DNA of 64,000 bases from an uncultured Hyphomicrobiales bacterium (lineage in GTDB: Bacteria > Pseudomonadota > Alphaproteobacteria > Rhizobiales > Devosiaceae): the NCBI GenBank assembly GCA_903828145.1, contig CAIKKY010000007.1, positions 124,001 to 188,000 on the forward strand. Reading direction: 5' to 3'. Both the position numbers and the translations under genes were made by a program. The notes under the pieces were generated by a model that saw only the letters and a program-made list of their open reading frames with translations, was not told the DNA's origin and searched no databases. Shown piece by piece: positions 1-64,000 of this stretch; positions within the stretch are counted from its first letter, which is position 1; each line of letters starts with the position of its first letter.

Positions 1-499
1 GCCCCCATTGGCGAAACAGCAGCTCGAACAGCTCGTGCTCCCGCGGGGTCAGAGTCAGAGGCACACCGGAGCAGGTCACAATCCGCTGAACACTATCCAG
101 CGCAAAGGCACCGCTGGTCAGGATTTCGGCCTGGACCGCCGCCGGCCGCCGCAGCAGCGCCCGCAAACGCGCCAGCAGCTCATCATTGTGGAACGGCTTT
201 GTCAGGTAATCATCCGCGCCAGCATTCAGACCGGCAACGCGGTCCTCCACCGATCCACGCGCTGTAAGGACTAAAACCGGCAGGGCGCTGCCGTTGCGAC
301 GCAGCTCACGCACCAGTGCTAGTCCATCGCCATCCGGCAATCCCAAATCAAGGATCATGGCATCATGGCTGGCAGCACGAAGCGCGGCGTGGGCTTCATC
401 AAGGCTTGTCACATCGTCAAGGTGATAACCGGCTTCGGTAACGAGTTCGCGCAGCAATTCCCGCAGTCGTGCACTGTCTTCAACCAGCAGGATGCGCAT
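1..499 (-). CDS. Two-component response regulator, OmpR/PhoB type (C-terminus outside window)
   Basis: The gene starts with ATG at 499 and runs off the left edge, leaving 166 codons. Residues 1-115 form a receiver domain with the acidic pair E7/D8, phospho-acceptor D51 (MILDLGLPDGDG), T79 and K101 (LTKPF). After a linker, the winged-helix effector domain begins (PLTLTPREHELFELLF), as in OmpR/PhoB/QseB proteins, and is cut off before its recognition helix. It lies 11 bp downstream of an exported acidic protein on the same strand, so both probably share a transcript. A sensor kinase gene would be expected beyond the left edge. The signal sensed cannot be told; regulation of the acidic surface proteins is an inference from the operon. 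Confidence 0.93.
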   Translation of the reverse strand, partial: MRILLVEDSARLRELLRELVTEAGYHLDDVTSLDEAHAALRAASHDAMILDLGLPDGDGLALVRELRRNGSALPVLVLTARGSVEDRVAGLNAGADDYLTKPFHNDELLARLRALLRRPAAVQAEILTSGAFALDSVQRIVTCSGVPLTLTPREHELFELLFRQWG

Positions 500-510
500 G
501 CCGACCGCCC

Positions 511-954
511 TTAATCGACTTCGCTGTCTGTATCGTCCGAATCGCTGTCAGAGCTTTCGGTCTCGGTGTCTGGCGGATCGTCCACCTCAACAGCGCTATT
601 GTCATCTGACGCGGGCTCGGTACGCGCCGCCGAAATTGACAGCGCCGCGTTTTTGGCTTGAGCGGAGATCGCGGCGGTCGCCTGATCTAACAGGGCCTCC
701 GTACAGTCAACGAAGCCCTTGAGCCCACCCACAACGACCAGTATGCGCTGGCCGGTGAAATCGGCGCAGGCATCAAGAAGCTGACGACTTGTCAGGCTTC
801 CGGTCACATCGGGCATGGCGGCGAAACCCGGAGTGCTGAGGAGCTCGCAGAGCAACAGCCCTGCGAGCCAAGTGCGCCGCCTTGGCAGGAACGGTCGTGT
901 TCGCGTCTCTCCAAGGCGCGGGCAACCCGCACCGCTCTCTCGTGAGACTGCCAC
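511..954 (-). CDS. Exported small protein with acidic tail (paralogue of the next gene)
   Basis: This protein of 147 residues has no recognised family. The N-terminus is long and basic, followed by a hydrophobic stretch (WLAGLLLCELL) and a plausible cleavage site after GFAA near residue 46. A short domain of about 50 residues follows with two cysteines (LLDACADF and GFVDCTEALL), then a tail rich in Asp, Ser and Glu. The same layout, with similarly spaced CAD and V-x-C motifs, occurs in the gene upstream, so the two look like tandem duplicates. The acidic tail may bind divalent or trivalent cations, but no EF-hand loop is visible. It is followed directly by the response regulator. Confidence 0.7.
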   Translation of the reverse strand: MAVSRESGAGCPRLGETRTRPFLPRRRTWLAGLLLCELLSTPGFAAMPDVTGSLTSRQLLDACADFTGQRILVVVGGLKGFVDCTEALLDQATAAISAQAKNAALSISAARTEPASDDNSAVEVDDPPDTETESSDSDSDDTDSEVD

Positions 955-999
955 TCTAGCTACGCTCCTTCAATCGGTGAGGTCAGTGACCGGAACTGG

Positions 1000-1491
1000 T
1001 CAGTTCCCGGAATCGTCGATGCTATCGTCGCCAGAATCATCTGACGAGTCATCTGACGAGTCATCTGACGAGTCATCTGACGAGTCATCGGCAGAGTCAT
1101 CTGACGAGTCATCGGCAGAGTCATCAGCGGAGTCATCGGCGCTATCGTCGGCACTGTCATCAACGGAATCGTCTGCAGCGTCATCAGTCAGGTCATCGCC
1201 CGACTCGGCTGAATCGTCAGAAGAAGCCAACAAGGCACCATCGCCGGCCGTTACGGCCGCCGATGCTGCATCAACATATTCCTGCTCACAGTTCACCACA
1301 CCGGCAACGATCTGACTGTCGATGGTGAATTCGGCCGGGACCGCCTCTGCGCCGCCTTTGTCTGCACAGAAACTCACGAGATCCTGGTTTGTGATCAACG
1401 AGTTCAGCGTGACGCCCTCGGCAAATGCTGAGGTGCCATACAGTGCCGATGTCATCATCAATAATTTGGCAACTCGAGTTACATTTCGCAT
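1000..1491 (-). CDS. Exported small protein with DDS-x repeat tail
   Basis: This protein of 163 residues has a clear signal peptide (KLLMMTSALYGTSAFA, cleavage near residue 24). A domain of about 60 residues carries two cysteines (LVSFCADKGG and VVNCEQEYVD), probably a disulfide pair outside the cytoplasm. The last 70 residues are almost entirely four-residue units of two Asp, one Ser and one variable residue. The unit is encoded by a 12-bp tandem repeat, so length could vary by slippage. It is the first gene of a three-gene minus-strand unit with a second acidic protein and a response regulator. The function is unknown; cation binding or a surface role is inferred only from the charge. Confidence 0.75.
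   Translation of the reverse strand: MRNVTRVAKLLMMTSALYGTSAFAEGVTLNSLITNQDLVSFCADKGGAEAVPAEFTIDSQIVAGVVNCEQEYVDAASAAVTAGDGALLASSDDSAESGDDLTDDAADDSVDDSADDSADDSADDSADDSSDDSADDSSDDSSDDSSDDSSDDSGDDSIDDSGN
1037..1132. repeat. 12-bp tandem repeat inside the acidic-protein gene
   Basis: Eight consecutive 12-bp units are visible: four identical TCATCTGACGAG, then alternating variants (TCATCGGCAGAG, TCATCTGACGAG, TCATCGGCAGAG, TCATCAGCGGAG). On the minus strand each unit encodes one four-residue step of the Asp/Ser tail. Degenerate copies continue to about 1200. Confidence 0.9.
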
Positions 1492-1719
1492 GGAATACTC
1501 CTGATTTTCAATTTTGCGATCGGTCGATAGTCACGCGAGCGAACCAATCGACATAGCCAAAATGCATTGATCGACTGACAAATTACTGACGAAGAGCACA
1601 TTCGTTTAGTTGAACGCATATGTGCAGCCGCCAAGCAGCCGCACAGGACCGCCGACGCTGCGATACAAATCAGGCAGGGCGCGGAGAAAACTGTTCATGT
1701 CATGAAGAAAAATTGGAAC

Positions 1720-1795
1720 TGGTGGAGCTGAGGGGAATCGAACCCCTGACCTCATCATTGCGAACGATGCGCTCTCCCAACTGAGCTACAGCCCC
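1720..1795 (-). tRNA. tRNA-Ala (anticodon CGC)
   Basis: Read on the minus strand this 76-nt sequence folds as a cloverleaf. The acceptor stem is GGGGCTG with CAGCTCC. The D arm is TAGCTCAGTTGGGAGAGC, the anticodon stem CATCG/TGATG and the loop TTCGCAA with anticodon CGC. The T arm contains GGTTCGATTCC. The discriminator A is followed by an encoded CCA. Confidence 0.95.
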
Positions 1796-1850
1796 GCTCC
1801 AATCGCGAGCTTCATATCCAAAGTCCGGGCCGAGTCATAGCCCTTTTTTC

Positions 1851-2876
1851 TCAACCCACCAACCCCTCGTCCAACAGGCTGCGGGCGGTATCGACCACCA
1901 TCTGCTCGGCCCCGATGAAGGGGCGGCCCAGCAGTGCGCGGGCCGAACTGGCATCGATCTGGCGCGGGTGCCCCAGTTCCCCGAGATTGGAGCGCACATC
2001 GGCATCGACCAGCCCATAGAGGCGGATCATCCAGTCGGGCGCGCGCAGGCGGGGCACACGGCGCGCCGCGGGGCCCAGCCGGTCCCGCAAAATCGCGGCG
2101 ACATCGGCCATGGCATAGGTACCCGCCGAGAGCGGAAACCGCTGGCCGCCGACCTCGGCCTTTTCCATGGCCGCCAAATGCATGGCCGCCACATCGCGCA
2201 CATCGATGAGCGCGAAAGCGAAATTCGGCAGGGCCGGCACCGAGCCGTTCATCAGCCGGATCAGCATGGCGGCTGAGGTGCCCGGGTCTTCATTAAGCAG
2301 CGGACCCAGCACCAGCCCGGGGTTGATGACCGCCAGATCGCGTTCGCGGCCAGCCGCCGTCATGATGTCCCACGCAGCCCGCTCAGCCCGGGTTTTCGAT
2401 TCCACATAGGCCATCACCCCATCGCCGTTGAGGTTCGTCCAGTCTACGGCCGTATACGCACGATTTTCGCCGCGTGCGTGGCCATAGGCGATAGCCGCCA
2501 CCGATGAGGTGAGGACAACACGCTCAACCCCCGCCGCGAGGGCTGCTTTGAGCGCGCGCGTCGTCCCCTCAACGGCTGGACGGATCAGGTCCATCGGGTC
2601 TTTCGGCGACTGGATCAGGAAGGGCGAGGCCGTGTGCTGCAGCGTGCGCACGCCCGCCATGGCGGCGTCCCAGCCCGCATCGGACAACAGATCGAGCGCC
2701 ACGAACTCGAGCTGCGACACATCAACCCCATGCGCGGCCAGCGTGGCGCGCACCGCGTCGGCGCGGGAGAGATCGCGCACCGATCCGCGCACACTGTATC
2801 CGGCCTTGAGGAGGCTGAGCGCGATATGCCCGCCGATATAGCCGGAAATACCGGTGAGAAGAACGCGATGGGACAT
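1851..2876 (-). CDS. NAD-dependent epimerase/dehydratase family oxidoreductase
   Basis: An extended short-chain dehydrogenase of 341 residues, resembling the dihydroflavonol 4-reductase/cinnamoyl-CoA reductase-like branch. The N-terminal Rossmann motif is GISGYIGG (residues 8-15), an arginine-rich segment (SVRDLSR) suits NADPH, and the active-site pair is Y-x-x-x-K in YVESK with an upstream Ser in LTSS. Bacterial members reduce or oxidise varied aldehydes, ketones and sugar derivatives, so the substrate cannot be named. A Gfo/Idh/MocA-type dehydrogenase lies 69 bp upstream on the same strand, and the two are probably co-transcribed. Confidence 0.85.
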   Translation of the reverse strand: MSHRVLLTGISGYIGGHIALSLLKAGYSVRGSVRDLSRADAVRATLAAHGVDVSQLEFVALDLLSDAGWDAAMAGVRTLQHTASPFLIQSPKDPMDLIRPAVEGTTRALKAALAAGVERVVLTSSVAAIAYGHARGENRAYTAVDWTNLNGDGVMAYVESKTRAERAAWDIMTAAGRERDLAVINPGLVLGPLLNEDPGTSAAMLIRLMNGSVPALPNFAFALIDVRDVAAMHLAAMEKAEVGGQRFPLSAGTYAMADVAAILRDRLGPAARRVPRLRAPDWMIRLYGLVDADVRSNLGELGHPRQIDASSARALLGRPFIGAEQMVVDTARSLLDEGLVG

Positions 2877-2945
2877 GAACAGGCTCCGGGGGACGCTGGG
2901 ACCGAGGTTGCCCCTCGGGGCCGGGTTTACAAGATCGTGTCAGCC

Positions 2946-3965
2946 CTATCGGGCCACCGTTGCCCAGGCACCGGTCCGCTCGCTCTCAAAAATCGCGTCG
3001 AGCACGCGCATGTTCTGGATCGCAGTTTCCGCATCATAGGGCAAAGGCGCGATGCCCAGCACGGCCTTCGCGAACGCCTCGGCCTGCTCGGTATACTGAT
3101 CGCACGGCGGAATGATCTCGCGCCGCGCAAGGTGCCCGTCCAAGGCATGGCCGTGGTCGACCAGCACCGCCGTCGCCGTATCCGGCGGCGCATTATAGGG
3201 AATGACGATTTCGACCCGGCCCTTGGTGCCAATCACCTCGATGGACTGGTGGCCCACGGCCTGCGTGGAAATCGTGAAGGCCAGCTGCCGCCCGCCGCCG
3301 AAATCGGCCATCACCGAGGCAAGCCGGTCGGTCTTGAACGCCGGGTCGCGGTCGATCAGCGACACCACGCGCAGCGGCTCGGCATCGAACAGGAAGCGCG
3401 CCCCGGTCACCGGATAGCAGCCGATATCATAAATGCCGCCGCCGCCGATATCGGCCTGGTTGCGCACATTGGCCGGGTCTGTGTTGTTGTAAGTGAACAC
3501 AGCGCGGATCGCGCGCAGTTCGCCCAGTTCACCCGACCGCACAATCTCACGGGCCCGCAGCCACTGCGGATGGAAGCGCACCATGAAGGCCTCGTAGAAC
3601 ACGATGCCTTTCGGAATCGCGCGCAGCGCCTCAGCTTCCTTCGCGGTCAGCGCAATCGGCTTTTCGCACAGCACATGCTTGCCCGCCCGGGCCGCCGCCA
3701 GCGTCGTGGGCACATGCAGATGGTTGGGCAGGGGAATGTAGATGGCATCAACATTGGGGTCAGCGTACAGCGCCTCGTAACTCCCATGCGCCGTGGCTTT
3801 ACCGGTGAGCCCGAGCGTCGCGATATAGGCCTCGGCCTTCGATTTATCGCGCGAGGCGACAGCGACGACCTCGCAGAGGTCCGACTTGAGGATCGCGGGA
3901 ACGACCTTTTTGAGCCCGATATCGGCGGTTGAGAGAATGCCCCAGCGTACTGTCCTGCCTGCCAT
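2946..3965 (-). CDS. Gfo/Idh/MocA family sugar-type dehydrogenase
   Basis: A two-domain NAD(P)-dependent oxidoreductase of 339 residues. The N-terminal Rossmann fold starts near WGILSTADIG. The family motif CEKPIAL contains the lysine that holds cofactor and substrate, and the C-terminal half is the alpha/beta dimerisation domain typical of Gfo/Idh/MocA enzymes. The YDIGCY motif supports the trans-dihydrodiol dehydrogenase or D-xylose dehydrogenase-like branch rather than the inositol branch. It precedes an epimerase-type gene on the same strand. The substrate is unknown; a sugar or polyol is likely because most relatives act on these. Confidence 0.87.
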   Translation of the reverse strand: MAGRTVRWGILSTADIGLKKVVPAILKSDLCEVVAVASRDKSKAEAYIATLGLTGKATAHGSYEALYADPNVDAIYIPLPNHLHVPTTLAAARAGKHVLCEKPIALTAKEAEALRAIPKGIVFYEAFMVRFHPQWLRAREIVRSGELGELRAIRAVFTYNNTDPANVRNQADIGGGGIYDIGCYPVTGARFLFDAEPLRVVSLIDRDPAFKTDRLASVMADFGGGRQLAFTISTQAVGHQSIEVIGTKGRVEIVIPYNAPPDTATAVLVDHGHALDGHLARREIIPPCDQYTEQAEAFAKAVLGIAPLPYDAETAIQNMRVLDAIFESERTGAWATVAR

Positions 3966-4495
3966 GATGACCCCCGGATTATTGGTGGCCGAGTGTTAGC
4001 TGGCGCGGGGGTAATCGTAAATCCATACTTCCGGCGACGGGACTCCGATGCTTGCCCGGTGGTGCACGACGCCCGCAGCCCGCCCCGGGGCCCGGCGGTT
4101 CCTTGCCGTTGTTTTCAAGCAAAGCGCGCCAGGGCTCGGACCCTGTTGGTCGTGCCGGTACAAATACTGGCAAAGCCCTTGCCCCGTCCGCAGTTTGGCA
4201 CTAGTTTCCGCGCGGCTTCGGCTCTTCTGGGAAGGCTACTTCGCTGCGTAAGGTCATTATTGATCCGGCCCTTCCGGATCGATGCGCGCCCGGCTCCGGG
4301 TACATTGCGACGTCACCCTCTCCCGGCGCAAAAAACGCGCCGCTTGGCTTCCCTCACCGCGTATCCGCTACACTCTTGAACCGGCCTGCATTTCACCGGG
4401 TTCGGACGATGCGCGCATTGCATAGCGCCGAGGATATGTCCTCAACCCTTCCGGCCGGAGCCCTGTCCGGTCCTATTGCCCAAGGAGTTTGGTCC
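3966..4495. other. Gene-free stretch upstream of potF
   Basis: No convincing ORF is present in these 530 bp between the divergent dehydrogenase and potF. A possible housekeeping promoter for potF has TACACT at 4369 with TTGGCT at 4344, though the 19-bp spacing is long. A well-placed AAGGAG lies just before the potF ATG. Nothing else is recognised. Confidence 0.4.
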
Positions 4496-5581
4496 ATGCA
4501 CAAACTGATGCTCACCGCCGCGCTCGCGCTGTTTGCAGCGGCGCCGGCCCTCGCCGAAGACAATGTGGTCAACGTCTATAACTGGTCGGACTACATTGCC
4601 GAAGATACCGTCGCCAAGTTTGAGGCCGAGACCGGCATCAAGGTGAACTACGACGTGTTCGACAGCAATGAAGTGGTCGAGGCCAAGCTGCTCGCCGGCT
4701 CCTCGGGCTACGACGTTGTGGTGCCGTCGGGCTTCTTCCTGGAACGCCAGATCGCGGCCGGTCTGTTTCAGCCGCTCGATAAGTCGAAGCTCGCGAACCT
4801 CGGCAACATGGACCCCGACATCATGAAGTCGACCGAGACCCATGATCCCGGCAACACATTTGCCGTCGACTACATGTGGGGCACCACGGGCATTGGCTTC
4901 AACGAGGCCAAGGTCAAGGAACGGCTGGGCGATGTGCCGGTCGACAGCTGGGATATCGTGTTCAAACCCGAGAACCTCGCCAAGCTGGCCGATTGCGGCG
5001 TCGCCGTCCTCGATGCGCCCGCCGAAATCATGGGCACGGCGCTCAACTACCTGGGTCTCGACCCGAATTCGGAAAAGGCCGAAGACCTGAAGCAGGCCGA
5101 AGCCCTGATGACCGCCATCCGGCCCTCGATCCGCTACTTCCACTCCTCACAATATATCGATGATCTGGGCGCTGGCGAAATCTGCCTCGCCGTCGGCTAT
5201 TCCGGCGATGTGTTCATCGCCGCCGCCGCCGCTGAAGAGGCCGCAGCGGGCGTGACCGTGAATTACGTGATCCCGAAGGAAGGCGCGCTCAAGTGGTTTG
5301 ACCTGTTCGCCATTCCGGCCGATGCCAAGCATGTCGATAACGCGCACAAGTTCATCGACTTCATGCTGCGCCCGGATATCGCGGCGGCCAACACCAATTA
5401 CGTGTTCTATGCCTCGGGCAACAAGGCGGCGCTCGATCTGATTGACCCGGCCATCAAGACCGATCCGGCGATCTATCCCACACCCGAGGTGGTGGCGAAG
5501 CTCTTCACGCTCAAGGCGCATACGCCGCGGTTTGATCGGGACTTGACGCGCACCTGGACCCGGATCAAGACGGGCCAGTAA
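4496..5581 (+). CDS. potF: Putrescine-type ABC transporter periplasmic binding protein
   Basis: The protein of 361 residues starts at the ATG preceded by AAGGAG; an in-frame extension to 4376 has no such site and would hide the signal peptide (LMLTAALALFAAAPALA). The mature part closely follows the PotF pattern: VYNWSDYIA near the start, DVFDSNEV, PSGFFLERQ, and RYFHSSQYIDDL around the polyamine pocket. Acidic and aromatic pocket residues (W and D in NWSDY, the Y/D pairs) are kept, so putrescine or a related polyamine is the probable ligand. It delivers ligand in the periplasm to PotGHI encoded directly downstream. Confidence 0.93.
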   Translation: MHKLMLTAALALFAAAPALAEDNVVNVYNWSDYIAEDTVAKFEAETGIKVNYDVFDSNEVVEAKLLAGSSGYDVVVPSGFFLERQIAAGLFQPLDKSKLANLGNMDPDIMKSTETHDPGNTFAVDYMWGTTGIGFNEAKVKERLGDVPVDSWDIVFKPENLAKLADCGVAVLDAPAEIMGTALNYLGLDPNSEKAEDLKQAEALMTAIRPSIRYFHSSQYIDDLGAGEICLAVGYSGDVFIAAAAAEEAAAGVTVNYVIPKEGALKWFDLFAIPADAKHVDNAHKFIDFMLRPDIAAANTNYVFYASGNKAALDLIDPAIKTDPAIYPTPEVVAKLFTLKAHTPRFDRDLTRTWTRIKTGQ

Positions 5582-5633
5582 TCATCGGGGGTGAGGCGGG
5601 GGCACAGGCGGCCCCGCCTTCCCATCACGACAC

Positions 5634-5658
5634 GGCCGGGCTAACGCCCGGCCATTTT
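5634..5658 (+). terminator. Hairpin between potF and potG
   Basis: A perfect 8-bp stem (GGCCGGGC/GCCCGGCC, loop TAAC) is followed by ATTTT. Partial termination or mRNA stabilisation here would make more binding protein than transporter, as is usual in ABC operons. Confidence 0.6.
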
Positions 5659-5677
5659 CCATCGGGGCACGTAATCC

Positions 5678-6826
5678 ATGGCGAAAAATCCTCAACTGGC
5701 GGCCGATACGCGCCCCTGGCGCGACCCCAAGGCCAAGCCCTTTGTGCGCATCCGCAACGTCACCAAGAAGTTTGGCGATGTCGCTGCCGTTGATGATGTT
5801 TCGCTCGATATTTTCCAGTCTGAACTGTTCTGTCTGCTGGGCGGCTCGGGTTCGGGCAAATCCACCCTGTTGCGCATGCTCGCCGGCTTTGAGGAACCGA
5901 CCTCGGGCACCATCGAGATCGACGGGCAGAATATGACCGGCGTTCCGCCCTACAAACGCCCCGTCAACATGATGTTCCAGTCCTACGCGCTGTTTCCGCA
6001 CATGACCGTGGAGCAGAACATTGCCTATGGCCTGAAGCGCGATGGGTTGAGCCGCCCGGTCATCACCGAGCGGGTCGAGGAACTGCTGAAACTCGTGAAG
6101 CTCGAGGACTATGGCCGCAGGAAGCCGCACCAGTTGTCCGGCGGCCAGCGCCAGCGCGTCGCGCTCGCGCGCTCGCTCGCGAAACGCCCCAAGCTCCTGC
6201 TGCTCGATGAGCCCCTCGGCGCGCTGGATAAAAAGCTGCGCGAGGAAACCCAGTTCGAGCTGGTCAAAATTCAGGAAACGCTCGGCGTCACCTTCATCGT
6301 CGTCACGCACGATCAGGAAGAGGCCATGACGCTGGCCACCCGCATCGGCGTGATGAACCACGGCGGCATCGCCATGATCGGCGAACCGCAGGACATCTAC
6401 GAGTTCCCCAACTCGCGCTTCGTTGCCAATTTTATCGGCTCCGCCAATATCTACGAAGGCGTCGTCACCGCCGATGAGCCCGATCACGTGCGCATCCAGT
6501 CGGCCGATCTGGGCTGCGATATCTATGTCGGCCACGGGGTCGAATGCGCGCCTGACCAGATTCTGTGGTGGTCCATCCGCCCTGAGAAACTGGTCATCAG
6601 CCGCGACCGGCCCGAGGCCCCCTTCAACGCTAACCGCGTGAAGGGTGTGGTCGAAGAAATCGCCTATCTCGGCGATATGAGCGTGTTTCAGGTCCGGCTC
6701 GAGAGCGGCAAAATCCTGCGCGTCACCAAGACCAACGCCATGCGCGGCGACCCGGATTCCATCACCTGGGATGAGACCGTGTGGGTCACCTGGAACGACA
6801 CCGCCGGATCGGTGCTGGTCACATGA
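5678..6826 (+). CDS. potG: Polyamine ABC transporter ATPase
   Basis: The protein has 382 residues, the normal PotA/PotG length. It carries a Walker A (GGSGSGKST), the signature LSGGQRQR, a Walker B (LLLLDEPLGALD) and the switch His in VVTHDQEE. From about residue 290 a C-terminal OB-type TOBE domain follows, found in ATPases of the polyamine, iron and sulfate importer class. It sits in the cytoplasm and drives the PotH-PotI permease pair. The gene overlaps potH by 4 bp (ATGA), implying coupled translation. It starts at the ATG after the interrupting hairpin. Confidence 0.95.
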   Translation: MAKNPQLAADTRPWRDPKAKPFVRIRNVTKKFGDVAAVDDVSLDIFQSELFCLLGGSGSGKSTLLRMLAGFEEPTSGTIEIDGQNMTGVPPYKRPVNMMFQSYALFPHMTVEQNIAYGLKRDGLSRPVITERVEELLKLVKLEDYGRRKPHQLSGGQRQRVALARSLAKRPKLLLLDEPLGALDKKLREETQFELVKIQETLGVTFIVVTHDQEEAMTLATRIGVMNHGGIAMIGEPQDIYEFPNSRFVANFIGSANIYEGVVTADEPDHVRIQSADLGCDIYVGHGVECAPDQILWWSIRPEKLVISRDRPEAPFNANRVKGVVEEIAYLGDMSVFQVRLESGKILRVTKTNAMRGDPDSITWDETVWVTWNDTAGSVLVT

Positions 6827-7776
6827 GCCTCGCCAACACCGCTTCGCGTGATCTGCCACCGTGGCGCGTCCTGCTGCGTCGGCTCAATATCTTCGGCTTC
6901 ACCGGCCGCAGCTTCGTCATTCTCGCACCAGCTGCGTGGTTGACGCTGTTCTTTCTCATTCCGCTCGCGGTGGTGTTCAAGATTTCGCTGAGCGAGGCGG
7001 CCATTGCCCGCCCGCCCTATCTGCCCATGCTGACTTTCGGCGAAGATGGCTCGGTGCAGCTCAGCCTGCACCTGAGCAATTACCTCTTCCTGCTGTCGGA
7101 CAGCCTCTACATCGATGCCTACCTCAACTCGATCAAGGTGGCGGCCATCTCCACCCTGTTCGCGCTGCTCATTGGCTATCCCATGGCCTATGCCATTGCG
7201 CGCGCGTCGGATCGCTGGCGCAACATCCTGCTGATGCTGGTGATCCTGCCCTTCTGGTCGAGCTTCCTGTTGCGCGTCTACGCCTGGATCGGCTTCATGA
7301 AGGGCAATGGCGTCATCAATAATGTGCTGATGAGCCTCGGGATCATCCACACGCCCATCGTTATGCTGCAGACCGATTTCGCGGTCTATGTCGGCATCGT
7401 CTACACTTACCTGCCCTTCATGATCCTGCCGCTTTACACCAACCTCGTGAAGCTCGATCAGAGCCTGCTGGAGGCCTCGGCCGATCTGGGCGCACGGCCG
7501 TTCCGCACCTTCCTCAGCATCACGCTGCCGCTCTCCATGCCCGGCGTCGTGGCCGGGTCGCTGCTCGTCTTCATTCCGGCGCTCGGCGAATATGTGATCC
7601 CGGCCCTCCTCGGCGCGCCGGATACACTGATGATTGGCCGCGTGCTGTGGGATGAGTTCTTCTCCAACCGCGATTGGCCCGTCGCCTCGGCCGTGGCCAT
7701 TGCCATGCTGATTGTGGTGGTTGTGCCCATCATGCTGCTGCAACGCGCCCAAAGCGCCGTGATCGAGGAGACGTAA
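6823..7776 (+). CDS. potH: Polyamine ABC transporter permease
   Basis: An inner-membrane permease of 317 residues. The start chosen is the ATG overlapping the potG stop; an in-frame upstream extension lies wholly inside potG. Six hydrophobic segments can be followed, the first being FVILAPAAWLTLFFLIPLAVVF. The cytoplasmic coupling motif for the ATPase is the EASADLGARPFRTF stretch, of the EAA type. Together with PotI it forms the channel through which putrescine passes. Confidence 0.94.
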   Translation: MSLANTASRDLPPWRVLLRRLNIFGFTGRSFVILAPAAWLTLFFLIPLAVVFKISLSEAAIARPPYLPMLTFGEDGSVQLSLHLSNYLFLLSDSLYIDAYLNSIKVAAISTLFALLIGYPMAYAIARASDRWRNILLMLVILPFWSSFLLRVYAWIGFMKGNGVINNVLMSLGIIHTPIVMLQTDFAVYVGIVYTYLPFMILPLYTNLVKLDQSLLEASADLGARPFRTFLSITLPLSMPGVVAGSLLVFIPALGEYVIPALLGAPDTLMIGRVLWDEFFSNRDWPVASAVAIAMLIVVVVPIMLLQRAQSAVIEET

Positions 7777-8592
7777 GTGAAACGCGGCTGGTTTCTCCCC
7801 ATCACGGCGACCCTGGGGTTCGCCTTCCTCTACCTGCCCATCATGTCGCTGGTGGTGTTCTCGTTTAACGAAAACCGCCTCGTCACCGTGTGGTCGGGTT
7901 TTTCGCTCAAGTGGTATCAGGCGCTGTTCGATGACCCGCAGATGCTCGAAGCCGCCTGGCTCAGCCTGCAGATCGCCGGGATCAGCGCCTCAATTGCACT
8001 TGTACTCGGCACATTGTGCGCTGTAGCGCTCACCCGGTTTCGTCGCTTCAAGGGCCGTACCCTGCTCGCCGGCATGGTGTCAGCGCCGCTCGTCATGCCC
8101 GATGTCATCACCGGGCTGAGCCTGCTGCTGCTCTTTGTCGCCATGGAAGCCATGCTGGGCTGGCCGGCAGGGCGCGGCACGCTCACCGTTATTCTCGCGC
8201 ATTCCACCTTGTGCATGGCCTATATCACCGTGGTGATCCGGAGCCGGCTGAGCGACCTCGACAAATCGCTCGAAGAAGCCGCCATGGACCTCGGCGCAAC
8301 GCCGGTGCGGGTGTTCTTCGATATTACCCTGCCCATCATTGCCCCGGCGCTGGTCTCGGGCTGGCTTCTGGGCTTCACCCTGTCGCTCGACGATCTGGTG
8401 ATTGCGAGCTTCGTCTCCGGGCCCGGTTCGTCGACCCTGCCCATGGTCATTTTCTCGAAGATCCGCCTCGGCGTCTCGCCCGATGTGAACGCGCTCGCGA
8501 CCATCATCATTGGCGTGGTGGCCCTCGGCGTCATCGCCGCCTCGGTTGTGGGCTATGGCGCGCAGCGCACCAGCCGCCCCCGCCGGGGCTGA
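7777..8592 (+). CDS. potI: Polyamine ABC transporter permease
   Basis: An inner-membrane permease of 271 residues, partner of PotH. The GTG start directly abuts the potH TAA stop, so translation is probably coupled. About six transmembrane segments are seen, with an EAA-type loop (LEEAAMDLGATPVRVF) for contact with PotG. The conserved LSLDDLVI segment near residue 200 is typical of PotC/PotI proteins. It is the last gene of the operon; a strong inverted repeat follows. Confidence 0.94.
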   Translation: MKRGWFLPITATLGFAFLYLPIMSLVVFSFNENRLVTVWSGFSLKWYQALFDDPQMLEAAWLSLQIAGISASIALVLGTLCAVALTRFRRFKGRTLLAGMVSAPLVMPDVITGLSLLLLFVAMEAMLGWPAGRGTLTVILAHSTLCMAYITVVIRSRLSDLDKSLEEAAMDLGATPVRVFFDITLPIIAPALVSGWLLGFTLSLDDLVIASFVSGPGSSTLPMVIFSKIRLGVSPDVNALATIIIGVVALGVIAASVVGYGAQRTSRPRRG

Positions 8593-8611
8593 TCTCCCGC
8601 ACGAGGGACAG

Positions 8612-8640
8612 CGCGCTGTTCAGCATTAGTGAACAGCGCG
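8612..8640 (+). terminator. Probable end-of-operon hairpin after potI
   Basis: An 11-bp perfect stem (CGCGCTGTTCA/TGAACAGCGCG) with a 7-nt loop lies 20 bp past the potI stop. There is no T tract, so it may act with Rho or as an mRNA end stabiliser. Confidence 0.55.
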
Positions 8641-8721
8641 TCGCCACAACCGCGCGCCAGCGGCCTTGCATCCAGCCCGCCAAGGGATTAAGCGACTGAG
8701 GTCGTCCAGTCGGACGGCAAT

Positions 8722-8865
8722 CGTTCTCAGGGCGGGGTGCAATTCCCCACCGGCGGTAGATGGATCACCATCCAAAGCCCGCGAGCGCCTTCCCCCCAAG
8801 GGAAGGGTCAGCAGATCCGGTGTAATTCCGGGGCCGACGGTATAGTCCGGATGAAAGAGAACGGG
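8722..8865 (+). promoter_or_regulatory. FMN riboswitch (RFN element)
   Basis: The segment matches the conserved RFN pattern. It opens with TCTCAGGGCGGGGTGCAATT, then CCCCACCGGCGGTA, continues through paired arms, and closes with CCGACGGTATAGTCCGGATG and AAAGAGAACGG, which pairs with the opening strand. It lies upstream of a riboflavin transporter-type gene. A further hairpin (GTAACC near 8922 with GGTTAC near 8946) sits just before the start codon, so control is probably at translation initiation. Confidence 0.95.
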
Positions 8866-8961
8866 ATCATCGTGGCCACCCGTCCGTCCCTTTTTCAGGG
8901 GCGGCGTCTGGTGTTGATCCCCGTAACCCTGAGGAAAACTGGTTACGGAAAGGATTTAACG

Positions 8962-9918
8962 ATGAACCAGATTTCCTCCCAGCCGCGCCTCGTCTATGGC
9001 GCAACCCTCATGCTCGCGGCGGCCCTCGCGTTTGCCGCCACCAACGTGATCCAGTCGGTCCTGCCCTGGCAGTACGGCATGTCGTCAACCGGCATGGCCT
9101 TCTGGCAGTACCTGATTGCCACGCTCTTTGTGCTGCCGCTCATTTTGCGTATCGGCATCGACAAGATGAAAACCCGCCGGCCGCTCGCGCATGAAATCCG
9201 CGCCTTCGTCTCGGCGCTCGGCGTCCATGTGTTCGTCTACGGTTTCTCTGCCGGCGTGCCCGTGTGGCAGATGGTGACCCTGCTCGCCATGGGCCCGCTG
9301 TTCATCGTGCTCGGCTCGGCGCTGTTCCTCAAGGAACCGCCGTCGATCGAACGCCTGATCGCGGCCGTCCTCGGCTTTACCGGCGCAATCATCGTGTCCG
9401 GTATCGGCGGCGAAGGCTTCTCGGTGATGACCCTGGTTCCCATCGCAGCGGCCGCCCTGTGGGCCACCACCGATGTGCTCACCCGCTATCTCGCGCGCGA
9501 AGAATCGCCCGAGACGCTCACCGTGTCGCTGCTGGTGCTGATTACGCCCAACCACCTGCTCATCCTGCTGGCCGTCACCGCGCTCAGCATGGTTGCCCCC
9601 AACCTGCTGCCGGCGGGCGTCGTGACGGGCTTCCCGCTCCAGTTGCCCGACGGCGTTGGCCTCGTGCTGCTGCTCGTGCTCGGAGGTCTAACCGCCCTCG
9701 CCCAGTACCTGCTCGCCATCGCCTATAAGGTGGCCGACGCCAGCTATCTGCAGCCCTTCGGCGACCTGAAGGTGCCGCTCACCACGCTGTTGGGTTGGGT
9801 GCTGCTGAGCCAGGCGCCGTCGGCGCTGTTCTGGCCCGGTGCGCTGCTCATCCTCGCGGCGTCGGGGTATATTTTCTACACCGACAACATCCGCACCCGG
9901 GCGCTCAAAGCCGTCTGA
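8962..9918 (+). CDS. ribN: Riboflavin transporter, DMT/EamA family
   Basis: This membrane protein of 318 residues has about ten hydrophobic segments arranged as two EamA repeats. The start is the ATG at 8962, preceded by GGAAAGGA; in-frame codons upstream lie inside the riboswitch. RibN proteins of rhizobia have the same family, size and FMN-riboswitch placement and import riboflavin, so the assignment rests on both the fold and the aptamer. A strong terminator follows. Export of another flavin precursor cannot be excluded from sequence alone. Confidence 0.85.
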   Translation: MNQISSQPRLVYGATLMLAAALAFAATNVIQSVLPWQYGMSSTGMAFWQYLIATLFVLPLILRIGIDKMKTRRPLAHEIRAFVSALGVHVFVYGFSAGVPVWQMVTLLAMGPLFIVLGSALFLKEPPSIERLIAAVLGFTGAIIVSGIGGEGFSVMTLVPIAAAALWATTDVLTRYLAREESPETLTVSLLVLITPNHLLILLAVTALSMVAPNLLPAGVVTGFPLQLPDGVGLVLLLVLGGLTALAQYLLAIAYKVADASYLQPFGDLKVPLTTLLGWVLLSQAPSALFWPGALLILAASGYIFYTDNIRTRALKAV

Positions 9919-9938
9919 CCGGCCACATACACCCATCG

Positions 9939-9967
9939 AGGGCCGCCCCACCCGGGCGGCCCTTTTT
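9939..9967 (+). terminator. Rho-independent terminator after ribN
   Basis: A GC-rich stem (AGGGCCGCCC/GGGCGGCCCT) is followed by a T run, 20 bp past the ribN stop. Confidence 0.85.
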
Positions 9968-10004
9968 GCTGGGCCCCGAACCATTGCGGTTTTGTTCGAT
10001 TTTT

Positions 10005-10018
10005 GGAATATCTGTTCT
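10005..10018. promoter_or_regulatory. Operator-like site upstream of the RpiR-type regulator
   Basis: The sequence GGAATATCTGTTCT has the form GGAA-N6-TTCT and lies 26 bp before the regulator start. A matching GGAA-N6-TTCC occurs between iolG and iolC. This suggests autoregulation by the same protein. From memory, a motif of this form is reported for rhizobial IolR. Confidence 0.55.
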
Positions 10019-10043
10019 AAATGACGGAACGGAACCCCTGCCC

Positions 10044-10874
10044 ATGAGCGTCGAGACCCAGCCACCCCGCGAGTTCGGCGCATTGCGTGAGAAAATCGCC
10101 GAACGCGCCACGGCGCTGCCGCGACGGCTGGCGCAGGTGGCCGAGTTCGCCCTCGCCAACCCCGACGATCTGGCCTTCGGCACGGCGGCGACCGTGGCCC
10201 AGCAGGCTGGCGTGCAGCCCTCAACCCTGGTTCGGTTCTCGCAGGCCTTCGGCTTTTCAGGGTTTTCAGACCTGCAGGACGTATTCCGGCAGCGGCTGCG
10301 CGCCCGCGTGCCAAGCTATGCCGAACGGCTGAAGCAGGTGCTGAGCCATGGTGCTGACACCCGGCCCAGCACGCTGATGCTGGAAGGCTTCATGGAAGCG
10401 GCCGAACGCTCGGTTGCCGAACTGCGCGCCGGACTCGATGCCGATATGCTCGAACGCGCCATCGACATCCTCACGCCCGCAAACAGCCTCTATCTCATCG
10501 GCCTGCGCCGCAGCTTTCCTGTTGCGGTCTATCTCGCCTACGCCATGGGCAAGCTGGGCATTCGCAATGTGCTGGTTGATGGCGTAGCCGGTCTTGCTGC
10601 CGAGCAGATCGCGTCGGCGCGGCCCGACGATGCCGTGCTTGCCATCAGCTTCACCCCCTATGCCAGCGAAACCGTAGCACTGGCAGAAAGCGCGCGCGCC
10701 CGGGGCGTGGGCCTCGTCTCGATCACCGACTCGGTGTTTTCGCCCATCGCATCGATTGCCGACGCGTGGCTGGGCATCAGCGAGGCCGATTACGAAGGCT
10801 TCCGCTCCATGGCGGCCACCATGGCGCTCGCCAGCACGCTGGCCGTGGGCGTTGCCGGCCGTCGCGCCGGTTGA
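10044..10874 (+). CDS. RpiR/MurR-family transcriptional regulator, probable inositol repressor
   Basis: The protein has 276 residues. Residues 1-75 form the RpiR-type helix-turn-helix (TVAQQAGVQPSTLVRFSQAFGFSGF) and residues 115-260 a SIS sugar-phosphate-binding domain (LYLIGLRRSFPVAVYLAYAM and SFTPYASETVALAE). In rhizobia the inositol repressor IolR is of this family and senses a pathway intermediate. Here the gene borders the iol cluster, and GGAA-N6-TTCY sites lie before it and in the iolG-iolC gap. The ATG chosen leaves the usual N-terminus; an upstream ATG at 10021 is out of frame. Confidence 0.85.
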   Translation: MSVETQPPREFGALREKIAERATALPRRLAQVAEFALANPDDLAFGTAATVAQQAGVQPSTLVRFSQAFGFSGFSDLQDVFRQRLRARVPSYAERLKQVLSHGADTRPSTLMLEGFMEAAERSVAELRAGLDADMLERAIDILTPANSLYLIGLRRSFPVAVYLAYAMGKLGIRNVLVDGVAGLAAEQIASARPDDAVLAISFTPYASETVALAESARARGVGLVSITDSVFSPIASIADAWLGISEADYEGFRSMAATMALASTLAVGVAGRRAG

Positions 10875-10877
10875 GGC

Positions 10878-11705
10878 TCAGTCCTTGCCGGGATAGCCCG
10901 CAATGCCGGCGCCCCAGGCACCAAACACTGATTGCTCATAATCAATCACCGCGCCGGTCATCGGCCAGCTTTCGGCGCTCGCCAGAAAGGTCACGATCCG
11001 CGCCACGTCGTGCGGCTTCAAGAGCCGACCAAAGGGTAGGCTGGCCTCGGCCTTTTCCACCCAATCATCCTGCGCATTGTGGAACTTGCGCAGCACCTCA
11101 TGCTCGCCGGGCGTTTCCACCCAGCCGAGCGCAATGCCATTGGCGCGGATGCGCGCCGTATTCATCGCCGCGGCGGTGTTTTTCGTCAGGTTGAGCAGTG
11201 CAGCCTTCGAAGCGCTGTAAGCCGAGAGCGTCGGGCTACCCAGATGCGCGTTCATCGACAGAATGTTGACGATGCTGCCTTCGGTCTTTTCGCGCAGCAT
11301 CACCGTAATGGCGTCCTGCATCAGAAAAAACGGCGCGCGGACATTGATCGCAAACATGCGGTCGAACAGAGTCTGGTCCGTATCGAGGATCGAGCCCCGG
11401 TCGGTCAGCCCCGCGATATTGGCGAGAATATCGACCCGTCCGAACTCGGCATCAGCGGCAGGAATGACCCGCGCGACGTCTGCGGGGTCGGCGAGATCGG
11501 CCTTGACGAAAATCGTCGGCGTCCCGGCCTCACGCAGCGATTGCGCCACCTGCTCGCCCGCATCGGCCTTGCGGTCGACCAGCACGATACCGGCTGCACC
11601 GCGCGCAGCCATCAGGCGGGCAGACGCCTCACCCAGACCCTGCGCACCGCCAGTGACGACAGCAATCTTGCCCGTCAGGGCGGAAGCAGCATAGGCATCG
11701 GACAT
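10878..11705 (-). CDS. Short-chain dehydrogenase/reductase
   Basis: A classical SDR of 275 residues with the cofactor motif TGGAQGLGEA (near residue 19), an acidic residue after the second strand (VDRKADAG) that favours NAD, the NIAG motif and the catalytic Y-x-x-x-K in YSASK. It follows the iolG-like gene by 81 bp on the same strand and faces the RpiR regulator tail to tail. Location in the inositol cluster suggests an inositol isomer, inosose or related polyol as substrate, but that is inference; the family is too broad to decide. Confidence 0.88.
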   Translation of the reverse strand: MSDAYAASALTGKIAVVTGGAQGLGEASARLMAARGAAGIVLVDRKADAGEQVAQSLREAGTPTIFVKADLADPADVARVIPAADAEFGRVDILANIAGLTDRGSILDTDQTLFDRMFAINVRAPFFLMQDAITVMLREKTEGSIVNILSMNAHLGSPTLSAYSASKAALLNLTKNTAAAMNTARIRANGIALGWVETPGEHEVLRKFHNAQDDWVEKAEASLPFGRLLKPHDVARIVTFLASAESWPMTGAVIDYEQSVFGAWGAGIAGYPGKD

Positions 11706-11786
11706 AAAAGGCCCTGGTATTACCGTTGAAACGCGCGCGGAGACTAGGCAAGCGGGGCCGGTTTGACCAGCCCCACTGCCGCTTTA

Positions 11787-12773
11787 TCAGAGACGAACCG
11801 CTTCGCCCGTCTGGCTGCTTTTGGTCGCCGCTTCCGCCAGCCGCTGCGCCATCAGCCCGTCTTCGCCCGATGGCGTAGGCTGCGTGCCCTTCAGAACGGC
11901 ATCGATGAAGGTATTCACCTCAGCCGCATAGGCCGCCACGTAGCGATCAATGAAGAAATTCTGGATCACATCGGCCTTGAAGCCACCGGCCGTCGCGGCC
12001 TCGACCGTGGTCATGTGCACATTGCCAGCCCGCAGCATGCCTTTTGAGCCATGCACCTCGAGCCGCTGGTCATAGCCATAGCTGGCGCGGCGCGAATTGG
12101 TAATGACGGCAATCTTGCCCGAGGCCGTAATCATCTGCACGGCCGCCGTATCGACATCGCCCGTGGCCTTGATCGCCTTGTCGGTCAACACCGAGCCCAA
12201 GGCGTGCACCAGCACCGGCTCCTCGCCCAACAGGAAGCGCGCCATGTCGAAATCATGAATCATCATGTCGCGATAGAGCCCGCCCGAGCGCTCGATATAG
12301 CTGACCGGCGGCGGGGCGGGGTCGCGCGAAATGATGGTGACCATCTCGATATCGCCCACTTCGCCATCGCCGAGCCGCTGGCGCAGCGCGGCAAAATTCG
12401 GATCGAACCGGCGGTTGAAACCGATCATCAGCGGCACACCAGCCTTTTCCACCACCGGTAGGCAGGCTTCAATGCGCTCGACCGAGAGCGATACCGGCTT
12501 TTCGCAGAGGATGGCCTTCCCGGCGCGGGCGGCCTGCTCGATCAGGTCGGCATGCGTGTCGGTGGGGGTGGCGATCAGGATTGCGTCGACATCGTTCGCC
12601 GCAAGGATCGTATCGATATCGGCCACATTCGCGCCGACTGTTGCCGCCAGCGCAGTGGCGGCCTCGGCAATCGCATCAGCCACATAGGTCACGCGGGCGC
12701 GCCCCGAATTGGCAATCGTCGCCGCATGCACCTTGCCAATGCGCCCCGCGCCCAAAATCCCGAACCGCAGCAT
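11787..12773 (-). CDS. iolG: Inositol 2-dehydrogenase-type oxidoreductase (Gfo/Idh/MocA)
   Basis: A protein of 328 residues. The ATG at 12773 follows GGGAGGG at good spacing; an extension to 12815 would run into the operator region. The Rossmann motif GILGAGRIGKVHA opens the protein. CEKPVSL carries the conserved Lys, and the DMMIHDFDMARFL motif supplies the catalytic Asp/His pair of inositol dehydrogenases. It should oxidise myo-inositol to 2-keto-myo-inositol with NAD, the first step before IolE, IolD, IolB and IolC. It is divergent from iolC. Activity on scyllo-inositol or another isomer is possible. Confidence 0.88.
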   Translation of the reverse strand: MLRFGILGAGRIGKVHAATIANSGRARVTYVADAIAEAATALAATVGANVADIDTILAANDVDAILIATPTDTHADLIEQAARAGKAILCEKPVSLSVERIEACLPVVEKAGVPLMIGFNRRFDPNFAALRQRLGDGEVGDIEMVTIISRDPAPPPVSYIERSGGLYRDMMIHDFDMARFLLGEEPVLVHALGSVLTDKAIKATGDVDTAAVQMITASGKIAVITNSRRASYGYDQRLEVHGSKGMLRAGNVHMTTVEAATAGGFKADVIQNFFIDRYVAAYAAEVNTFIDAVLKGTQPTPSGEDGLMAQRLAEAATKSSQTGEAVRL

Positions 12774-12792
12774 GACACCCTCCCTTAGCCGT

Positions 12793-12828
12793 GAAATTTG
12801 GAACGTTTGTTCCATTATTCCAAATTTC
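12793..12828. promoter_or_regulatory. Operator region between iolG and iolC
   Basis: An 11-bp perfect inverted repeat (GAAATTTGGAA at 12793, TTCCAAATTTC at 12818) is separated by 14 bp. Inside it GGAACGTTTGTTCC (12800-12813) repeats the GGAA-N6-TTCY pattern found before the RpiR gene. It is placed to control both divergent transcripts. Confidence 0.7.
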
Positions 12829-12902
12829 AGAATTGACGTTACATTCGAGCCAGAGATACAACGCCAAACAAGAGGCTGTCCAGCCGCCAGCGGGAGGGAT
12901 TC

Positions 12903-14786
12903 ATGGCGATTGCGCCTACGCTCGATGTCATCACAATCGGCCGCTCGTCGGTGGATCTATACGGCCAGCAGATCGGCTCGCGGCTTGAGGATATTGGCAG
13001 TTTCGCCAAGTCAGTCGGCGGTTGTCCGGCCAATATCGCGGTCGGCACCGCGCGGCTGGGGCTCAAATCCGCACTGATCACGCGCGTCGGCGCCGAGCAG
13101 ATGGGCAACTTCATCAAAGAGCAGCTCGCCCGCGAAGGCGTGACCATTTCGGGCATCGTCACCGACCCCACCCGCCTCACCGCTCTGGTGCTTCTCGCGG
13201 TGGAGGCCGAGGGCGTATCGCCCATGATTTTCTACCGCACCGATTGCGCTGATATGGCGCTCACCGAAGCCGACATCGACGAGGCTTTCATCGCCACGGC
13301 CAGCGCCGTAGTCGTCACCGGCACCCACCTGTCGCAGCCCGGCGTCGAAGCCGCGCAGTGGAAAGCCGTCCGTGCCGCCCGGGCGCATGGCCGCAAGGTG
13401 GTGTTCGATATCGATTATCGGCCCAATCTCTGGGGCCTCGCCGGGCACGCCGCCGGGTTCGAGCGCTATGTGAAATCCGATTATGTAACCGGCAAAATGA
13501 AGCCCCTCCTCGCCCACTGCGACCTGATCGTGGGCACCGAGGAAGAGGTGGCGATTGCCGCCGGTGAAACCGATCTCGTGGCGGCGCTGCGCAGTATCCG
13601 CGCTCAAACGGGCGCGACTATCGTGCTGAAGCGCGGCGCCAAGGGCTGCATCGTTTACGATGGCCCGATCCCCAATGATCTCGAACAGGGCATTGTCGGG
13701 CAGGGTTTCCCGATCGAGATTTTCAACGTGCTGGGCGCAGGCGACGCGTTCATGTCGGGCTTTTTGCGCGGCTGGTTGAAAGGCGAAAGCCACGCGACCA
13801 GCGCCACCTGGGCCAATGCCTGTGGTGCCTTCGCTGTATCCCGCCTGCTCTGTGCGCCCGAATATCCGAGCTGGGCCGAGCTTGAGCATTTCCTCAAAGC
13901 CGGCAGTCCGCACCGCGCGCTGCGGCTCGATGAGACGCTGAACCACATCCATTGGGCCACGACGAGGCGGAAGGACTGGCCGCAGCTCGTCGCCTTTGCC
14001 ATCGACCACCGCAAACAGCTTGAGGATATTGCAGGCCCCGCCGCCGACCGCATTCCGGCCTTCAAGCGTCTCGCCGTGCGCGCTGCCGCGGAAGTCGCGG
14101 GAAATGCCCCCGGCTTCGGCATGCTGCTCGACGACAAGCACGGGCGGCTCGCGCTGTTCGATGTGCCCAAATCCTTCTGGATCGGCCGCCCGCTGGAAGA
14201 GCCCGGCAGCCGTCCGCTGCGTTTTGAAGGCGGGGCCGATATCGGAAGCCGCATTGCCGAATGGCCGGTGGATCACGCGCTGAAAGTGCTGTGTTTTTAC
14301 CACCCCGATGACGAGGCGAGCCTCAAAGCCGATCAGATTGCCACGCTGAAAACCGCGGCCGACGCCGCCCGCCGCGTGGGCCGCGATCTGCTGATCGAAA
14401 TCATTGCCTCAAAAAACGGCCCGCTGACCGATTCAACCACGGCCCGCGTCATGGCCGACCTGTACGCCGCCGGGCTGAGGCCCGATTGGTGGAAACTTGA
14501 AGCCCAACCCTCGGCCGCCGCCTGGGCCCAGATCGATGCCGCGATTGAAGCCCATGATCGCCTGTGCCGGGGCGTTCTGCTCCTCGGGCTGGATGCGCCT
14601 GAGGCCGAACTGGCCGAGGCCTTTGCACTGGCGAGAACCGCGCGAACCGTGCGCGGCTTCGCCGTGGGCCGCACGATTTTCGGTGAGGCGGCCCGCGGCT
14701 GGTTCGCGGGCCGGATGGACGATGCTGCCGCGGTGGCCGATATGGCCCGCCGCTTCCGCGCACTGGTTACACTGTGGCAGAGTTGA
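12903..14786 (+). CDS. iolC: Bifunctional 5-dehydro-2-deoxygluconokinase / DUF2090 aldolase-like protein
   Basis: The protein of 627 residues is about twice the length of a lone kinase. Residues 1-320 are a PfkB-type sugar kinase (early motif GRSSVDLYGQQ, SVGGCPANIAVG, anion-hole and catalytic motif GAGDAFMSGF). The remainder is a DUF2090 domain, annotated in relatives as a 5-dehydro-2-deoxyphosphogluconate aldolase. The kinase phosphorylates 2-deoxy-5-keto-D-gluconate; the fused domain would cleave the product to dihydroxyacetone phosphate and malonate semialdehyde. The start follows GGGAGGG. The gene is first in iolC-iolD-membrane protein-iolB. Confidence 0.95.
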   Translation: MAIAPTLDVITIGRSSVDLYGQQIGSRLEDIGSFAKSVGGCPANIAVGTARLGLKSALITRVGAEQMGNFIKEQLAREGVTISGIVTDPTRLTALVLLAVEAEGVSPMIFYRTDCADMALTEADIDEAFIATASAVVVTGTHLSQPGVEAAQWKAVRAARAHGRKVVFDIDYRPNLWGLAGHAAGFERYVKSDYVTGKMKPLLAHCDLIVGTEEEVAIAAGETDLVAALRSIRAQTGATIVLKRGAKGCIVYDGPIPNDLEQGIVGQGFPIEIFNVLGAGDAFMSGFLRGWLKGESHATSATWANACGAFAVSRLLCAPEYPSWAELEHFLKAGSPHRALRLDETLNHIHWATTRRKDWPQLVAFAIDHRKQLEDIAGPAADRIPAFKRLAVRAAAEVAGNAPGFGMLLDDKHGRLALFDVPKSFWIGRPLEEPGSRPLRFEGGADIGSRIAEWPVDHALKVLCFYHPDDEASLKADQIATLKTAADAARRVGRDLLIEIIASKNGPLTDSTTARVMADLYAAGLRPDWWKLEAQPSAAAWAQIDAAIEAHDRLCRGVLLLGLDAPEAELAEAFALARTARTVRGFAVGRTIFGEAARGWFAGRMDDAAAVADMARRFRALVTLWQS

Positions 14787-14804
14787 GCCTGGGGAGGATC
14801 TGAG

Positions 14805-16649
14805 ATGACCGACAAGACCATTCGCCTGACCATGGCTCAGGCCCTCGTATTGGCCATGAGCCGCCAGATGACCGTGATTGAGGGCGAGAAGCTCCCCATT
14901 TTCGGCGGCGTCTTTGCCATATTCGGCCATGGCAATGTGGCGGGGATCGGCGAGGCGCTCTATGGCGTCCGCGATGTGCTGCCCACCTATCGCGGGCACA
15001 ATGAGCAAGGCATGGCCAACACCGCCGTCGCCTATGCCAAGGCGAGTTTCCGCCGCCGCTTCATGGCCGTTACCTCGTCCATCGGACCGGGCGCCACCAA
15101 TATGATCACCTCGGCGGCCCTGGCCCATGTCAACCGCCTGCCGGTGCTTTTCCTCCCGGGCGATGTGTTCGCCAATCGCGCGCCCGATCCGGTGTTGCAG
15201 CAGGTGGAAGACTGGGGCAATGGCACGGTCAGCGCCAATGACGCCTTCATGCCGGTATCGCGCTATTTTGATCGTCTCACCCGGCCCGAACAGCTGATCC
15301 CGGCCTTCAACCGCGCCATGCAGGTGCTGACTGATCCGGCCGAATGCGGCCCCGTCACGCTTGCGCTCTGTCAGGATGTGCAGGCGGAAGCCTATGACTA
15401 CCCGGCAGGCTTTTTTGAAGAACGCGTGTGGTCGCAACGCCGTGTCCGCCCCGATTCCGACGAACTCGCCGCGGCTGTCGCCCTGCTCAAAGCGGCGAAA
15501 AAGCCGGTCATCATCGCAGGTGGCGGCGTGCTCTATTCGGGCGCGGCCCAGACGCTGCAGGCGTTTGCCACCCGCTTCGGCATTCCCGTGATGGAAACCA
15601 ACGCCGGTAAGTCGAGCCTGCCGCACGACCATGCCCTCGGCATGGGTTCGGTGGGCGTCACCGGCACCTCGGCGGCCAACCGTCTGGCGGTCGATGCCGA
15701 CCTCCTGCTGTCGGTGGGCTCGCGCCTGCAGGATTTCACCACCGGCTCCTGGGCCTTGTTTCAGGCGCCGGACTTCCGCATCCTGGGGCTCAACACCCAG
15801 CTGTTTGATGCCGGTAAGCACCGCAGCCAGCCGCTGATCGCCGACGCGAAAGTCGGGCTCGAGCTTTTGGCCGAGGCGCTGGGTGATTGGCATGCCCCGT
15901 CGGGCTGGACCGAGAGCGCGAAGGCTGGAAAAGCAGACTGGCTTAAGGCCGCGGCCGCTGTGATGGCGCCGACCAATGCCCTGCCCTCGGACGCGCAGGT
16001 GATCGGCGCGGTGTCCCGCGCCTGCGGGCCTGAAAGCATTGTCGTCGGCGCGTCAGGCGGGCTGCCCGGCGAACTCCACAAGCTCTGGCCTGCGGGGTCG
16101 CCCGGCACCTATCACCTCGAATATGGCTACTCCACCATGGGCTACGAAATTTCCGGCGGTCTGGGCGTCAAGCTCGCCCGGCCCGACCGCGATGTGGTCG
16201 TGATGCTGGGCGATGGCAGCTACATGATGCTCAACACCGAGATTGCGACCTCGATCATGCTCGGAGCCAAACTCACCGTCGTGCTGCTCGATAACCGGGG
16301 GTTCGGCTGCATCAACCGCCTGCAGATGGCCACCGGCGGCGCCAACTTCAACAATCTTCTGGCCGATACGCACCACGAGAGTCTGCCCGACATCGATTTC
16401 GCGGCCCATGCCGCCTCGATGGGGGCAAAAGCGCTGAAGGTCGCCTCCATTGCCGAGCTTGAAGCGGCGCTCCACGCCAGCAAGGCAGAGCCGCGCACCA
16501 CGGTGATCGTCGTCGATACTGACCCGCTGATTGCAACCGAGGCCGGTGGCCACTGGTGGGATGTTGCCGTACCGGAGGTCAGCCCGCGCAGCGCAGTCAA
16601 CACGGCCCGCGCTGATTATGTCGCGGGCATCACGAAGCAGCGGCTCTGA
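14805..16649 (+). CDS. iolD: 3D-trihydroxycyclohexane-1,2-dione acylhydrolase
   Basis: This thiamine-diphosphate enzyme has 614 residues, the usual IolD length. The N-terminal PYR domain carries FGHGNVAG and the YRGHNEQGMA segment with the cofactor-activating Glu. The C-terminal PP domain has the cofactor motif GDGSYMMLNTEIATS with metal-binding Asp and Asn-type residues. IolD opens the ring of the diketone made by IolE, giving 5-deoxyglucuronate for IolB. It begins 18 bp after iolC behind GGGGAGG. No fusion or truncation is seen. Confidence 0.96.
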   Translation: MTDKTIRLTMAQALVLAMSRQMTVIEGEKLPIFGGVFAIFGHGNVAGIGEALYGVRDVLPTYRGHNEQGMANTAVAYAKASFRRRFMAVTSSIGPGATNMITSAALAHVNRLPVLFLPGDVFANRAPDPVLQQVEDWGNGTVSANDAFMPVSRYFDRLTRPEQLIPAFNRAMQVLTDPAECGPVTLALCQDVQAEAYDYPAGFFEERVWSQRRVRPDSDELAAAVALLKAAKKPVIIAGGGVLYSGAAQTLQAFATRFGIPVMETNAGKSSLPHDHALGMGSVGVTGTSAANRLAVDADLLLSVGSRLQDFTTGSWALFQAPDFRILGLNTQLFDAGKHRSQPLIADAKVGLELLAEALGDWHAPSGWTESAKAGKADWLKAAAAVMAPTNALPSDAQVIGAVSRACGPESIVVGASGGLPGELHKLWPAGSPGTYHLEYGYSTMGYEISGGLGVKLARPDRDVVVMLGDGSYMMLNTEIATSIMLGAKLTVVLLDNRGFGCINRLQMATGGANFNNLLADTHHESLPDIDFAAHAASMGAKALKVASIAELEAALHASKAEPRTTVIVVDTDPLIATEAGGHWWDVAVPEVSPRSAVNTARADYVAGITKQRL

Positions 16650-16717
16650 GCCGGTTTCCCGACCCCCCGCAATCCACTATGGTCGGGCAATAGATGCCTG
16701 ACCCGAGGACCAGATGA

Positions 16718-16972
16718 ATGGCTGAAACCCCCACGCCGCCCGCCGACAGGAAGCCCGGCTTCATGACCCTCGAATGGTTCCAGCCGATCTACCGGCGCGT
16801 CATGGTGCTCGCCGTGATCGTCGCGTGGTTCACCTGGGAACTGCTGGGGACCAAGGACCAGATGTGGGTCTTGGTGACGGTCCTGATGTTCGTCTACGCC
16901 GTCTGGTATTTCTTCATCAATTTCGAAAAAGCGCTGCAGAAGGCGAAAGACGATGCCAAACCTAAAGCGTAA
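16718..16972 (+). CDS. Small membrane protein between iolD and iolB
   Basis: An 84-residue protein with no recognised family. After a Pro-rich start, two hydrophobic helices (VMVLAVIVAWFTWELL and VLVTVLMFVYAVWYFFI) are joined by a short turn, and the end is Lys-rich. Both ends are probably cytoplasmic. Its last 20 bp overlap the start of iolB, so translation is likely coupled. The compact gene, good start and overlap support a real gene. A role in inositol uptake or enzyme tethering can only be guessed from position. Confidence 0.7.
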   Translation: MAETPTPPADRKPGFMTLEWFQPIYRRVMVLAVIVAWFTWELLGTKDQMWVLVTVLMFVYAVWYFFINFEKALQKAKDDAKPKA

Positions 16973-17750
16973 GGCCGCGCCCGGCACGGGCCGCCTCCAC
17001 CACATCACGCCCGAAAACGCCGGGTGGACCTATGTCGGTTTCGATCTTGAAAAGCGCGACGCCGGTGGCGTGGTTTCAGGCGGCGTAGCGGATCGCGAGG
17101 TCTGCCTCGTGCTGATTGCCGGCAAGGCCCGCATCAGCGTCGATGGCAAAGATCTCGGCGAACTCGGCGAGCGCATGAGCCCGTTTGACGGCAAGGCCTG
17201 GTCGGTTTATGCCCCCGCTGGCGCGCGCTGGCAGGTGGAGGCCACCACGGCGCTCGAGCTGGGCGTCTGCACGGCTCCCGGCCGTCCGCATGCGCACCCG
17301 GTGCGGGTGATCGGCCCCGATGCCCACCCGGTGATGACGCGCGGCAAGGGCACGAACACGCGCTACCCGACCAATATCCTGCCTGAAGACGAACCGGCGG
17401 ATTCGCTGCTCGTCGTTGAGGTCATTACCCCCGGTGGGCACACGTCAAGCTATCCGCCGCACAAGCACGACCGCGATGCGCTGCCCGAGGAGAGCTTCCT
17501 CGAAGAGACCTATTACCACCGCTTTTCCAAGCCGCAGGGCTTTGGCTTTCAGCGCGTCTATACTGAAGATCGGTCGCTTGATGAGACCATGCTGATCGAA
17601 GACGGCGATCTGGTGATGGTACCCAGGGGCTACCATCCGGTCGCCGCCTGCGCGGGCTATGACATTTACTATCTCAACGTCATGGCCGGGCCCCGGCGCA
17701 TCTGGAAATTTTACAACGCGCCGGAGCATGAATGGATGCTGGCCCCGTAA
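16953..17750 (+). CDS. iolB: 5-deoxy-glucuronate isomerase
   Basis: A protein of 265 residues with a bicupin fold, matching IolB throughout. Metal-ligand His and Glu residues appear in YPPHKHDRD and the LEETYYHRF region, with a further His in RGYHPVAA. It converts 5-deoxy-D-glucuronate to 2-deoxy-5-keto-D-gluconate, the IolC substrate, in the cytoplasm. It is the last gene of the plus-strand iol unit and converges with an ammonium transporter gene. iolE and iolA are not in the window. Confidence 0.95.
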   Translation: MPNLKRKAAPGTGRLHHITPENAGWTYVGFDLEKRDAGGVVSGGVADREVCLVLIAGKARISVDGKDLGELGERMSPFDGKAWSVYAPAGARWQVEATTALELGVCTAPGRPHAHPVRVIGPDAHPVMTRGKGTNTRYPTNILPEDEPADSLLVVEVITPGGHTSSYPPHKHDRDALPEESFLEETYYHRFSKPQGFGFQRVYTEDRSLDETMLIEDGDLVMVPRGYHPVAACAGYDIYYLNVMAGPRRIWKFYNAPEHEWMLAP

Positions 17751-17757
17751 GGCCAGC
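17738..17757. terminator. Hairpin between convergent iolB and ammonium transporter
   Basis: GCTGGCC and GGCCAGC form a perfect 7-bp stem over a 6-nt loop, spanning the iolB stop codon and reaching to the end of the opposing gene. It lacks a T tract and could serve either strand. Confidence 0.45.
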
Positions 17758-17762
17758 ACCGA

Positions 17763-18974
17763 TCAGGGGAAATCCATCTCGGGATTGGAGCCGATGGAGT
17801 GGATCGACAGATCCGCGCCGCGGCGCTGTTCGGCGTCCGTCATCCGGATCGTGGTGAGGCGGCTGGTCACCGCATAGAGCACGTAGCCGAGCCCGAAGGC
17901 GTAAGCAGCAATCAGCACCGAGCCGATGAGCTGCGCGAGGAACGAGACCCCGCCCATGCCGCCGAGTGCCTCGAGCCCGAACACCCCTGCGGCCACGCCG
18001 CCCCATAGCCCGCACAGGCCATGCAGCGGCCAGACGCCCAGCACGTCGTCGATCTTCAGCTTCTCCTGCGTCCAGTGGAAACCCTTGACGAAGATCACGC
18101 CCGCGATCACGCCCACCACCAGCGCCCCGATGGGGTGGTAAAGATCGGACCCGGCGCAGACCGCCACGAGCCCGGCGAGCGCGCCATTATGCACAAAGCC
18201 CGGATCGCCCCGGCCCACGACGGCCGCCGCGATGATGCCGCCCACCATCGCCATGAGCGAATTGATGGCCACGAGCCCCGAGGCCCCGGCAATCGATTGG
18301 GCCGACATGACGTTGAAGCCGAACCAGCCGATGCACAGCAGCCAGGTACCAAGCGCCAGCCACGGAATGGACGAGGGCGGGAACGGGCGACCATTGGGCC
18401 CATAGCGGCCCACGCGCGGCCCCATGCGCAACACGGCGGCGAGTGCGATCCAGCCCCCCACGGCATGCACAACGATTGACCCGGCGAAATCCTTGAACGG
18501 CGCACCGAACAGCGCGGTGAACGCGGCCTGCACGCCGAAATTGCCGTTCCACACCAGACCTTCGGTGAACGGGTAGATCAGCCCCACGATGATCGACGCG
18601 GTGACGACCTGCGGCCAGAACCGCGCCCGCTCGGCGATGCCGCCTGAAATGATCGCGGGTACCGCTGCGGCGAACGTCGCGAGGAAGAAGAACTTCACAA
18701 GGCTGAAGCCCTGCGGCCCAAAGCCCGCCTCACCGCCCGAAAGCGCGGCGGCGCTGTGAAAGAAGGTCACCCCATAAGCAATCGTGTAGCCGATGAGGAA
18801 ATAGGCGAGGGTCGAGAAGGCGAAGTCGACAATGATCTTCACCAGCGCATTGACCTGGTTTTTGCTGCGCACGGTGCCCAGCTCCAGAAAGGCGAAACCG
18901 CCATGCATGGCGAACACCAGAATGGCGCCAACCAGAACGAAAAAGACATCAACGCCAGAAATGGTGTTGCTCAT
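17763..18974 (-). CDS. Ammonium transporter, Amt family (first copy)
   Basis: A channel protein of 403 residues starting at the ATG behind GGGGGGACTTC; the 52-residue upstream extension covers the promoter. Eleven hydrophobic segments are expected. The twin-His pore is visible as the His in SIVVHAVGGW and the His in WPLHGLCGLWGG, and the GWFGFN motif is also conserved. It has no signal-peptide-like N-terminal helix, unlike the second copy, and begins directly with helix 1. A sigma-54 promoter lies upstream. It probably imports ammonium when nitrogen is scarce; a sensor role is possible. Confidence 0.92.
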   Translation of the reverse strand: MSNTISGVDVFFVLVGAILVFAMHGGFAFLELGTVRSKNQVNALVKIIVDFAFSTLAYFLIGYTIAYGVTFFHSAAALSGGEAGFGPQGFSLVKFFFLATFAAAVPAIISGGIAERARFWPQVVTASIIVGLIYPFTEGLVWNGNFGVQAAFTALFGAPFKDFAGSIVVHAVGGWIALAAVLRMGPRVGRYGPNGRPFPPSSIPWLALGTWLLCIGWFGFNVMSAQSIAGASGLVAINSLMAMVGGIIAAAVVGRGDPGFVHNGALAGLVAVCAGSDLYHPIGALVVGVIAGVIFVKGFHWTQEKLKIDDVLGVWPLHGLCGLWGGVAAGVFGLEALGGMGGVSFLAQLIGSVLIAAYAFGLGYVLYAVTSRLTTIRMTDAEQRRGADLSIHSIGSNPEMDFP

Positions 18975-19032
18975 GAAGTCCCCCCAAACGCACGTCCTTA
19001 AGGCAGCGCGGACGTTTTGAGGGCTTAAGCAA

Positions 19033-19047
19033 TCAAGCGCCGTGCCA
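19033..19047 (-). promoter_or_regulatory. Sigma-54 promoter of the first ammonium transporter gene
   Basis: Minus-strand sequence TGGCACGGCGCTTGA fits the -24/-12 pattern TGGCAC-N5-TTG. It is the same 15-base core as before glnK and lies about 60 bp before the start codon. Confidence 0.85.
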
Positions 19048-19163
19048 CGGCGCTCTCCGGCAGGGTTTGTTGATGAATCAGAAGGTGATAGCCCGCGCGG
19101 CACGCCGCCGCTGCTCGCGCAGACCACCACAACCTGCCCGAAATTTGGGCGGTCAGCGGCGTT

Positions 19164-19188
19164 GCCCTGCCTAAGAGTTAGGCAGGGC
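19164..19188. terminator. Perfect hairpin in the gap between the two amt genes
   Basis: GCCCTGCCTAA and TTAGGCAGGGC form an 11-bp stem with a GAG loop. It lies downstream of the second amt gene and upstream of the first one's promoter, so it may insulate them. The 366-bp gap otherwise holds the sigma-54 promoter and a second terminator. Confidence 0.6.
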
Positions 19189-19304
19189 TTAGCGTGCGGC
19201 GTTATCCGCTGACCGGGGTGTGCAGCCCGCAGGGTTGCGAGTGGGAAGCCTCTGGAAGACCAGTGGGACCAGCGAGCTGCACGCCGCGACCTGCGGCAGG
19301 GCGA

Positions 19305-19332
19305 AGGCGGCGGGACCGGAGCCCCGCCGCCT
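19305..19332 (-). terminator. Terminator after amtB
   Basis: A 10-bp GC stem (AGGCGGCGGG/CCCGCCGCCT) lies 9 bp past the amtB stop codon on the minus strand. No long T tract follows. Confidence 0.6.
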
Positions 19333-19340
19333 GAAATCGA

Positions 19341-20693
19341 TCAGTTGTAGGCACGCTCGCCGTGGCTCGCGACATCGAGACCATCGCTCTCGGCCGATTC
19401 CGTCACGCGGGCCCCGCCGAAGATCGCCTTGACCACCAGCATGACCACAACAGTCACCACTGCCGACCAGACCATGGAGATCACCACGGCGGTAAGCTGG
19501 GTCATGAACTGGCCGCCAATCGAGTAGGCCGCCGGATCGCCGAGCGCGTAGCCACCAAGTGCGGGGGCTGCGACCACGGCCGTGCCGAGGGCACCCACGA
19601 TACCGCCCACGCCATGCACGCCGAACACGTCGAGCGCATCGTCATATTTCAGCATCGGCTTGAGCGTGACGACGGCCCACAGGCACACCACACCGGCAAC
19701 GGCACCGAGCACGATGGCGCCCATCGACCCGGCGAAACCTGCCGCAGGCGTGATGGCCACAAGACCGGCAACCGCACCCGACGCCGCGCCGAGAAGCGAG
19801 GCATGGCCCCGGGTGAACTTTTCAGCCAGCGCCCAGGCCAGAGCCGCCGCAGCCGGAGCCGTGATGGTGTTGAGCGTCGCCTGAGCGGCCAGGCCGGTGG
19901 CTTCGAGGTTGGACCCGGCGTTGAAGCCGAACCAGCCCACCCACAGCAGACACGCGCCGATAAAGGTGAACGTCAGGTTGTGCGGCGCAATCCGATCAAC
20001 CATGAAGCCTTTTCTTGGCCCGAGCATGATGGCAGCCACAAGACCGGCCACACCGGCGTTGATGTGCACAACCGTGCCGCCCGCGAAATCATAGGCGCCC
20101 AGCTTGAAGAGGTAGCCGCCCGAGAACCACACCATGTGGGCAATCGGCAGGTATGAGAAGGTGAACCACAGCGCCATGAACAGCATGACGGCGCCAAACT
20201 TCATGCGTTCAGCAATCGCACCGACAATCAGCGCCGGGGTGATGGCGGCGAACGTCAGCTGGAAGATCACGAAGGTGAGCTCGGGGATCTGCACACCGGC
20301 CGAGAACGTGGCCGCGGTGCTGGAGGGGGTGACGCCCGCAAGGAACAGCTTGGAGAAGTCACCGATGAAGGCCGAAAGACCGCCCTCGGCCGGACCATTG
20401 AAGGCCAGCGAATAGCCGAAGATCACCCACAACAGCGCAATCATCGAGAAGGTGGCCAGCACCTGCATCAGCACGCTCAGCATATTCTTGCCGCGCACGA
20501 GACCGCCGTAGAACAGGGCAAGGCCCGGAATGGTCATGGCGATCACGAGGATCGTCGAGAGCAGCATCCAGGTCGTATCGCCCTTATCGACCGTTGCAGC
20601 AGCGACCGCCGCATCCTGCGCCAGGGCGGGCAAGGCCGACACGAGACCAGCCATGCTGGCCGCCCCCGCCAATTTCAGCATCTTGTTGATCAT
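19341..20693 (-). CDS. amtB: Ammonium transporter AmtB
   Basis: A protein of 450 residues. The second of two adjacent ATG codons is chosen because GTGGAG then lies 7 nt upstream; the one before it (20696) is possible. A signal peptide (LAGAASMAGLVSALPALA) precedes a segment with DTTWMLLSTILVIAM as helix 1. The pore His residues are in GGTVVHINAGVAG and DVFGVHGVGG, and GWFGFNAGS is conserved. It forms a trimeric channel in the inner membrane, blocked by GlnK when nitrogen is plentiful. It is co-transcribed behind glnK from a sigma-54 promoter. Confidence 0.96.
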   Translation of the reverse strand: MINKMLKLAGAASMAGLVSALPALAQDAAVAAATVDKGDTTWMLLSTILVIAMTIPGLALFYGGLVRGKNMLSVLMQVLATFSMIALLWVIFGYSLAFNGPAEGGLSAFIGDFSKLFLAGVTPSSTAATFSAGVQIPELTFVIFQLTFAAITPALIVGAIAERMKFGAVMLFMALWFTFSYLPIAHMVWFSGGYLFKLGAYDFAGGTVVHINAGVAGLVAAIMLGPRKGFMVDRIAPHNLTFTFIGACLLWVGWFGFNAGSNLEATGLAAQATLNTITAPAAAALAWALAEKFTRGHASLLGAASGAVAGLVAITPAAGFAGSMGAIVLGAVAGVVCLWAVVTLKPMLKYDDALDVFGVHGVGGIVGALGTAVVAAPALGGYALGDPAAYSIGGQFMTQLTAVVISMVWSAVVTVVVMLVVKAIFGGARVTESAESDGLDVASHGERAYN

Positions 20694-20715
20694 CATCAAA
20701 CTCCACAAGAGGGGG

Positions 20716-21054
20716 TTAAAGGGCCGCCGCGCCGGATTCACCGGTGCGGATGCGGGTCACGGCCAGAAGGTCGAGGACAAAAATCTTGCCATCGCCAATG
20801 CGTCCGGTCTGGGCGCTGTCGCGGATGGCCGTCACAATGGCGTCGGCCTGGCTATCGTCGACGGCGATTTCCACTTTCAGCTTGGGCAGGAAATGCACCG
20901 CATATTCCGTACCCCGATAGATTTCGGAATGGCCCTTCTGTCGGCCATAGCCCTTTACCTCGGTCACGGTCATGCCGTGGACATCCAGCGCGTTGAGGGC
21001 TTGGCGCACCTCTTCGAGCCGTGAGGGTTTGATGATGGCAATCACGAGTTTCAT
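20716..21054 (-). CDS. glnK: Nitrogen regulatory protein PII
   Basis: A protein of 112 residues, standard PII length. The T-loop (GYGRQKGHSEIYRGTEYAV) contains Y51, the uridylylation site. The B-loop segment TGRIGDGKIFV binds ATP/ADP and 2-oxoglutarate. The gene lies 22 bp before amtB on the same strand, the classic glnK-amtB pair in which GlnK plugs the transporter in response to cell nitrogen status. Expression is probably NtrC-dependent, because a sigma-54 promoter lies 46 bp before the start. Confidence 0.97.
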   Translation of the reverse strand: MKLVIAIIKPSRLEEVRQALNALDVHGMTVTEVKGYGRQKGHSEIYRGTEYAVHFLPKLKVEIAVDDSQADAIVTAIRDSAQTGRIGDGKIFVLDLLAVTRIRTGESGAAAL

Positions 21055-21099
21055 CGATACCTCTTGGGTCGTTTCAGGACAGTCGTGCCCACTGTATAC

Positions 21100-21115
21100 T
21101 CAAGCGCCGTGCCAA
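21100..21115 (-). promoter_or_regulatory. Sigma-54 promoter of glnK-amtB
   Basis: Minus-strand TTGGCACGGCGCTTGA fits the -24/-12 consensus and shares its 15-base core with the promoter of the other amt gene. No clear NtrC palindrome was recognised nearby. Confidence 0.88.
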
Positions 21116-21323
21116 CTGACCTCTTTGGCCCTATACTCCTGATTCTATAACGATTTCAAAAACTACGTAGAAGCGGGCCTGTCTTAAGGCTCACTAGTTT
21201 TGCCTAATTTATAAGCGGTATCTTTGTGCCTTCAAGGATATTGCCTTTTATTTAGGCATGCCCTTTCGCTTGCGCTTCCGGCGCGCCGTGCTTAAGTCGG
21301 TTGAACCTGCAAGGATCACACCC

Positions 21324-22541
21324 ATGGCCGCGCAATCCTTCGATTTTGCCATTATTGGCGGGGGCCCTGTCGGGCTCAGCATGGCGCTGGCGCTGACACG
21401 GTCCATGTCCGGCCTCCGCATCGCGCTTGTTGACCGGCGCACCCTGTCGGTGCCCAAAGACGAGCGCGCCTCGGCCATTGCGGCGGGCGTGCGCCGCGTC
21501 TTTGAAGAGCTGGGCGTGTGGTCGCGAGTGGCCGATCTGGCTGAGCCGGTGCGGCAGATGAAAATCACCGATTCCGGCACCGGCGACATGGCCCGGCCCT
21601 TGTTCCTGCGCTTTGAGGGCGACGTGGCCCCCGGCGAGCCCTATGCGCATCTGGTGCCGAACAGCGCGCTGGCCAAGGCCCTGCTCGACGGCGTGCAGGA
21701 TCAGATCACTGTCTTCGCCCCGGCGGTGATTGCCAAGGTCACCACTGGGCCAGCCTCGACCCAGATCGACCTTGAGGACGGCACCAGCTTTACGGCGGCG
21801 CTGGTTATTGCCGCTGATGGCGTGAATTCCGCTATGCGCGAGAGGGCGGGCATTGGCACGCATGGCCATGATTATGGTCAGGCTGGCGTGGTGGCGACCA
21901 TCGCCCATACGCTGCCGCATGAGGGCACCGCGTTCGAACATTTCCGCCCCGCCGGGCCCTTTGCCAGCCTGCCGCTGCCGGGCAACCGCTCATCGCTGGT
22001 CTGGACCGAAACGCTGGACGAAGCCGCGCGCCTCAAGGCGCTGCCGCCCGCTGCACTGGCGCGCGAGATCGAGACGGCGATGGGCTCCAGTCTGGGGGCG
22101 GTGACGCTCGAGAGCGCGGTCGAGGCCTATCCGCTGCGGCTCAGAATCGCCAGAACCTCCATCGGCCCGCGCCTCGCCCTCATCGGCGATGCGGCCCATG
22201 TCGTGCACCCAATTGCCGGTCAGGGCCTCAATCTTGGTCTCAAGGATGTGGCCGCGCTCGCCGAAGTGCTGGTCGAAGCCCTGCGGCTCGGTCTCGATCC
22301 CGGCGCCCCCGATGTGCTGGCCCGCTATGAGCGCTGGCGGCGTCTCGATGTCGCCGTGATGGCCATGGTCACCGACGGCATGAACCGGCTGTTTTCCAAC
22401 GATCTGGCCCCGGTCCGCGCCTTGCGCGATCTCGGGTTGGGCGTCGTTGATCGCATCGGGCCGCTTAAAGGCTATATGATCGCCAAGGCGGCGGGGATTG
22501 ATCGCTCGGGCCCGCGACTGCTCCGCGGCCTGCCGATCTGA
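21324..22541 (+). CDS. FAD-dependent hydroxylase, UbiH/COQ6 family
   Basis: A flavoprotein monooxygenase of 405 residues. The ATG at 21324 follows AAGGA; the in-frame codon at 21258 lacks this. It has the FAD motif FAIIGGGPVGLSMAL, the VVIAADG-like stretch (LVIAADGVNSAMRERAG) and the second FAD motif LIGDAAHVVHPIAGQGLNLG, which is diagnostic for the ubiquinone hydroxylases. It probably hydroxylates the ring of a ubiquinone precursor at the membrane. Which position (UbiH, UbiI, UbiF or alphaproteobacterial UbiL type) cannot be decided here. Confidence 0.9.
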   Translation: MAAQSFDFAIIGGGPVGLSMALALTRSMSGLRIALVDRRTLSVPKDERASAIAAGVRRVFEELGVWSRVADLAEPVRQMKITDSGTGDMARPLFLRFEGDVAPGEPYAHLVPNSALAKALLDGVQDQITVFAPAVIAKVTTGPASTQIDLEDGTSFTAALVIAADGVNSAMRERAGIGTHGHDYGQAGVVATIAHTLPHEGTAFEHFRPAGPFASLPLPGNRSSLVWTETLDEAARLKALPPAALAREIETAMGSSLGAVTLESAVEAYPLRLRIARTSIGPRLALIGDAAHVVHPIAGQGLNLGLKDVAALAEVLVEALRLGLDPGAPDVLARYERWRRLDVAVMAMVTDGMNRLFSNDLAPVRALRDLGLGVVDRIGPLKGYMIAKAAGIDRSGPRLLRGLPI

Positions 22542-22542
22542 C

Positions 22543-22785
22543 CTAGCGCATCAGCCGCCGCGCCAGCCGATCGAGTTCTTCAGGCTCGATCTCGCGGCCT
22601 TCATCAAGGCTGAGCATCGGCACGCCAAGCTTGATGGGAAAGGCCAGCCGCGCTGCGAGCGAAATCAGTTCGGTCCCATCGCTCGACAGGATCAGCCGCG
22701 TCTTGGTCAGCGGGCAGACCAGCATTTCCAGCGTGCGCGGATCGACCACATGGCGCGGATTAGGGCGCTGGGGCGTTTCACTCAA
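22543..22785 (-). CDS. Trm112-like small protein
   Basis: An 80-residue protein of the Trm112/UPF0434 type. The core (LEMLVCPLTKTRL) retains one Cys of the zinc motif seen in larger relatives, and the later strand reads LAFPIKLGVPML. The only reasonable start is TTG, which overlaps the stop of the upstream LON-domain gene (TTGA), so translation is coupled. In yeast and archaea such proteins activate methyltransferases; the bacterial role is unclear. Confidence 0.85.
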   Translation of the reverse strand: MSETPQRPNPRHVVDPRTLEMLVCPLTKTRLILSSDGTELISLAARLAFPIKLGVPMLSLDEGREIEPEELDRLARRLMR

Positions 22786-23447
22786 TTCAGGCTCGATCCC
22801 TGCCGGCTGCCCTTGGCCATTTCGAATTCGGCCATGGCGATCAGTGTCTCGGCGCGGGCTTCAAGGCTCTGTGCTTCCAGCAGCGCCTGCTTTTCAGCCG
22901 CGCCATAGGGCGACACCATGCAGCAGAAATTCACGAGGTCCGCTGTGCCAGTCTTTTCGATCTCGTCCCAGTTGAGGTCGAAATTGCCGAATTCAGCATA
23001 GTCGCGCATCATCTTGAGGAAGCGCTGGCGATCCACGCCGTCCTCACCATAGCCATGCTCGAAATCGACCGCGAAGGCGTCAACAGCAATCATCACACGG
23101 CGGAACGGGCCCATCACCGGCAGTTCCTTGGTGAGGGTAAAGCGGCAGATGCCTTCCAGCACCACGAAGTAGCGCTGGTCTTCCTGCTCTTCGAAATGCA
23201 CGATCCGCCCCACCGTGCCGATCTGTTGCAGGGGCACCGGCCCCTCGGGGCTTTCCTCAGTCGTATCCTGCGGCTGGATCAGGCCGATCAGCCGATCATT
23301 TTTCAGCGCGTCATCGACCATATCCAGGTAGCGCGGCTCGAAAATATTGAGCGGCCGCCGCGCAAACGGCAGCAGCAGCGCCCCCGCCAGCGGGAACACC
23401 GGAATGCTGGTCGGCAGATCGGCAGGAGATTTCGGACGCTTCAACAT
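22782..23447 (-). CDS. LON substrate-binding-domain protein
   Basis: A 221-residue protein consisting only of the N-terminal domain of Lon protease (IPVFPLAGALLLPF, LNIFEPRYLDMV, IGTVGRIVHFEE). The ATPase and protease parts are absent, as is normal for this stand-alone family. The ATG follows GAGGG; an upstream in-frame extension enters the neighbouring gene. It lies between the CnoX gene and the Trm112-like gene, an arrangement common in alphaproteobacteria. It may bind unfolded peptides, but no activity is established. Confidence 0.88.
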   Translation of the reverse strand: MLKRPKSPADLPTSIPVFPLAGALLLPFARRPLNIFEPRYLDMVDDALKNDRLIGLIQPQDTTEESPEGPVPLQQIGTVGRIVHFEEQEDQRYFVVLEGICRFTLTKELPVMGPFRRVMIAVDAFAVDFEHGYGEDGVDRQRFLKMMRDYAEFGNFDLNWDEIEKTGTADLVNFCCMVSPYGAAEKQALLEAQSLEARAETLIAMAEFEMAKGSRQGSSLN

Positions 23448-23470
23448 GAGACCCTCGCCATTGCTCGTCT

Positions 23471-24415
23471 TTAGCTGAACAGCACCGATGAGAGAAGCCG
23501 CCGCCCCTTGAGTGTCGCCGGGTCTTTCGGACCCCACGCCTCGAAGAGTTCGAGAAGTTTCTTGCGCGCTCCGTCCTCGTTCCAGGTCCGGTCGCGCTTC
23601 ATCAGTGCCACCAGCGCTTCGGCCGCTTCAACCCGCTGGCCCTCGGCGTTGAACCGCACCGCAAGGTCGAACCGCGCCTGATGATCATCAGGGTTACGCT
23701 CGAGACGCCCAAGCAGTTCATCACTGGCCGAAACGCCCTGGGCCTCGGCATGCAATTTCAGCGCCGAGACGAGCGACGTGTACTCCTCGCCCTTGCGGTC
23801 CGCCTCGGGCACATCGTCGAGAACGGCCTGCGCCTGTTCATGGTTGCCCGCGAGCAGAAACACCCGCGCAAGCCCAAGAAGCGCCGGGGCGTGATCGCCC
23901 TGCTGCTGCAACACCATGCCATAAAGCTGCGCTGCCTGGTTGAGGTCGCCCATGGTCACCGCTTCACCGGCAGCTTTCACCGCCGCTGCAATTTCCGCGT
24001 CCAGCGATCCGGCGGGGGCGATCCCGGCAGGGGCACTGGCAATCACCTTATCGGCAAACTTGCGCACTTCGCTTTCGGGCAGAGCCCCCATGAAGGCATC
24101 CACCGGACGGCCCCCGGCAAACGCGAACACGGCCGGGATCGACTGAATCCCAAGCTGCCCGGCGATGGACGGGTTTTCGTCAATATTGATCTTCACCAGC
24201 CGGATCTTCCCGGCCTTCTCCCCGATCACCTTTTCAAGGCTCGGCGTCAGCTGGCGGCACGGGCCGCACCAGGGGGCCCAGAAATCCACCAGCACCGGCG
24301 CTTCGAGCGAGGCATCGATCACATCCGCCTTAAAGGCACGATCGGTCGAGTCCTTGATCAGCGCCGCTGCGGGCACGGCGGCGGGGGATTGAGGGGTGAT
24401 GCCGTTTAAAACCAT
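23471..24415 (-). CDS. Thioredoxin-domain co-chaperone (CnoX/YbbN-like)
   Basis: A protein of 314 residues. Residues 20-130 are a thioredoxin fold with an intact CGPC pair (C50, C53) within DFWAPWCGPCRQL. The rest is a helical TPR-like region (AAQLYGMVLQQQGDHAPALLGLAR and later repeats). Relatives hold unfolded proteins during oxidative stress and hand them to GroEL/DnaK. Keeping both Cys residues differs from E. coli YbbN, which lacks the redox pair, and suggests the redox-active form. It is the first gene of a three-gene minus-strand unit. Confidence 0.88.
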   Translation of the reverse strand: MVLNGITPQSPAAVPAAALIKDSTDRAFKADVIDASLEAPVLVDFWAPWCGPCRQLTPSLEKVIGEKAGKIRLVKINIDENPSIAGQLGIQSIPAVFAFAGGRPVDAFMGALPESEVRKFADKVIASAPAGIAPAGSLDAEIAAAVKAAGEAVTMGDLNQAAQLYGMVLQQQGDHAPALLGLARVFLLAGNHEQAQAVLDDVPEADRKGEEYTSLVSALKLHAEAQGVSASDELLGRLERNPDDHQARFDLAVRFNAEGQRVEAAEALVALMKRDRTWNEDGARKKLLELFEAWGPKDPATLKGRRLLSSVLFS

Positions 24416-24603
24416 GTTTTCTTTCCTCTGGCCGAGGGCCTGTCTACGGGGAAAAGCTGTTCTTTTTCATGCGCCCGGTCCGAGTTGGACGCAAGCCTTG
24501 TTGCACCGGTCATAGAACCCTAATTATTGGGTTGCATTCAGTCAGTTGATTGGGCATATAGGCGCGCGTTGGGCCGCTGCCAAGCAGCGGATCGACATGG
24601 AGT

Positions 24604-24678
24604 GCGGGTGTAGCTCAGGGGTAGAGCATAACCTTGCCAAGGTTAGGGTCGAGGGTTCGAATCCCTTCGCCCGCTCCA
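24604..24678 (+). tRNA. tRNA-Gly (anticodon GCC)
   Basis: A 75-nt cloverleaf with acceptor GCGGGTG/CGCCCGC, D arm TAGCTCAGGGGTAGAGC, anticodon stem TAACC/GGTTA and loop TTGCCAA with anticodon GCC. The T arm contains GGTTCGAATCC, and CCA is encoded. Confidence 0.96.
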
Positions 24679-24701
24679 TTTTCTCTCACGAGAAGCTGAA
24701 A

Positions 24702-24727
24702 AAGGCGCCGTCAGGCGCCTTTTTGCT
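24702..24727 (+). terminator. Terminator after tRNA-Gly
   Basis: The stem AGGCGCC/GGCGCCT is followed by TTTTTGCTTTT, 25 bp past the tRNA. Confidence 0.85.
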
Positions 24728-24750
24728 TTTCTGGTGGCTGCGTGAACCGT

Positions 24751-25551
24751 TTAGCCCCGCTTCACCCGCTTGATCGCGCCGGCCTGCGGATCGTAGCCGC
24801 GCGCGGCAAGGAGAAACGCAATCAGGGTTGTACCCGCCACCACGCCGAGCGAAACCAGCTCCAGCTGGCCATAGGCGGCAAAGCGCACCAGTTCCACGGC
24901 GTAGGTGAAGGGGTTGGACACAGCCAGCCAGTAGATGATGAACGCCCCGGCCTCGCGCAGCTTCCAAAGCGGGTAAAGCGCGCCCGAGAGGAAGAACATC
25001 GGGAAGACCACGAAATTCATCATGCCTGCGAAGTTCTCGATCTGCCGCGTGTAGACCGAAACAAGAAGGCCGATTGAGCCCAGCATCAGGCCGGTAACGA
25101 CCACCGCCGGCAAAATGTACAGCCAGCCCGTCAGCGGGAAGCCGAAACCCACCAGCCGGGCCACGATCAGGAACAGATAGGTCTGGAGCACCGCCAGCGC
25201 CGTGGCGGCGCAGATCTTGGAAAACAGCAGGAACCAGCGCGGCAGCGGCGTCACCAGCATCACGCGCATCACCCCCGCCTCGCGGTCATAGACCATCGAG
25301 AGGGCCGATTGCATGCACTGGAACAGCACCACAATGCCGATCAGGCCCGGCAGCACATATTCCTGGTAGGGCACATAGGTGACATAGGGCGGGATGATGG
25401 ACACGCCCAACACGTCATGCAGGCCCGCCGCAAACACGATGAGCCAGAGTGCCGGGCGCACCAGCGAAGACAGCATACGCTCGGTCTGGCGCAGGAATTT
25501 GGCGATCTCGCGCCAGGTGATGGCGGAAAAGCCCAGCCAGAAGATACTCAT
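24751..25551 (-). CDS. ABC-2 type permease of a PQQ-dehydrogenase-linked system (PedC/LutF-like)
   Basis: An inner-membrane protein of 266 residues with six hydrophobic segments, of the ABC-2 export-type permease fold (REAGVMRVMLVTPLPRWFLLF, PMFFLSGALYPLWKL). By pattern and neighbours it belongs to the permeases found with PQQ alcohol dehydrogenases. Homologues in Pseudomonas putida (PedC) and Methylorubrum (LutF) are tied to lanthanide transport. It follows the binding-protein gene by 10 bp; its likely ATPase is encoded at 30895-31653. Transport direction is uncertain because the fold resembles exporters. Confidence 0.8.
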   Translation of the reverse strand: MSIFWLGFSAITWREIAKFLRQTERMLSSLVRPALWLIVFAAGLHDVLGVSIIPPYVTYVPYQEYVLPGLIGIVVLFQCMQSALSMVYDREAGVMRVMLVTPLPRWFLLFSKICAATALAVLQTYLFLIVARLVGFGFPLTGWLYILPAVVVTGLMLGSIGLLVSVYTRQIENFAGMMNFVVFPMFFLSGALYPLWKLREAGAFIIYWLAVSNPFTYAVELVRFAAYGQLELVSLGVVAGTTLIAFLLAARGYDPQAGAIKRVKRG

Positions 25552-25561
25552 GTCTCAGCTT

Positions 25562-26734
25562 TCATTGGGGTTGGCACTTGCTTTCTGCCTGGTCGGCCCC
25601 AAGCGTATCAAGCACGTTCACCTGGTGCAGGAATTCCGAGAATGGAGCCGCCTCGATAATGGCGTTACTGGTCGCCAGCACCATGGGCTGGCGCAACTGC
25701 CCGTCCCAGGCACGGAAGCTCATCTTATAGCCCTTGGACCCATCGACGGCAAAGCGCTTGCCGCGCAGATAGGTCGCAACGGCTTCGGGGTCTTCCGAAT
25801 TGGCTTTCACATAGGCGTTGGCAATGGATTTCGCCGCAATCCAGGTGTCGTAATCTTCGGGGCTCATATAGCGCCCGCCCACGGCCTCGCGCTGGAAGCG
25901 CAGAGTGACCTGCGTTGCCCCATCACGATCCCATGACCAGTGCCATTCCGACGCGGTAAGGCCGGTCGACCCGATCACCGGGCGCGGCTGCTGGGTGGCG
26001 TAGTTGAGATAACGCGCATATTCGCCCAGGCTGTCAGCGACATAGACCACATCATAATCAATGCCACCGGTTATCAGCAGCGTGTTGTTATTCTCGCGGT
26101 TCGCCGGGTCCGTGCTCATCGTGAAAACGCGCCGGTCGACGATCTTCACGCCCATGCGCTGCGCCGATTGCTGGAAGCTGTCGGCCATCTCCGTATCGCG
26201 CGGCTGCTGACCGACGAGCATCAGAACGCGGGTCCAGTTCCGGTGCCGGAGGAACTGCGCATAGGTATCGGTGATCATGCGGTCCGAGGCGCCTGAATGG
26301 ATCAGGTTGGGCTGGCACAGATCGCGCAAGCCATTCTGCGGCGCGGTAGCATTGATGAGCGTGACCTTCAGGTCCTTGGTGGCGGCAGCGACCTGCGCAA
26401 CCAGCTCCCCAGGCAGATCAAGAATGACGAAGCGCTCACCGGCTGCGGCCATGGCCTGCACCTTGGCGATAGCGTCATTCGCATCGACGGCCTGGGCCTC
26501 ATCGAGCGCAATGGTCATGCCCACCGCGTCGGTGTTCACCTTCATATCGGAAAGGCCCATGCGCGCGCCTTCGACCGGCACCAGCGCCGGCGCAATCTGA
26601 ATGCGCGTATAGGCCATTTCCGGATGGTAGCGGACATCATCGGTGAGGCCGACAAAGCCGATTTTCACATCGGCCGCCTGGGCGGCTCCAGCGAGGGCGA
26701 GGCCCGCCAGAAGGCAAAGCGCAAGTCTAGTCAT
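25562..26734 (-). CDS. Periplasmic binding protein of the PQQ-linked ABC system (LutA-like)
   Basis: A 390-residue protein starting at the ATG at 26734, giving a good signal peptide (LALCLLAGLALAGAAQA). The mature part has a type I binding-protein fold (VKIGFVGLTDD, a central DTYAQFLRHRNWTRVLMLVG and VIGSTGLTASEW). It is related to the substrate-binding subunits annotated for PQQ-dependent alcohol dehydrogenase systems. Homologues called LutA/PedA-type act in lanthanide acquisition, so a rare-earth complex is the candidate ligand. It overlaps the beta-propeller gene by 8 bp and is followed by the permease. Confidence 0.8.
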   Translation of the reverse strand: MTRLALCLLAGLALAGAAQAADVKIGFVGLTDDVRYHPEMAYTRIQIAPALVPVEGARMGLSDMKVNTDAVGMTIALDEAQAVDANDAIAKVQAMAAAGERFVILDLPGELVAQVAAATKDLKVTLINATAPQNGLRDLCQPNLIHSGASDRMITDTYAQFLRHRNWTRVLMLVGQQPRDTEMADSFQQSAQRMGVKIVDRRVFTMSTDPANRENNNTLLITGGIDYDVVYVADSLGEYARYLNYATQQPRPVIGSTGLTASEWHWSWDRDGATQVTLRFQREAVGGRYMSPEDYDTWIAAKSIANAYVKANSEDPEAVATYLRGKRFAVDGSKGYKMSFRAWDGQLRQPMVLATSNAIIEAAPFSEFLHQVNVLDTLGADQAESKCQPQ

Positions 26735-27716
26735 CGATAAGCACCGTGTGCGGAACACGCCCGACCGGCACGGATTTCACGGCCTCGAGCGTCTCCATAT
26801 TGATGATGGTGATATCGTCGCTGAGCCCATTGGCGGCGATGGCGATTTTTTCATCCGAGCTGAGATCGACCGACCAGACGCGGCTGCCGACCAGCACATA
26901 TTTGATGACCTGATAAGACTTGGTGTCGATCACGGCCACATGGTTGGCACGGCCGAGGCTTGCAAGAATCTTGCTGCCATCCTTGGTGATGGCCATGCCC
27001 ACAGGCGTCACGTCTTCCTCGCGGAAGCCCTGCGGTACGAGGATCAGGCTGTCGACCACGAACTTGTAGGTTTCCGTGTCGATCACGTAGATTTCGCTCG
27101 AAAGCTCGCAACTCACCCACAACTGCTTGCCATCGGGCGTCAGAATGAGGCGGCGCGGCCGCGTGCCCACCACGATATTTTTGACCACGGCCTGCTTTTC
27201 AAGATCGACCACATGCACCATGTCGGCGACCTCAGAGGTCGCATAGACGGTCTTGCCACCGGGCACGACCAGAATGCCCTCAGGCTCAGCGCCGGTCGGG
27301 ATATCCATGGTGGAAATGCGCGACTGCAGGTCGATAGCCTCGATGCGCGAATCCTCCTCGTCGGAGACGAAAACAATGCTCTCGTCTTCGGAGAATTCGA
27401 ACATTTCCGGGCTGGGACCGGTCGGGATCGAGTCGATTACCGTCTGGGTCGCAACATCGATCACATCGATAGCGTCGTCATCGCCGCAGGCCACATAGAG
27501 CAGCGTGCGATCCTTGGTGAAGTGCATGTCGCGCGGGCGGCGCGACGTGGCGATACGGTTGATGACAGTGTAGTCTTTGTCGAGAACAACGACTTCATTG
27601 CCCTTTTCCGTCGAAACGAAAATATTCCCCGTTCCCGTCGCACGGCTGGGCGTAATCCCCAGCATGGCGGTGCCGATCAAAGCCGATCCTGTTGCCAGCA
27701 AATCCCTACGGCGCAT
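26727..27716 (-). CDS. Exported YVTN-type beta-propeller protein of the PQQ-linked system
   Basis: A 329-residue protein. The N-terminus has a twin-Arg motif and hydrophobic helix (RRRDLLATGSALIGTAMLG), so Tat export is plausible. About seven blades follow, each with the pattern of a YVTN/lactonase-like propeller (LLYVACGDDDAIDVIDV, VYATSEVADMVHVVDL, KQLWVSCELSSEIYVIDT, KIAIAANGLSDDITIINM). Such proteins accompany the PQQ-dehydrogenase ABC genes and are part of lanthanide-utilisation clusters. No catalytic motif is evident; a scaffold or metal-complex-binding role is inferred. It overlaps the binding-protein gene. Confidence 0.8.
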   Translation of the reverse strand: MRRRDLLATGSALIGTAMLGITPSRATGTGNIFVSTEKGNEVVVLDKDYTVINRIATSRRPRDMHFTKDRTLLYVACGDDDAIDVIDVATQTVIDSIPTGPSPEMFEFSEDESIVFVSDEEDSRIEAIDLQSRISTMDIPTGAEPEGILVVPGGKTVYATSEVADMVHVVDLEKQAVVKNIVVGTRPRRLILTPDGKQLWVSCELSSEIYVIDTETYKFVVDSLILVPQGFREEDVTPVGMAITKDGSKILASLGRANHVAVIDTKSYQVIKYVLVGSRVWSVDLSSDEKIAIAANGLSDDITIINMETLEAVKSVPVGRVPHTVLIDD

Positions 27717-27725
27717 CTTCGCTCC

Positions 27726-28148
27726 TTATTTAACGACAAACGTGCCCTTGAGGCCGCGGCTTTCGTAGCCCGGCACCCAGAAATCATACTCACCCGGCCG
27801 GATGGGCACGAAGGTCACGGTGAATGTGCCATCGGCATCCCATTCAAGGCTATAGGGCGTCTGCACCTTGATCTCGAGGTCGTCGACAACGATCTGGTTG
27901 ATCCAGACGTTCCGGAACAGCTCGGGCATCACCAGCGCCGTATCGTCAGGGTTGGTCACGGTAATGGCCAGCTTGTAATACTTGCCCGTCTCGATTTCGA
28001 ACCGATTGGTATCGAGCGTCAGCTGTTCAGCATCGATATTGATCGCCAGCGACGTCCCATTCGACGCCAGGTTGCCCTCGGCATGGGCAGCGGTGGCAAC
28101 CGGCAGGGCAAACAGCGCGCATGCGGCAACGGCCAGGACTTTGTGCAT
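27726..28148 (-). CDS. Exported cupredoxin-like protein lacking copper ligands
   Basis: A 140-residue protein starting at the ATG behind AGGAGGAAGG, with a signal peptide (VLAVAACALFALPVATAAHA). The second half reads as a cupredoxin-type beta sandwich (FTVTFVPIRPGEYDFWVPGYE, then GLKGTFVVK). The Cys, His and Met expected for a type 1 copper centre are absent: there is no Cys in the mature protein. It is the first gene of the four-gene minus-strand unit with the propeller, binding protein and permease. It may bind another ligand or act structurally. Confidence 0.72.
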   Translation of the reverse strand: MHKVLAVAACALFALPVATAAHAEGNLASNGTSLAINIDAEQLTLDTNRFEIETGKYYKLAITVTNPDDTALVMPELFRNVWINQIVVDDLEIKVQTPYSLEWDADGTFTVTFVPIRPGEYDFWVPGYESRGLKGTFVVK

Positions 28149-28203
28149 AGCCTTCCTCCTCAGATTGGACCGCAATAGGATCGCCGAAGGTCGCCTACAT
28201 TCA

Positions 28204-28320
28204 ATAGGCAATCCGCTATGACCATTATTGGCTTTGCCTATGGGTTGACCAGCATTGCCCCCCGCACGGTCGTTACCCGGACCTCCCTGTCCACCCCCCA
28301 ATGGCAATACGCTCTATTGC
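28204..28320. promoter_or_regulatory. Inverted repeats in the divergent promoter region of the ABC cluster
   Basis: The 241-bp gap separates two divergent transcripts. It contains ATAGGCAA (28204) with TTGCCTAT (28234), and a 17-bp palindrome GCAATACGCTCTATTGC (28304-28320). They look like sites for a dimeric regulator controlling both directions. The regulator is unknown. Confidence 0.5.
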
Positions 28321-28389
28321 GTTGAGCAATGGTCTGAAATGCTACTATGATCTTCAAAGTCATCGCTGAAAAGACTTCTGAGGATCAAC

Positions 28390-29382
28390 ATGCATAGACG
28401 CGCAGTTCTGGCCGGCATGGCCACGCTTTCGGCCACGCTCTCAGCCCAGGTGGCGTTGGGCTTCACGCCCGAGGGTCACAAACTCATTCTGGGCCTGCAA
28501 TCCACGGGCACCGCCAAGTGGGAACTGGCCGCCATGAGCGCGCTGGGGATCGACAAGAAGCACGGGCTCGAACTCACCGTGAAGGACCTGGCCGACGCCA
28601 AGGCGGGGCAGATTGCGCTCCAGGCCAAGGAAGTCGAAATCATCCTGTCGGATTTCGTCTGGGTGAACCTGCAGCGTCACCAGGGCAACAAGATGATGAT
28701 CGTGCCCCATTCGCTCACCGTGGGCGGGTTGTTGGTCGATCCGGCCGCAGGCATCGCCAGCGTCGCCGACCTCAAGGGCAAGACCCTCGCCGTGTCGGGC
28801 AGCTCGGTGGACAAGAGCTTTGTGATCCTCTCGGCCTATTACGCCAAACAGACCGGCGGGAAGCTGGCCGACGACGCCGACATCAAGTTCGGCGCCCCGC
28901 CGCTGATCAACGAGCTGTTCACCGGCGGCCAGGCGCAGGCCGCGCTCAACCTGTGGAACTGGAACGCCCGCGCCAAGGTGGCCGGCAAGACCGAGCTGAT
29001 CTCGGTCCCGGCCATGCTGGCCGATCTGGGTGTTTCGGCCACCCCGCCGCTCCTCGGCTGGGTGTTCAGCGAAGAGATGGCCACCGAGCGGAAGGCCGAT
29101 TTCAAAGCCTTCCTCGATGCCTCGTTCGAAACCAAAAAGGCCCTGGCGACCGACGACGCAATCTGGACCACGATCCGCGACGCCATGAATGTGGACAGCG
29201 ATGAGCTGTTCATCGCGCTGCGCGATGCCTACCGCGCCGGTATCGTGCTGAAATATTCGTTTGGTGAAATGCAGCCCGCCGCCGAAGCCTTCGCACTCAT
29301 GGCACAGTATGGCGGGGCTGATGTCGTGGGCGAAGCCACAACCCTCGACGAGGGCACCTTCTGGAAAGGTTACCGCAAATAG
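28390..29382 (+). CDS. ABC transporter substrate-binding protein, NitT/TauT type
   Basis: A 330-residue exported protein with a signal peptide (RRAVLAGMATLSATLSAQVALG). The two-lobed fold is of the nitrate/taurine/thiamine-precursor class, with motifs SVADLKGKTLAVSGSSVDKSF and a later PPLINELFTGGQAQAALNLWNW. It is the first gene of a plus-strand unit with its own permease and ATPase. Position between two halves of the PQQ-linked ABC system suggests that its ligand serves the same process (metal chelate, alcohol-related compound or cofactor precursor), but the ligand is not readable from sequence. Confidence 0.85.
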   Translation: MHRRAVLAGMATLSATLSAQVALGFTPEGHKLILGLQSTGTAKWELAAMSALGIDKKHGLELTVKDLADAKAGQIALQAKEVEIILSDFVWVNLQRHQGNKMMIVPHSLTVGGLLVDPAAGIASVADLKGKTLAVSGSSVDKSFVILSAYYAKQTGGKLADDADIKFGAPPLINELFTGGQAQAALNLWNWNARAKVAGKTELISVPAMLADLGVSATPPLLGWVFSEEMATERKADFKAFLDASFETKKALATDDAIWTTIRDAMNVDSDELFIALRDAYRAGIVLKYSFGEMQPAAEAFALMAQYGGADVVGEATTLDEGTFWKGYRK

Positions 29383-29411
29383 CGAGCGGGCCCGTACGGC
29401 AGGTTTCGGCC

Positions 29412-30188
29412 ATGCGGGCCGCTACCCAAGAACGACAGGGCCACGGTATCCGCTGGGAAATCGTGAGCCCTGCCCTTCTGTTGATCGTCTGGCAGGCGCT
29501 GGCCATGCTCTACCCGGGCCGCCTGTTCCCGACCCCTATCGCCGTTGCCCAACAGATGTGGACCTTCTCCGCCTCTGGCCGTTTGCCGCTGGATATGGCC
29601 AAGACCCTCACCCGCGCGGCCATAGCCTTCTTCATTTCCATGGGGATCGGCAGCATCATCGGCGTGGCGATGGGGCGGAACCGCATTTTGGACCGGCTGT
29701 TTTCGGCCTGGGTGATTGTGGGCCTCAACATGCCCGCCATTGTCATCGCCATCGTGCTGTACATCTGGCTCGGGCTCACCGAATTCGCGCTCATCCTGGC
29801 GGTGGTCGTCAATAAGGTCCCGCTCGTCATCACTACCATCCGCGAAGGCGTGCGCAGCTTTTCGGCTGATTACGATGAACTGGGCCGGGCGTTTCGCTTC
29901 CCGCTCCTGCGCCGCCTGCGGCTGATCTTCTGGCCGCAGCTTGTGCCCTATGTGCTGGCCGCGGCCCGCACCGGCCTGTCGCTCGTGTGGAAAATCGTGC
30001 TGGTCTTTGAGGTCCTGGGGTCCGATGGCGGCGTGGGCTTCCGCATCTCCGAACTGTTCCAGTTCTTCGATATCAAGGGCATCCTCGCCTACACGGCTGC
30101 CTTCATCCTCGTCGTGCTCGTCTTCGAATATGGCGTGTTGCGGCCCCTCGAACGCTCGGTGTTGAAATGGCGAATGGACCGCGCGTAA
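29412..30188 (+). CDS. ABC transporter permease, NitT/TauT type
   Basis: An inner-membrane permease of 258 residues with about six hydrophobic segments. The cytoplasmic EAA-type loop is YDELGRAFRFPLLRRLRLIFWPQL, and the VLAAARTGLSLVWKIVLVFE stretch is typical of SsuC/TauC proteins. It begins 29 bp after the binding-protein gene and overlaps the ATPase gene by 22 bp, so the three form one importer operon. Confidence 0.9.
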   Translation: MRAATQERQGHGIRWEIVSPALLLIVWQALAMLYPGRLFPTPIAVAQQMWTFSASGRLPLDMAKTLTRAAIAFFISMGIGSIIGVAMGRNRILDRLFSAWVIVGLNMPAIVIAIVLYIWLGLTEFALILAVVVNKVPLVITTIREGVRSFSADYDELGRAFRFPLLRRLRLIFWPQLVPYVLAAARTGLSLVWKIVLVFEVLGSDGGVGFRISELFQFFDIKGILAYTAAFILVVLVFEYGVLRPLERSVLKWRMDRA

Positions 30189-30898
30189 CACTCGACATTG
30201 CGCTCAAGCGGTTTCCCCGGCTGCCGGTGCCGCTGATCGAGGGTCTGGCGCTCGAGATCGCCCCATCGAGCGTGGTTGCGCTTGTCGGGCCATCCGGCGT
30301 TGGCAAATCGAGCCTGCTGCGCCTCGTGGCGGGGATCGATACCGATTTCACCGGCTCGATTCTGGTCGATGGCCTGCCTGCCGCAACGGCGCCACCGGCG
30401 GGCTTCGTGTTTCAGGATTCGCGCCTTCTCCCCTGGCTCACGGCACGCGACAACATCCGCGCAGTGCGCCCGGCGATCACCGCCGCCGAGGCCACGGCGC
30501 TGCTCAGGCAGGTCGATCTCGAAACCTATGCCGACGCCTTTCCGCGCCAGCTCTCCGGCGGCATGCAGCGGCGGGTGGCGCTGGCCCGCGCACTGGCCGT
30601 AAACCCGGATCTGCTGCTGTTGGACGAACCCTTCGTTTCGCTCGACCGCGCGCTGGTCACCGATCTTCAGCGCGTCTTCCTGAGCCTGTTTGATCGGCAG
30701 CACCCCACGGTGCTCCTCGTCACCCACTGGCCTGAGGATGCCGCGATCCTCGCCGACCGCGCCATACTGCTCGATGGACGGCCGCTGCGGATCGTGGGAG
30801 ATTTCCAGCTCGAGGGCAAACGCGGCGAACGCAGCCGTGCCCACATCGAGCAGATGACCGCACTGATTTCTGAACACAGAACCGAGGCCACCCGATGA
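30167..30898 (+). CDS. ABC transporter ATPase, NitT/TauT type
   Basis: A 243-residue ATPase. Walker A is GPSGVGKSS, the signature LSGGMQRR, Walker B LLLLDEPFVSLD and the switch His in LVTHWPEDA. The Q-loop is in GFVFQDSRLLPW. It overlaps the permease gene at its start and the next ATPase by 4 bp (ATGA), so one message carries both ATPases. It should energise the 28390-30188 importer. Confidence 0.9.
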   Translation: MANGPRVTLDIALKRFPRLPVPLIEGLALEIAPSSVVALVGPSGVGKSSLLRLVAGIDTDFTGSILVDGLPAATAPPAGFVFQDSRLLPWLTARDNIRAVRPAITAAEATALLRQVDLETYADAFPRQLSGGMQRRVALARALAVNPDLLLLDEPFVSLDRALVTDLQRVFLSLFDRQHPTVLLVTHWPEDAAILADRAILLDGRPLRIVGDFQLEGKRGERSRAHIEQMTALISEHRTEATR

Positions 30899-31653
30899 CC
30901 GACATTGAGACAGTGCTCGCGCTAAACACCATCACCAAGACTTACGGCAAGACCACCGCCCTGAAGGACGTGTCGCTGTCGATCAAGAAGGGTGAGATTG
31001 TCGGTCTGCTCGGACCCAACGGGGCGGGCAAATCCACCCTGTTCCAGATCGCCGCCGGGCTTTTCGCGCCCGATGGCGGCAGCGTGAATGTCTTCGGCAT
31101 GACCTACCAGGGCCAGGCCGCGCAGATTCTGACCCGCCTCGGGGTGGTGTTTCAGGCCCGGGCCATTGATCTCGACATGACCGTCATTGCCAATCTGCGC
31201 TTCCATGCCGCCCTGTTCGGGCTGGGCGGAAAGTCCGCTGAGGCCCGGATTGCCGATGTTGCGGCCCTGCTCGAAATCACCGACCTCATCAAGAAGCCGG
31301 TGCGCACCCTGTCGGGCGGCAATCAGCGCCGGGTCGAGGTGGCACGGGCCCTGCTCAATAAGCCGGACCTGCTGCTGATGGACGAGCCGACCGTCGGGCT
31401 CGATCCGGTGTCGCGCCAGCTCGTGGTGCGCCACATCCGCGACGTGCGCGACCGTAACGGCACCACGATCCTCTGGGCCACGCACCTGATTGAGGAACTG
31501 GCTGGCGCCGACCGCATCATCATGCTGCGCACGGGCGAAATCATCCAGGAAGGAACCCCCGCCGAGCTTCTGGCGCGAGCCGGGGCCGCGACCCTTACCG
31601 ATGCCTATATCGCGCTCACCGGCGCGCCGGAGGTTGAGGCGACGCCCGCCTAG
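30895..31653 (+). CDS. ABC transporter ATPase of the PQQ-dehydrogenase-linked system (LutE/PedA-like)
   Basis: A 252-residue ATPase of the ABC-2/CcmA-type class. Walker A is GPNGAGKST, the signature is LSGGNQRR, Walker B LLMDEPTVGLD, and the switch is WATHLIEE. The class matches the ABC-2 permease at 24751-25551 rather than the NitT-type permease next door. ATPases of this kind are annotated for PQQ-dependent alcohol dehydrogenase systems and correspond to LutE in lanthanide clusters. Its start overlaps the preceding ATPase stop (ATGA). Confidence 0.85.
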   Translation: MTDIETVLALNTITKTYGKTTALKDVSLSIKKGEIVGLLGPNGAGKSTLFQIAAGLFAPDGGSVNVFGMTYQGQAAQILTRLGVVFQARAIDLDMTVIANLRFHAALFGLGGKSAEARIADVAALLEITDLIKKPVRTLSGGNQRRVEVARALLNKPDLLLMDEPTVGLDPVSRQLVVRHIRDVRDRNGTTILWATHLIEELAGADRIIMLRTGEIIQEGTPAELLARAGAATLTDAYIALTGAPEVEATPA

Positions 31654-31738
31654 AGCGGCAACCCGCTGCCAATCTTGGCTATCGGCCTTTCCTATGGTCT
31701 AGTCGGCTAGGGTCGAGCTAACGTGAAACGGAGACGAC

Positions 31739-32548
31739 ATGCGCACCTGGCACATCCTCGTAAGTCTGGGCCTGATCGTCTCCTCGGCGCTCGGACTTCT
31801 GGTTATGGCGGGGGGTGCGCGCGATCTGCTGGCGCCGCCGCTTCAGGCCGAACTGGCCGTTCAGGATTTCCCCTTGCCGGCAGACATGGGCGTCGATCCC
31901 GATCGGGTCGCGACCTTTATGGCCAACGAGCTGGAGCAACGGCTGGAGGACGATATCGCGATCCGGCTGACGCTGAAGCCTGAGGCGGTCAAGAAGGTCA
32001 AGGAAATCGTGTTGCCGCGGTTGATGAATGTCGTCGTGGTGCAATCCATGATGCATGACATTCCCGAATTGTCGGCGCTTCTCGACCTCAGTTCCTTCCG
32101 CCGCACGGTCAGCGGCACCATCACCAGCACCAAGGCCGCCGACGATGTGGCCCTGACCGTACCCGGGGCGCTCCTCGCCACCGTGGACGGGACCAAGGTC
32201 AAAGTCACCACGACCTCGACCGGGCTGGCAGCCCTCGAACTGGGACCCATGGAAGCGGGCCAGACCCACAAGATCACGCTGTGGCTCGACGCCAGCTCGC
32301 TGGAGGCCGACCTGGGCCAATCCATCCTGCTCGGCGCCGCCAATGGCGAGCGCGGGCGGGTTATGCTCTGGGGCGATCACGGCTGGTTCGGTGCTGACGT
32401 GGAAGCGCTGCGCTGGTCGCGCTGGGTGATCGGTGCCGATCTCGGCGCTGTGCTGATTTTCGGCCTCGCGAGCCTGTTCGTGCCGCTGCTGATGCGCCGG
32501 AAAGACCACGCGCGTCCGATTGTTGCCGCACAGCCGAAATCAGCCTGA
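31739..32548 (+). CDS. Membrane-anchored periplasmic protein of unknown function
   Basis: I do not recognise a family. The 269-residue protein has an N-terminal hydrophobic helix (ILVSLGLIVSSALGLLVMAGG), a large polar region and a C-terminal helix (WVIGADLGAVLIFGLASLFVPLLM), so it is probably a periplasmic domain held at both ends in the inner membrane. The middle contains beta-rich stretches with many Thr and Val (TVSGTITSTKAADDVALTV). It lies 85 bp after the LutE-like ATPase in the same direction, may share its transcript, and starts behind CGGAGA. Association with the PQQ/lanthanide island is inferred. Confidence 0.75.
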   Translation: MRTWHILVSLGLIVSSALGLLVMAGGARDLLAPPLQAELAVQDFPLPADMGVDPDRVATFMANELEQRLEDDIAIRLTLKPEAVKKVKEIVLPRLMNVVVVQSMMHDIPELSALLDLSSFRRTVSGTITSTKAADDVALTVPGALLATVDGTKVKVTTTSTGLAALELGPMEAGQTHKITLWLDASSLEADLGQSILLGAANGERGRVMLWGDHGWFGADVEALRWSRWVIGADLGAVLIFGLASLFVPLLMRRKDHARPIVAAQPKSA

Positions 32549-32803
32549 TCCGCCAGGGCCGGTCCGCCCGATAGGCTCCTGAGCCGCCTGTCACCGCAGC
32601 ACCCGTTGGCTATTGTACTTGGCTCGCGATGGATCAAACCCTGTCGAACCGCAAGCCCTGCCGCCCTGGGGCAGGACGCCAGCCGAAGCGCCGTGCTCTC
32701 TGGGCGCACAAAGCACCGAGGTCCGCGGACGGGCCCCGGGCCTCTTCCCACGCGCTGCTCCGCATGAAACCGGACGAGTTCGCCCGGGCGGGGCGCCGTC
32801 CCC
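32549..32803. other. Gene-free gap between convergent genes, rich in inverted repeats
   Basis: The 255 bp contain several stem-forming segments: CCTGCC/GGCAGG near 32670, the palindrome GTCCGCGGAC near 32732, and GTGCT/AGCAC around 32695-32725. A GGGGC...GCCCC-type hairpin followed by TTTGGTTTTT ends near 32817. This may be only the terminators of the two converging genes, or a structured RNA; I could not match it to a known RNA. Confidence 0.35.
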
Positions 32804-33394
32804 CTACTTTGGTTTTTCGGGGGTGACAGGGGCGGCTTCAATGCCAAAGGTCAGCATGCCGGGTTCAAACTGGAACACCCGTTCGCCCACGGTGGATGAT
32901 CCGCCGCGCTTGCCGGTGATCTTGTCGGTCTGAACTTCCTGCGCCAGAGCTTCGGCCGTTTGCTCTTCCAGCTGGTTTTCGGCGTCGATCAGGCCCTGGA
33001 CCTCTTCGCCCTGCTTGATCATACCCATGGCGTCGTTGACCTTGATCTTGAGGTCATCCGAATAGGGAAGCTGATAGGCGCGCGGCTGACCCGTTGGAAA
33101 ATTGTCTTTATCCAGCGTTTGCAGCCACAGGAAGACATGGCCCTTCTCGTTCTGCAGCGGACTGGGCTCGATAATCTGGGCCCAGAGCATGCGGAAATTA
33201 AACGGAATTGGCCCATCCGTCGGCAGGCCACGCAGCTCACCAACACCAAAAAAGGTGAGCGGAATGAGCGCGATGGTCGCGAGGGTGGCCAGCCCTTTGA
33301 ATACCCAGTTCAGCCGCGACATCAGCAGCAGGTAAGCCAGCAGCGCGGCAACCAGCGCATAGGCTGCCGTCAGGGACAGGATCGTGAAGGTCAT
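32804..33394 (-). CDS. Membrane protein of the ExbB-like operon, unknown function
   Basis: A 196-residue protein with two N-terminal hydrophobic helices (ILSLTAAYALVAALLAYLLL and GLATLATIALIPLTFFGVG) and a soluble C-terminal domain of about 130 residues, probably periplasmic. I recognise no family. Its start overlaps the stop of the upstream ExbD-like gene (ATGA). Co-translation with that gene and the ExbB-like channel gene suggests the three products form one membrane complex. It is the last gene of the operon. Confidence 0.75.
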   Translation of the reverse strand: MTFTILSLTAAYALVAALLAYLLLMSRLNWVFKGLATLATIALIPLTFFGVGELRGLPTDGPIPFNFRMLWAQIIEPSPLQNEKGHVFLWLQTLDKDNFPTGQPRAYQLPYSDDLKIKVNDAMGMIKQGEEVQGLIDAENQLEEQTAEALAQEVQTDKITGKRGGSSTVGERVFQFEPGMLTFGIEAAPVTPEKPK

Positions 33395-34071
33395 TGCGGA
33401 ATCACCTGTCCCGTCGCTGCATCAATCGGCCCGGATGGCCCGCCGCCGCCCCCGCCGCCGTCCTTGCCACCCGACGAGCGGGTCAGCTCGACAAGGCTCT
33501 TGGGCGTGCTCGTGACATTGAGCACGTCCTGCCCCTTGAGGGTAAAGCGGACCGCCGTCTCTTCATCACCCGTGCCCTTCATCTGCAGGGTCTGATAGAA
33601 GACGATCTTCACGGTGGGGTTCAGCTTTTCAACCTTTACGGTCACCGGCAGGGGTGCGCTGCTGTTGGCGATATAGTGCACGACATTAACGGTATATTCG
33701 CCGTCTTCGAGGCCGCGGAAGGCCACGATTTCCTGGTTCAGCGGGTTCGAGATTTCCTTCCCATCGAGCAGGATCACGTCCTTGAACATGCCGCGGTCGT
33801 CGCGCTCGAGATGCATCAGTCCCGCCTCTCGCTGGTTGTACCAGACGATATTGCCGGCCGGGTCTTCGACATAGGTGTCCATGTCGTCCGTATTATCATC
33901 TGGCCAGGTGACGGTGATCATCATTTCAGCCTTGGGATCAACCTTGCCCTGATCGGCGGGCTTGTTGATCATGGCGAACGAAATGAAGAACATGAAGGTG
34001 ATGGCCTTCAGTGAATTGAACAGCAGGGCCGAGAAAATCTCGAACTCTGGTTCCTGTTCCTCTTCAAACAT
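33391..34071 (-). CDS. ExbD-position membrane protein with periplasmic beta domain
   Basis: A 226-residue protein with a short acidic cytoplasmic start, one transmembrane helix (ALLFNSLKAITFMFFISFAMI), and a periplasmic region. The domain at about residues 50-130 (MMITVTWPDDNTDDMDTYVEDP, then VVHYIANSSAPLPVTVKV) resembles DUF2135-like beta sandwiches. The end is Gly-rich. Topology and position after an ExbB/MotA-like gene match ExbD/TolR, but the conserved membrane Asp of ExbD is not obvious; Asn and Lys lie in or near the helix instead. It overlaps both neighbours. Confidence 0.72.
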   Translation of the reverse strand: MFEEEQEPEFEIFSALLFNSLKAITFMFFISFAMINKPADQGKVDPKAEMMITVTWPDDNTDDMDTYVEDPAGNIVWYNQREAGLMHLERDDRGMFKDVILLDGKEISNPLNQEIVAFRGLEDGEYTVNVVHYIANSSAPLPVTVKVEKLNPTVKIVFYQTLQMKGTGDEETAVRFTLKGQDVLNVTSTPKSLVELTRSSGGKDGGGGGGGPSGPIDAATGQVIPQ

Positions 34072-34807
34072 CGCGCTCGCCCCGGGCCAGCAGCGGCAGG
34101 AGCGACACTTCCGTGAAGCTGACCGCGGTCTGGCTGATGTCGGTCACCAGCGCATCGGCAATGTTATATTCCAGCCGAAGAAGAATGCCGCCAATGAGGC
34201 CGGCAATCGTGGTCAACAGCGACACAGCCATGCCGGCAATCATGTCCTGCAGGGCGGTGCGCAAGGTATCAACGTCGAAATTCGACAGGTCGCCCATGGA
34301 ATTCAGCATCATGACGAAGCCGACCATCGTGCCAAGCATGCCGAGCTTGTACAGAAGATCGGTGCCATAAACGCCGATCTTGGTGCGGCGGCGGAAGCTG
34401 GCTCCGAGGCTCATCATCAGCAGATGGGCATTGCCCTCCACTTCGGACGGGTGCTCCCGCGAGCGGATCACATCGGCCATGTAGCGGTCGACCAGCCCGT
34501 TGCCGCGCGGCAGGGCGGGCACGCGCGTCGATGTGGCCAGCATGTCCTTGATCTGCAGTGCGCGGCGGTATTCACGCCCCAGTTCCACCAGAATCCAAAG
34601 GCAGTGGGCCGAGAAGCCGACATAGAGCACCGCGATCAGCACGGTGATTTTGGACCGGTCAGAGCCAAACAGATAGTTCAGAAGCCCGTAGTCATAGGAT
34701 ACGACCGCGGCCACCGCGATCAGCGCCATCAACAGCGCCCATTTCAGAACGGCGTCAAAAGCCCCGCTGCGGCCGGGTAACATGATTGCATCGGCAAGTT
34801 GCGTCAT
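34064..34807 (-). CDS. MotA/TolQ/ExbB-family proton-channel protein
   Basis: A 247-residue membrane protein. The start at 34807 lies 9 bp after the upstream stop with AGGACGG before it; an earlier in-frame ATG (34858) is inside the neighbouring gene. Four hydrophobic helices are seen. The last two carry the family signature: LYKLGMLGTMVGFVMML and DMIAGMAVSLLTTIAGLIGGILL, corresponding to the ion-path helices of ExbB and MotA. The partner is the ExbD-position gene that overlaps it by 8 bp. It probably uses proton flow to energise something across the envelope. It is not the standard exbB or tolQ locus. Confidence 0.85.
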   Translation of the reverse strand: MTQLADAIMLPGRSGAFDAVLKWALLMALIAVAAVVSYDYGLLNYLFGSDRSKITVLIAVLYVGFSAHCLWILVELGREYRRALQIKDMLATSTRVPALPRGNGLVDRYMADVIRSREHPSEVEGNAHLLMMSLGASFRRRTKIGVYGTDLLYKLGMLGTMVGFVMMLNSMGDLSNFDVDTLRTALQDMIAGMAVSLLTTIAGLIGGILLRLEYNIADALVTDISQTAVSFTEVSLLPLLARGERDV

Positions 34808-34815
34808 TGTCCGTC

Positions 34816-35379
34816 CTATCTGTATCCGCCCCGCGTTTCGCGGCGACGAAATATCCATGGTTCTTCAAAAACTACGCCCGGCTGCCAGAGCCCCACCCCT
34901 GCGGTAATCGCATCGGCCATTTCGGGATCGTATTCGTCGGATTGTTCGACCAGGACAAGCGCCAGACCGGCCTTCACCATCTCGGCACCGAGATCCTGGC
35001 CGCCGCTCTCGCAAACGCCAAAGCGCCGTCCAAACGGATCAGGCTCGCTCTTGTAGGTGCAGCTCACTTCACCGCGCCCGGCGAGTAGCTGCAGCTTGCG
35101 GAATGCGGCTTCGTAGCAGCCCCACAGCTTGCCATCCAACTGGCAGGTCTGCTTCTTCTCTGGAGCATCGAGGCCCCACAGAATGATGCGCTGCATGCCG
35201 AATTTCAGAACATCCGCGTCGATGGCCTCAGCCATACCACGAATGCCGGTTTCAGTAGCCTGCGCTTGGGCCTGGGCCTGGGCGACGCCGGTCAGGGTGC
35301 TCGTCAGCAGCGCCAGAATTGTAAAGGCCAATGTCCACAATTTGCGAAAGCGGTGGACGACGCCCGTATCAGAAGGCAC
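34816..35379 (-). CDS. Exported thermonuclease-fold protein, probably altered active site
   Basis: A 187-residue SNase-like protein. I chose the GTG at 35379, which follows AAAGGG; the ATG at 35421 would overlap the divergent gene's start. An N-terminal hydrophobic segment (LAFTILALLTSTLTGVAQA) directs export. The core keeps GLDAPE (the catalytic Glu) and DPFGRRFGV (the second Arg), with GAEMVKAGLAL after. The first catalytic Arg, expected five residues before the Asp of DAPE, reads as Ile by eye. Four Cys residues may form disulfides. It is the first gene of the ExbB-like operon. Confidence 0.78.
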   Translation of the reverse strand: MPSDTGVVHRFRKLWTLAFTILALLTSTLTGVAQAQAQAQATETGIRGMAEAIDADVLKFGMQRIILWGLDAPEKKQTCQLDGKLWGCYEAAFRKLQLLAGRGEVSCTYKSEPDPFGRRFGVCESGGQDLGAEMVKAGLALVLVEQSDEYDPEMADAITAGVGLWQPGVVFEEPWIFRRRETRGGYR

Positions 35380-35413
35380 AAGCAAACCCTTTCGAATTAA
35401 GGAGAGACCAAGA

Positions 35414-36184
35414 ATGCGCATTGTGTTGGCGGCGGCTCTGGTCTTGATGGCAACCCCGGTCTTTGCCGATCAGGTTGCCGATCTCATTGCCGGAACGATC
35501 AAGGAATGTCGGGGATGCGACCTGCAGGGGGCCAATTTCAAAAAGGCCGATCTGGCTGGCGTTGATCTGACGGGGGCGAACCTGACGGACGCCACATTCC
35601 ACCGGGCCAACCTGAGCGGCGCGATTCTCGACGGCGTTACCGCCATTGGCACCAATTTCAATCTGGCCGATCTGTCCAAGGCCCATATGGTCAAGGGCGA
35701 TTTCACCCGCTCCATGTTCTTTAACGCGCAGGTCTCGGGCGCCGATCTCTCGGGCGCCAACCTCACCGAGACGCGCATGCAGAAGGTGCGGTTGACCTCC
35801 GCCAAGCTGGTTGGCGCGGTGCTCGATCGGGCTCTGCTGCACGATGGCCTGCTGAACAACTGCGATTTCAGCGGCGCGTCCTTCATCTCGACGAACCTGG
35901 AACGCACGCGGGTAGCCCGCTCCAAATTCAACGGGGCCACGCTGTACAGCGCCAGCTTCGGCAAGGCCGATGCAGCCGGTGCCGACTTTTCGAACACGAC
36001 GATTACCCAGAGCGACTTTTATGGTGTCGATCTGCGCCGGGCGAAATTTGTCGGCGCCACCATTGCGGCCAACCGCTTCTCGCGCGCGGCGACCGACGCG
36101 AACACTTTTACCGGCGCAACCCTGACCAACAACTTCATGCCCGATGGTCGCCTGCATGCTCAGGGTTCCTCAGACAGCGAATAG
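35414..36184 (+). CDS. Exported pentapeptide-repeat protein
   Basis: A 256-residue protein starting at the ATG behind AAGGAGAG. The signal peptide is VLAAALVLMATPVFA. From about residue 35 onward it consists of pentapeptide repeats of the A-(D/N)-L-x-x type (LQGANFKKADLAGVDLTGAN), about 40 units, forming a right-handed quadrilateral beta helix. A C-x-x-C pair (ECRGCDL) precedes the repeats. It starts between divergent promoters with the nuclease-like gene and its end overlaps the convergent gene by 25 bp. Export is unusual for this family; the function is unknown. Confidence 0.85.
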   Translation: MRIVLAAALVLMATPVFADQVADLIAGTIKECRGCDLQGANFKKADLAGVDLTGANLTDATFHRANLSGAILDGVTAIGTNFNLADLSKAHMVKGDFTRSMFFNAQVSGADLSGANLTETRMQKVRLTSAKLVGAVLDRALLHDGLLNNCDFSGASFISTNLERTRVARSKFNGATLYSASFGKADAAGADFSNTTITQSDFYGVDLRRAKFVGATIAANRFSRAATDANTFTGATLTNNFMPDGRLHAQGSSDSE

Positions 36185-36924
36185 GGCGCATTGACGATTT
36201 CCAGCCGGGTCTTGGACTCGTAATAGCCGGTGTTGACCTGCTGGGTCTCGCGGCTCAGCCCTTCCTGACCCTTCTTGCGCAGATAGCTGGCCTCGATCAG
36301 CAGCCGCTGGTTCTTGCCATCCGGATTGGTGCCGGTGCACAGCCGGTGGATGAAGTCGCTGCCGACCTTCTGCTCGCCGTCGCGCATGGGAATATCCTGG
36401 CAGTTCAGGTTCCAGCCCGAGTATCGACCCTCAAAATTCTTGCTCAAGACCACAGCGACCCGCCGGTCGCGGTCGCTGGCGCGATCATCGGTCACGACGC
36501 GGATACCCTGCACCACGCCCTTGTCGTCTACGAGGATCGAGAGGATGACCGGGTGAGCATACACAGAGGTGCCGCTGGAGAGCGCGCGATATTCCAGCTC
36601 CATCGCGCGGGCGATGTAGTCCATTTCGTCGTCGTAAGTGAAGGCCAGCTCGCGGAGGCCCGTCGCCTCGGGCGTGCATTGCGCCCAATCGCGGAAGCTC
36701 TTCAGCTCGATTGAAATCGGGCCACCGTTGGTTCCGCACGCGATAATGGCGGCAACATTATCGGCAATATCGCTTACAGGCTGGCCAATGGGCACATCCC
36801 AAATGGCAAAATCCGGCTCAATGCCCACATCAAGGGCCAACGCTGCGCCGGGCAGGCACCCAAGGCCCGCGACCAGCAGAAGCGCCTGCACCACGCCAAC
36901 CCATCCCGCCCCGCGATGTAGCAT
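36160..36924 (-). CDS. Exported protein of unknown function, downstream of cytochrome c
   Basis: A 254-residue protein with a signal peptide (VVQALLLVAGLGCLPGAALA). I recognise no family. The mature domain contains four Cys residues (IACGTNG, WAQCTPEA, LNCQDIP, RLCTGTN), consistent with disulfides, and mixed alpha/beta composition. Its start overlaps the cytochrome c stop by one base, so both come from one message with the PQQ dehydrogenase. A periplasmic assembly or electron-transfer accessory role is inferred from position. Confidence 0.75.
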   Translation of the reverse strand: MLHRGAGWVGVVQALLLVAGLGCLPGAALALDVGIEPDFAIWDVPIGQPVSDIADNVAAIIACGTNGGPISIELKSFRDWAQCTPEATGLRELAFTYDDEMDYIARAMELEYRALSSGTSVYAHPVILSILVDDKGVVQGIRVVTDDRASDRDRRVAVVLSKNFEGRYSGWNLNCQDIPMRDGEQKVGSDFIHRLCTGTNPDGKNQRLLIEASYLRKKGQEGLSRETQQVNTGYYESKTRLEIVNAPYSLSEEP

Positions 36925-37454
36925 CAGTTACCCTTGAGGTAGGAGCAGGCCCGATCGGCCGAGGATTCGAAATAGAGCGCGCATTCGTCGTACGTCGGCT
37001 TGCCGTGACCGATCATGTATTTTTGCAGGTACGCGATCAGATCAAGCATCTGCTTTTCGCGAAAAGTTTTGCCCATCAGCGGCTTCTGGCCAGGCTGGAA
37101 GTCCGCGAGCTTCATACCGAAGCACCGGTCGTCCTTATAGCTCACCCGATCGTGGTAGGGCATCTGCGTGCCCGGGATACCGCACCGGATGACATCATAA
37201 AGGCCCTGCGCGTCGAGGCTCGACTCCCGCAGATTGGCCGCGGCCGCATGGGACATCGGGTTGCGTCCAGATTCACCGTCGCCGGCCCAGCCATGGCAGT
37301 TCACGCACACGCCAACGCGCTGGTAAATCTGCTTGCCCTTGTCGGCATCGCCCTGGGTGAAGTCTGGTGTCTGGTTGAATTCAGCGACCACGGCAGAGCT
37401 AAGGCACAGCAGAGCCGGGATACTGAAAGCCACAAGTCTCAGGGCTTTAAGCAT
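36924..37454 (-). CDS. Periplasmic c-type cytochrome, probable electron acceptor of the PQQ dehydrogenase
   Basis: A 176-residue protein with a signal peptide (LRLVAFSIPALLCLSSAVVA). One haem site, CVNCHG, lies near residue 50, and a Met for the sixth ligand is probably in GTQMPYHDR. Additional Cys residues (VIRCGIP, DDRCFGM, YDECALYF, RACSYL) resemble the four-Cys cytochromes linked to methanol metabolism. It starts 129 bp after the dehydrogenase gene on the same strand, the position of xoxG-type genes. The ATG chosen follows GAGGAT. Confidence 0.85.
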   Translation of the reverse strand: MLKALRLVAFSIPALLCLSSAVVAEFNQTPDFTQGDADKGKQIYQRVGVCVNCHGWAGDGESGRNPMSHAAAANLRESSLDAQGLYDVIRCGIPGTQMPYHDRVSYKDDRCFGMKLADFQPGQKPLMGKTFREKQMLDLIAYLQKYMIGHGKPTYDECALYFESSADRACSYLKGN

Positions 37455-37583
37455 CAGATCCTCAGTCAAACCATTTCAGGGGTGTCTGTCGGGCCTCAAC
37501 GATGAGGCAGTCCGGGGTCGCACGCGGTGGTTGAAAGATCAAGGGCCAGGCAGGTTTCCCTGCCCGGCCCCCGATCACAAGTG

Positions 37584-39323
37584 TTAGAGGCCGAGGATCC
37601 AGACGATGTTCGCGGCCGGCTTACCCTCAAGCTCCGGGTGACCGAAGGTTGCGAGACCGATACCACCACCGACGATGGCAATGTATTGCTTGCCGCCCGC
37701 GGTGAAGGCAATCGGCGAACTCTGGAACGACGTGCCAAGGTTCATCGACCACTTCACTTCGAGGGTCTTCGCATCGTAGGCCGCGAAGGTCCCGTCAGTC
37801 GAACCGGCCCAGACCAGGTCCGGGGTCGCCATCACACCGCTATACATCGGGAACGGGGTCGGCTGCTGAGCAATCCGCTTGCCAGTCGCCACGTCCACGG
37901 CGCTGACGGTACCCGTCTGCACGCCGCTGTTCGTACCCGAGCCACCGATGAAGATCTGGCCAGGCTTCACGTCAGCCGGAGCCACAGTCTTCACCGAGAG
38001 GTCCGAGCAGCCTTCGATACCAACGGCATAGGCAATGCCCAGCGTCGGGTTGTAGCCAGTCGGGAAGAAGTTCGTGCCGCCCTGGATGTTCGGGCAGGTC
38101 GTTGCCTTAGCCCCGGCGCGGTCGATCTTGCCCATCGCATAAGTCTGAAGCGACTTCGACGGATCATATTCCAGCGGCTTGCCGGTCTTCGGGTCGAGGC
38201 CCTTGGTCCAGGTCAGCTGAGCGACGTACTGGCCGGAATGGATGTACGCGCCATTGGTCCGGTCGAGAGCGTAGAAGATGCCGTTACGGCCAAAGTGAGC
38301 CAGAACCTTGCGATCTTCGCCGTTGACCTTGGTGTTCAGCAGCAGCTGGGGACCGACTTCGTCATAGTCCATATAGTCGCCGGGGGTGTACTGGTAGTAC
38401 CACTTCAGCTTGCCCGAGTCGGCGTCAAGCGCCAGAGTCGAGTTCGTGTAGAGGTTGTCGCCAGGACGATATTCCGGGTCATACATCGGAACCGGGTTAC
38501 CCGTGCCCCAATAGAGCGTGTTGCTTTCCGGGTCGTACGAACCCGAAACCCACATACCGCCGCCGCCGGTCTTCCAGCAATCCGGGTTACCGGCTTCTTC
38601 GCACAGCCAGGTTTCAGAACCCGGCTCGCCCTTGTCCGGCACGGCGTAGAAGCGCCACAGCTCATCACCGTTGTCGGCCTTCAGAGCCGCAACGAAGCCG
38701 CGGGTAGCCCAGTCACCGAGTGACTGGCTGACGAAGATTTTGTCGCCAACAACCAGCGGAGCGCCGGTGAAGCCTTCGCCATCCTTGCCGATCTGCTTTT
38801 CCCAGGCCACGTCACCTGTTTCGCTGTCGCAAGCGACCACGCGGCCGTCGACGAGGTTGGTGATGACGTTATTGCCCGAAAGCGCCAGACCGCGATTGGC
38901 GAGGAGAACACCACGCGTCGGGTCCTTGTCGATGCCGGTGTCGCACACCCACACCATCTTGGCAGACTTGCCGTCCGACACGTCGAACTTGTAGGGCGTG
39001 CCCCACGGATCCGACACGTACAGGAAGCCATTATCGGCCAGCGGAGTCGTTTCCACCGAGCCCACGCCAAAGCCCGCCGGTTCCGTACCGCCGATAGGCG
39101 CTGCCGTGATGACGTGCAGCCCGGCGACGTTGCCCGCGTTGATTTCGTTGAGCGTCGAGAACCGGTTTGAATCAAAGTTCTTGGCGACCATAAGCCAGTT
39201 GCCGGCTTCGGCTTCTGCCGCTGCGTTGGCCAGCCGGTCGGCAGTAACTTCCGCCCAGGCTGATGTTGCGGTAACGGCCAGAACTGCTGCGCAGGTCCCG
39301 GCCAGGAATTTCGACATCCTCAT
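37584..39323 (-). CDS. PQQ-dependent alcohol dehydrogenase, lanthanide-type (XoxF/ExaA-like)
   Basis: A 579-residue periplasmic quinoprotein starting behind GGGAGGG, with a signal peptide (FLAGTCAAVLAVTATSAWA). It is an eight-blade propeller with W-docking motifs. Relative to methanol dehydrogenases, the catalytic Asp is D319 in MDYDEVG. D321, two residues on, is the extra Asp that marks lanthanide-using enzymes. N276 (WGTGNPVP) and the PQQ-stacking W258 are present. By eye the metal-ligand Glu is Asp (D204, SLGDWATRG), and the vicinal Cys pair is missing; single Cys occur at 127, 165, 241 and 249. The substrate is an alcohol, not further specified. Confidence 0.9.
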   Translation of the reverse strand: MRMSKFLAGTCAAVLAVTATSAWAEVTADRLANAAAEAEAGNWLMVAKNFDSNRFSTLNEINAGNVAGLHVITAAPIGGTEPAGFGVGSVETTPLADNGFLYVSDPWGTPYKFDVSDGKSAKMVWVCDTGIDKDPTRGVLLANRGLALSGNNVITNLVDGRVVACDSETGDVAWEKQIGKDGEGFTGAPLVVGDKIFVSQSLGDWATRGFVAALKADNGDELWRFYAVPDKGEPGSETWLCEEAGNPDCWKTGGGGMWVSGSYDPESNTLYWGTGNPVPMYDPEYRPGDNLYTNSTLALDADSGKLKWYYQYTPGDYMDYDEVGPQLLLNTKVNGEDRKVLAHFGRNGIFYALDRTNGAYIHSGQYVAQLTWTKGLDPKTGKPLEYDPSKSLQTYAMGKIDRAGAKATTCPNIQGGTNFFPTGYNPTLGIAYAVGIEGCSDLSVKTVAPADVKPGQIFIGGSGTNSGVQTGTVSAVDVATGKRIAQQPTPFPMYSGVMATPDLVWAGSTDGTFAAYDAKTLEVKWSMNLGTSFQSSPIAFTAGGKQYIAIVGGGIGLATFGHPELEGKPAANIVWILGL

Positions 39324-39745
39324 TGATTTCCCTCCCTGAGAAAACAGATGACGCACATCCGTTGTCGGAAATGTTCGCACCAACCAAGTTTGGATGTTCT
39401 TATATTGAGGATAGGCCCCTTTAGGCCAAACGCAGTTTTGGCACCGGTGCGGGGGCGCTCAGACCCAGGCGCAATAGGGTTCACAGCAGGGGAGGCGGGC
39501 CGAACTGCGTGCGACCACCCAGGAACAAGTGTCTATTTATGGAGAGTGCTCCGCGAAAACCCGCGCGCGACCGTATTGGTAAAATATAACGGCCAAGAGG
39601 TCAGGCCCCGGATCAGCCCATCCCTGTCGGAGACTGGGGAAATCTTGCCAGCATGGGGGCGGGGAGCCGCAACAGGCGGCCGACGCGCCCCCGCCAGAGT
39701 GCACGGCTCCCTGCGGCCGTGATCGATGCCGGATGTTGCCCCATA
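39324..39745. other. Upstream region of the PQQ dehydrogenase
   Basis: No supported gene lies in these 422 bp; a small plus-strand reading frame lacks a ribosome-binding site. The dehydrogenase promoter should lie here. On the minus strand the segment around 39395-39412 reads GCCTATCCTCAATATAAG, and its AT-rich part could be a -10 region. Confidence 0.35.
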
Positions 39746-39776
39746 GAAAAACGGGCGCACCTTGCGATGCGCCCGT
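39746..39776 (-). terminator. Terminator of the four-helix membrane protein gene
   Basis: On the minus strand a 9-bp stem (ACGGGCGCA/TGCGCCCGT) is followed by TTTTTCT, 48 bp past the stop codon. This makes the gene a separate unit from the dehydrogenase. Confidence 0.85.
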
Positions 39777-39823
39777 GTTTGGAATTCTCGTGGCCGTTAG
39801 TCAGCCAATGGGACGATACCGTC

Positions 39824-40426
39824 TTACGCCTTGGGCGTGCGGACCAGCAGCCCCCGGATGAGGGCGAGGAACGTCAGCACACCGCCAGACGCGAGCGACA
39901 GCCAGTACCCGATCTCAAGTTTCGAAACCATCTTAATCTTGGCTTCCGACTGGGGTTCAATCAGCGTGGATTTGCCGACAAAATTGGCACCTGCCCAGCT
40001 CGCCCGCAGCGTACCGATACCATAGGCCGAGCCAACAGCGATCATGAACGAAATGCCGACAAGCCCGATCAGAACCACCGCGAGCGGCAGGTTGATTGGC
40101 CCGATCTTGATCCGCCGGGTCACGACAAGGCTGGCCGCCAGAAACACCATCGAGGCAGCGAAATAGAGCCACATCAGCGGCGCAAAGAAGAACGGCATGT
40201 CAAATTGCGACGTGTCGGTGTTGGCCCTTACCTGGGCGACAGCATCAACACCCCAGGGGTGCATCACCATGTGGTTGTCACCCGGGATGACCGCAACCTT
40301 GGCGCTCCACCACGGCGTCAGCCACGCGTAAACCATGAACGCCGCAGCGGCAACGAGCAGGATGCGGAAAATCCAGACCCCTGCACTGCTACGCCCAGCA
40401 TTACCTGCCACATCAGTCTGTACCAT
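39824..40426 (-). CDS. Four-helix membrane protein upstream of the PQQ dehydrogenase
   Basis: I recognise no family in this 200-residue protein. Four hydrophobic helices are seen: IFRILLVAAAAFMVYAWL, FAPLMWLYFAASMVFLAASL, NLPLAVVLIGLVGISFMIAV and YWLSLASGGVLTFLALI. A periplasmic loop between helices 1 and 2 holds several His, Trp and Asp residues (PGDNHMVMHPWGVD). Long loops and terminal arrangement recall subunits of membrane oxygenases only loosely. It has its own terminator and an upstream palindromic promoter region next to a LysR gene. Confidence 0.75.
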   Translation of the reverse strand: MVQTDVAGNAGRSSAGVWIFRILLVAAAAFMVYAWLTPWWSAKVAVIPGDNHMVMHPWGVDAVAQVRANTDTSQFDMPFFFAPLMWLYFAASMVFLAASLVVTRRIKIGPINLPLAVVLIGLVGISFMIAVGSAYGIGTLRASWAGANFVGKSTLIEPQSEAKIKMVSKLEIGYWLSLASGGVLTFLALIRGLLVRTPKA

Positions 40427-40493
40427 AAAGCCCTCCGAGCCTGCCAGCCATCAGGCGGCCAGCTATTGTCACCTTGTGTCGTCCTACGTCGAT

Positions 40494-40526
40494 TACCGTT
40501 ATACGGTAGTCCCTATGCTCGAGCAT
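40494..40526. promoter_or_regulatory. Two palindromes upstream of the four-helix protein
   Basis: TACCGTTATACGGTA (40494-40508) and the perfect 12-bp palindrome ATGCTCGAGCAT (40515-40526) lie 68-100 bp before the membrane-protein start, in the gap beyond the end of the LysR gene. They are candidate binding sites for the LysR-type or another dimeric regulator. Confidence 0.5.
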
Positions 40527-40644
40527 GCAGCGCTGTTTTGACGAGGTCAAGACGAAGGCCCCCGGGATAAGGGCCGGAAACCGGTCGTTTAACTAATGAG
40601 AACCATTGGCTTCTCCAGCATAAACCATGACAGCCATTCAGACT

Positions 40645-41655
40645 TCAGGCGCGGCGGGGCATCTCGATCACGGTTCCCGTGCGCGGCATGTCCTCGACGA
40701 TCTTGAACAGACCGCCTTGCCGATATTCATCATGGGCATAGGCGACGATGCGGTTGAAGATGCTGGCATAGGCGGGCAGTGTCATCAGATGCTTCGGCAT
40801 GGCCAGAATGATCGTCCGCGACAGCCCCTCGACCGAGTAGAAGCGCACGTGTTTACCTACGTTGTCCGGCAGGCCGGGCAGTAGCGACATCGGGCAATGG
40901 GCCGTCGCCAGCCCGGCGCCCACGAGGTCAACCGCAGCCGCATAGGTCATGGTCGAAAACATCGGCGTCGCGGCCGGCAGGTTATGCCGGAACCAGTCAT
41001 CCGAATTCGACCGCAGCGGCACGTTGGAATCCATCTCCACGAAGCGGGCCAGCGCTCCGGTCAACTTCTGGGCCTTGTTACCCGGCAGCAGCGCGCGCTC
41101 CACCTCTTCGCGCGGCAGATCGGCGGGCACTGCCCAAAGCAGCGGCTCTTCAAACAGCTTGGCCACAGCAAACGAGCTGCGGTCTTCCGCAATCGAGCTT
41201 TCATTGACGATGATGCAGTTGAGCTGGTGCAGGCGCAGCTGTTCCACCAGTTCGCCGCTCGTCAGCGCAAAGCGCAGTTCGAACTTGGCAAAGCCGGGGC
41301 TCTCGGCCGCTATTCGCGCGGCGGCGGCAATGAACGGACCGCGCAGGGTGGGCGGAACGCCCATGCGCAGGATCACGGCGTTGTCGACATTGCGGCGGTC
41401 ATGCTCGGTAACCGCCTGATCGAGCCGGCGGAGCATATCCTCGGCGACCTTGAACCAGTATTCACCCGAGGGCGTCAGGGTCACCAGTTCCTTGCGATTG
41501 CGCTGCACGAGCTGCGCCCCGAGCTTTTCTTCAAGCTTGGCGAGCTGCTGCGAAATTGAGGGCTGCGACAGGCCCACGCGACGGGAGGCCTTCGTGATCG
41601 ACCCGGCGACGACAACTGCGCGGAAGATCTGCAGCTGCTTGAGCGTTATATCCAT
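40645..41655 (-). CDS. LysR-family transcriptional regulator
   Basis: A 336-residue protein starting at the ATG after AGAAGGA. Residues 1-60 hold the LysR helix-turn-helix (SITKASRRVGLSQPSISQQLAKLEEKLGA), followed by the linker helix and a periplasmic-binding-like effector domain in two halves. Its target is not shown directly. Neighbours are the four-helix protein, the PQQ dehydrogenase unit and a cytochrome c gene, all on the same strand, so control of the oxidation system is likely. Palindromes lie in the gap just beyond its end. Confidence 0.9.
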   Translation of the reverse strand: MDITLKQLQIFRAVVVAGSITKASRRVGLSQPSISQQLAKLEEKLGAQLVQRNRKELVTLTPSGEYWFKVAEDMLRRLDQAVTEHDRRNVDNAVILRMGVPPTLRGPFIAAAARIAAESPGFAKFELRFALTSGELVEQLRLHQLNCIIVNESSIAEDRSSFAVAKLFEEPLLWAVPADLPREEVERALLPGNKAQKLTGALARFVEMDSNVPLRSNSDDWFRHNLPAATPMFSTMTYAAAVDLVGAGLATAHCPMSLLPGLPDNVGKHVRFYSVEGLSRTIILAMPKHLMTLPAYASIFNRIVAYAHDEYRQGGLFKIVEDMPRTGTVIEMPRRA

Positions 41656-41805
41656 GATGATCCTTCTCCCCCAAGGACATCGCACCACAACCCAGGCTCA
41701 GCGTGAACCGATTTTTTGATCCTGTTTCCGATACCATAGTCTAATAGGCCGGCCCTGGCCGACCTGGTTTCGCGTCAATGCCGACCCGGCACCCGAGGGC
41801 CGAGC

Positions 41806-42204
41806 TTACTGCGCAGGCGTGTAGTTTGGCGAGAAGGTCAACAGATAGGCCAGCAGATTTTCGACGGCCACAGGGTCTTCGATACCCGCAAAGCTCATCT
41901 TGGTGCCGGCGATGAACGCCTTGGGCTTGTGAATCCACTCGGCCAGGGTGGCTTCGGTCCACACGAGGCCACCGGCGCCCGCTTCCTTCACCGCCTTCGA
42001 ATAGGAATAGCCTTCAATGCTGCCCGCGGCTCGGCCAAACAGCTCGTTTAGTTCGGGGCCGACTTTGTTCTTCGCGCCTTCACCAACAGCGTGGCAGGCA
42101 GCGCACTTCTTGAACACAGTGGCCCCCGCCGTCGCGTCGCCTGCGGCGAGCGTGGGGACGACGAACGCCATCATCATCAGGGCAGATACGGCCAGAAGCT
42201 TCAT
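41806..42204 (-). CDS. Small soluble cytochrome c (class I)
   Basis: A 132-residue protein with a signal peptide (LLAVSALMMMAFVVPTLAAG). The haem site CAACH lies at about residue 35. The class I features GPELNELFGR, the aromatic YSYSKAVK segment and the sixth ligand Met in GTKMSFAGI are all present, as in mitochondrial-type cytochromes and c2/c550. It should carry electrons in the periplasm, perhaps from the PQQ dehydrogenase branch to an oxidase. The start follows GAGGAGAC; an in-frame extension to 42282 is not supported. Confidence 0.93.
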   Translation of the reverse strand: MKLLAVSALMMMAFVVPTLAAGDATAGATVFKKCAACHAVGEGAKNKVGPELNELFGRAAGSIEGYSYSKAVKEAGAGGLVWTEATLAEWIHKPKAFIAGTKMSFAGIEDPVAVENLLAYLLTFSPNYTPAQ

Positions 42205-42335
42205 GTCAGTCTCCTCGTTTGCCAGCGACGGCCTACGCGTCCAAGGGTCAAAATCTTTGTCGGCATAAGGGGTTCGAGTCAATGCGGCTGTGGGGCGACT
42301 TGGCGTCGCAGGGAAAGCCGCACCGGCCCTCGGCC

Positions 42336-43577
42336 TTAACGCATATGTCGCCTGATCCGATGCATCGCAAAATAGGTAATCGCGACAACCACCGGTACCG
42401 AGAGCGCGACCATAGTCTCCTTGGGCAGGGGCAGCACATCATGCACCCCCTGGTAGACATAGCCCAAGAGCCCGATAGCATAATAGGAAATAGCGATGAT
42501 CGAGAGCCCCTCCACTGTCTGCTGCAGCCGGAACTGGCTGCGGGCCGTCTCGGACAGGCTATCGAGCAATGATTTGTTCTGGTTCTGGATCGACAGCGAA
42601 ATCCGCGCCTCCAGCAGCTCGATGGCCCCCTGCACCTTTTCCGTCACCGTCGACAGGCGCTTTTCCATTGCGCGGCAGGTTGAGAGCGCGGGGTGCACCC
42701 GGTTGTCGGTAAAGCGCTGGATGGTCGTATGTTCATTGATCGCGCGCTCGCGGAGCCGCGAGAGCCGTTCGTCGAGCACCGCGCCATAGGCCAGCGTTGC
42801 CGCAAAGCGGAAACTCGTGCGTTCAACCGCCTGCCCAACCTCTACCGAGAGGTCGTGCAATTGGCCGAGTACATCGTGCAGATCATCGGCTGACCCGCCC
42901 GGTGCCAGTCCCTTGAGGATGCGCCGCAACCGGCTCTCGAACCCCGTAACCACGCCGCCCAGTTCCCGCGCCCGGGGCAGGCCCATCAGCGCCAGCACGC
43001 GATAGGTCTCGATTTCGAGCAGCCGCCGGACGATCACGCCCTGCCGATGCGAGCCACTCTCCCCGATCGCGACCTCAAAGCGCGTAAACCCATCGGCGTC
43101 GCGCACAAAATCCGTGGCCGCCTCCGCGCTGTCTTCAAAGATCCGGGAATAGGCAAGGCTCTGCCGGTTGAACCCGGCGAGCGCCCGCTCCGGCACCGTA
43201 GCCTCGCGGAGGAGATCGACCCGCGTCGCAAAAATCATCGGCAGGCCGCGATGCAGCTCCAGCCCGATCCACTCCGGCCAGTTGGCGCTATCGGTGATCG
43301 GCGCCGTCCAGGTGAGCGTCGCGAATTCATTGTGCCGCTCCCAGGTCACGCGGCGGCCATCGCGTTCGAAGGTGAGCTGGCGGGCAAGCCCGTCCGGCGC
43401 CGGTCCGCCCCCGGCGAGGGCCGCCATCTCCTGGTGCAGGGCCTGCAGGTCCGCGCCATGGTTGGTGCTGAAGAACCCGACGCGCCGGATGCGCAGCGGC
43501 GCCTCGAGCGGCGGCACCGGCCGCGCATGAGTCTCGGCATCGATCAGCCGCAGGTAGGGATGCGTCTCGAACGACAT
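42336..43577 (-). CDS. DUF3422 family membrane-anchored protein
   Basis: A 413-residue protein of the DUF3422 family, widespread in alphaproteobacteria. The N-terminal domain is mixed alpha/beta (HNEFATLTW, LPMIFATRVDLL). The middle is largely helical and coiled-coil-like (RAMEKRLSTVTEKVQGAIELLE). Two hydrophobic helices end it (IIAISYYAIGLLGYVYQ and MVALSVPVVVAITYFAM). No biochemical function is established. It stands alone between the cytochrome c gene and a small hypothetical gene. Confidence 0.88.
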   Translation of the reverse strand: MSFETHPYLRLIDAETHARPVPPLEAPLRIRRVGFFSTNHGADLQALHQEMAALAGGGPAPDGLARQLTFERDGRRVTWERHNEFATLTWTAPITDSANWPEWIGLELHRGLPMIFATRVDLLREATVPERALAGFNRQSLAYSRIFEDSAEAATDFVRDADGFTRFEVAIGESGSHRQGVIVRRLLEIETYRVLALMGLPRARELGGVVTGFESRLRRILKGLAPGGSADDLHDVLGQLHDLSVEVGQAVERTSFRFAATLAYGAVLDERLSRLRERAINEHTTIQRFTDNRVHPALSTCRAMEKRLSTVTEKVQGAIELLEARISLSIQNQNKSLLDSLSETARSQFRLQQTVEGLSIIAISYYAIGLLGYVYQGVHDVLPLPKETMVALSVPVVVAITYFAMHRIRRHMR

Positions 43578-43662
43578 GGGTCACCTGGAAAAAATGTACT
43601 GCCCGCAGCCGGGACAACAGAGTGGGGGAGCCGATCCTATCGGCAAGCTGCCTTAAGCCGCG

Positions 43663-43989
43663 TCACGGCTCAAGCATTTTGACAATCTGTTTCAAGGCGC
43701 TCTCGAGGGCCCTGAGTTCGATCATCAGGGGGCTGGTGGCGCTATCGGAATGCCAGTCCCTAAAGCCCCGCTCGGCGGCCATCTGCATCAGCGCCTCGGC
43801 CCGAATGACTACAACGACAAGGGCCTGCTGCGCTTCGAGCAGGGCTTCGCGCCGCTCGGCAGGGCTCTGCCGGGGCCGGGTTCCAACCCGCTGAAGGCGT
43901 TCGACACTCGTTCGCCACTGCCGCACGAACTGCTCTGTCCGTGCGAGGCGAAGCCGCAGAAGACTATCCGTGCTGTTTTGATCCGTCAT
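43663..43989 (-). CDS. Small helical hypothetical protein
   Basis: A 108-residue protein without a recognised family. It is rich in Arg, Glu, Leu and Ala and predicted to be mostly helical (LLEAQQALVVVVIRAEALMQMAAERG), with no signal peptide. It sits alone on the minus strand between DUF3422 and RidA genes. Codon use looks normal for the region, which supports a real gene. Confidence 0.55.
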   Translation of the reverse strand: MTDQNSTDSLLRLRLARTEQFVRQWRTSVERLQRVGTRPRQSPAERREALLEAQQALVVVVIRAEALMQMAAERGFRDWHSDSATSPLMIELRALESALKQIVKMLEP

Positions 43990-44059
43990 GCCCCATGTGA
44001 GGCATAGCCGGGCACCGGGTCAATTTGCGGGAACACGTGGGCGGGGTGCAAATCGGCAT

Positions 44060-44090
44060 AGAAAAAGGCCCGCCACCGGGGCGGGCCTTC
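44060..44090 (-). terminator. Terminator after ridA
   Basis: On the minus strand a 10-bp stem (AAGGCCCGCC/GGCGGGCCTT) with a 5-nt loop ends in a T run, 18 bp past the stop. Confidence 0.9.
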
Positions 44091-44107
44091 AAACAAGGCG
44101 CTGCCGA

Positions 44108-44455
44108 TTAATCGAGCGCGGCGATGGCGATGATTTCGACCTTCAGCGACGGGTGCGCCAGACGGCCTTCAATAGCGGCGCGCGCCGGCGGATTGGCCGG
44201 ATCGATCCAGGCGTCATACACCGTGTTCATGCCGGCAAAATCGGCGATATTGTTCAGGATAACCTGACACGAAATCAGCTTCGACTTGCTGGTGCCGGCC
44301 TCGGCGAGAATGGCATCGATGGCGGCCACAACTTCAGTGGTCTGCTTTTCAATGCTGCCATTGTAATCGGTGGCGACCTGGCCAGCGAGATAGAGCGTGT
44401 TGCCATGGGCAACGGCCTGGCTGAGACGCTTGCCGGGCTGATAACGACGGATCAT
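44108..44455 (-). CDS. RidA family protein
   Basis: A 115-residue protein of the YjgF/YER057c/UK114 family. Characteristic parts are LSQAVAHGNTLYLAGQVATD, the helix QTTEVVAAIDAILAEAGT and WIDPANPPARAAIEGRLAHPSLKVEI. The Arg in PPARAA matches the catalytic Arg of deaminating members. It may hydrolyse reactive enamine or imine intermediates. It lies 60 bp from the SDR gene on the same strand, so it could belong to the same catabolic unit. Confidence 0.92.
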   Translation of the reverse strand: MIRRYQPGKRLSQAVAHGNTLYLAGQVATDYNGSIEKQTTEVVAAIDAILAEAGTSKSKLISCQVILNNIADFAGMNTVYDAWIDPANPPARAAIEGRLAHPSLKVEIIAIAALD

Positions 44456-44514
44456 GGGATGCTCCCTTGTGTTGGATGGCGCGGTCTTAGCCGAGCGCGC
44501 CCAAAAGCGAAAGC

Positions 44515-45267
44515 TCAGAGCGTAATGCCGCCATCGGCAATGAAATTGCTGCCCGTGGCATAGGCGCTTTCATCGCTCGCGAGATAGACCGCGAGATGCG
44601 CCATTTCCTCCGGCTGCGCCATGCGGCCCATCGGCTGGCGGGCGACAAAGGTCTTCCACACCTCATCGTGCTCACCCAGGGCATGGGCGCGTTCATGCAG
44701 CGACGGTGAATCCACCGAACCCGGGCAGATCGAATTCGCGCGGATACCCGCCTTCATGTAGTCAAACGCAATCGACTTGGTGAGCCCGATCACCGCTGCC
44801 TTGCTCGACATGTAGCTGATCCGGTTCGGCACCGCCTTCAGCGACGAGGCGACCGAGGCGACATTGATGATGTTGCCGCCCCCCTGCGCCATGAAGCCGG
44901 GCAGAAACGCCTGACACAGAACAAACATCGGGGTCACGTTGATATCGAAACTGCGCTGCCAGTCGGCCAGATCGGTGTCGCCCAGCATACCCTGGTGCAC
45001 CCAGCCGGCACAGTTGAACAGCACATTGACCTCGGGGTGACGCTCGGCGGCGGCCCGCAGCGCGGCGTGATCGGTCACATCGAGCGGATAGGCCTCGTTT
45101 GCGGGCGAGATGGCCCGGAGTTCCGCCGCTTTCGCGGCAATGGCGCGCGCGTCGCGATCAGTGGCAATCACCCGCGCCCCTTCGCGGGCAAAGGCGGTTG
45201 CCGTGGCCCCGCCAATCCCGGCGGCGGCCGCTGTCATGAAAATGATCTTGCCTTCGAGACGGCCCAT
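44515..45267 (-). CDS. SDR dehydrogenase, 2-keto-3-deoxy-L-fuconate dehydrogenase-like
   Basis: A 250-residue classical SDR starting behind GGGGAGAG. Cofactor motif TAAAAGIGGATA, an Asp after strand 2 (IATDRD) for NAD, FNCAGWVHQG, and the catalytic Tyr/Lys in YMSSK with Ser upstream. The ISYMSSKAAVIGLTKSIA and FVARQPMGRMA stretches resemble 2-keto-3-deoxy-L-fuconate dehydrogenases and human BDH2, as I remember them. It probably oxidises a keto-deoxy sugar acid. The neighbouring kinase, enolase-like and dehydratase genes support sugar-acid breakdown. Confidence 0.85.
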   Translation of the reverse strand: MGRLEGKIIFMTAAAAGIGGATATAFAREGARVIATDRDARAIAAKAAELRAISPANEAYPLDVTDHAALRAAAERHPEVNVLFNCAGWVHQGMLGDTDLADWQRSFDINVTPMFVLCQAFLPGFMAQGGGNIINVASVASSLKAVPNRISYMSSKAAVIGLTKSIAFDYMKAGIRANSICPGSVDSPSLHERAHALGEHDEVWKTFVARQPMGRMAQPEEMAHLAVYLASDESAYATGSNFIADGGITL

Positions 45268-45402
45268 TCTGCTCTCCCCATCGCGCATTTGACCTCACCT
45301 CACCCTGCGGCCGCGGCTTTGGCAAGCCCATACAAAGGCCTAACTTGTGGCCCTTGGGATAGTCAGGTAACACAAGGGAATAGGTGCTTTCCGGGGGGAA
45401 TA

Positions 45403-46407
45403 ATGGAGCCCGATAGCTGGCAGGCCGTGTTGCCGCCCATGCTGCTTGGCGTGGGGATTGATCCGGGGTCGCGCCTTGTGGTTGAGCCGCTCACCGGCGG
45501 CGTGTCGTCCGACATCGTGCGGGTTGAAACTGCATCGGGCCGCGTGTTCTGTGCCAAGCGCGCCCTCCCCAAGCTCAAGGTCAAGGCCGATTGGGAAGCG
45601 CCGCTTGAGCGCAATCATTACGAAGTGGCTTGGCTACGCCGCGCATCGGCCATTTCGCCCGGGAGCGCTCCCGCCGTCATCGCCGAAGACCGCGCGCGCG
45701 GTATCGCCCTGCTCGATTACCTGCCGCCCGAAGATTTCGCGCTGTGGAAGTCCGAATTGCTGGCCGGACGCGCCGACCCATCCATTGCCGGGCGGGTGGC
45801 GACTGTGCTGGGCACCATACACCGCGCCACGCTCAACGACGCGACCGCCGCCGCCGAATTCCCGACTGATGACCTGATCGATGCCCTGCGGCTCGACCCC
45901 TATCTGCGCTTCACGGCGGGACGCCACCCGGCGCTCTCGGCCCATATCCTCAAGGTGGTTGAAACCACCGCCCGCACGAAAATGGCGCTCGTGCATGGCG
46001 ACGTGAGCCCGAAAAACATCCTGATTGCCAAGGCGGATGGGCACCCCGTGCTGCTCGATGCCGAAACAGCGTGGTATGGCGACCCCGCCTTCGATGCCGC
46101 CTTCCTGCTCAACCACCTGATGCTGAAATCCATCCACCTGCCGCAGCTCAACACCGAGCTGATGCGGCTGGCGGGCGTGTTCAGCGACCTCTGGCTCGGC
46201 CATTTCCCCGCCGATCTGCGCGCAGGGCTCGAAGCGCGCGTGGCCGCGCTCCTTCCGTGCCTGATGCTGGCGCGGGTCGATGGCAAATCGCCGGTGGAAT
46301 ATCTGGTCCCGGCCACCCAGCAGCGCGTCCGCGACATTGCGATGCCGCTGATCGCCACCCCCGTACCGCGCCTCGCCGAGGTATTCGCCAAGGTCCGCCC
46401 CGCCTGA
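45403..46407 (+). CDS. APH-fold small-molecule kinase
   Basis: A 334-residue protein of the aminoglycoside phosphotransferase/choline kinase family. The start follows GGGGGGAA. The N-lobe has the nucleotide Lys region (GRVFCAKRALP). The catalytic loop is MALVHGDVSPKNIL, with Asp and Asn, and the metal Asp lies in VLLDAETAWYGDPAFD. Family members phosphorylate sugars, amino alcohols or antibiotics. Being 15 bp before an enolase-like gene suggests that it phosphorylates a metabolite in that pathway, not that it gives antibiotic resistance. Confidence 0.82.
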   Translation: MEPDSWQAVLPPMLLGVGIDPGSRLVVEPLTGGVSSDIVRVETASGRVFCAKRALPKLKVKADWEAPLERNHYEVAWLRRASAISPGSAPAVIAEDRARGIALLDYLPPEDFALWKSELLAGRADPSIAGRVATVLGTIHRATLNDATAAAEFPTDDLIDALRLDPYLRFTAGRHPALSAHILKVVETTARTKMALVHGDVSPKNILIAKADGHPVLLDAETAWYGDPAFDAAFLLNHLMLKSIHLPQLNTELMRLAGVFSDLWLGHFPADLRAGLEARVAALLPCLMLARVDGKSPVEYLVPATQQRVRDIAMPLIATPVPRLAEVFAKVRPA

Positions 46408-46422
46408 TTGCCGGAGAAAAGA

Positions 46423-47706
46423 ATGACCGAGATTGCTCACCTCGTCGCCCGTCAGGTCTGGGACTCACGCGGTCGCCCCACCATTGAAGTGGAGGTGACG
46501 CTCGCCTCAGGCGCCACGGGCCGCGCCATAGCGCCTTCCGGCGCATCCACCGGTAGCCGTGAGGCGCTCGACCGCCGCGATGGTGGCCAGCGGCTTGGCG
46601 GCTTTGGGGTCAATGGCGCCATCGCCTCGGTCAATACCGAGGTCGCACAACGCCTCAAGGGCATGGATGCGACCGATCAGGCAGCCATTGACAGCGCGCT
46701 GATCGCGCTTGACGGCACGCCGCAGAAAACCCGGCTCGGCGGCAACGCCATTGTAGCCACCTCGTCGGCCGTGGCCTGGGCCGCCGCCGCTGACCAGAAA
46801 ATCCCGCTCTGGCGGCATCTGCGCGGATTGGCCGGGCTCGACGCTGATCGCCCGCATATCCCCGCGCCGATGATCCAGATTTTTGGCGGCGGACGGCACG
46901 CGGGCAACCGCATCGACATTCAGGATTATCTGATCCTCGCCACCGGCGCGAAAAGCTTCAGTGAGTCCAGCGAGTGGATCGCCGAGGTCTACATGGCCGC
47001 AGCGAAAGCCATGGTGAAACGCGGCAAGTTGAACGGCGTGGCCGACGAAGGCGGCGTCTGGCCCGATTTCACTGCCAACGAAGAGGGTCTGGATCTTTTG
47101 ACCCGCGCCATTGAAGCGGCGGGCTTCCGGCCCGGCGCCGATATCGGTATCGCGCTCGATGTCGCCGCGACCTCGTTCTTTACCGATGGACGGTACCGGC
47201 TGGCGCTCGAAGGCCGCTCACTCGATACGCTCGGCATGATCGAGCTGCTCGAACGCTGGGTCTCGGCCTACCCCATCATTTCGCTCGAAGATCCGCTCGC
47301 TGAAGACGATGACGCCGGGTTCATCGAAATCACCAAGCGGCTTGGCGCGCGCATTCAGGTGATTGGCGACGATTACCTCACCACCAGCGCCGCGCGGGTC
47401 AACTCCGCCGCAGCGGTGGGCGCCTGCAACGCCGTCTTGCTAAAATCAAACCAATGCGGCACCTTGACCGAACTGATTCAGGCGAGCAACGCCGCTAAGC
47501 TATTTAAGTGGAACACAATTCAGTCCGGCCGTTCTGGCGAAAGTGAAGACGTAACGCTCAGTCATCTTGCTGTTGGCTTACTTTCAGATCAAATCAAAGT
47601 TGGCTCCATGACTAGGTCAGAGCGGACAGCGAAGTGGAATGAAGTGATCCGTATTGAGCAGAGCTTCACACACTCGGATTATTGGCGCTTCTCGCTGAAT
47701 CGGTGA
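46423..47706 (+). CDS. Enolase paralogue (phosphopyruvate hydratase-like)
   Basis: A 427-residue enolase-superfamily protein. It has DSRGRPTIEVEV, the loop SGASTGSREA, H159 (GGGRHAGN), general acid E209 (VADEGG), metal ligands D246, E289 and D316, and base K341 (LLKSNQCGTLTE). In the motif that reads SHRSGE in ordinary enolases, the His is replaced by Gly (SGRSGE, G369), and GGSHADN is also altered. It is probably not the housekeeping enolase; a related phosphorylated acid may be the substrate. From about codon 341 the base composition drops sharply. It follows the kinase gene by 15 bp. Confidence 0.85.
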   Translation: MTEIAHLVARQVWDSRGRPTIEVEVTLASGATGRAIAPSGASTGSREALDRRDGGQRLGGFGVNGAIASVNTEVAQRLKGMDATDQAAIDSALIALDGTPQKTRLGGNAIVATSSAVAWAAAADQKIPLWRHLRGLAGLDADRPHIPAPMIQIFGGGRHAGNRIDIQDYLILATGAKSFSESSEWIAEVYMAAAKAMVKRGKLNGVADEGGVWPDFTANEEGLDLLTRAIEAAGFRPGADIGIALDVAATSFFTDGRYRLALEGRSLDTLGMIELLERWVSAYPIISLEDPLAEDDDAGFIEITKRLGARIQVIGDDYLTTSAARVNSAAAVGACNAVLLKSNQCGTLTELIQASNAAKLFKWNTIQSGRSGESEDVTLSHLAVGLLSDQIKVGSMTRSERTAKWNEVIRIEQSFTHSDYWRFSLNR

Positions 47707-47790
47707 TCGATAAGGTCTTTCCGATTCACAGGTCTGGACTTGGCTGCATCAAAGACTGTCAAAACCCGCAGGCGCAGCCTTCGCGTTGAG
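47445..47790. other. Low-GC segment within otherwise GC-rich DNA
   Basis: A hand count gives 89 of 180 G+C (49 percent) for 47521-47700, against 111 of 180 (62 percent) for 47221-47400 in the same gene. Codons such as CTA and TTA appear only here. The change is abrupt near 47445 and ends within the first codons of the next gene. The reading frame and enolase homology continue across it. Confidence 0.75.
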
Positions 47791-48279
47791 GATGTCGCTC
47801 GGGTTGCGGGCGTTTCACCCATCACCGTCTCGCGCGCCCTGTCGACGCCCGGCCGCGTTGCGGAAGCCACCCGCCTGCGCGTCATACAGGCCGTTGCCGA
47901 GACCGGCTATGTGGTCAATCCGCTGGCCTCTGGGCTGAAGTCCGGGCGGTCGCACATGATTATGGCGATCACCGGTCCGCTCGACCGCCCATCAGCCGCC
48001 GGCCTTGATGAGATTGCCCTGACCCTCGCGGAAACCAGCCTCCATCTCATGCTCTGCCGTCTCCCGCCGGATGGCCTCAACCGCACATTGCGCCTCGGTG
48101 CCATGCTCGGCCTCAGGCCAAGGCTCGTTATCGGCCTCGGGGACGGGCTCTCGGCAGGGGAAATCGACCTCATCCGGGCCGCAGGCATTCCGCTGTCGGT
48201 GCCCGAAGCGGTCCCCGCTGCTGGCGCCCTTGCTGCACTGCTGCGTGAGACACTGCCCGCAGGCACCTTCGCGGCCTGA
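47740..48279 (+). CDS. Shortened LacI-family regulator
   Basis: A 179-residue protein against about 340 in the family. Residues 15-65 are a full LacI helix-turn-helix and hinge (EDVARVAGVSPITVSRAL, then GYVVNPLASGLKSGRS). Only a compressed part of the sugar-binding domain follows (SHMIMAITGPL, PRLVIGLGDGLSAGEIDLI), and the second lobe is missing. The start appears to be TTG. It may be a decayed gene or a mini-regulator that no longer senses a sugar. It lies between the enolase paralogue and the XylD-like gene, at the edge of the low-GC segment. Confidence 0.7.
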   Translation: MAASKTVKTRRRSLRVEDVARVAGVSPITVSRALSTPGRVAEATRLRVIQAVAETGYVVNPLASGLKSGRSHMIMAITGPLDRPSAAGLDEIALTLAETSLHLMLCRLPPDGLNRTLRLGAMLGLRPRLVIGLGDGLSAGEIDLIRAAGIPLSVPEAVPAAGALAALLRETLPAGTFAA

Positions 48280-48494
48280 AGCCCACAACCGGGTGACAGG
48301 CCATAAGACCACGCCCTGTCGTGATGAGCCGAAAGGCGCACTGATCCACCCCTTCCCGTCCTTGCCGATACGGTTCGCGCCTGATATTTCGATGTGCATC
48401 ACAAGCGCTGCTACACTCCCATAGGTCGGGGGGCCGCCGCCTGGACGCGAGGCGGTATCCGGCAGCCAGGGGTTCGCGTCACGAGGAGATCACA

Positions 48495-50303
48495 ATGAGT
48501 TCGGGTAACGGCAGCAAGGCTCCGCAGAAGCTGCGTTCGCGCGCTTGGTTCGACAATCCGGCCAATCCGGACATGACGGCGCTCTATCTTGAGCGCTACC
48601 TCAATTTCGGCATTTCCCGTGAGGAACTGCAGTCGGGCAAGCCGATCATCGGCATCGCGCAGACCGGCTCCGACATTTCACCGTGTAACCGCCACCATAT
48701 CGAGCTGGCCAAGCGCGTGCGCGACGGCATCCGCGATGCGGGCGGTATTGCGCTCGAATTCCCGGTTCACCCGATTCAGGAAACCGGCAAGCGCCCCACC
48801 GCCGGCCTTGACCGCAACCTCGCCTATCTCAGCCTTGTCGAAGTACTGTACGGCTACCCGCTTGATGGCGTGGTGCTGACCATTGGCTGCGACAAGACCA
48901 CTCCCGCGATGCTGATGGGCGCGGCTACCGTGAACATCCCGGCCATCGCGCTGTCGGTTGGCCCCATGCTGAACGGCTGGTTCCGCGGTCAGCGTACCGG
49001 CTCGGGCACTGTCGTGTGGAAGGCCCGCGAGATGATGGCCGCTGGCGAAATCGGCTACGAGCAGTTCATTGAACTCGTCGCCTCGTCGGCCCCCTCAACC
49101 GGCTACTGCAACACCATGGGCACCGCCTCGACCATGAATTCGCTGGCCGAAGCCCTGGGCATGCAGCTGCCCGGCTCGGCCGCCATTCCGGCGCCCTACC
49201 GCGACCGCCAGGAAATCTCGTACCGCACCGGCCTCCGCATCGTCGATATGGTGAAAGAAGACCTGAAGCCGTCGGACATCCTGACCAAGGACAATTTCAT
49301 CAACACCATCGTGGTCAACTCGGCCATTGGCGGCTCGACCAACGCGCCGATCCACATCAACGCCATTGCCAAGCACATAGGCGTCGAACTCGAAATCGAC
49401 GATTGGCAGAAGCACGGCCACAAGGTGCCGCTGCTCGTGAACATGCAGCCCGCCGGCGAATATCTCGGCGAGGACTACTATCACGCTGGCGGCGTGCCCG
49501 CCGTGGTCAACGAGCTGATGAAGGCCGGGATGATTCGCGAGAACGCCCCGACCGTGAACGGCAAGACCATTGGCGAGAACTGCCGCACCACCACCGTGCA
49601 GGACGACAAGGTTATCCGCACCGTGGCCGATCCGCTGAAGAAGGAAGCCGGCTTCCTCGTGCTGCGCGGCAACATGTTCGACAACGCCGTGATGAAGACC
49701 TCGGTCATCTCGCCCGATTTCCGCAATCGCTACCTCAACAACCCGAAAGACCCGAACGCTTTTGAAGGCCGGGCCGTGGTGTTCGACGGGCCGGAGGACT
49801 ACCACCACCGCATCGACGATCCGGCGCTGGAAATCGACGAGCACACCGTGCTGTTCATGCGCGGCGCCGGCCCGATCGGCTACCCCGGCGCAGCCGAGGT
49901 CGTGAACATGCGCGCGCCCGATTACCTGATCAAAAAGGGCATCACCTCGCTCGCCTGTATCGGCGATGGCCGCCAGTCGGGCACTTCGGGCTCGCCCTCG
50001 ATCCTCAATGCCTCGCCTGAAGCGGCGGCGGGCGGCAATCTCGCCATCCTCCGCACCGGCGACCGCGTGCGCATCGACCTCAACAAGGGCTCCGCCGACA
50101 TCCTGATTTCTGCCGAAGAGATCAGCAAGCGCCAGGCCGACCTCGCCTCGATGGGTGGGTACAAGTACCCCGATCACCAGACCCCGTGGCAGGAAATCCA
50201 GCGCGGCATCGTCGATCAGCTGGGTTCGGGCGGCGTGCTGAAGCCCGCCGTAAAGTACCAGCGCATTGCGCAGACCCAGGGTCTGCCGCGCGACAACCAT
50301 TGA
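48495..50303 (+). CDS. IlvD/Edd-family sugar-acid dehydratase, XylD-like
   Basis: A 602-residue dehydratase starting behind AGGAG. The three cluster cysteines are C64 ([10 protein letters not shown]), C132 (TIGCDKTTP) and C205 ([10 protein letters not shown]), expected to hold a 2Fe-2S cluster. The catalytic Ser lies in [19 protein letters not shown]. The whole pattern, from [20 protein letters not shown] on, is very close to Caulobacter xylonate dehydratase as I remember it. It should convert a C5 or C6 aldonate to its 2-keto-3-deoxy form, probably xylonate, or arabonate/fuconate. An upstream LacI-type gene may regulate it. Confidence 0.9.
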
Positions 50304-50327
50304 TCGCAGCGCTGCTGACACAGTGAA

Positions 50328-50353
50328 AAAGGGCCGGGAAACCGGCCCTTTTG
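50328..50353 (+). terminator. Terminator after the XylD-like gene
   Basis: The stem AAGGGCCGG/CCGGCCCTT with a GAAA tetraloop is followed by TTGCTTTG, about 25 bp past the stop. Confidence 0.85.
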
Positions 50354-50467
50354 CTTTGTCCGCCTTCGTATCAGGCCCGATTTGACCCGGGCCCGGCGCA
50401 CGGCTCACACTGCCCCTTCGCCACCCATGCGGGGACCAGCATGCCGAGCGTCCACCCGAGCATCAGA

Positions 50468-50854
50468 TCAGGACAGGCCCAGCGCCAGAAGCGCGGCCGC
50501 GAGCATGGCCGCATAGGTCAGTTGGTGAAAAATCTGGTCGAGCCCGTGCAGGCTCCAGAACCGTTTCGGATTGCCATCCGGCGTCACCCCGCGCGAATAA
50601 CGGATCTTCGCGAAGTCGAGCCCGTAATGCACCACGAATTCGGCCGCGATAATCGCCAGCACCGCGACGAGCGGCACGCTGGCAAGCAACAGCACCAGCG
50701 CCGAAAGCAGCGCGTGGAACCCGGCATGGGCATAGCCGCCCACCCGGCGCGCATCGCCCTTTCCGGCCACCATCCATTGCGGCTGGAGAAAATAGTCCGC
50801 GATGTAGTGTTTCAGCTCAAGGCCAACAAACAGCAGCAGGATCGTCGTAAGCAT
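50468..50854 (-). CDS. DUF3307 membrane protein
   Basis: A 128-residue membrane protein of the DUF3307 family. It contains HYIADYFLQPQWM and HAGFHALLSALVLLL near the start and HGLDQIFHQLTYAAMLAAALL at the end, with about four hydrophobic segments and conserved His residues. The ATG at 50854 follows GGAGGACGA; an in-frame extension to 50902 is unlikely. Relatives are often found near regulators, but function is unknown. It is transcribed away from the cyclase gene. Confidence 0.85.
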   Translation of the reverse strand: MLTTILLLFVGLELKHYIADYFLQPQWMVAGKGDARRVGGYAHAGFHALLSALVLLLASVPLVAVLAIIAAEFVVHYGLDFAKIRYSRGVTPDGNPKRFWSLHGLDQIFHQLTYAAMLAAALLALGLS

Positions 50855-50991
50855 TCGTCCTCCACGACGAACGGTACCGGCCACGACGCTGGCCGGCTTC
50901 ATGCAAGACTTGTTTCAGGCGCATCCGCATCCAGCAAGTACGCACTGCCCGACCCTGGCCGCTGCCTAACCCCTAAAACCAGGGTGTTTGC

Positions 50992-53142
50992 ATGATCCGG
51001 CGGCTCCTGCCCCTGCTGTCGAGCCTGCTGGTTGTGGTGCTCCTGACCGGGCTGAGGATCATCGACCCCTACCCCACTGCCGTTCTGCGTGAGATTGCGT
51101 TTGATTTCTACCAGCGGCTCGAACCGCGGCCGCCGGGCGACTTCCCGGTGCGCGTGGTCGATGTGGATGAAGCCTCGCTGGCGGCGCTCGGGCAATGGCC
51201 CTGGCCCCGATCGGACCTCGCCCGCCTTACGGATCGGCTGACCGAACTGGGTGCCGCCGCCATTGGCTTTGATATGCTGTTCGTTGAGCCTGACCGGCTG
51301 TCCCCCGCCCGGATCGCCGCCAGTCTGCCCCATGTCGATGCGGCAGGCCTTGCCGATTATGATGCCGATTTCGCCGCGGCCCTGCGCCGTGCCCCCAGCA
51401 TTCTGGGCTTTTCCCGCACGCCAAACGGGCCGCCGATGACCGGCGCAGCCAAGGCCGGTTTCGCCGTCAGTGGTCCGGACCCTGCACCCGGCGTCGCGCA
51501 ACTGGAAGGTGCCGCCGCGCCGCTGCCCATGCTGCGCGAGGCCAGCGCCGGGCTCGCGGCCCTCAGCCTCAATACCGAGAAATCAGCGACTGTGGTGCGT
51601 AGCCTGCCGCTCATCTGGACCGACGGGCACGGCTATTTCCCCACACTCTCGCTTGAAGCGCTGCGGCTCGCCTTCGGCATCGGCGGTTTTGTCGTGCTGG
51701 GCGATATCGCGGACCCCGGTTATGTCGAATCCATCCGGCTCGGGGAGATCACCATCCCCACCACATCGTCGGGCGATTTGTGGCTCTACTATAGCCGCCC
51801 CCGCGCCGATCTTTACGTGTCGGCCAAGGATATTCTGGGGGCCGATTATCAGGCCATGCGCAGCCGGATCGAGGGGCAGATCATCCTCATCGGCACCTCG
51901 GCCTCGGGTCTTCTCGATATCCACGCGACGACGCTCGGGGATAACGTACCGGGCGTTTCGATCCACGCGCAGGCGATTGAGCAGATTCTATCGCAGAATT
52001 TCCTGATGCGGCCCGATTGGGTGACGGCGCTTGAATGGGTGCTGTTCCCGACCCTCAGTCTGCTGCTGATTGCGCTGGTGTTGCGGCTCGGACCCATTGC
52101 CGGGCTCGTGGGCGGGGCAGGCTCAGTTCTGGCCTCGACCGGGCTTTCGTGGTGGATGTTTACCGAGCGCCACATCATGCTCGATCCCAGCTTTCCGCTG
52201 GCGGCGCTGACGCTGGTTTATCTCGCGCTCGTCTTCAGCCGCTTCCTCTCCACCGATGTGGCGAAGCGCCAGATCCGCCGCGCCTTCGGCTATTACGTCG
52301 ATCCCGCTCTCCTCAGCCAGATTGAAAACAGCGGCGCCGAGCTGCGGCTGGGTGGCGAAACCCGGCGCATCACCGTGCTGTTTTCCGACATGCGTGGCTT
52401 CACCAGTTTCAGCGAACACCTGCCGCCCGAGCGGGTGCTCGCAACGCTCAATACGCTGTTCGGCGCGCTGGGCGGCGAGATCACCGCCCGCTTCGGCACC
52501 ATCGACAAGTTTATCGGCGACGCCATCATGGCCTATTGGAATGCGCCGGTCGACGTGCCCGATCACGAGCGCCGCGCGCTCGAAGCAACCCTCGCCATGC
52601 GCGCCCGGCTCCGGCAGTTGAACGCCGACGATGCCTTCGGGCTCAGTGCCGGGGGCAGAACGCTGGGCATTGGCATCGGCCTTAACGCCGGTGATGCCGT
52701 GGTGGGTAATATGGGGCTCGAAACCCGGTTCGATTATTCGGCCTTGGGCGACACGGTGAATGTCGCAAGCCGGGTTGAAAGCGCCTCGAAAGACGTGGGT
52801 TACGATATTATCGTCACCCGCCCGCTGCGCGATGCCGTGCCGGATTTCGCCATGCTGCCCGCAGGCTCGCTCGCGCTGAAAGGCAAAACCCAGCGCGTCG
52901 AACTCTTTGCCATGGTGGGCGATGCCGCGCTGGCGCAAAGCGCCGGGTTTTTGGCACTGGCCGACGCGCATGCGCGGCTGATTGCAGCGCTGTCCCCCGA
53001 TGAGGATTGTGCGCCCCAACTCGCCGTCTGCACCGCGCTGGCATCCGAACTGGACCCGGGGCTGGCGCATTTTTATCAGCTCCTCCCCCATCGCGCCGCC
53101 GATTTCGCCAGCGAGACGCCCGCGCTTCAACCCGCCGAATAG
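50992..53142 (+). CDS. CHASE2-domain adenylate/guanylate cyclase
   Basis: A 716-residue protein with an N-terminal helix, a periplasmic CHASE2 sensor domain (about residues 30-330), three transmembrane helices (LEWVLFPTLSLLLIALVL onward) and a cytoplasmic class III cyclase domain (about 450-645). Metal Asp residues lie in FSDMRGF and FIGDAIMAYW. The purine-selecting Lys is in GTIDKFIG and its partner Asp in DYSALGDTVN, which favours ATP and hence cAMP. The transition-state Asn/Arg are in NVASRVE. It should make cAMP in response to an outside signal. Its end overlaps convergent selO by 16 bp. Confidence 0.93.
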   Translation: MIRRLLPLLSSLLVVVLLTGLRIIDPYPTAVLREIAFDFYQRLEPRPPGDFPVRVVDVDEASLAALGQWPWPRSDLARLTDRLTELGAAAIGFDMLFVEPDRLSPARIAASLPHVDAAGLADYDADFAAALRRAPSILGFSRTPNGPPMTGAAKAGFAVSGPDPAPGVAQLEGAAAPLPMLREASAGLAALSLNTEKSATVVRSLPLIWTDGHGYFPTLSLEALRLAFGIGGFVVLGDIADPGYVESIRLGEITIPTTSSGDLWLYYSRPRADLYVSAKDILGADYQAMRSRIEGQIILIGTSASGLLDIHATTLGDNVPGVSIHAQAIEQILSQNFLMRPDWVTALEWVLFPTLSLLLIALVLRLGPIAGLVGGAGSVLASTGLSWWMFTERHIMLDPSFPLAALTLVYLALVFSRFLSTDVAKRQIRRAFGYYVDPALLSQIENSGAELRLGGETRRITVLFSDMRGFTSFSEHLPPERVLATLNTLFGALGGEITARFGTIDKFIGDAIMAYWNAPVDVPDHERRALEATLAMRARLRQLNADDAFGLSAGGRTLGIGIGLNAGDAVVGNMGLETRFDYSALGDTVNVASRVESASKDVGYDIIVTRPLRDAVPDFAMLPAGSLALKGKTQRVELFAMVGDAALAQSAGFLALADAHARLIAALSPDEDCAPQLAVCTALASELDPGLAHFYQLLPHRAADFASETPALQPAE

Positions 53143-54524
53143 GCCTGCCGCATCATTTCGATCTCGTCGAGCGCGGCATGGAACGCCGTCCAGTCGTCGC
53201 GCTCGGCTATGGGGGCCCAGAGCGCTTCCATGTCCTCGATCAGCATGGTGCGCGGCGCGGACCGGGCGAAATAGGCGTGATCGAGCCGGGCATCGGGCCG
53301 CGCGCGATAGCTCGTGAGCGCCGCCCGCAGGGGCGCAAATTCCGCACCCAGATAGGCCGAAGTTCGATCGGCTCGGGCCGCATCGGCACCGCGCCAATCA
53401 AAGAAGAAGCGCTCGTACCCCATCTGCGACTGGTAGAGAAACCGGAACACGTCTTCAACGAGCGCCATGTCGGTCTCGTCGCCCTGGCTCTCGATCCCCA
53501 GCCGGTCGAGCAGAGCAAGGCGCAACCCGCGCTGGAAGGCCGGCCAGAAGCGGTTGAGCGCCGCCTCGAGCCCCGCGTGGTCGCCCAACGGCAGCAACAC
53601 CTCGGCAAAGCGGGTGAGGGTCCAGGCAAGCGCATCGGGCTGACGGGAAAAGGCGTAGAGCCCGGACTGGTCAAAATAGGCGGCGGTGAATGCCGGATCA
53701 TAGGTCGGCAGAAACCGCCACGGCCCGTAATCGAAACTCTCGCCGGTGATGTTGATATTGTCGGTGTTGAGCACCCCATGCACGAACCCGGCAGCAATCC
53801 AGCGCGCGCCGGTTTCGGCCACGCTTTCGGCCACAGCGCCGAGGAGGCGTTCGGCCTTATCGGTCGCCGCGTCGTCCCAGAGCGCCGGGTAATAATGCTT
53901 CAGCGCATGGTCCACGAGCCGCGCCATCGCCTCGGTCTCGCCCAAGGCATCGAGCCGCTGAAACGTGCCGATGCGGATGTGAGAATGGCTGAGCCGCACC
54001 AGCACGCTGCCGCGTGTGGGCGAGGGTTCATCGTGCCGCTCCAGCTCTTCGCCGGTTTCGATGAGGCTGAGGGATTTCGACGTGTTGACGCCCAGCGCTT
54101 CGAGCATGCTGGTGGCCAGCACTTCGCGCACGCCGCCCTTCAGCGTCAGCCGACCATCGCCGCCGCGCGACCACGGAGTCCGTCCCGACCCCTTGGTGCC
54201 AAGGTCCAGCAACCGCCCATTCTTCAGGTCCTCAAGCTGCGCGAACAGAAAGCCCCGCCCGTCGCCAAGGTCGGGATTATAGTTCTGGAACTGGTGCCCG
54301 TGGTAGCGGAGCGCCAGCGGAACGTCCAATGAGCCCGGAAGCGGCTCGAAGGCTCCGAAATGCCGAAGCCAGTCGGCATCACTCAACCCATCAAGGCCCA
54401 CGCTCGCCGCCGCGCGGACATTGCGATAGCGCAGCGTCAGCTGAGGGAAACGGGCTGCCGCGACGCGATCAAAAAACACATCGCCCAGATCTTCATGGGT
54501 CCGTCTGGGCCGCCACGCTGTCAC
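53127..54524 (-). CDS. selO: Protein adenylyltransferase SelO
   Basis: A 465-residue SelO (YdiU) protein. The start is GTG behind AGGAGG. The pseudokinase fold has FLFAQLEDLKNGRLLDLGTKGSGRTPWSRGGDGR (nucleotide region), RGSVLVRLSHSHIRIGTF and the inverted catalytic motif region VHGVLNTDNINITGESFDYGP. SelO transfers AMP to Ser, Thr or Tyr of redox-related proteins. It lies 9 bp after the RNA methyltransferase gene and the two probably share a transcript. A C-terminal selenocysteine or Cys, as in some members, is not evident here. Confidence 0.95.
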   Translation of the reverse strand: MTAWRPRRTHEDLGDVFFDRVAAARFPQLTLRYRNVRAAASVGLDGLSDADWLRHFGAFEPLPGSLDVPLALRYHGHQFQNYNPDLGDGRGFLFAQLEDLKNGRLLDLGTKGSGRTPWSRGGDGRLTLKGGVREVLATSMLEALGVNTSKSLSLIETGEELERHDEPSPTRGSVLVRLSHSHIRIGTFQRLDALGETEAMARLVDHALKHYYPALWDDAATDKAERLLGAVAESVAETGARWIAAGFVHGVLNTDNINITGESFDYGPWRFLPTYDPAFTAAYFDQSGLYAFSRQPDALAWTLTRFAEVLLPLGDHAGLEAALNRFWPAFQRGLRLALLDRLGIESQGDETDMALVEDVFRFLYQSQMGYERFFFDWRGADAARADRTSAYLGAEFAPLRAALTSYRARPDARLDHAYFARSAPRTMLIEDMEALWAPIAERDDWTAFHAALDEIEMMRQAYSAG

Positions 54525-54533
54525 TGGGGCCTC

Positions 54534-55742
54534 CTATTTGCGGAACACGGCCACCAGTTCCACATGGGCCGAAAACTGGAACTGGTCCACGGGCGTAACG
54601 CTCTCGAGCCGATAGCCGCCCGCCAGCAGGATAGCCGCGTCGCGGGCGAAGGATTTCGGCTCGCAGCTCACTGCGACGATGGTCTTGAGGCTCGAGCGCG
54701 CCATTTCGAGTGCCTGAGCTTCAGCCCCGGCCCGCGGCGGATCGAACACTGCGGCCTCAAATTTTTCGAGTTCAACCGGTGCCAGCGGATCGCGAAACAG
54801 GTCGCGCACCAGCACCGTTATCGGCTTCAGCCCCTGCACGTGGCGCATGGCTTTCAACAGCGCATCGGTGGCCGGCCGGTCGTTGTCGACCGCCAGCACG
54901 CGCGCGCCTTCGGCCAGCCGCAAAGCGAAGGGCCCCATGCCGCTGAACAGATCGACCACCGATTTAACCGGCCCCAGACCCTCGAGAACCAGTCGCGCCA
55001 GCGCGTCCTCGGCGACTGCGGTCGCCTGCAGAAAGCTTGCGGGCGGCGGTTCCACCATGGCCCGGCCCATTTTCATCACCGGCGTGCGGGCCATATAGAT
55101 GGCCTCGCCATTGAAGGTGAGCCGCGCCACCTGATGCAGCCGCGCGAAGTCTGCAAGCAGCGTCGGCTTCAGCTTGCGCCCGGATTTGACCGCGAGATCG
55201 AGCCCCGTGTCGGTGGCCGTAAAGCTCGCCGTGCATTCACCGGCCACGGCATAAAGCGCGCGGGCGATGCGCGGCGCAGCCGTGCGCAGCGCCGGAACGA
55301 GAATGGGGCAGGCGTCGATATCGAGCACATCATGGCTGCGGGCCTGCATGTAGCCGGCTGCACCCTTGGCCACATGCAGGGTGGCGCGCCGCCGCCCGGC
55401 ACCAAACGCCTCGATGACCGGGGCGACCTCAACGCTGATTCCGGCAATATCGAGCGCCTCTGTCACCAGCTTGTGCTTATAGGCGCGCGTGCTGTCGCCG
55501 CTCATATGCTGCAGCGCACAGCCGCCACATTGGCCAAAATAGGGGCACGGGGGCACCACCCGGTCCGGACCCGGCTTCAGCACCGTAATCAGCGTGCCGC
55601 GATTACCATCGCGGTCAATCTCAACCTCGTCGCCCTTGAGCGTGAAGGGCACGAACACCGTTTCCCCGAGGATGCGGGCAATGCCATCGCCCTCACGGCC
55701 GACATCATCGATGCGAACCGCCTCGTACCCGACCGCGCTCAC
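54534..55742 (-). CDS. RNA 5-methyluridine methyltransferase (RlmD/TrmA-like)
   Basis: A 402-residue protein with GTG start overlapping the upstream stop (GTGA). An N-terminal TRAM domain (GEGIARILGETVFVPFTLKGDEV) is followed by the 4Fe-4S motif PCPYFGQCGGCALQH. The C-terminal SAM-dependent domain has DLFSGMGPFALRLA, the VFDPPRAG motif and the catalytic Cys in VAVSCEPKSFARD. It methylates C5 of a uridine in rRNA or tRNA; which site cannot be told. It lies between the FAD/Fe-S dehydrogenase and selO on one strand. Confidence 0.92.
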   Translation of the reverse strand: MSAVGYEAVRIDDVGREGDGIARILGETVFVPFTLKGDEVEIDRDGNRGTLITVLKPGPDRVVPPCPYFGQCGGCALQHMSGDSTRAYKHKLVTEALDIAGISVEVAPVIEAFGAGRRRATLHVAKGAAGYMQARSHDVLDIDACPILVPALRTAAPRIARALYAVAGECTASFTATDTGLDLAVKSGRKLKPTLLADFARLHQVARLTFNGEAIYMARTPVMKMGRAMVEPPPASFLQATAVAEDALARLVLEGLGPVKSVVDLFSGMGPFALRLAEGARVLAVDNDRPATDALLKAMRHVQGLKPITVLVRDLFRDPLAPVELEKFEAAVFDPPRAGAEAQALEMARSSLKTIVAVSCEPKSFARDAAILLAGGYRLESVTPVDQFQFSAHVELVAVFRK

Positions 55743-58606
55743 GGGCGGGTCACGCGTTCAAGAAGGCTCGCGAGAGAGACAAAGGGAATACCCATACGGT
55801 CGGTCAATCCTGTTGCGCAGGTGGAAACGGTCGAAACCCCCAGCGTGCAATCCGCCGGGATCTGCGCCTTGGCGAAGCGGGTGGCGTGGGCGTTGAGTTC
55901 GGGCACGAACAGACCCTTGTCGCCAGCAAAGCCACAGCAGGTAATGGCATCGAGGACCACGACCTTTTGCGCCATCGCCGCCGCCAGCGCCTCGGTCGCG
56001 CCCTGCTCTTTCAGCCGCTGTGCCGAACAATTGTGATGCACGGCCACGGCACTGACCTTCTCTTTCACCTTGAGGCGCGGCAGCACCTCGGCGAGCAGGA
56101 ATTCAGCCGAATCCGAGACCGACAACCCATCCTCGCGGAAGTGCTTGGCACAGGTGGATGCGTCAGTGACCATGGTGGTGCAGCCCGCGCCACTGCTGAC
56201 GATGGCATCGCGCGCCCTTTTGCCCACGCGCTCCGCCTCCTCGGGGAAGCCCTTGGATTTGAACGGCTGACCGCAGCACAGCCCGTCACAGGGCTCGGGC
56301 ATCACCACCTCGAACCCGGCACGGCCCAACAGCGCCAGCATCGCCTCTGGAGTGGGCAGCAGATCATTTTCTTTGGTCGGCGCGCCAAACATGCGCGTGG
56401 CACAGGAGGGGAAGTAGACAACCTTGCCCGCTGGCGCCGTTTTCAACGCCGCCTTCTGAGACGAGGCGGGTTTGGGCGCCCCGGACCCCGGCCGCAGGGC
56501 GGCCGACACACGCGGCACGGCTTTGGGCGCCAGCGCGTGCAGCGCTCCGGCCACAGCATCGGTTACGCCATCGCCCACGATTTTTCGGGCAAGGCTCTGC
56601 GCGCCCAGACCCAGCTTCATGCCGGTTTCGAGGGCACCGGTCTGCCCTGCCAGGAAGGACGCTGCCTTACGGTCGCCATCGCTGCGGCGTCGGGCGCGTT
56701 CACCCAGCACCATGGTGCCCGTCTCGATGCCCACCGGGCAGCGCAGTGAGCACAGGTTGCAGGCCGCGCAGGTATCGAGCCCCGCATACTGGAACCCGTC
56801 ATGGAGCGCCTCAAGCCGCGCCGGGTCTTCGCCCGTGGCGGTGAGGCGCGCGATCTCGCGCGTCACAACAATGCGCTGGCGCGGCGACAGGGTCATCTGG
56901 TGGCTGGGACAGGCCGGTTCGCAGAACCCGCATTCGATGCACAGGTCCACCGTATTGTCGGCCAGCGGCATCAGCTTCATGTTCTTGATGTGAATGTCCG
57001 GATCGGCATTCAGCAGCACGCCAGGGTTGAGCAGTCCCTCCGGGTCGAAGAGCCGCTTCACCTCATGCATGATCAGATAGGCCTTGGCGCCCCATTCCGC
57101 CTCAACGAAAGGGGCAATGGCGCGGCCCGTGCCGTGCTCGGCCTTCAGCGAGCCGCCATAGCGGATCGACACCAGCTCGGCCAGCTCCCGCGAGAACCGA
57201 TCGAACTTGTCGGCCGCGTCGGGCGCACCCAGGTCGTCGCTCATCTGGAAATGCAGATTGCCCGCCAGCGCATGCCCGAAAATGATCGCATCATTATAGC
57301 CGTGGTCATCAAGCAGTTTGCGCATGTCGATGACGAAATCGGCCAGCCTGTCGATGGGCGCCGCCACATCTTCGGTCAGCATCGAGGTGCCCTTGGGTCG
57401 GCTCGCGCCGCCCGTGGCGAAAAAGCCCTTCCGCACGTCCCACAGGCCCTGCCCCTTGGCCTCATCGGCCGAGAAGGCGATATCGGTCGCGCCCTCCGAC
57501 TGGAGGATCGCCGTCGCCTTGGCGATTTCAGCCTCCAGCGTTTCCGGATCGGGCGCGCTCACGTCGATCAGCACCGCAGGAGAGGTCTCGGTGAAGAACT
57601 TCACATAGGGCTGGATCGCGGGCAGGTGCTGCACCGTGCCCAGCGCGCGCCGTTCGATATATTCCGCCGCCGTTACGCCGGTGGTGGTCTGCACACCGCC
57701 ATTGGCCAGCTTCGAAATCGCGCGGGCACAGGAATAGGGGTCGGGGAAAGGAATGAGCCCCGTCACCTTGAACGGGTGCTCGGGAATGGTCCGGTAGGTC
57801 ACTTCGGACACAAAGCCCAGCGTGCCTTCGGACCCGACGATCAGATGGATGAGGATGTCGATCGGATCGTGGAAATCGACGAGCGCATTGATGGAATAGC
57901 CGACGGTGTTCTTGATCCGGTATTTCTTGCGGATCAGCGCCACCAGCGCCGGATCGGCCGTCACCCGATGATGCAGCTCCAGAAGGCTGGCGAGCAGATC
58001 GGCATGCGTCAGGCGGAACACCGCCACTGAGTGCGCATCGCCGGAATCCAGCACCGTGCCATCGACCAGCATCACGCGCAGGCGCTGCATGGTGTGGTAG
58101 GTATTGTAGGCTACGCCGCAACACATGCCCGACGAATTATTGTTGACCACGCCGCCGATCTTGCAGGTGGCCTGGCTCGCCGGATCGGGGCCGAGCTTGG
58201 CATTGAAGGGTTTCAGCGCCTTATTGGCATGGGCCACAATCACCGCCGGCCCCAGCGTAATGCGGGCGCCCGCCTCGTGAACCTGCAGCATTTTCCAGCC
58301 ATCGCCCAACACGGCGAGAACGCCATCGGTAATCGCCTGGCCCGATAGCGACGTGCCCGCCGCCCGGAACGTGAGGGGCAGACGTTCGGCCCGCGCCGCC
58401 GCGATCACCGCCCGAACTTCGTCCTCGGTATTGACGATTACGACGACAGCCGGTTCGAGCCGATACGAACTGGCATCGCCCGAATAGGCATAGGTCATCA
58501 CCGGGTCGGTCATAATGCGGTTAGGGGAGATCAGCTCAGAAAGCCGCGCCGCCACGCCCCGCGCCGCCGCCTGCCGATCAACCCCGATGGGCGTCATCTC
58601 GTTCAA
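55739..58606 (-). CDS. FAD- and Fe-S-containing D-2-hydroxyacid dehydrogenase (YdiJ/Dld-II type)
   Basis: A 955-residue fusion. Residues 25-250 form the FAD-binding PCMH domain (LTFRAAGTSLSGQAITDGVL), 260-510 the FAD-linked oxidase C-terminal domain, and about 550-640 two 4Fe-4S motifs (CIECGFCEPACP and CAACNLCSLRCP). Two CCG-type regions end the protein (CDGLCCGQPF and TCCGFAGDKG). The layout fits membrane-linked D-lactate or D-2-hydroxyglutarate dehydrogenases that feed quinones. The start is TTG overlapping the stop of the HigA-like gene; an ATG three codons later is also possible. Confidence 0.9.
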   Translation of the reverse strand: MNEMTPIGVDRQAAARGVAARLSELISPNRIMTDPVMTYAYSGDASSYRLEPAVVVIVNTEDEVRAVIAAARAERLPLTFRAAGTSLSGQAITDGVLAVLGDGWKMLQVHEAGARITLGPAVIVAHANKALKPFNAKLGPDPASQATCKIGGVVNNNSSGMCCGVAYNTYHTMQRLRVMLVDGTVLDSGDAHSVAVFRLTHADLLASLLELHHRVTADPALVALIRKKYRIKNTVGYSINALVDFHDPIDILIHLIVGSEGTLGFVSEVTYRTIPEHPFKVTGLIPFPDPYSCARAISKLANGGVQTTTGVTAAEYIERRALGTVQHLPAIQPYVKFFTETSPAVLIDVSAPDPETLEAEIAKATAILQSEGATDIAFSADEAKGQGLWDVRKGFFATGGASRPKGTSMLTEDVAAPIDRLADFVIDMRKLLDDHGYNDAIIFGHALAGNLHFQMSDDLGAPDAADKFDRFSRELAELVSIRYGGSLKAEHGTGRAIAPFVEAEWGAKAYLIMHEVKRLFDPEGLLNPGVLLNADPDIHIKNMKLMPLADNTVDLCIECGFCEPACPSHQMTLSPRQRIVVTREIARLTATGEDPARLEALHDGFQYAGLDTCAACNLCSLRCPVGIETGTMVLGERARRRSDGDRKAASFLAGQTGALETGMKLGLGAQSLARKIVGDGVTDAVAGALHALAPKAVPRVSAALRPGSGAPKPASSQKAALKTAPAGKVVYFPSCATRMFGAPTKENDLLPTPEAMLALLGRAGFEVVMPEPCDGLCCGQPFKSKGFPEEAERVGKRARDAIVSSGAGCTTMVTDASTCAKHFREDGLSVSDSAEFLLAEVLPRLKVKEKVSAVAVHHNCSAQRLKEQGATEALAAAMAQKVVVLDAITCCGFAGDKGLFVPELNAHATRFAKAQIPADCTLGVSTVSTCATGLTDRMGIPFVSLASLLERVTRP

Positions 58607-58956
58607 TTCGTTACCATCCGCTTGGAGACATTCGATACTGGCGCGCGCCTCAAATCGCTGACCGTCGGGACCGAACTCAAATCAATAGTATGTTGCGCAT
58701 CCCAATAGTCTAAATTCGCCTGCATCTTCAGCAGAATTTCGCCATTCATCTCAAACAGTTTGCCCATGCGCGCCGCAATCTGGGGCGTAATGGGCGCACG
58801 CTCGGCCAAGATCGAGTGCAGCCGCTGGCGAGAAATGCCGAGATGCCGGGATACGGCACTGATGCTCATCCCCGTTGCCGGAATCACCGTATCGGCAATC
58901 AGAAAGCCAGGATGCTGAGGGCGATGATTGCCTCGCTTGACCTCATATTCCGCCAT
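58603..58956 (-). CDS. HigA-type helix-turn-helix regulator without a toxin gene
   Basis: A 117-residue protein of the VapI/HigA group: HPGFLIADTVIPATGMSISA, the DNA-reading helix SRHLGISRQRLHSIL, then ITPQIAARMGKLFEMNGEILLKMQANLDYW, followed by about 25 extra C-terminal residues. HigA antitoxins usually sit beside higB. Here no HigB-like gene is adjacent on either side, and the stop overlaps the start of the dehydrogenase gene. It therefore looks recruited as a stand-alone regulator of the operon. The gap upstream (58957-59114) presumably holds its promoter. Confidence 0.88.
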   Translation of the reverse strand: MAEYEVKRGNHRPQHPGFLIADTVIPATGMSISAVSRHLGISRQRLHSILAERAPITPQIAARMGKLFEMNGEILLKMQANLDYWDAQHTIDLSSVPTVSDLRRAPVSNVSKRMVTN

Positions 58957-59114
58957 GTCCCACTCCTAGTGGTATTGTTCCAAATCGATCTGATCGACGT
59001 GGCACCGGGGATAGGGTTTTGGTGTCCGTCAGTGAGCGCGCGTATACTAGTCAAGTTGCGGTCGCGGCGGAATGATTTTCCGCGGCCGCAGTGCGCAAAT
59101 CGACGAAAGTCGAC

Positions 59115-59789
59115 CTATACCGCTTCGCCGCTCAACCGGCGGACCGCATCGCGGGCGCGGAGGATGATTTCGACAATCTCGCCCTCGCGCGCCGGCTCCC
59201 GCGACAGCGCAACCTTCACCGCTTCCTTCAGCGCGCGGCGGGCGGCGCGGGCATCTTCCGAGGCAAAGGCGGCGGCACGCGGTTCGTTTTCGCCTTCAGC
59301 GCCATCAGTGCCCGGTTCGGGCGGCGTCGGGCGGCCAAACCCGGCCCGCAGCTCAGCAAGATAGGCCCCGGCCTTCGACAGGAAATCGAGTGTCGCGGTG
59401 ATGCCGTCGCGGTTTTCATTGAGATGCGCCTGTCCGGCCTCGGTAAACGTGTAGAGCCGCCGGGTTCCCTCGGTCACTGAGGTCACATAGCCCGCCTCTT
59501 CGAGAAAGGTCAGGGCCGGATACACAATGCCGGGCGACGGCGAATAGAAGCCGTTCGACCGCTCTTCGATGGCCTTGATGAGATCATAGCCATGCCGGGC
59601 CTGCTGCTCGATGAAATACAGCATCAACAGCCGTACATCGCCGCTGGCCAGCATGCGCCCCAACCGAAGCCCGCCGCGCAGACCGGCCCAGTCGGTGGCA
59701 AAATCAATGTCATTGAGGCGCGAAAAGCCGCGCCGCGCCATATCCTCGAAACGCCGCCAGTTGCGGCTCCATTTCTCATTGCTGTCCAT
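59115..59789 (-). CDS. PadR-family transcriptional regulator
   Basis: A 224-residue protein. The PadR winged helix covers about residues 50-125 (GDVRLLMLYFIEQQARHGYDLIKAIEERS, YPALTFLEEAGYVTS, TRRLYTFTEAGQAHL). A helical C-terminal region of the Vir-like type follows, with an acidic linker. The start follows GGAGAGC; the first in-frame ATG five codons earlier is less likely. PadR proteins repress nearby enzymes or exporters in response to small molecules. No obvious target lies directly next to it here. Confidence 0.9.
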   Translation of the reverse strand: MDSNEKWSRNWRRFEDMARRGFSRLNDIDFATDWAGLRGGLRLGRMLASGDVRLLMLYFIEQQARHGYDLIKAIEERSNGFYSPSPGIVYPALTFLEEAGYVTSVTEGTRRLYTFTEAGQAHLNENRDGITATLDFLSKAGAYLAELRAGFGRPTPPEPGTDGAEGENEPRAAAFASEDARAARRALKEAVKVALSREPAREGEIVEIILRARDAVRRLSGEAV

Positions 59790-59888
59790 GTCTGCTCTCC
59801 ACAAGCCGGTCTGATGTCAAACAGGTGGAGCCCGAACCCGGCGCAATCAAGATTGGCTGCGATATATCTTTCGTGATCGCCCCGCTGA

Positions 59889-59923
59889 AAAACAGAACGC
59901 CCGGCGCGGTGGCCGGGCGTTCG
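59889..59923 (-). terminator. Terminator of rplS
   Basis: On the minus strand an 11-bp stem (GAACGCCCGGC/GCCGGGCGTTC) is followed by TGTTTTTC, about 23 bp past the rplS stop. Confidence 0.9.
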
Positions 59924-59945
59924 GAATAAACGGCGGACGCCTGCC

Positions 59946-60479
59946 TTATTCGGCGGCAGGAGCCTCGGCGGCTGCGGCAGCAGCGGCGGCCTCTGCGGCT
60001 TCCTTGGCGGCCATTTCGGCGGCCAGAGCTTCAGCAGCGGCGACCTTCTCGGCTTCGCGAGCGGCCTTGGCCGACAGCGCGGCAACGCGCTCCTCGGCCT
60101 CGATCTTCTTGGTGCGGGCGCCCTGGTTTTCGAAAATACGGGCGGCTTTACCGCGACGATCACGCAGGTAGTAGAGCTTGGCGCGACGGACTTTACCGCG
60201 CTTGATCACTTCGATGCGGTCGATATTCGGGCTGAGGACCGGGAACACGCGTTCCACGCCTTCGCCATAGGAAATCTTGCGGACGGTGAAGCTTTCCATG
60301 ATGCCCGCGCCCGAACGCGCGATGACCACGCCTTCATAGGCCTGAAGACGCTCTTTGTCGCCTTCGCGGATCTTCACCCACACCTTGACGGTATCGCCAT
60401 GGGTAAATTCAGGATGCTGGCGTTTCGCCAGCAGGGCTTCGTGCTGCTCTTTTTCGAGCTCGGCAATGATATTGGCCAT
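59946..60479 (-). CDS. rplS: 50S ribosomal protein L19
   Basis: A 177-residue protein. Residues 1-115 are the normal L19 domain ([27 protein letters not shown], then [32 protein letters not shown]). An extra tail of about 60 residues, rich in Ala and Glu and probably helical, follows; such tails occur in other alphaproteobacteria. L19 lies at the 30S-50S interface. It has its own terminator and is separated from trmD by about 2.6 kb of inserted genes. Confidence 0.97.
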
Positions 60480-60649
60480 GTCGGTCTTCCGTTATTGATT
60501 TTTCACAGGAGCGTTTTGCCAGCACCCCTATGGTGCCAGCCGCCCGGTCTTGGTTGCACGGATTATGCTGTTATTGGCCCAGCCGAAGCTCAGGCGAGCG
60601 GGGCTATAAAGCAAACCCGCGCCTGAGTCCAGCCTTGAACCCCCGGCCT

Positions 60650-61183
60650 TCAGGCGGCTTTGCGCGCCCCACGGTGCAGAACAGCGCGCGTTGCGGCAAA
60701 ACCCAGGCCAACAAGCGCCGCCGAGGCGCCGACAAAACCGAGGGCAAAGCCCAGCGCATCGACGCTGGCCGGCATCTCCAGCCCATGCGCTACGCCATGA
60801 ACCAGCGCAAAACCGGCGCTGGCCGCGACCGCCAACCCGGTACGAAGCCGCCTGGCGATAAAACCGAAACCAACGAGTGCCACACCCGACATAGCCAGTG
60901 TCGCCTCGATGAGCGGCAGGCCAACCTGCGCCGTGCCCAGGCCGAAGCCCACGACCAGCGCGGCCAAAAAGGCCAGCGGTACGCTGATGAAACCGCGACG
61001 GCCCAGCATGGCCGCAAGGAACCCGGCACCCAGCATGGCCGCAATATGATCGAGCCCGCTCAGCGGGTGGGCCAGACCCGCCACCACATCAAGCGAACCG
61101 ATATGGCCCGGATGAGCAAAGGCGGCGGTAGGAATGAGAATGCCAGTCAGAACAAGGGCTGCAAGAGCCGGAATGGTGCGCAT
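60650..61183 (-). CDS. hupE: HupE/UreJ-family metal transporter under B12 control
   Basis: A 177-residue membrane protein with signal-like N-terminus (LAALVLTGILIPTAAFA) and about six hydrophobic segments. The diagnostic motif HPGHIGSLDVVAGLAHPLSGLDHIAAM carries the metal-contacting His and Asp residues. HupE proteins carry nickel or cobalt; here the upstream cobalamin riboswitch argues for cobalt import for B12 synthesis. The in-frame extension to 61396 falls inside the riboswitch and is rejected. No terminator was recognised before rplS. Confidence 0.9.
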   Translation of the reverse strand: MRTIPALAALVLTGILIPTAAFAHPGHIGSLDVVAGLAHPLSGLDHIAAMLGAGFLAAMLGRRGFISVPLAFLAALVVGFGLGTAQVGLPLIEATLAMSGVALVGFGFIARRLRTGLAVAASAGFALVHGVAHGLEMPASVDALGFALGFVGASAALVGLGFAATRAVLHRGARKAA

Positions 61184-61227
61184 GATGTCTCCTAGGCGAG
61201 ACCCTCCGTCCCGCGGCGCTTCAACAT

Positions 61228-61392
61228 TTGACGGCCGGTCTCCTGGCTCCGGACCTGCTCCCCCGCCTTCCCAGTCGCAAACCAGTGGCCGCTGGGGGAG
61301 TTGCAATCCGATACAGTCGCGGGGGCGGCGCCGGTTTTCCCCGAAGGGACCGGCTTCCCGTTTCACATGAGTTGCCCCATGCACCGTCGGGA
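61228..61392 (-). promoter_or_regulatory. Cobalamin (AdoCbl) riboswitch
   Basis: Minus-strand landmarks are GGGAAGCCGGTCCC near the 5' end, GCGCCGCCCCCGCGACTGTA, the GCCACTGG core, and the B12-box region GGAGCCAGGAGACCGGCC (61233-61250) about 50 bp before hupE. Boundaries are approximate. Ligand binding should lower hupE expression. Confidence 0.93.
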
Positions 61393-61498
61393 GCATACTG
61401 GCAGGTCAACCGGGCGAGATCAATTGCCGCTCCCCCGCTTTGCGGCATGACTTGCGCGAAACCTTGGGTTAGAGAGACTCAGCACCGAGGGAAACGCC

Positions 61499-61855
61499 GT
61501 GTCGCCCATTGCGCGCCACATGATTGGGGATCTGCTGCGCGCGCTCAGCGTGCTGGCCCTCGTTTTTCTCAGCTTCGCGCACCAGCCTGTCGCCGTTTCA
61601 GTAGCCGCTCCTCTGTCTGTCGCGGCGCTTAGTGACAGCTATTGCGGCGAGCATCCGGCTGCGCCGTCTGAAAAATCACACCCCAGATGTGAGGCCTGCC
61701 GCATCGGCGCCGGGTTTGATCTGGTCCCCCCCGCACCGGCCCTCGCGGCGCCACACAGCATCCTGTCCGTCTGCGGTCCCATCCCCGTGGCCCTGGGGCT
61801 TGGCCCCGCGCCCCGCAACGCGCTCGGGCCACGCGGCCCGCCCCGTCTCGTCTGA
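61499..61855 (+). CDS. Small exported Cys-containing protein, DUF2946-like
   Basis: A 118-residue protein with a GTG start behind GAGGG. An N-terminal hydrophobic segment (LLRALSVLALVFLSFAHQPVA) is followed by CGEHPAA and HPRCEACRIG, a C-x-x-C pair with nearby His residues that could bind copper. The end is Pro- and Gly-rich. It is the first gene of a plus-strand cassette with PCuAC and SCO proteins, the usual company of DUF2946 proteins. The family match is by general pattern only. Confidence 0.62.
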   Translation: MSPIARHMIGDLLRALSVLALVFLSFAHQPVAVSVAAPLSVAALSDSYCGEHPAAPSEKSHPRCEACRIGAGFDLVPPAPALAAPHSILSVCGPIPVALGLGPAPRNALGPRGPPRLV

Positions 61856-61910
61856 TCCTGAACCGCTTTATTCAGTCCATGTCCGTGCGCATGAAGCGCC
61901 GGACCAGATC

Positions 61911-62444
61911 ATGAGACCTATGATGACCAACCTGTTCCGTTCGCGCCTTCTGGCGCTTGTCCTCGCCACGGGCCTTCTCGCATCGCCCATCACTGCGCAT
62001 GAAGGGCACCAGCATGGCGCCACCGAACTCACGCTCGGCAGCCTGACCCTTGCAGGCTTTTTCACCAAGGCCACACTGCCCAACCAGCCCGTGGGCGCGG
62101 GATTTCTGACTATCACCAACGCCGGCACCGAAGACGACCGGCTGATTGCAGCCAGCTCGCCCATGGCCGCAGATGTCCAGATTCATGAAATGAAGATGGA
62201 CGGCGACATGATGAAGATGGCCGAACTGCCCGATGGGCTGTTGATCCCCGCCGGTCAGACCGTGACTTTGGCCCCCGGCGGCTTCCACCTGATGTTCATG
62301 GATCTCACGGCGGCCTTCGTTGCAGGTGCCGTTGTGCCGGTGAGCCTGACTTTTGAAAAGGCCGGTACGATTGATATCGAGTTGCCGGTGCTGGCCAAGT
62401 CCGCTGAGACGCCCGAAGCCCCCATGGCGCATGACGCGCATTAA
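61911..62444 (+). CDS. Periplasmic copper chaperone PCuAC
   Basis: A 177-residue exported protein (signal FRSRLLALVLATGLLASPITA). The copper site is the H-(M)x10-M-x21-H-x-M pattern, seen as VQIHEMKMDGDMMKMAE and later GGFHLMFMDL. His-rich ends (HEGHQHG and MAHDAH) may add low-affinity copper sites. PCuAC carries Cu(I) to the CuA centre of cytochrome oxidase together with SCO, which is encoded 9 bp downstream. The start could be the ATG at 61911 or 61920. Confidence 0.93.
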   Translation: MRPMMTNLFRSRLLALVLATGLLASPITAHEGHQHGATELTLGSLTLAGFFTKATLPNQPVGAGFLTITNAGTEDDRLIAASSPMAADVQIHEMKMDGDMMKMAELPDGLLIPAGQTVTLAPGGFHLMFMDLTAAFVAGAVVPVSLTFEKAGTIDIELPVLAKSAETPEAPMAHDAH

Positions 62445-62453
62445 GGATCGACC

Positions 62454-63050
62454 ATGACCCCCGCCGCGCTTCGCCGCTTCCGCCTGATCCTCTGGGCCCT
62501 CGTTGCGGTTGCAGCCCTTGCTGCCACCTTCATCTTCCTCACCGTGCCGCCCAAATCGGCGACGGCGCTGGGCGGCGGGGACTATCATGTGCTCGATGCT
62601 TCCGGAAACACGCTCGATGCGAGCATGTTAAAGGGCCATCCCTCGCTCCTGTTCTTTGGCTACACGCACTGCCCCGATGTCTGCCCGACAACCCTCGCTG
62701 AAATGGCCGCCTGGTTTGAAACGCTGGGCGACGAGGGCAAGGCGCTCAAGGGCTATTTCGTCACGGTCGATCCCGAGCGCGACACCCCCGCCATCATTGG
62801 CGATTACGTGGCCGGCGTAACGGATCGGGTCACCCCCATTTCGGGCGACCCCGCCGAGGTGCTGAAGCTGGTCAACGCCTGGAAAGTTACCGTGGAAAAG
62901 GTGCCGGGCGACAGCGATGACTACACGCTGAACCACACGGCCTCGGTGTTTCTGATCAACGCTGACGGCGGGTTCGAAGGCACCATCGCCTTTGGCGAAA
63001 ACGCCGAGTCGGCCGTGGGCAAAATCCGCAAGCTGCTGGCGAAAAGCTAG
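62454..63050 (+). CDS. SCO1/SenC-family copper delivery protein
   Basis: A 198-residue protein anchored by an N-terminal helix ([21 protein letters not shown]). The thioredoxin fold has the copper-binding C73-P-D-V-C77 in [16 protein letters not shown] and the third ligand His in [10 protein letters not shown]. It takes part in CuA assembly of cytochrome c oxidase in the periplasm. It is the last gene of the copper cassette and overlaps the convergent trmD stop by 4 bp. Confidence 0.95.
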
Positions 63051-63736
63051 TCTTTACGCACCAGAAGGTCGGGGCGCCGCTTCCGCGTGAGCGCCTCGGC
63101 CTCGGCGCGCCGCCATTGGGCGACCTTGCCATGGTCGCCTGAGGTCAGCACCGCCGGGATGTCGCGACCCTCGAACACCTGCGGTCTGGTATAGTGCGGG
63201 TATTCAAGCAGCCCGCCCTCAAAGCTCTCTTCGGCAGTGCTGTCGGCTGCGCCCAACACGCCGGGGATAAGCCGCGTTACCGCTTCGAGCAGCACCATGG
63301 CGGCCACTTCCCCGCCCGCCAGCACATAATCACCAATGGAGACTTCCTCGAGGCCGCGCGCCTCGATCACCCGCTGGTCGACCCCCTCGAACCGGCCGCA
63401 GATGATGACTGCACCCGGCCCATCGGCCAACGCGCGAACCCGCGCCTGGGTGAGCGGCTTGCCGCGCGGGCTCATCAGCAGTCGCGGTCGCGGATCACCG
63501 TACGGCGAGACCGCATCAATGGCTTTGGCGAGAATATCGGGCCGAAGCACCATGCCCGCGCCGCCGCCCGAGGGGGTATCATCCACCGTCTTGTGCCGGT
63601 CGGTGGCAAAATCGCGCAATGGCGTGACCCGCAATGACCAGAGCCCGTCGCTCAGCCCCCGGCCAATGACCGAGGCCCCCAGCGGGCCGGGAAACAGATC
63701 AGGAAACAGCGTTATGATGTCGGCGGCAAAGCTCAA
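63047..63736 (-). CDS. trmD: tRNA (guanine-N1-)-methyltransferase
   Basis: A 229-residue TrmD with the SPOUT knot. It starts [16 protein letters not shown], contains [10 protein letters not shown] and [12 protein letters not shown], and the SAM-binding knot follows in [10 protein letters not shown]. It methylates N1 of G37 in tRNAs, preventing frameshifts. Its ATG overlaps the rimM stop (ATGA). The gene usually continues into rplS; here a converging cassette follows instead. Confidence 0.97.
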
Positions 63737-64000
63737 TCCGGCTCCTCTTCGCCGAGGTCCGCGTCGAGCGGCGGCGAGATGACCAGATAGCCCTCGGCAA
63801 TATTCACCTCGGGCACCACGGCCTTGATGAACGGAAACATCAGCATGTCGCCCGAGGGGGTGCGGACTTCCACAATGTCGCCCGCGCCATAATTGGGCAC
63901 GGCGGCGACCTGCCCGATTTCTGTCCCGTCATCGAGCCGGGCCGTGAGGCCGATGAGATCGGCCAGATAGAAATCATCGTCGTCTTCAGGATCGGGCAAC
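63733..64000 (-). CDS. rimM: Ribosome maturation factor RimM (N-terminus outside window)
   Basis: The last 88 codons of rimM are present, and the gene continues past the right edge. The visible part is the PRC-barrel domain ([21 protein letters not shown], then [18 protein letters not shown] and [12 protein letters not shown]). RimM assists 30S maturation near ribosomal protein S19. An apparent TTG at the edge is simply internal sequence. It overlaps trmD by 4 bp. Confidence 0.93.

What the first reader, a model, noticed from the sequence alone, without database searches (positions are those of the whole stretch)
32804..34807. ExbB/MotA-like channel operon of unknown purpose in the alcohol-oxidation island
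Three overlapping genes encode a channel protein with the ExbB signature, a single-helix partner in the ExbD position but with a DUF2135-like periplasmic domain and no obvious membrane Asp, and a two-helix protein with a soluble domain. Standard ExbB-ExbD-TonB and TolQ-TolR neighbours are absent. It could power import through an outer-membrane metallophore receptor or move a periplasmic polymer. This is my best candidate for an undescribed system.
Basis: partly seen in the sequence, partly recalled or inferred. Interest (0 to 1): 0.72.

Follow-up and report, generated by a model that had tools for sequence, protein, structure and literature searches.

The report
Motor-like membrane operon of quinoprotein bacteria
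Three overlapping genes beside an alcohol-oxidising enzyme encode an undescribed relative of the ion-driven machines that turn flagella and power outer-membrane work; close relatives of the operon occur mainly in bacteria that carry such PQQ enzymes, and in this branch the acid that normally carries the ion is gone and a lysine has appeared in the same helix.

Summary
Three overlapping minus-strand genes encode a MotA/ExbB-superfamily channel (A, 34807-34064), a one-helix partner (B, 34071-33391) and a two-helix partner (C, 33394-32804), near a PQQ dehydrogenase in a Devosia-like genome; TolQR and MotAB lie elsewhere in it. The trio is real: ABC adjacent in 69 of 80 named loci, dN/dS 0.10-0.17. 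It tracks PQQ alcohol dehydrogenases: 22 of 22 trio genomes against 18 of 79 others among relatives; close-B genomes 18 of 21 against 53 of 268 (class) and 11 of 11 against 56 of 288 (phylum); 56 of 80 named loci have one within 5 kb. B's predicted periplasmic domain resembles TerD, a calcium-binding fold, by structure only (VIA Z 11.8); profile tests did not confirm homology. Of 98 B proteins, 76 have the MotB/ExbD-type membrane Asp; the 22 without it, this one included, all have a Lys in that helix, which none of the 76 has, in at least two lineages. Channel threonines are invariant (93 of 93). Most likely it is an ion-driven accessory of periplasmic quinoproteins; metal or PQQ loading is my favoured, unproven role, and import through an outer-membrane receptor stays open. 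New variant of a known kind.

The parts
34064..34807 (-). A: MotA/ExbB-superfamily channel subunit, 247 aa; Pfam-matched stretch is residues 155-226
   Evidence: Pfam MotA_ExbB 28.3 bits; profile match to own MotA E 1.9e-6; T160 and T200 invariant in 93 of 93 homologues. Four hydrophobic helices read by eye from the sequence (MotA-like; ExbB/TolQ have three, recalled).
33391..34071 (-). B: single transmembrane helix (residues 11-35) plus periplasmic beta-sandwich (50-187), in the ExbD/MotB position
   Evidence: AlphaFold2 pLDDT 82.6; VIA-align to three entries titled TerD, Z 11.8, 10.1, 9.5
34027..34029 (-). B codon 15: Ala where 76 of 98 B proteins have the MotB/ExbD-type Asp
34006..34008 (-). 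B codon 22: Lys in the helix; all 22 Asp-less members have a Lys (at 22 or 19), none of the 76 Asp-bearing ones has Lys or Arg there
33778..33906 (-). B residues 56-98: acidic motif W56...D63-x-D65...R90-D91-D92-R93-G94...D98, candidate calcium/lanthanide site
   Evidence: invariant in 57 sequences, D98 at least 90%; order matches TerD W29, D40-L-D42, D78-N79-R80-T-G82, E89; profile statistics not significant
32804..33394 (-). C: two-helix membrane protein with a small soluble domain (60-191), no known family
   Evidence: AlphaFold2 pLDDT 82.7; no Foldseek match at E 0.001; best VIA Z 6.3, uninformative
34816..35421 (-). Staphylococcal-nuclease-fold protein just upstream of A, same strand (conserved neighbour in alphaproteobacteria)
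   Evidence: Pfam SNase 28.1 bits; cluster 5 in 35 of 105 loci called, duplicates included
35303..36184 (+). Pentapeptide-repeat protein (PedD-like neighbour)
   Evidence: Pfam; pedD is a pentapeptide protein of the Pseudomonas ped cluster (PMC12997753, passages)
36160..36924 (-). 254-aa protein of unknown family, conserved island member
   Evidence: no Pfam match; cluster 8 in 31 of 105 loci
36924..37469 (-). Cytochrome c
   Evidence: Pfam
37584..39383 (-). PQQ-dependent alcohol dehydrogenase, methanol/ethanol type, with the D-Y-D (lanthanide-type) motif
   Evidence: TIGR03075 399.5 bits, below its 480 cut-off; closest solved: quinoprotein ethanol dehydrogenases 6zcv/6zcw; motif
24751..27716 (-). 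PQQ-ADH-associated ABC permease, binding protein and beta-propeller
   Evidence: TIGR03861 335.9 bits and TIGR03866 298.6 over cut-off, TIGR03863 373.3 below its 413.6
28390..31653 (+). NMT1/SsuA-like ABC importer (binding protein, permease, ATPase) and PQQ_ABC_ATP-like ATPase (283.5 bits, cut-off 302)
   Evidence: Pfam and NCBIfam

Best explanation
A, B and C form an inner-membrane complex of the MotA/ExbB superfamily, by analogy a pentameric channel (A) around a pair of B helices, with C as a membrane partner. B's soluble domain lies in the periplasm and C's probably too (positive loop between its helices; inference). Ion movement through A, or in this branch a Lys-based or gated conformational cycle, moves B's acidic, TerD-like domain. 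It acts on periplasmic quinoprotein alcohol dehydrogenases, most plausibly helping to load or keep their Ca2+/Ln3+ or PQQ. SHOWN: conserved operon, superfamily membership of A, linkage to PQQ dehydrogenases, fold similarity of the predicted B, the Asp/Lys switch, purifying selection. INFERRED: 5:2 assembly, ion flow, metal binding, the dehydrogenase as target. Confidence: about 0.8 for 'superfamily channel complex that is an accessory of quinoprotein alcohol oxidation', about 0.3 for metal/PQQ loading as its job; the figure below is for the whole chain (lowered from 0.40 after receptor genes turned up near some trios).
For: Linkage: among relatives 22 of 22 trio genomes have a TIGR03075 match of at least 300 bits against 18 of 79 others; within the window's genus 14 of 14 against 0 of 5, one of the five having a 205-bit partial match. 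Close-B genomes in the class 18 of 21 against 53 of 268, in the phylum sample 11 of 11 against 56 of 288. Neighbourhood: 59 of 80 named loci hold a PQQ dehydrogenase in the fetched stretch, 56 within 5 kb of B; 12 of the other 21 hold other island genes. Two different enzymes are involved: a stand-alone dehydrogenase in alphaproteobacteria and a fused quinohemoprotein in gammaproteobacteria and Myxococcota. Machine: A matches MotA_ExbB and own MotA; Thr160 and Thr200, which align to ExbB threonines, are invariant in 93 of 93; B relatives carry '(P/A)FTD(L/I)LFN' like own TolR 'PMVDVML' and MotB 'SFADLMS'. B domain: three entries titled TerD at Z 11.8, 10.1 and 9.5 and two others at 10.1 and 9.5 stand above the next row, 6.3, with TerD's ligand order kept.
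Against: Trio and enzyme are not co-transcribed in gammaproteobacteria (tail to tail). Bradyrhizobium trios and L038/L039 have no PQQ gene nearby. Three of 21 close-B genomes in the class sample lack a full methanol/ethanol-type PQQ dehydrogenase, two of them under 90% complete, and a basal branch sits partly among housekeeping genes with an added lipoprotein-like gene. Homology of B to TerD is not supported by sequence: hhalign score 21.1 beats 248 of 250 column shuffles, but the reversed profile scores 23.7, and TerD is not among the 25 of 31 Pfam families shown for 57 members. The trio sits beside both Ln-type and Ca-type dehydrogenases, so one metal cannot be its cargo. Receptor genes lie near some trios. 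18 of 40 PQQ-ADH genomes among relatives have no B match.
Confidence: 0.38

Rival explanations
1. A general envelope motor (Tol-like or cell-wall-linked, ending at a lipoprotein) whose genes were recruited into quinoprotein islands; its job is not specific to PQQ enzymes.
For: Basal trios carry a fourth gene downstream of C for a lipoprotein-like product, weakly DUF3108-like (L111, L114, L172, L174, L176-L181), some of them among housekeeping genes; G230, G255 and G281 have a close B without a full PQQ-ADH.
Against: Strong co-occurrence with PQQ-ADH in three samples and adjacency to two different PQQ enzymes.
Confidence: 0.23
2. An energiser for import of PQQ or a metal carrier through an outer-membrane receptor, TonB-like.
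For: PQQ import by the TonB-dependent PqqU is widespread (PMC12124388, title and abstract start). In L172 a PqqU-like receptor (486.7 bits over nearly the whole model, cut-off 1200) lies about 5 kb before A and a second receptor right behind the fourth gene. Eight of 80 named loci have a receptor within seven genes. The window's genome has one receptor (contig 14) and no ExbB found beyond TolQ, MotA and A. Eight of 22 trio genomes lack a pqqE over cut-off and may need outside PQQ.
Against: No receptor-like protein in the window or in any alphaproteobacterial locus called, only in gammaproteobacterial ones (no TonB search was made); 14 of 22 trio genomes have pqqE; B resembles TerD in fold, though the absence of ExbD from that list excludes nothing.
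Confidence: 0.17
3. A regulated proton return path or pressure valve that balances protons released in the periplasm by alcohol oxidation.
For: Channel superfamily with invariant threonines; location beside periplasmic dehydrogenases.
Against: Does not explain B's conserved acidic domain or C; Asp missing in 22 of 98.
Confidence: 0.08
4. In the window's branch the complex no longer conducts and is a passive scaffold; the Lys only plugs or staples the helix (an alternative for the switch, compatible with several of the roles above).
For: The ion-carrying Asp, conserved in MotB, TolR and AglQ/S (PMC9389320, passages), is gone.
Against: Pore threonines kept in 21 of 21 Lys-type A proteins; dN/dS about 0.1; a Lys in every Asp-less helix, in more than one branch.
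Confidence: 0.2
5. A Zorya-like anti-phage system.
For: Weak ZorA matches of A (best NCBIfam 27.4 bits against a cut-off of 100).
Against: B and C match no defence family; A has no and B two weak plasmid matches, B none in the viral scan; stable metabolic island.
Confidence: 0.02

Closest known systems
MotAB / ExbBD / TolQR 5:2 ion-driven motors (PMC9389320, passages)
   Same: A has the superfamily's domain and two conserved threonines; most B relatives have the membrane Asp at the same kind of motif.
   Different: B's domain was matched to TerD and not seen to match ExbD/TolR or OmpA-like folds; Asp replaced and Lys gained in this branch; extra two-helix protein C.
TPH-vWA proteins that pair with TolQ-like pentamers without ExbD (PMC12204202, passages)
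   Same: A motor subunit with a one-helix partner carrying an unusual periplasmic domain; that paper says PMF-driven 5:2 motors remain to be discovered.
   Different: vWA domain there, TerD-like sandwich here; no quinoprotein link is told in the passages read.
TerD family, calcium-binding stress proteins
   Same: Fold similarity over 135-142 residues, Z 9.5-11.8 for three TerD-titled entries; order of the Ca1 ligands kept.
   Different: No Pfam hit seen and no significant profile match; here the domain is membrane-anchored and periplasmic.
ped/exa quinoprotein clusters of Pseudomonas (PMC12997753, passages)
   Same: PQQ dehydrogenase, pentapeptide PedD, cytochrome c.
   Different: The words ExbB, TolQ and MotA do not occur in that review's main text.
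mxaACKL maturation genes of methanol dehydrogenase (recalled)
   Same: Membrane-bound accessories of a quinoprotein, thought to place its calcium.
   Different: Those use vWA and MoxR-type proteins (recalled); not compared here.

Membership tests
MotA/TolQ/ExbB superfamily | A passes the Pfam MotA_ExbB gathering score | tested here: met
   28.3 bits against 22.9
MotA/TolQ/ExbB superfamily | Conserved pore threonines (ExbB T148/T181 equivalents; numbers recalled) | tested here: met
   T160 and T200 in 93 of 93; aligned to ExbB
MotA/TolQ/ExbB superfamily | Mid-membrane Asp in the B subunit | tested here: not met
   Ala in the window; Asp in 76 of 98 B proteins. The family of B proteins has it, this member does not.
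MotA/TolQ/ExbB superfamily | 5:2 stoichiometry, ion-driven rotation | not testable with these tools
   no complex prediction or experiment available
ExbB / TolQ / PomA equivalogs | NCBIfam equivalog cut-off | tested here: not met
   TolQ 15.6 of 403 and 12.1 of 221, ExbB2 11.8 of 135, PomA 14.1 of 341 bits
ExbD/TolR or MotB | Fold of the B soluble domain | tested here: inconclusive
   not listed among VIA matches, which excludes nothing
Zorya ZorA | NCBIfam ZorA cut-offs | tested here: not met
   27.4 of 100, 20.6 of 700 bits
TerD | Fold | tested here: met
   predicted model against solved TerD 3ibz, Z 11.8, rmsd 3.5, 139 aligned; Foldseek alone had nothing at E 0.001
TerD | Significant sequence profile match | tested here: not met
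   hhalign prob 0.8% and 3.2%; reversed control scores higher
TerD | Calcium binding | not testable with these tools
   ligand order kept by eye and in the hhalign path
DUF2135 | Pfam PF09906 match | tested here: inconclusive
   window B none; 2 of 57 members, best E 9e-5

The most novel reading that the evidence does not exclude
A charge-inverted molecular motor: in at least two lineages of a 5:2-type ion-driven complex the Asp that carries the ion has been replaced, and a Lys one or two helical turns on (i+4 or i+7) has taken over while the pore threonines stayed, so the machine works by another ion-coupling scheme, and its TerD-like calcium/lanthanide-binding head services periplasmic quinoprotein alcohol dehydrogenases.
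Probability: 0.2. Interest if true: 0.88.

Novelty: new variant of a known kind. Interest (0 to 1): 0.66.

Why it matters
How quinoprotein dehydrogenases receive their metal and PQQ in the periplasm is, to my knowledge, poorly known; a conserved, energisable membrane complex tied to them would give a genetic handle. The trio also adds a motor type with an unusual head to a family known mostly from MotAB, ExbBD and TolQR. And the swap of Asp for a nearby Lys, made more than once by nature, is a ready test of what the membrane carboxylate in these motors is for.

Tried and rejected
Viral contigs: no relative of B. Plasmids: none for A, two weak Azospirillum hits for B, 29% identity over 60%. Defence: padloc gave only weak ZorA hits for A. 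TerD by sequence: negative after controls; a PDB profile search with B gave one chance-level hit. No TerD match in 61 relatives, so B is not a duplicate of a local TerD. C: no Foldseek match at E 0.001, best VIA Z 6.3 to eIF5A, uninformative. Metal type: Lys-type B goes with D-x-D dehydrogenases in 13 of 13 readable cases, but Asp-type goes with D-x-D in 13 and with D-x-T in 37, so the swap does not track metal (64 loci with a readable motif, one without a B label). PQQ supply: pqqE does not track the trio (14 of 22; an early notebook entry says 13, a miscount). A-subunit changes that might compensate the swap: no acid new to most Lys-type members in TM1, TM3 or TM4; Glu75 near the end of TM2 is in 14 of 21 Lys-type and under a fifth of Asp-type ones, not followed up. 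At B position 11 an acid is present in 21 of 22 Lys-type but also in 54 of 76 Asp-type. Methylomicrobium alcaliphilum MEALZ_3990/3991, 'MotA/TolQ/ExbB' genes lower with La than Ca together with mxa genes (PMC6277846, one passage), may be the same trio; I could not check. No structure of A or of the complex was made (two folding jobs only, spent on B and C).

A look at the long neighbours showed receptors in L080, L083, L090, L093, L103, L108, L109, L116 and two in L172 (L080 by NCBIfam, the others by Pfam), a weak hit in L118, none in the window. This raised the import rival from 0.12 to 0.17.

Limits of the counts: the genome tables were tallied by hand with a 300-bit limit for TIGR03075 and a 200-bit limit for close B, where A and C were not searched. 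In some searches the listed genomes had at most four candidates scored. Weaker B matches (16 class genomes, 5 of them with PQQ-ADH; 2 phylum genomes, none with it; 1 relative) were counted with the 'others'. Of the 22 trio genomes A was called in 20 and found by tblastn in the other two; in G025 a contig end separates B from C. Fisher values (1e-11, 1e-9, 4e-8) ignore kinship; 7 of the 11 phylum hits are one family. The three samples overlap (G000 in all, G094 in two). The 80 named loci are the best of at least 503 and so biased towards the query; three of them are genomes also in the relatives set. Gene calls are from my own scripts, which missed some genes; L034, L035 and L053 were dropped as duplicates, L054-L056 also from the tree, and two loci without the helix from the Asp/Lys count.
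Full report
WHAT IS THERE. The three genes lie on the minus strand at the stated place: A 34807-34064, B 34071-33391, C 33394-32804, with starts overlapping the preceding gene by 8 and 4 bases. Upstream on the same strand are an SNase-fold protein, then (past a pentapeptide gene on the other strand) a 254-aa protein, a cytochrome c and a PQQ dehydrogenase; on the far side are PQQ-alcohol-associated ABC genes (TIGR03861, 03863, 03864, 03866 matches, two of the four over cut-off) and an NMT1-type importer. The closest named genomes are Devosia. The genome has two other MotA_ExbB genes: a TolQ followed by TolR, and a MotA followed by MotB, so the trio is a third system of this kind.

IS IT REAL. 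B and C are found in the same 22 of 101 relatives (one further genome has a distant B only); A is in all 22, two of them by tblastn only. In 80 named loci from a scan that stopped at 503 relatives, A-B-C are adjacent in 69; the other 11 are cut contigs or have a gene not called or not clustered, and were not followed up. Overlap or a gap of at most 20 bases between A/B and B/C is kept in 67 and 65 of those 69. dN/dS against close relatives is 0.11-0.12 for A, 0.10-0.16 for B and 0.17 for C. The trio is under purifying selection.

WHAT A IS. A passes Pfam MotA_ExbB but misses the ExbB, TolQ, PomA and ZorA cut-offs by a wide margin. Its profile matches the genome's own MotA best (E 1.9e-6), then E. 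coli ExbB (2.6e-4) and own TolQ (1e-3); E. coli MotA gave nothing. By eye it has four hydrophobic helices. Thr160 and Thr200, which align to ExbB threonines, are invariant in 93 of 93 homologues.

WHAT B IS. The model (pLDDT 82.6) has one helix and a sandwich of some 12 strands. Foldseek alone gave nothing at E 0.001. VIA-align puts first three entries titled TerD (3ibz Z 11.8, 2qz7 10.1, 2kxt 9.5), an entry of unknown function (2qng, 10.1) and a cross-linking model (9a6r, 9.5); the next rows are two DUF4425 entries (6.3, 6.2) and one titled calcium-bound (2lge, 6.2). A paper gives TerD's Ca1 ligands as residues 40, 41, 42, 78, 79, 89 and Ca2 as 29, 82, 84, 88 (PMC8779313, passages). R478 TerD has W29, D40-L41-D42, D78-N79-R80-T81-G82, D88-E89; B has, in the same order, W56, D63-x-D65, D91-D92-R93-G94, D98, invariant in 57 sequences but for D98. 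An hhalign path drew much the same pairing, but its score was not significant: it beats 248 of 250 column shuffles, and the reversed profile scores higher. So: fold similarity and a plausible metal site; homology to TerD not shown. DUF2135 is matched by 2 of 57 members only.

THE ASP-LYS SWITCH. Of 98 B proteins with the helix, window included, 76 have Asp at the MotB/ExbD place ('FTDLLFN'), and none of these has a Lys or Arg in the helix columns; 22 have Ala, Val or Ser there, and all 22 have one Lys, at i+7 (16) or i+4 (6). In a tree made without the helix columns the well-supported branches still force three changes between the types (with the helix); the tool warns that three changes may be one gain and two losses. 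One of the three rests on L130 alone, a long branch, so I call two events firm and a third likely. The nearest outside rows of the window's clade, L073 and L036, keep Asp, so here the Asp was most simply lost. Asp binds the proton in known motors (PMC9389320, passages). The threonines stay in all 21 Lys-type A proteins.

LINK TO QUINOPROTEINS. Among relatives 22 of 22 trio genomes have a full-length PQQ alcohol dehydrogenase, against 18 of 79 others; in the window's genus 14 of 14 against 0 of 5 (one of the five has a 205-bit partial match). Close-B genomes: class sample 18 of 21 against 53 of 268, phylum sample 11 of 11 against 56 of 288. Of 80 named loci 59 have a PQQ dehydrogenase in the stretch and 56 within 5 kb; 12 more have other island genes; 9 have neither, several on short contigs. 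In alphaproteobacteria the enzyme is stand-alone with the D-x-D motif, held to mark lanthanide use (PMC11996626, passages); in gammaproteobacteria and Myxococcota it is mostly a fused quinohemoprotein with D-x-T, mostly under 1 kb away and tail to tail. The trio follows the enzyme rather than PQQ synthesis: 14 of 22 trio genomes have pqqE over cut-off.

WHERE THE LINK FAILS OR POINTS ELSEWHERE. Bradyrhizobium trios (Lys-type) sit beside a two-component system and a phosphoesterase (L112), in G094 some 470 kb from the nearest listed PQQ-ADH. L038 (and by gene cluster L039) lies beside ribosomal protein S2. A basal branch has a fourth gene for a lipoprotein-like product (a sub-cut-off DUF3108-like match in one of two scanned) and, in part, housekeeping neighbours. 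G230, G255 and G281 have a close B without a full PQQ-ADH, two of them incomplete genomes. TonB-dependent receptors lie within seven genes of B in 8 of 80 named loci and two lie near the trio in L172, one PqqU-like; the window has none, and its genome's single receptor is on another contig, with no ExbB found beside TolQ, MotA and A. So the machine may be older than its quinoprotein role, and import is not excluded.

HOW IT MOST LIKELY WORKS. I take it as an ion-driven complex whose periplasmic head serves the dehydrogenases. Loading of Ca2+/Ln3+ or PQQ fits the acidic head, the periplasmic site and the presence beside both Ca- and Ln-type enzymes, but nothing here shows binding, ion flow or the target. 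Membership of the superfamily is met for A; the Asp feature is not met in this member though met in most relatives.

NOVELTY. I found no paper on this trio in searches of an open-access library; two recent surveys of such motors (PMC12505986, PMC12204202, passages) leave room for new members. Verdict: new variant of a known kind, with an unusual head and a repeated charge swap.

Noticed in passing
L111:11219-11821, L114:11114-11821, L172, L174, L176-L181: Basal trios carry a fourth gene directly downstream of C for a lipoprotein-like product, perhaps an ancestral outer component.
   Followed up: partly
   Followed up: partly
L048, L051, L052 just before A: A Sel1-repeat protein gene precedes A in three loci.
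   Followed up: no
G003, G004, G005, G006, G013, G016, G017, G019: Eight trio and PQQ-ADH genomes lack a pqqE over cut-off: possibly PQQ auxotrophs.
   Followed up: partly
window 28390-30898: NMT1/SsuA-type ABC importer conserved beside the island; its substrate is unknown and might be something the PQQ enzyme needs.
   Followed up: no
window 36160-36924: 254-aa protein without any family, conserved in 31 of 105 loci called.
   Followed up: no
PMC6277846: MEALZ_3990/3991 'MotA/TolQ/ExbB' genes of Methylomicrobium alcaliphilum are lower with La than Ca, together with mxa genes; possible relatives of this trio.
   Followed up: no
L055 (G024): A second, distant A-B pair lies beside another PQQ dehydrogenase and ped-type ABC genes in a genome that has a close trio elsewhere.
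   Followed up: partly
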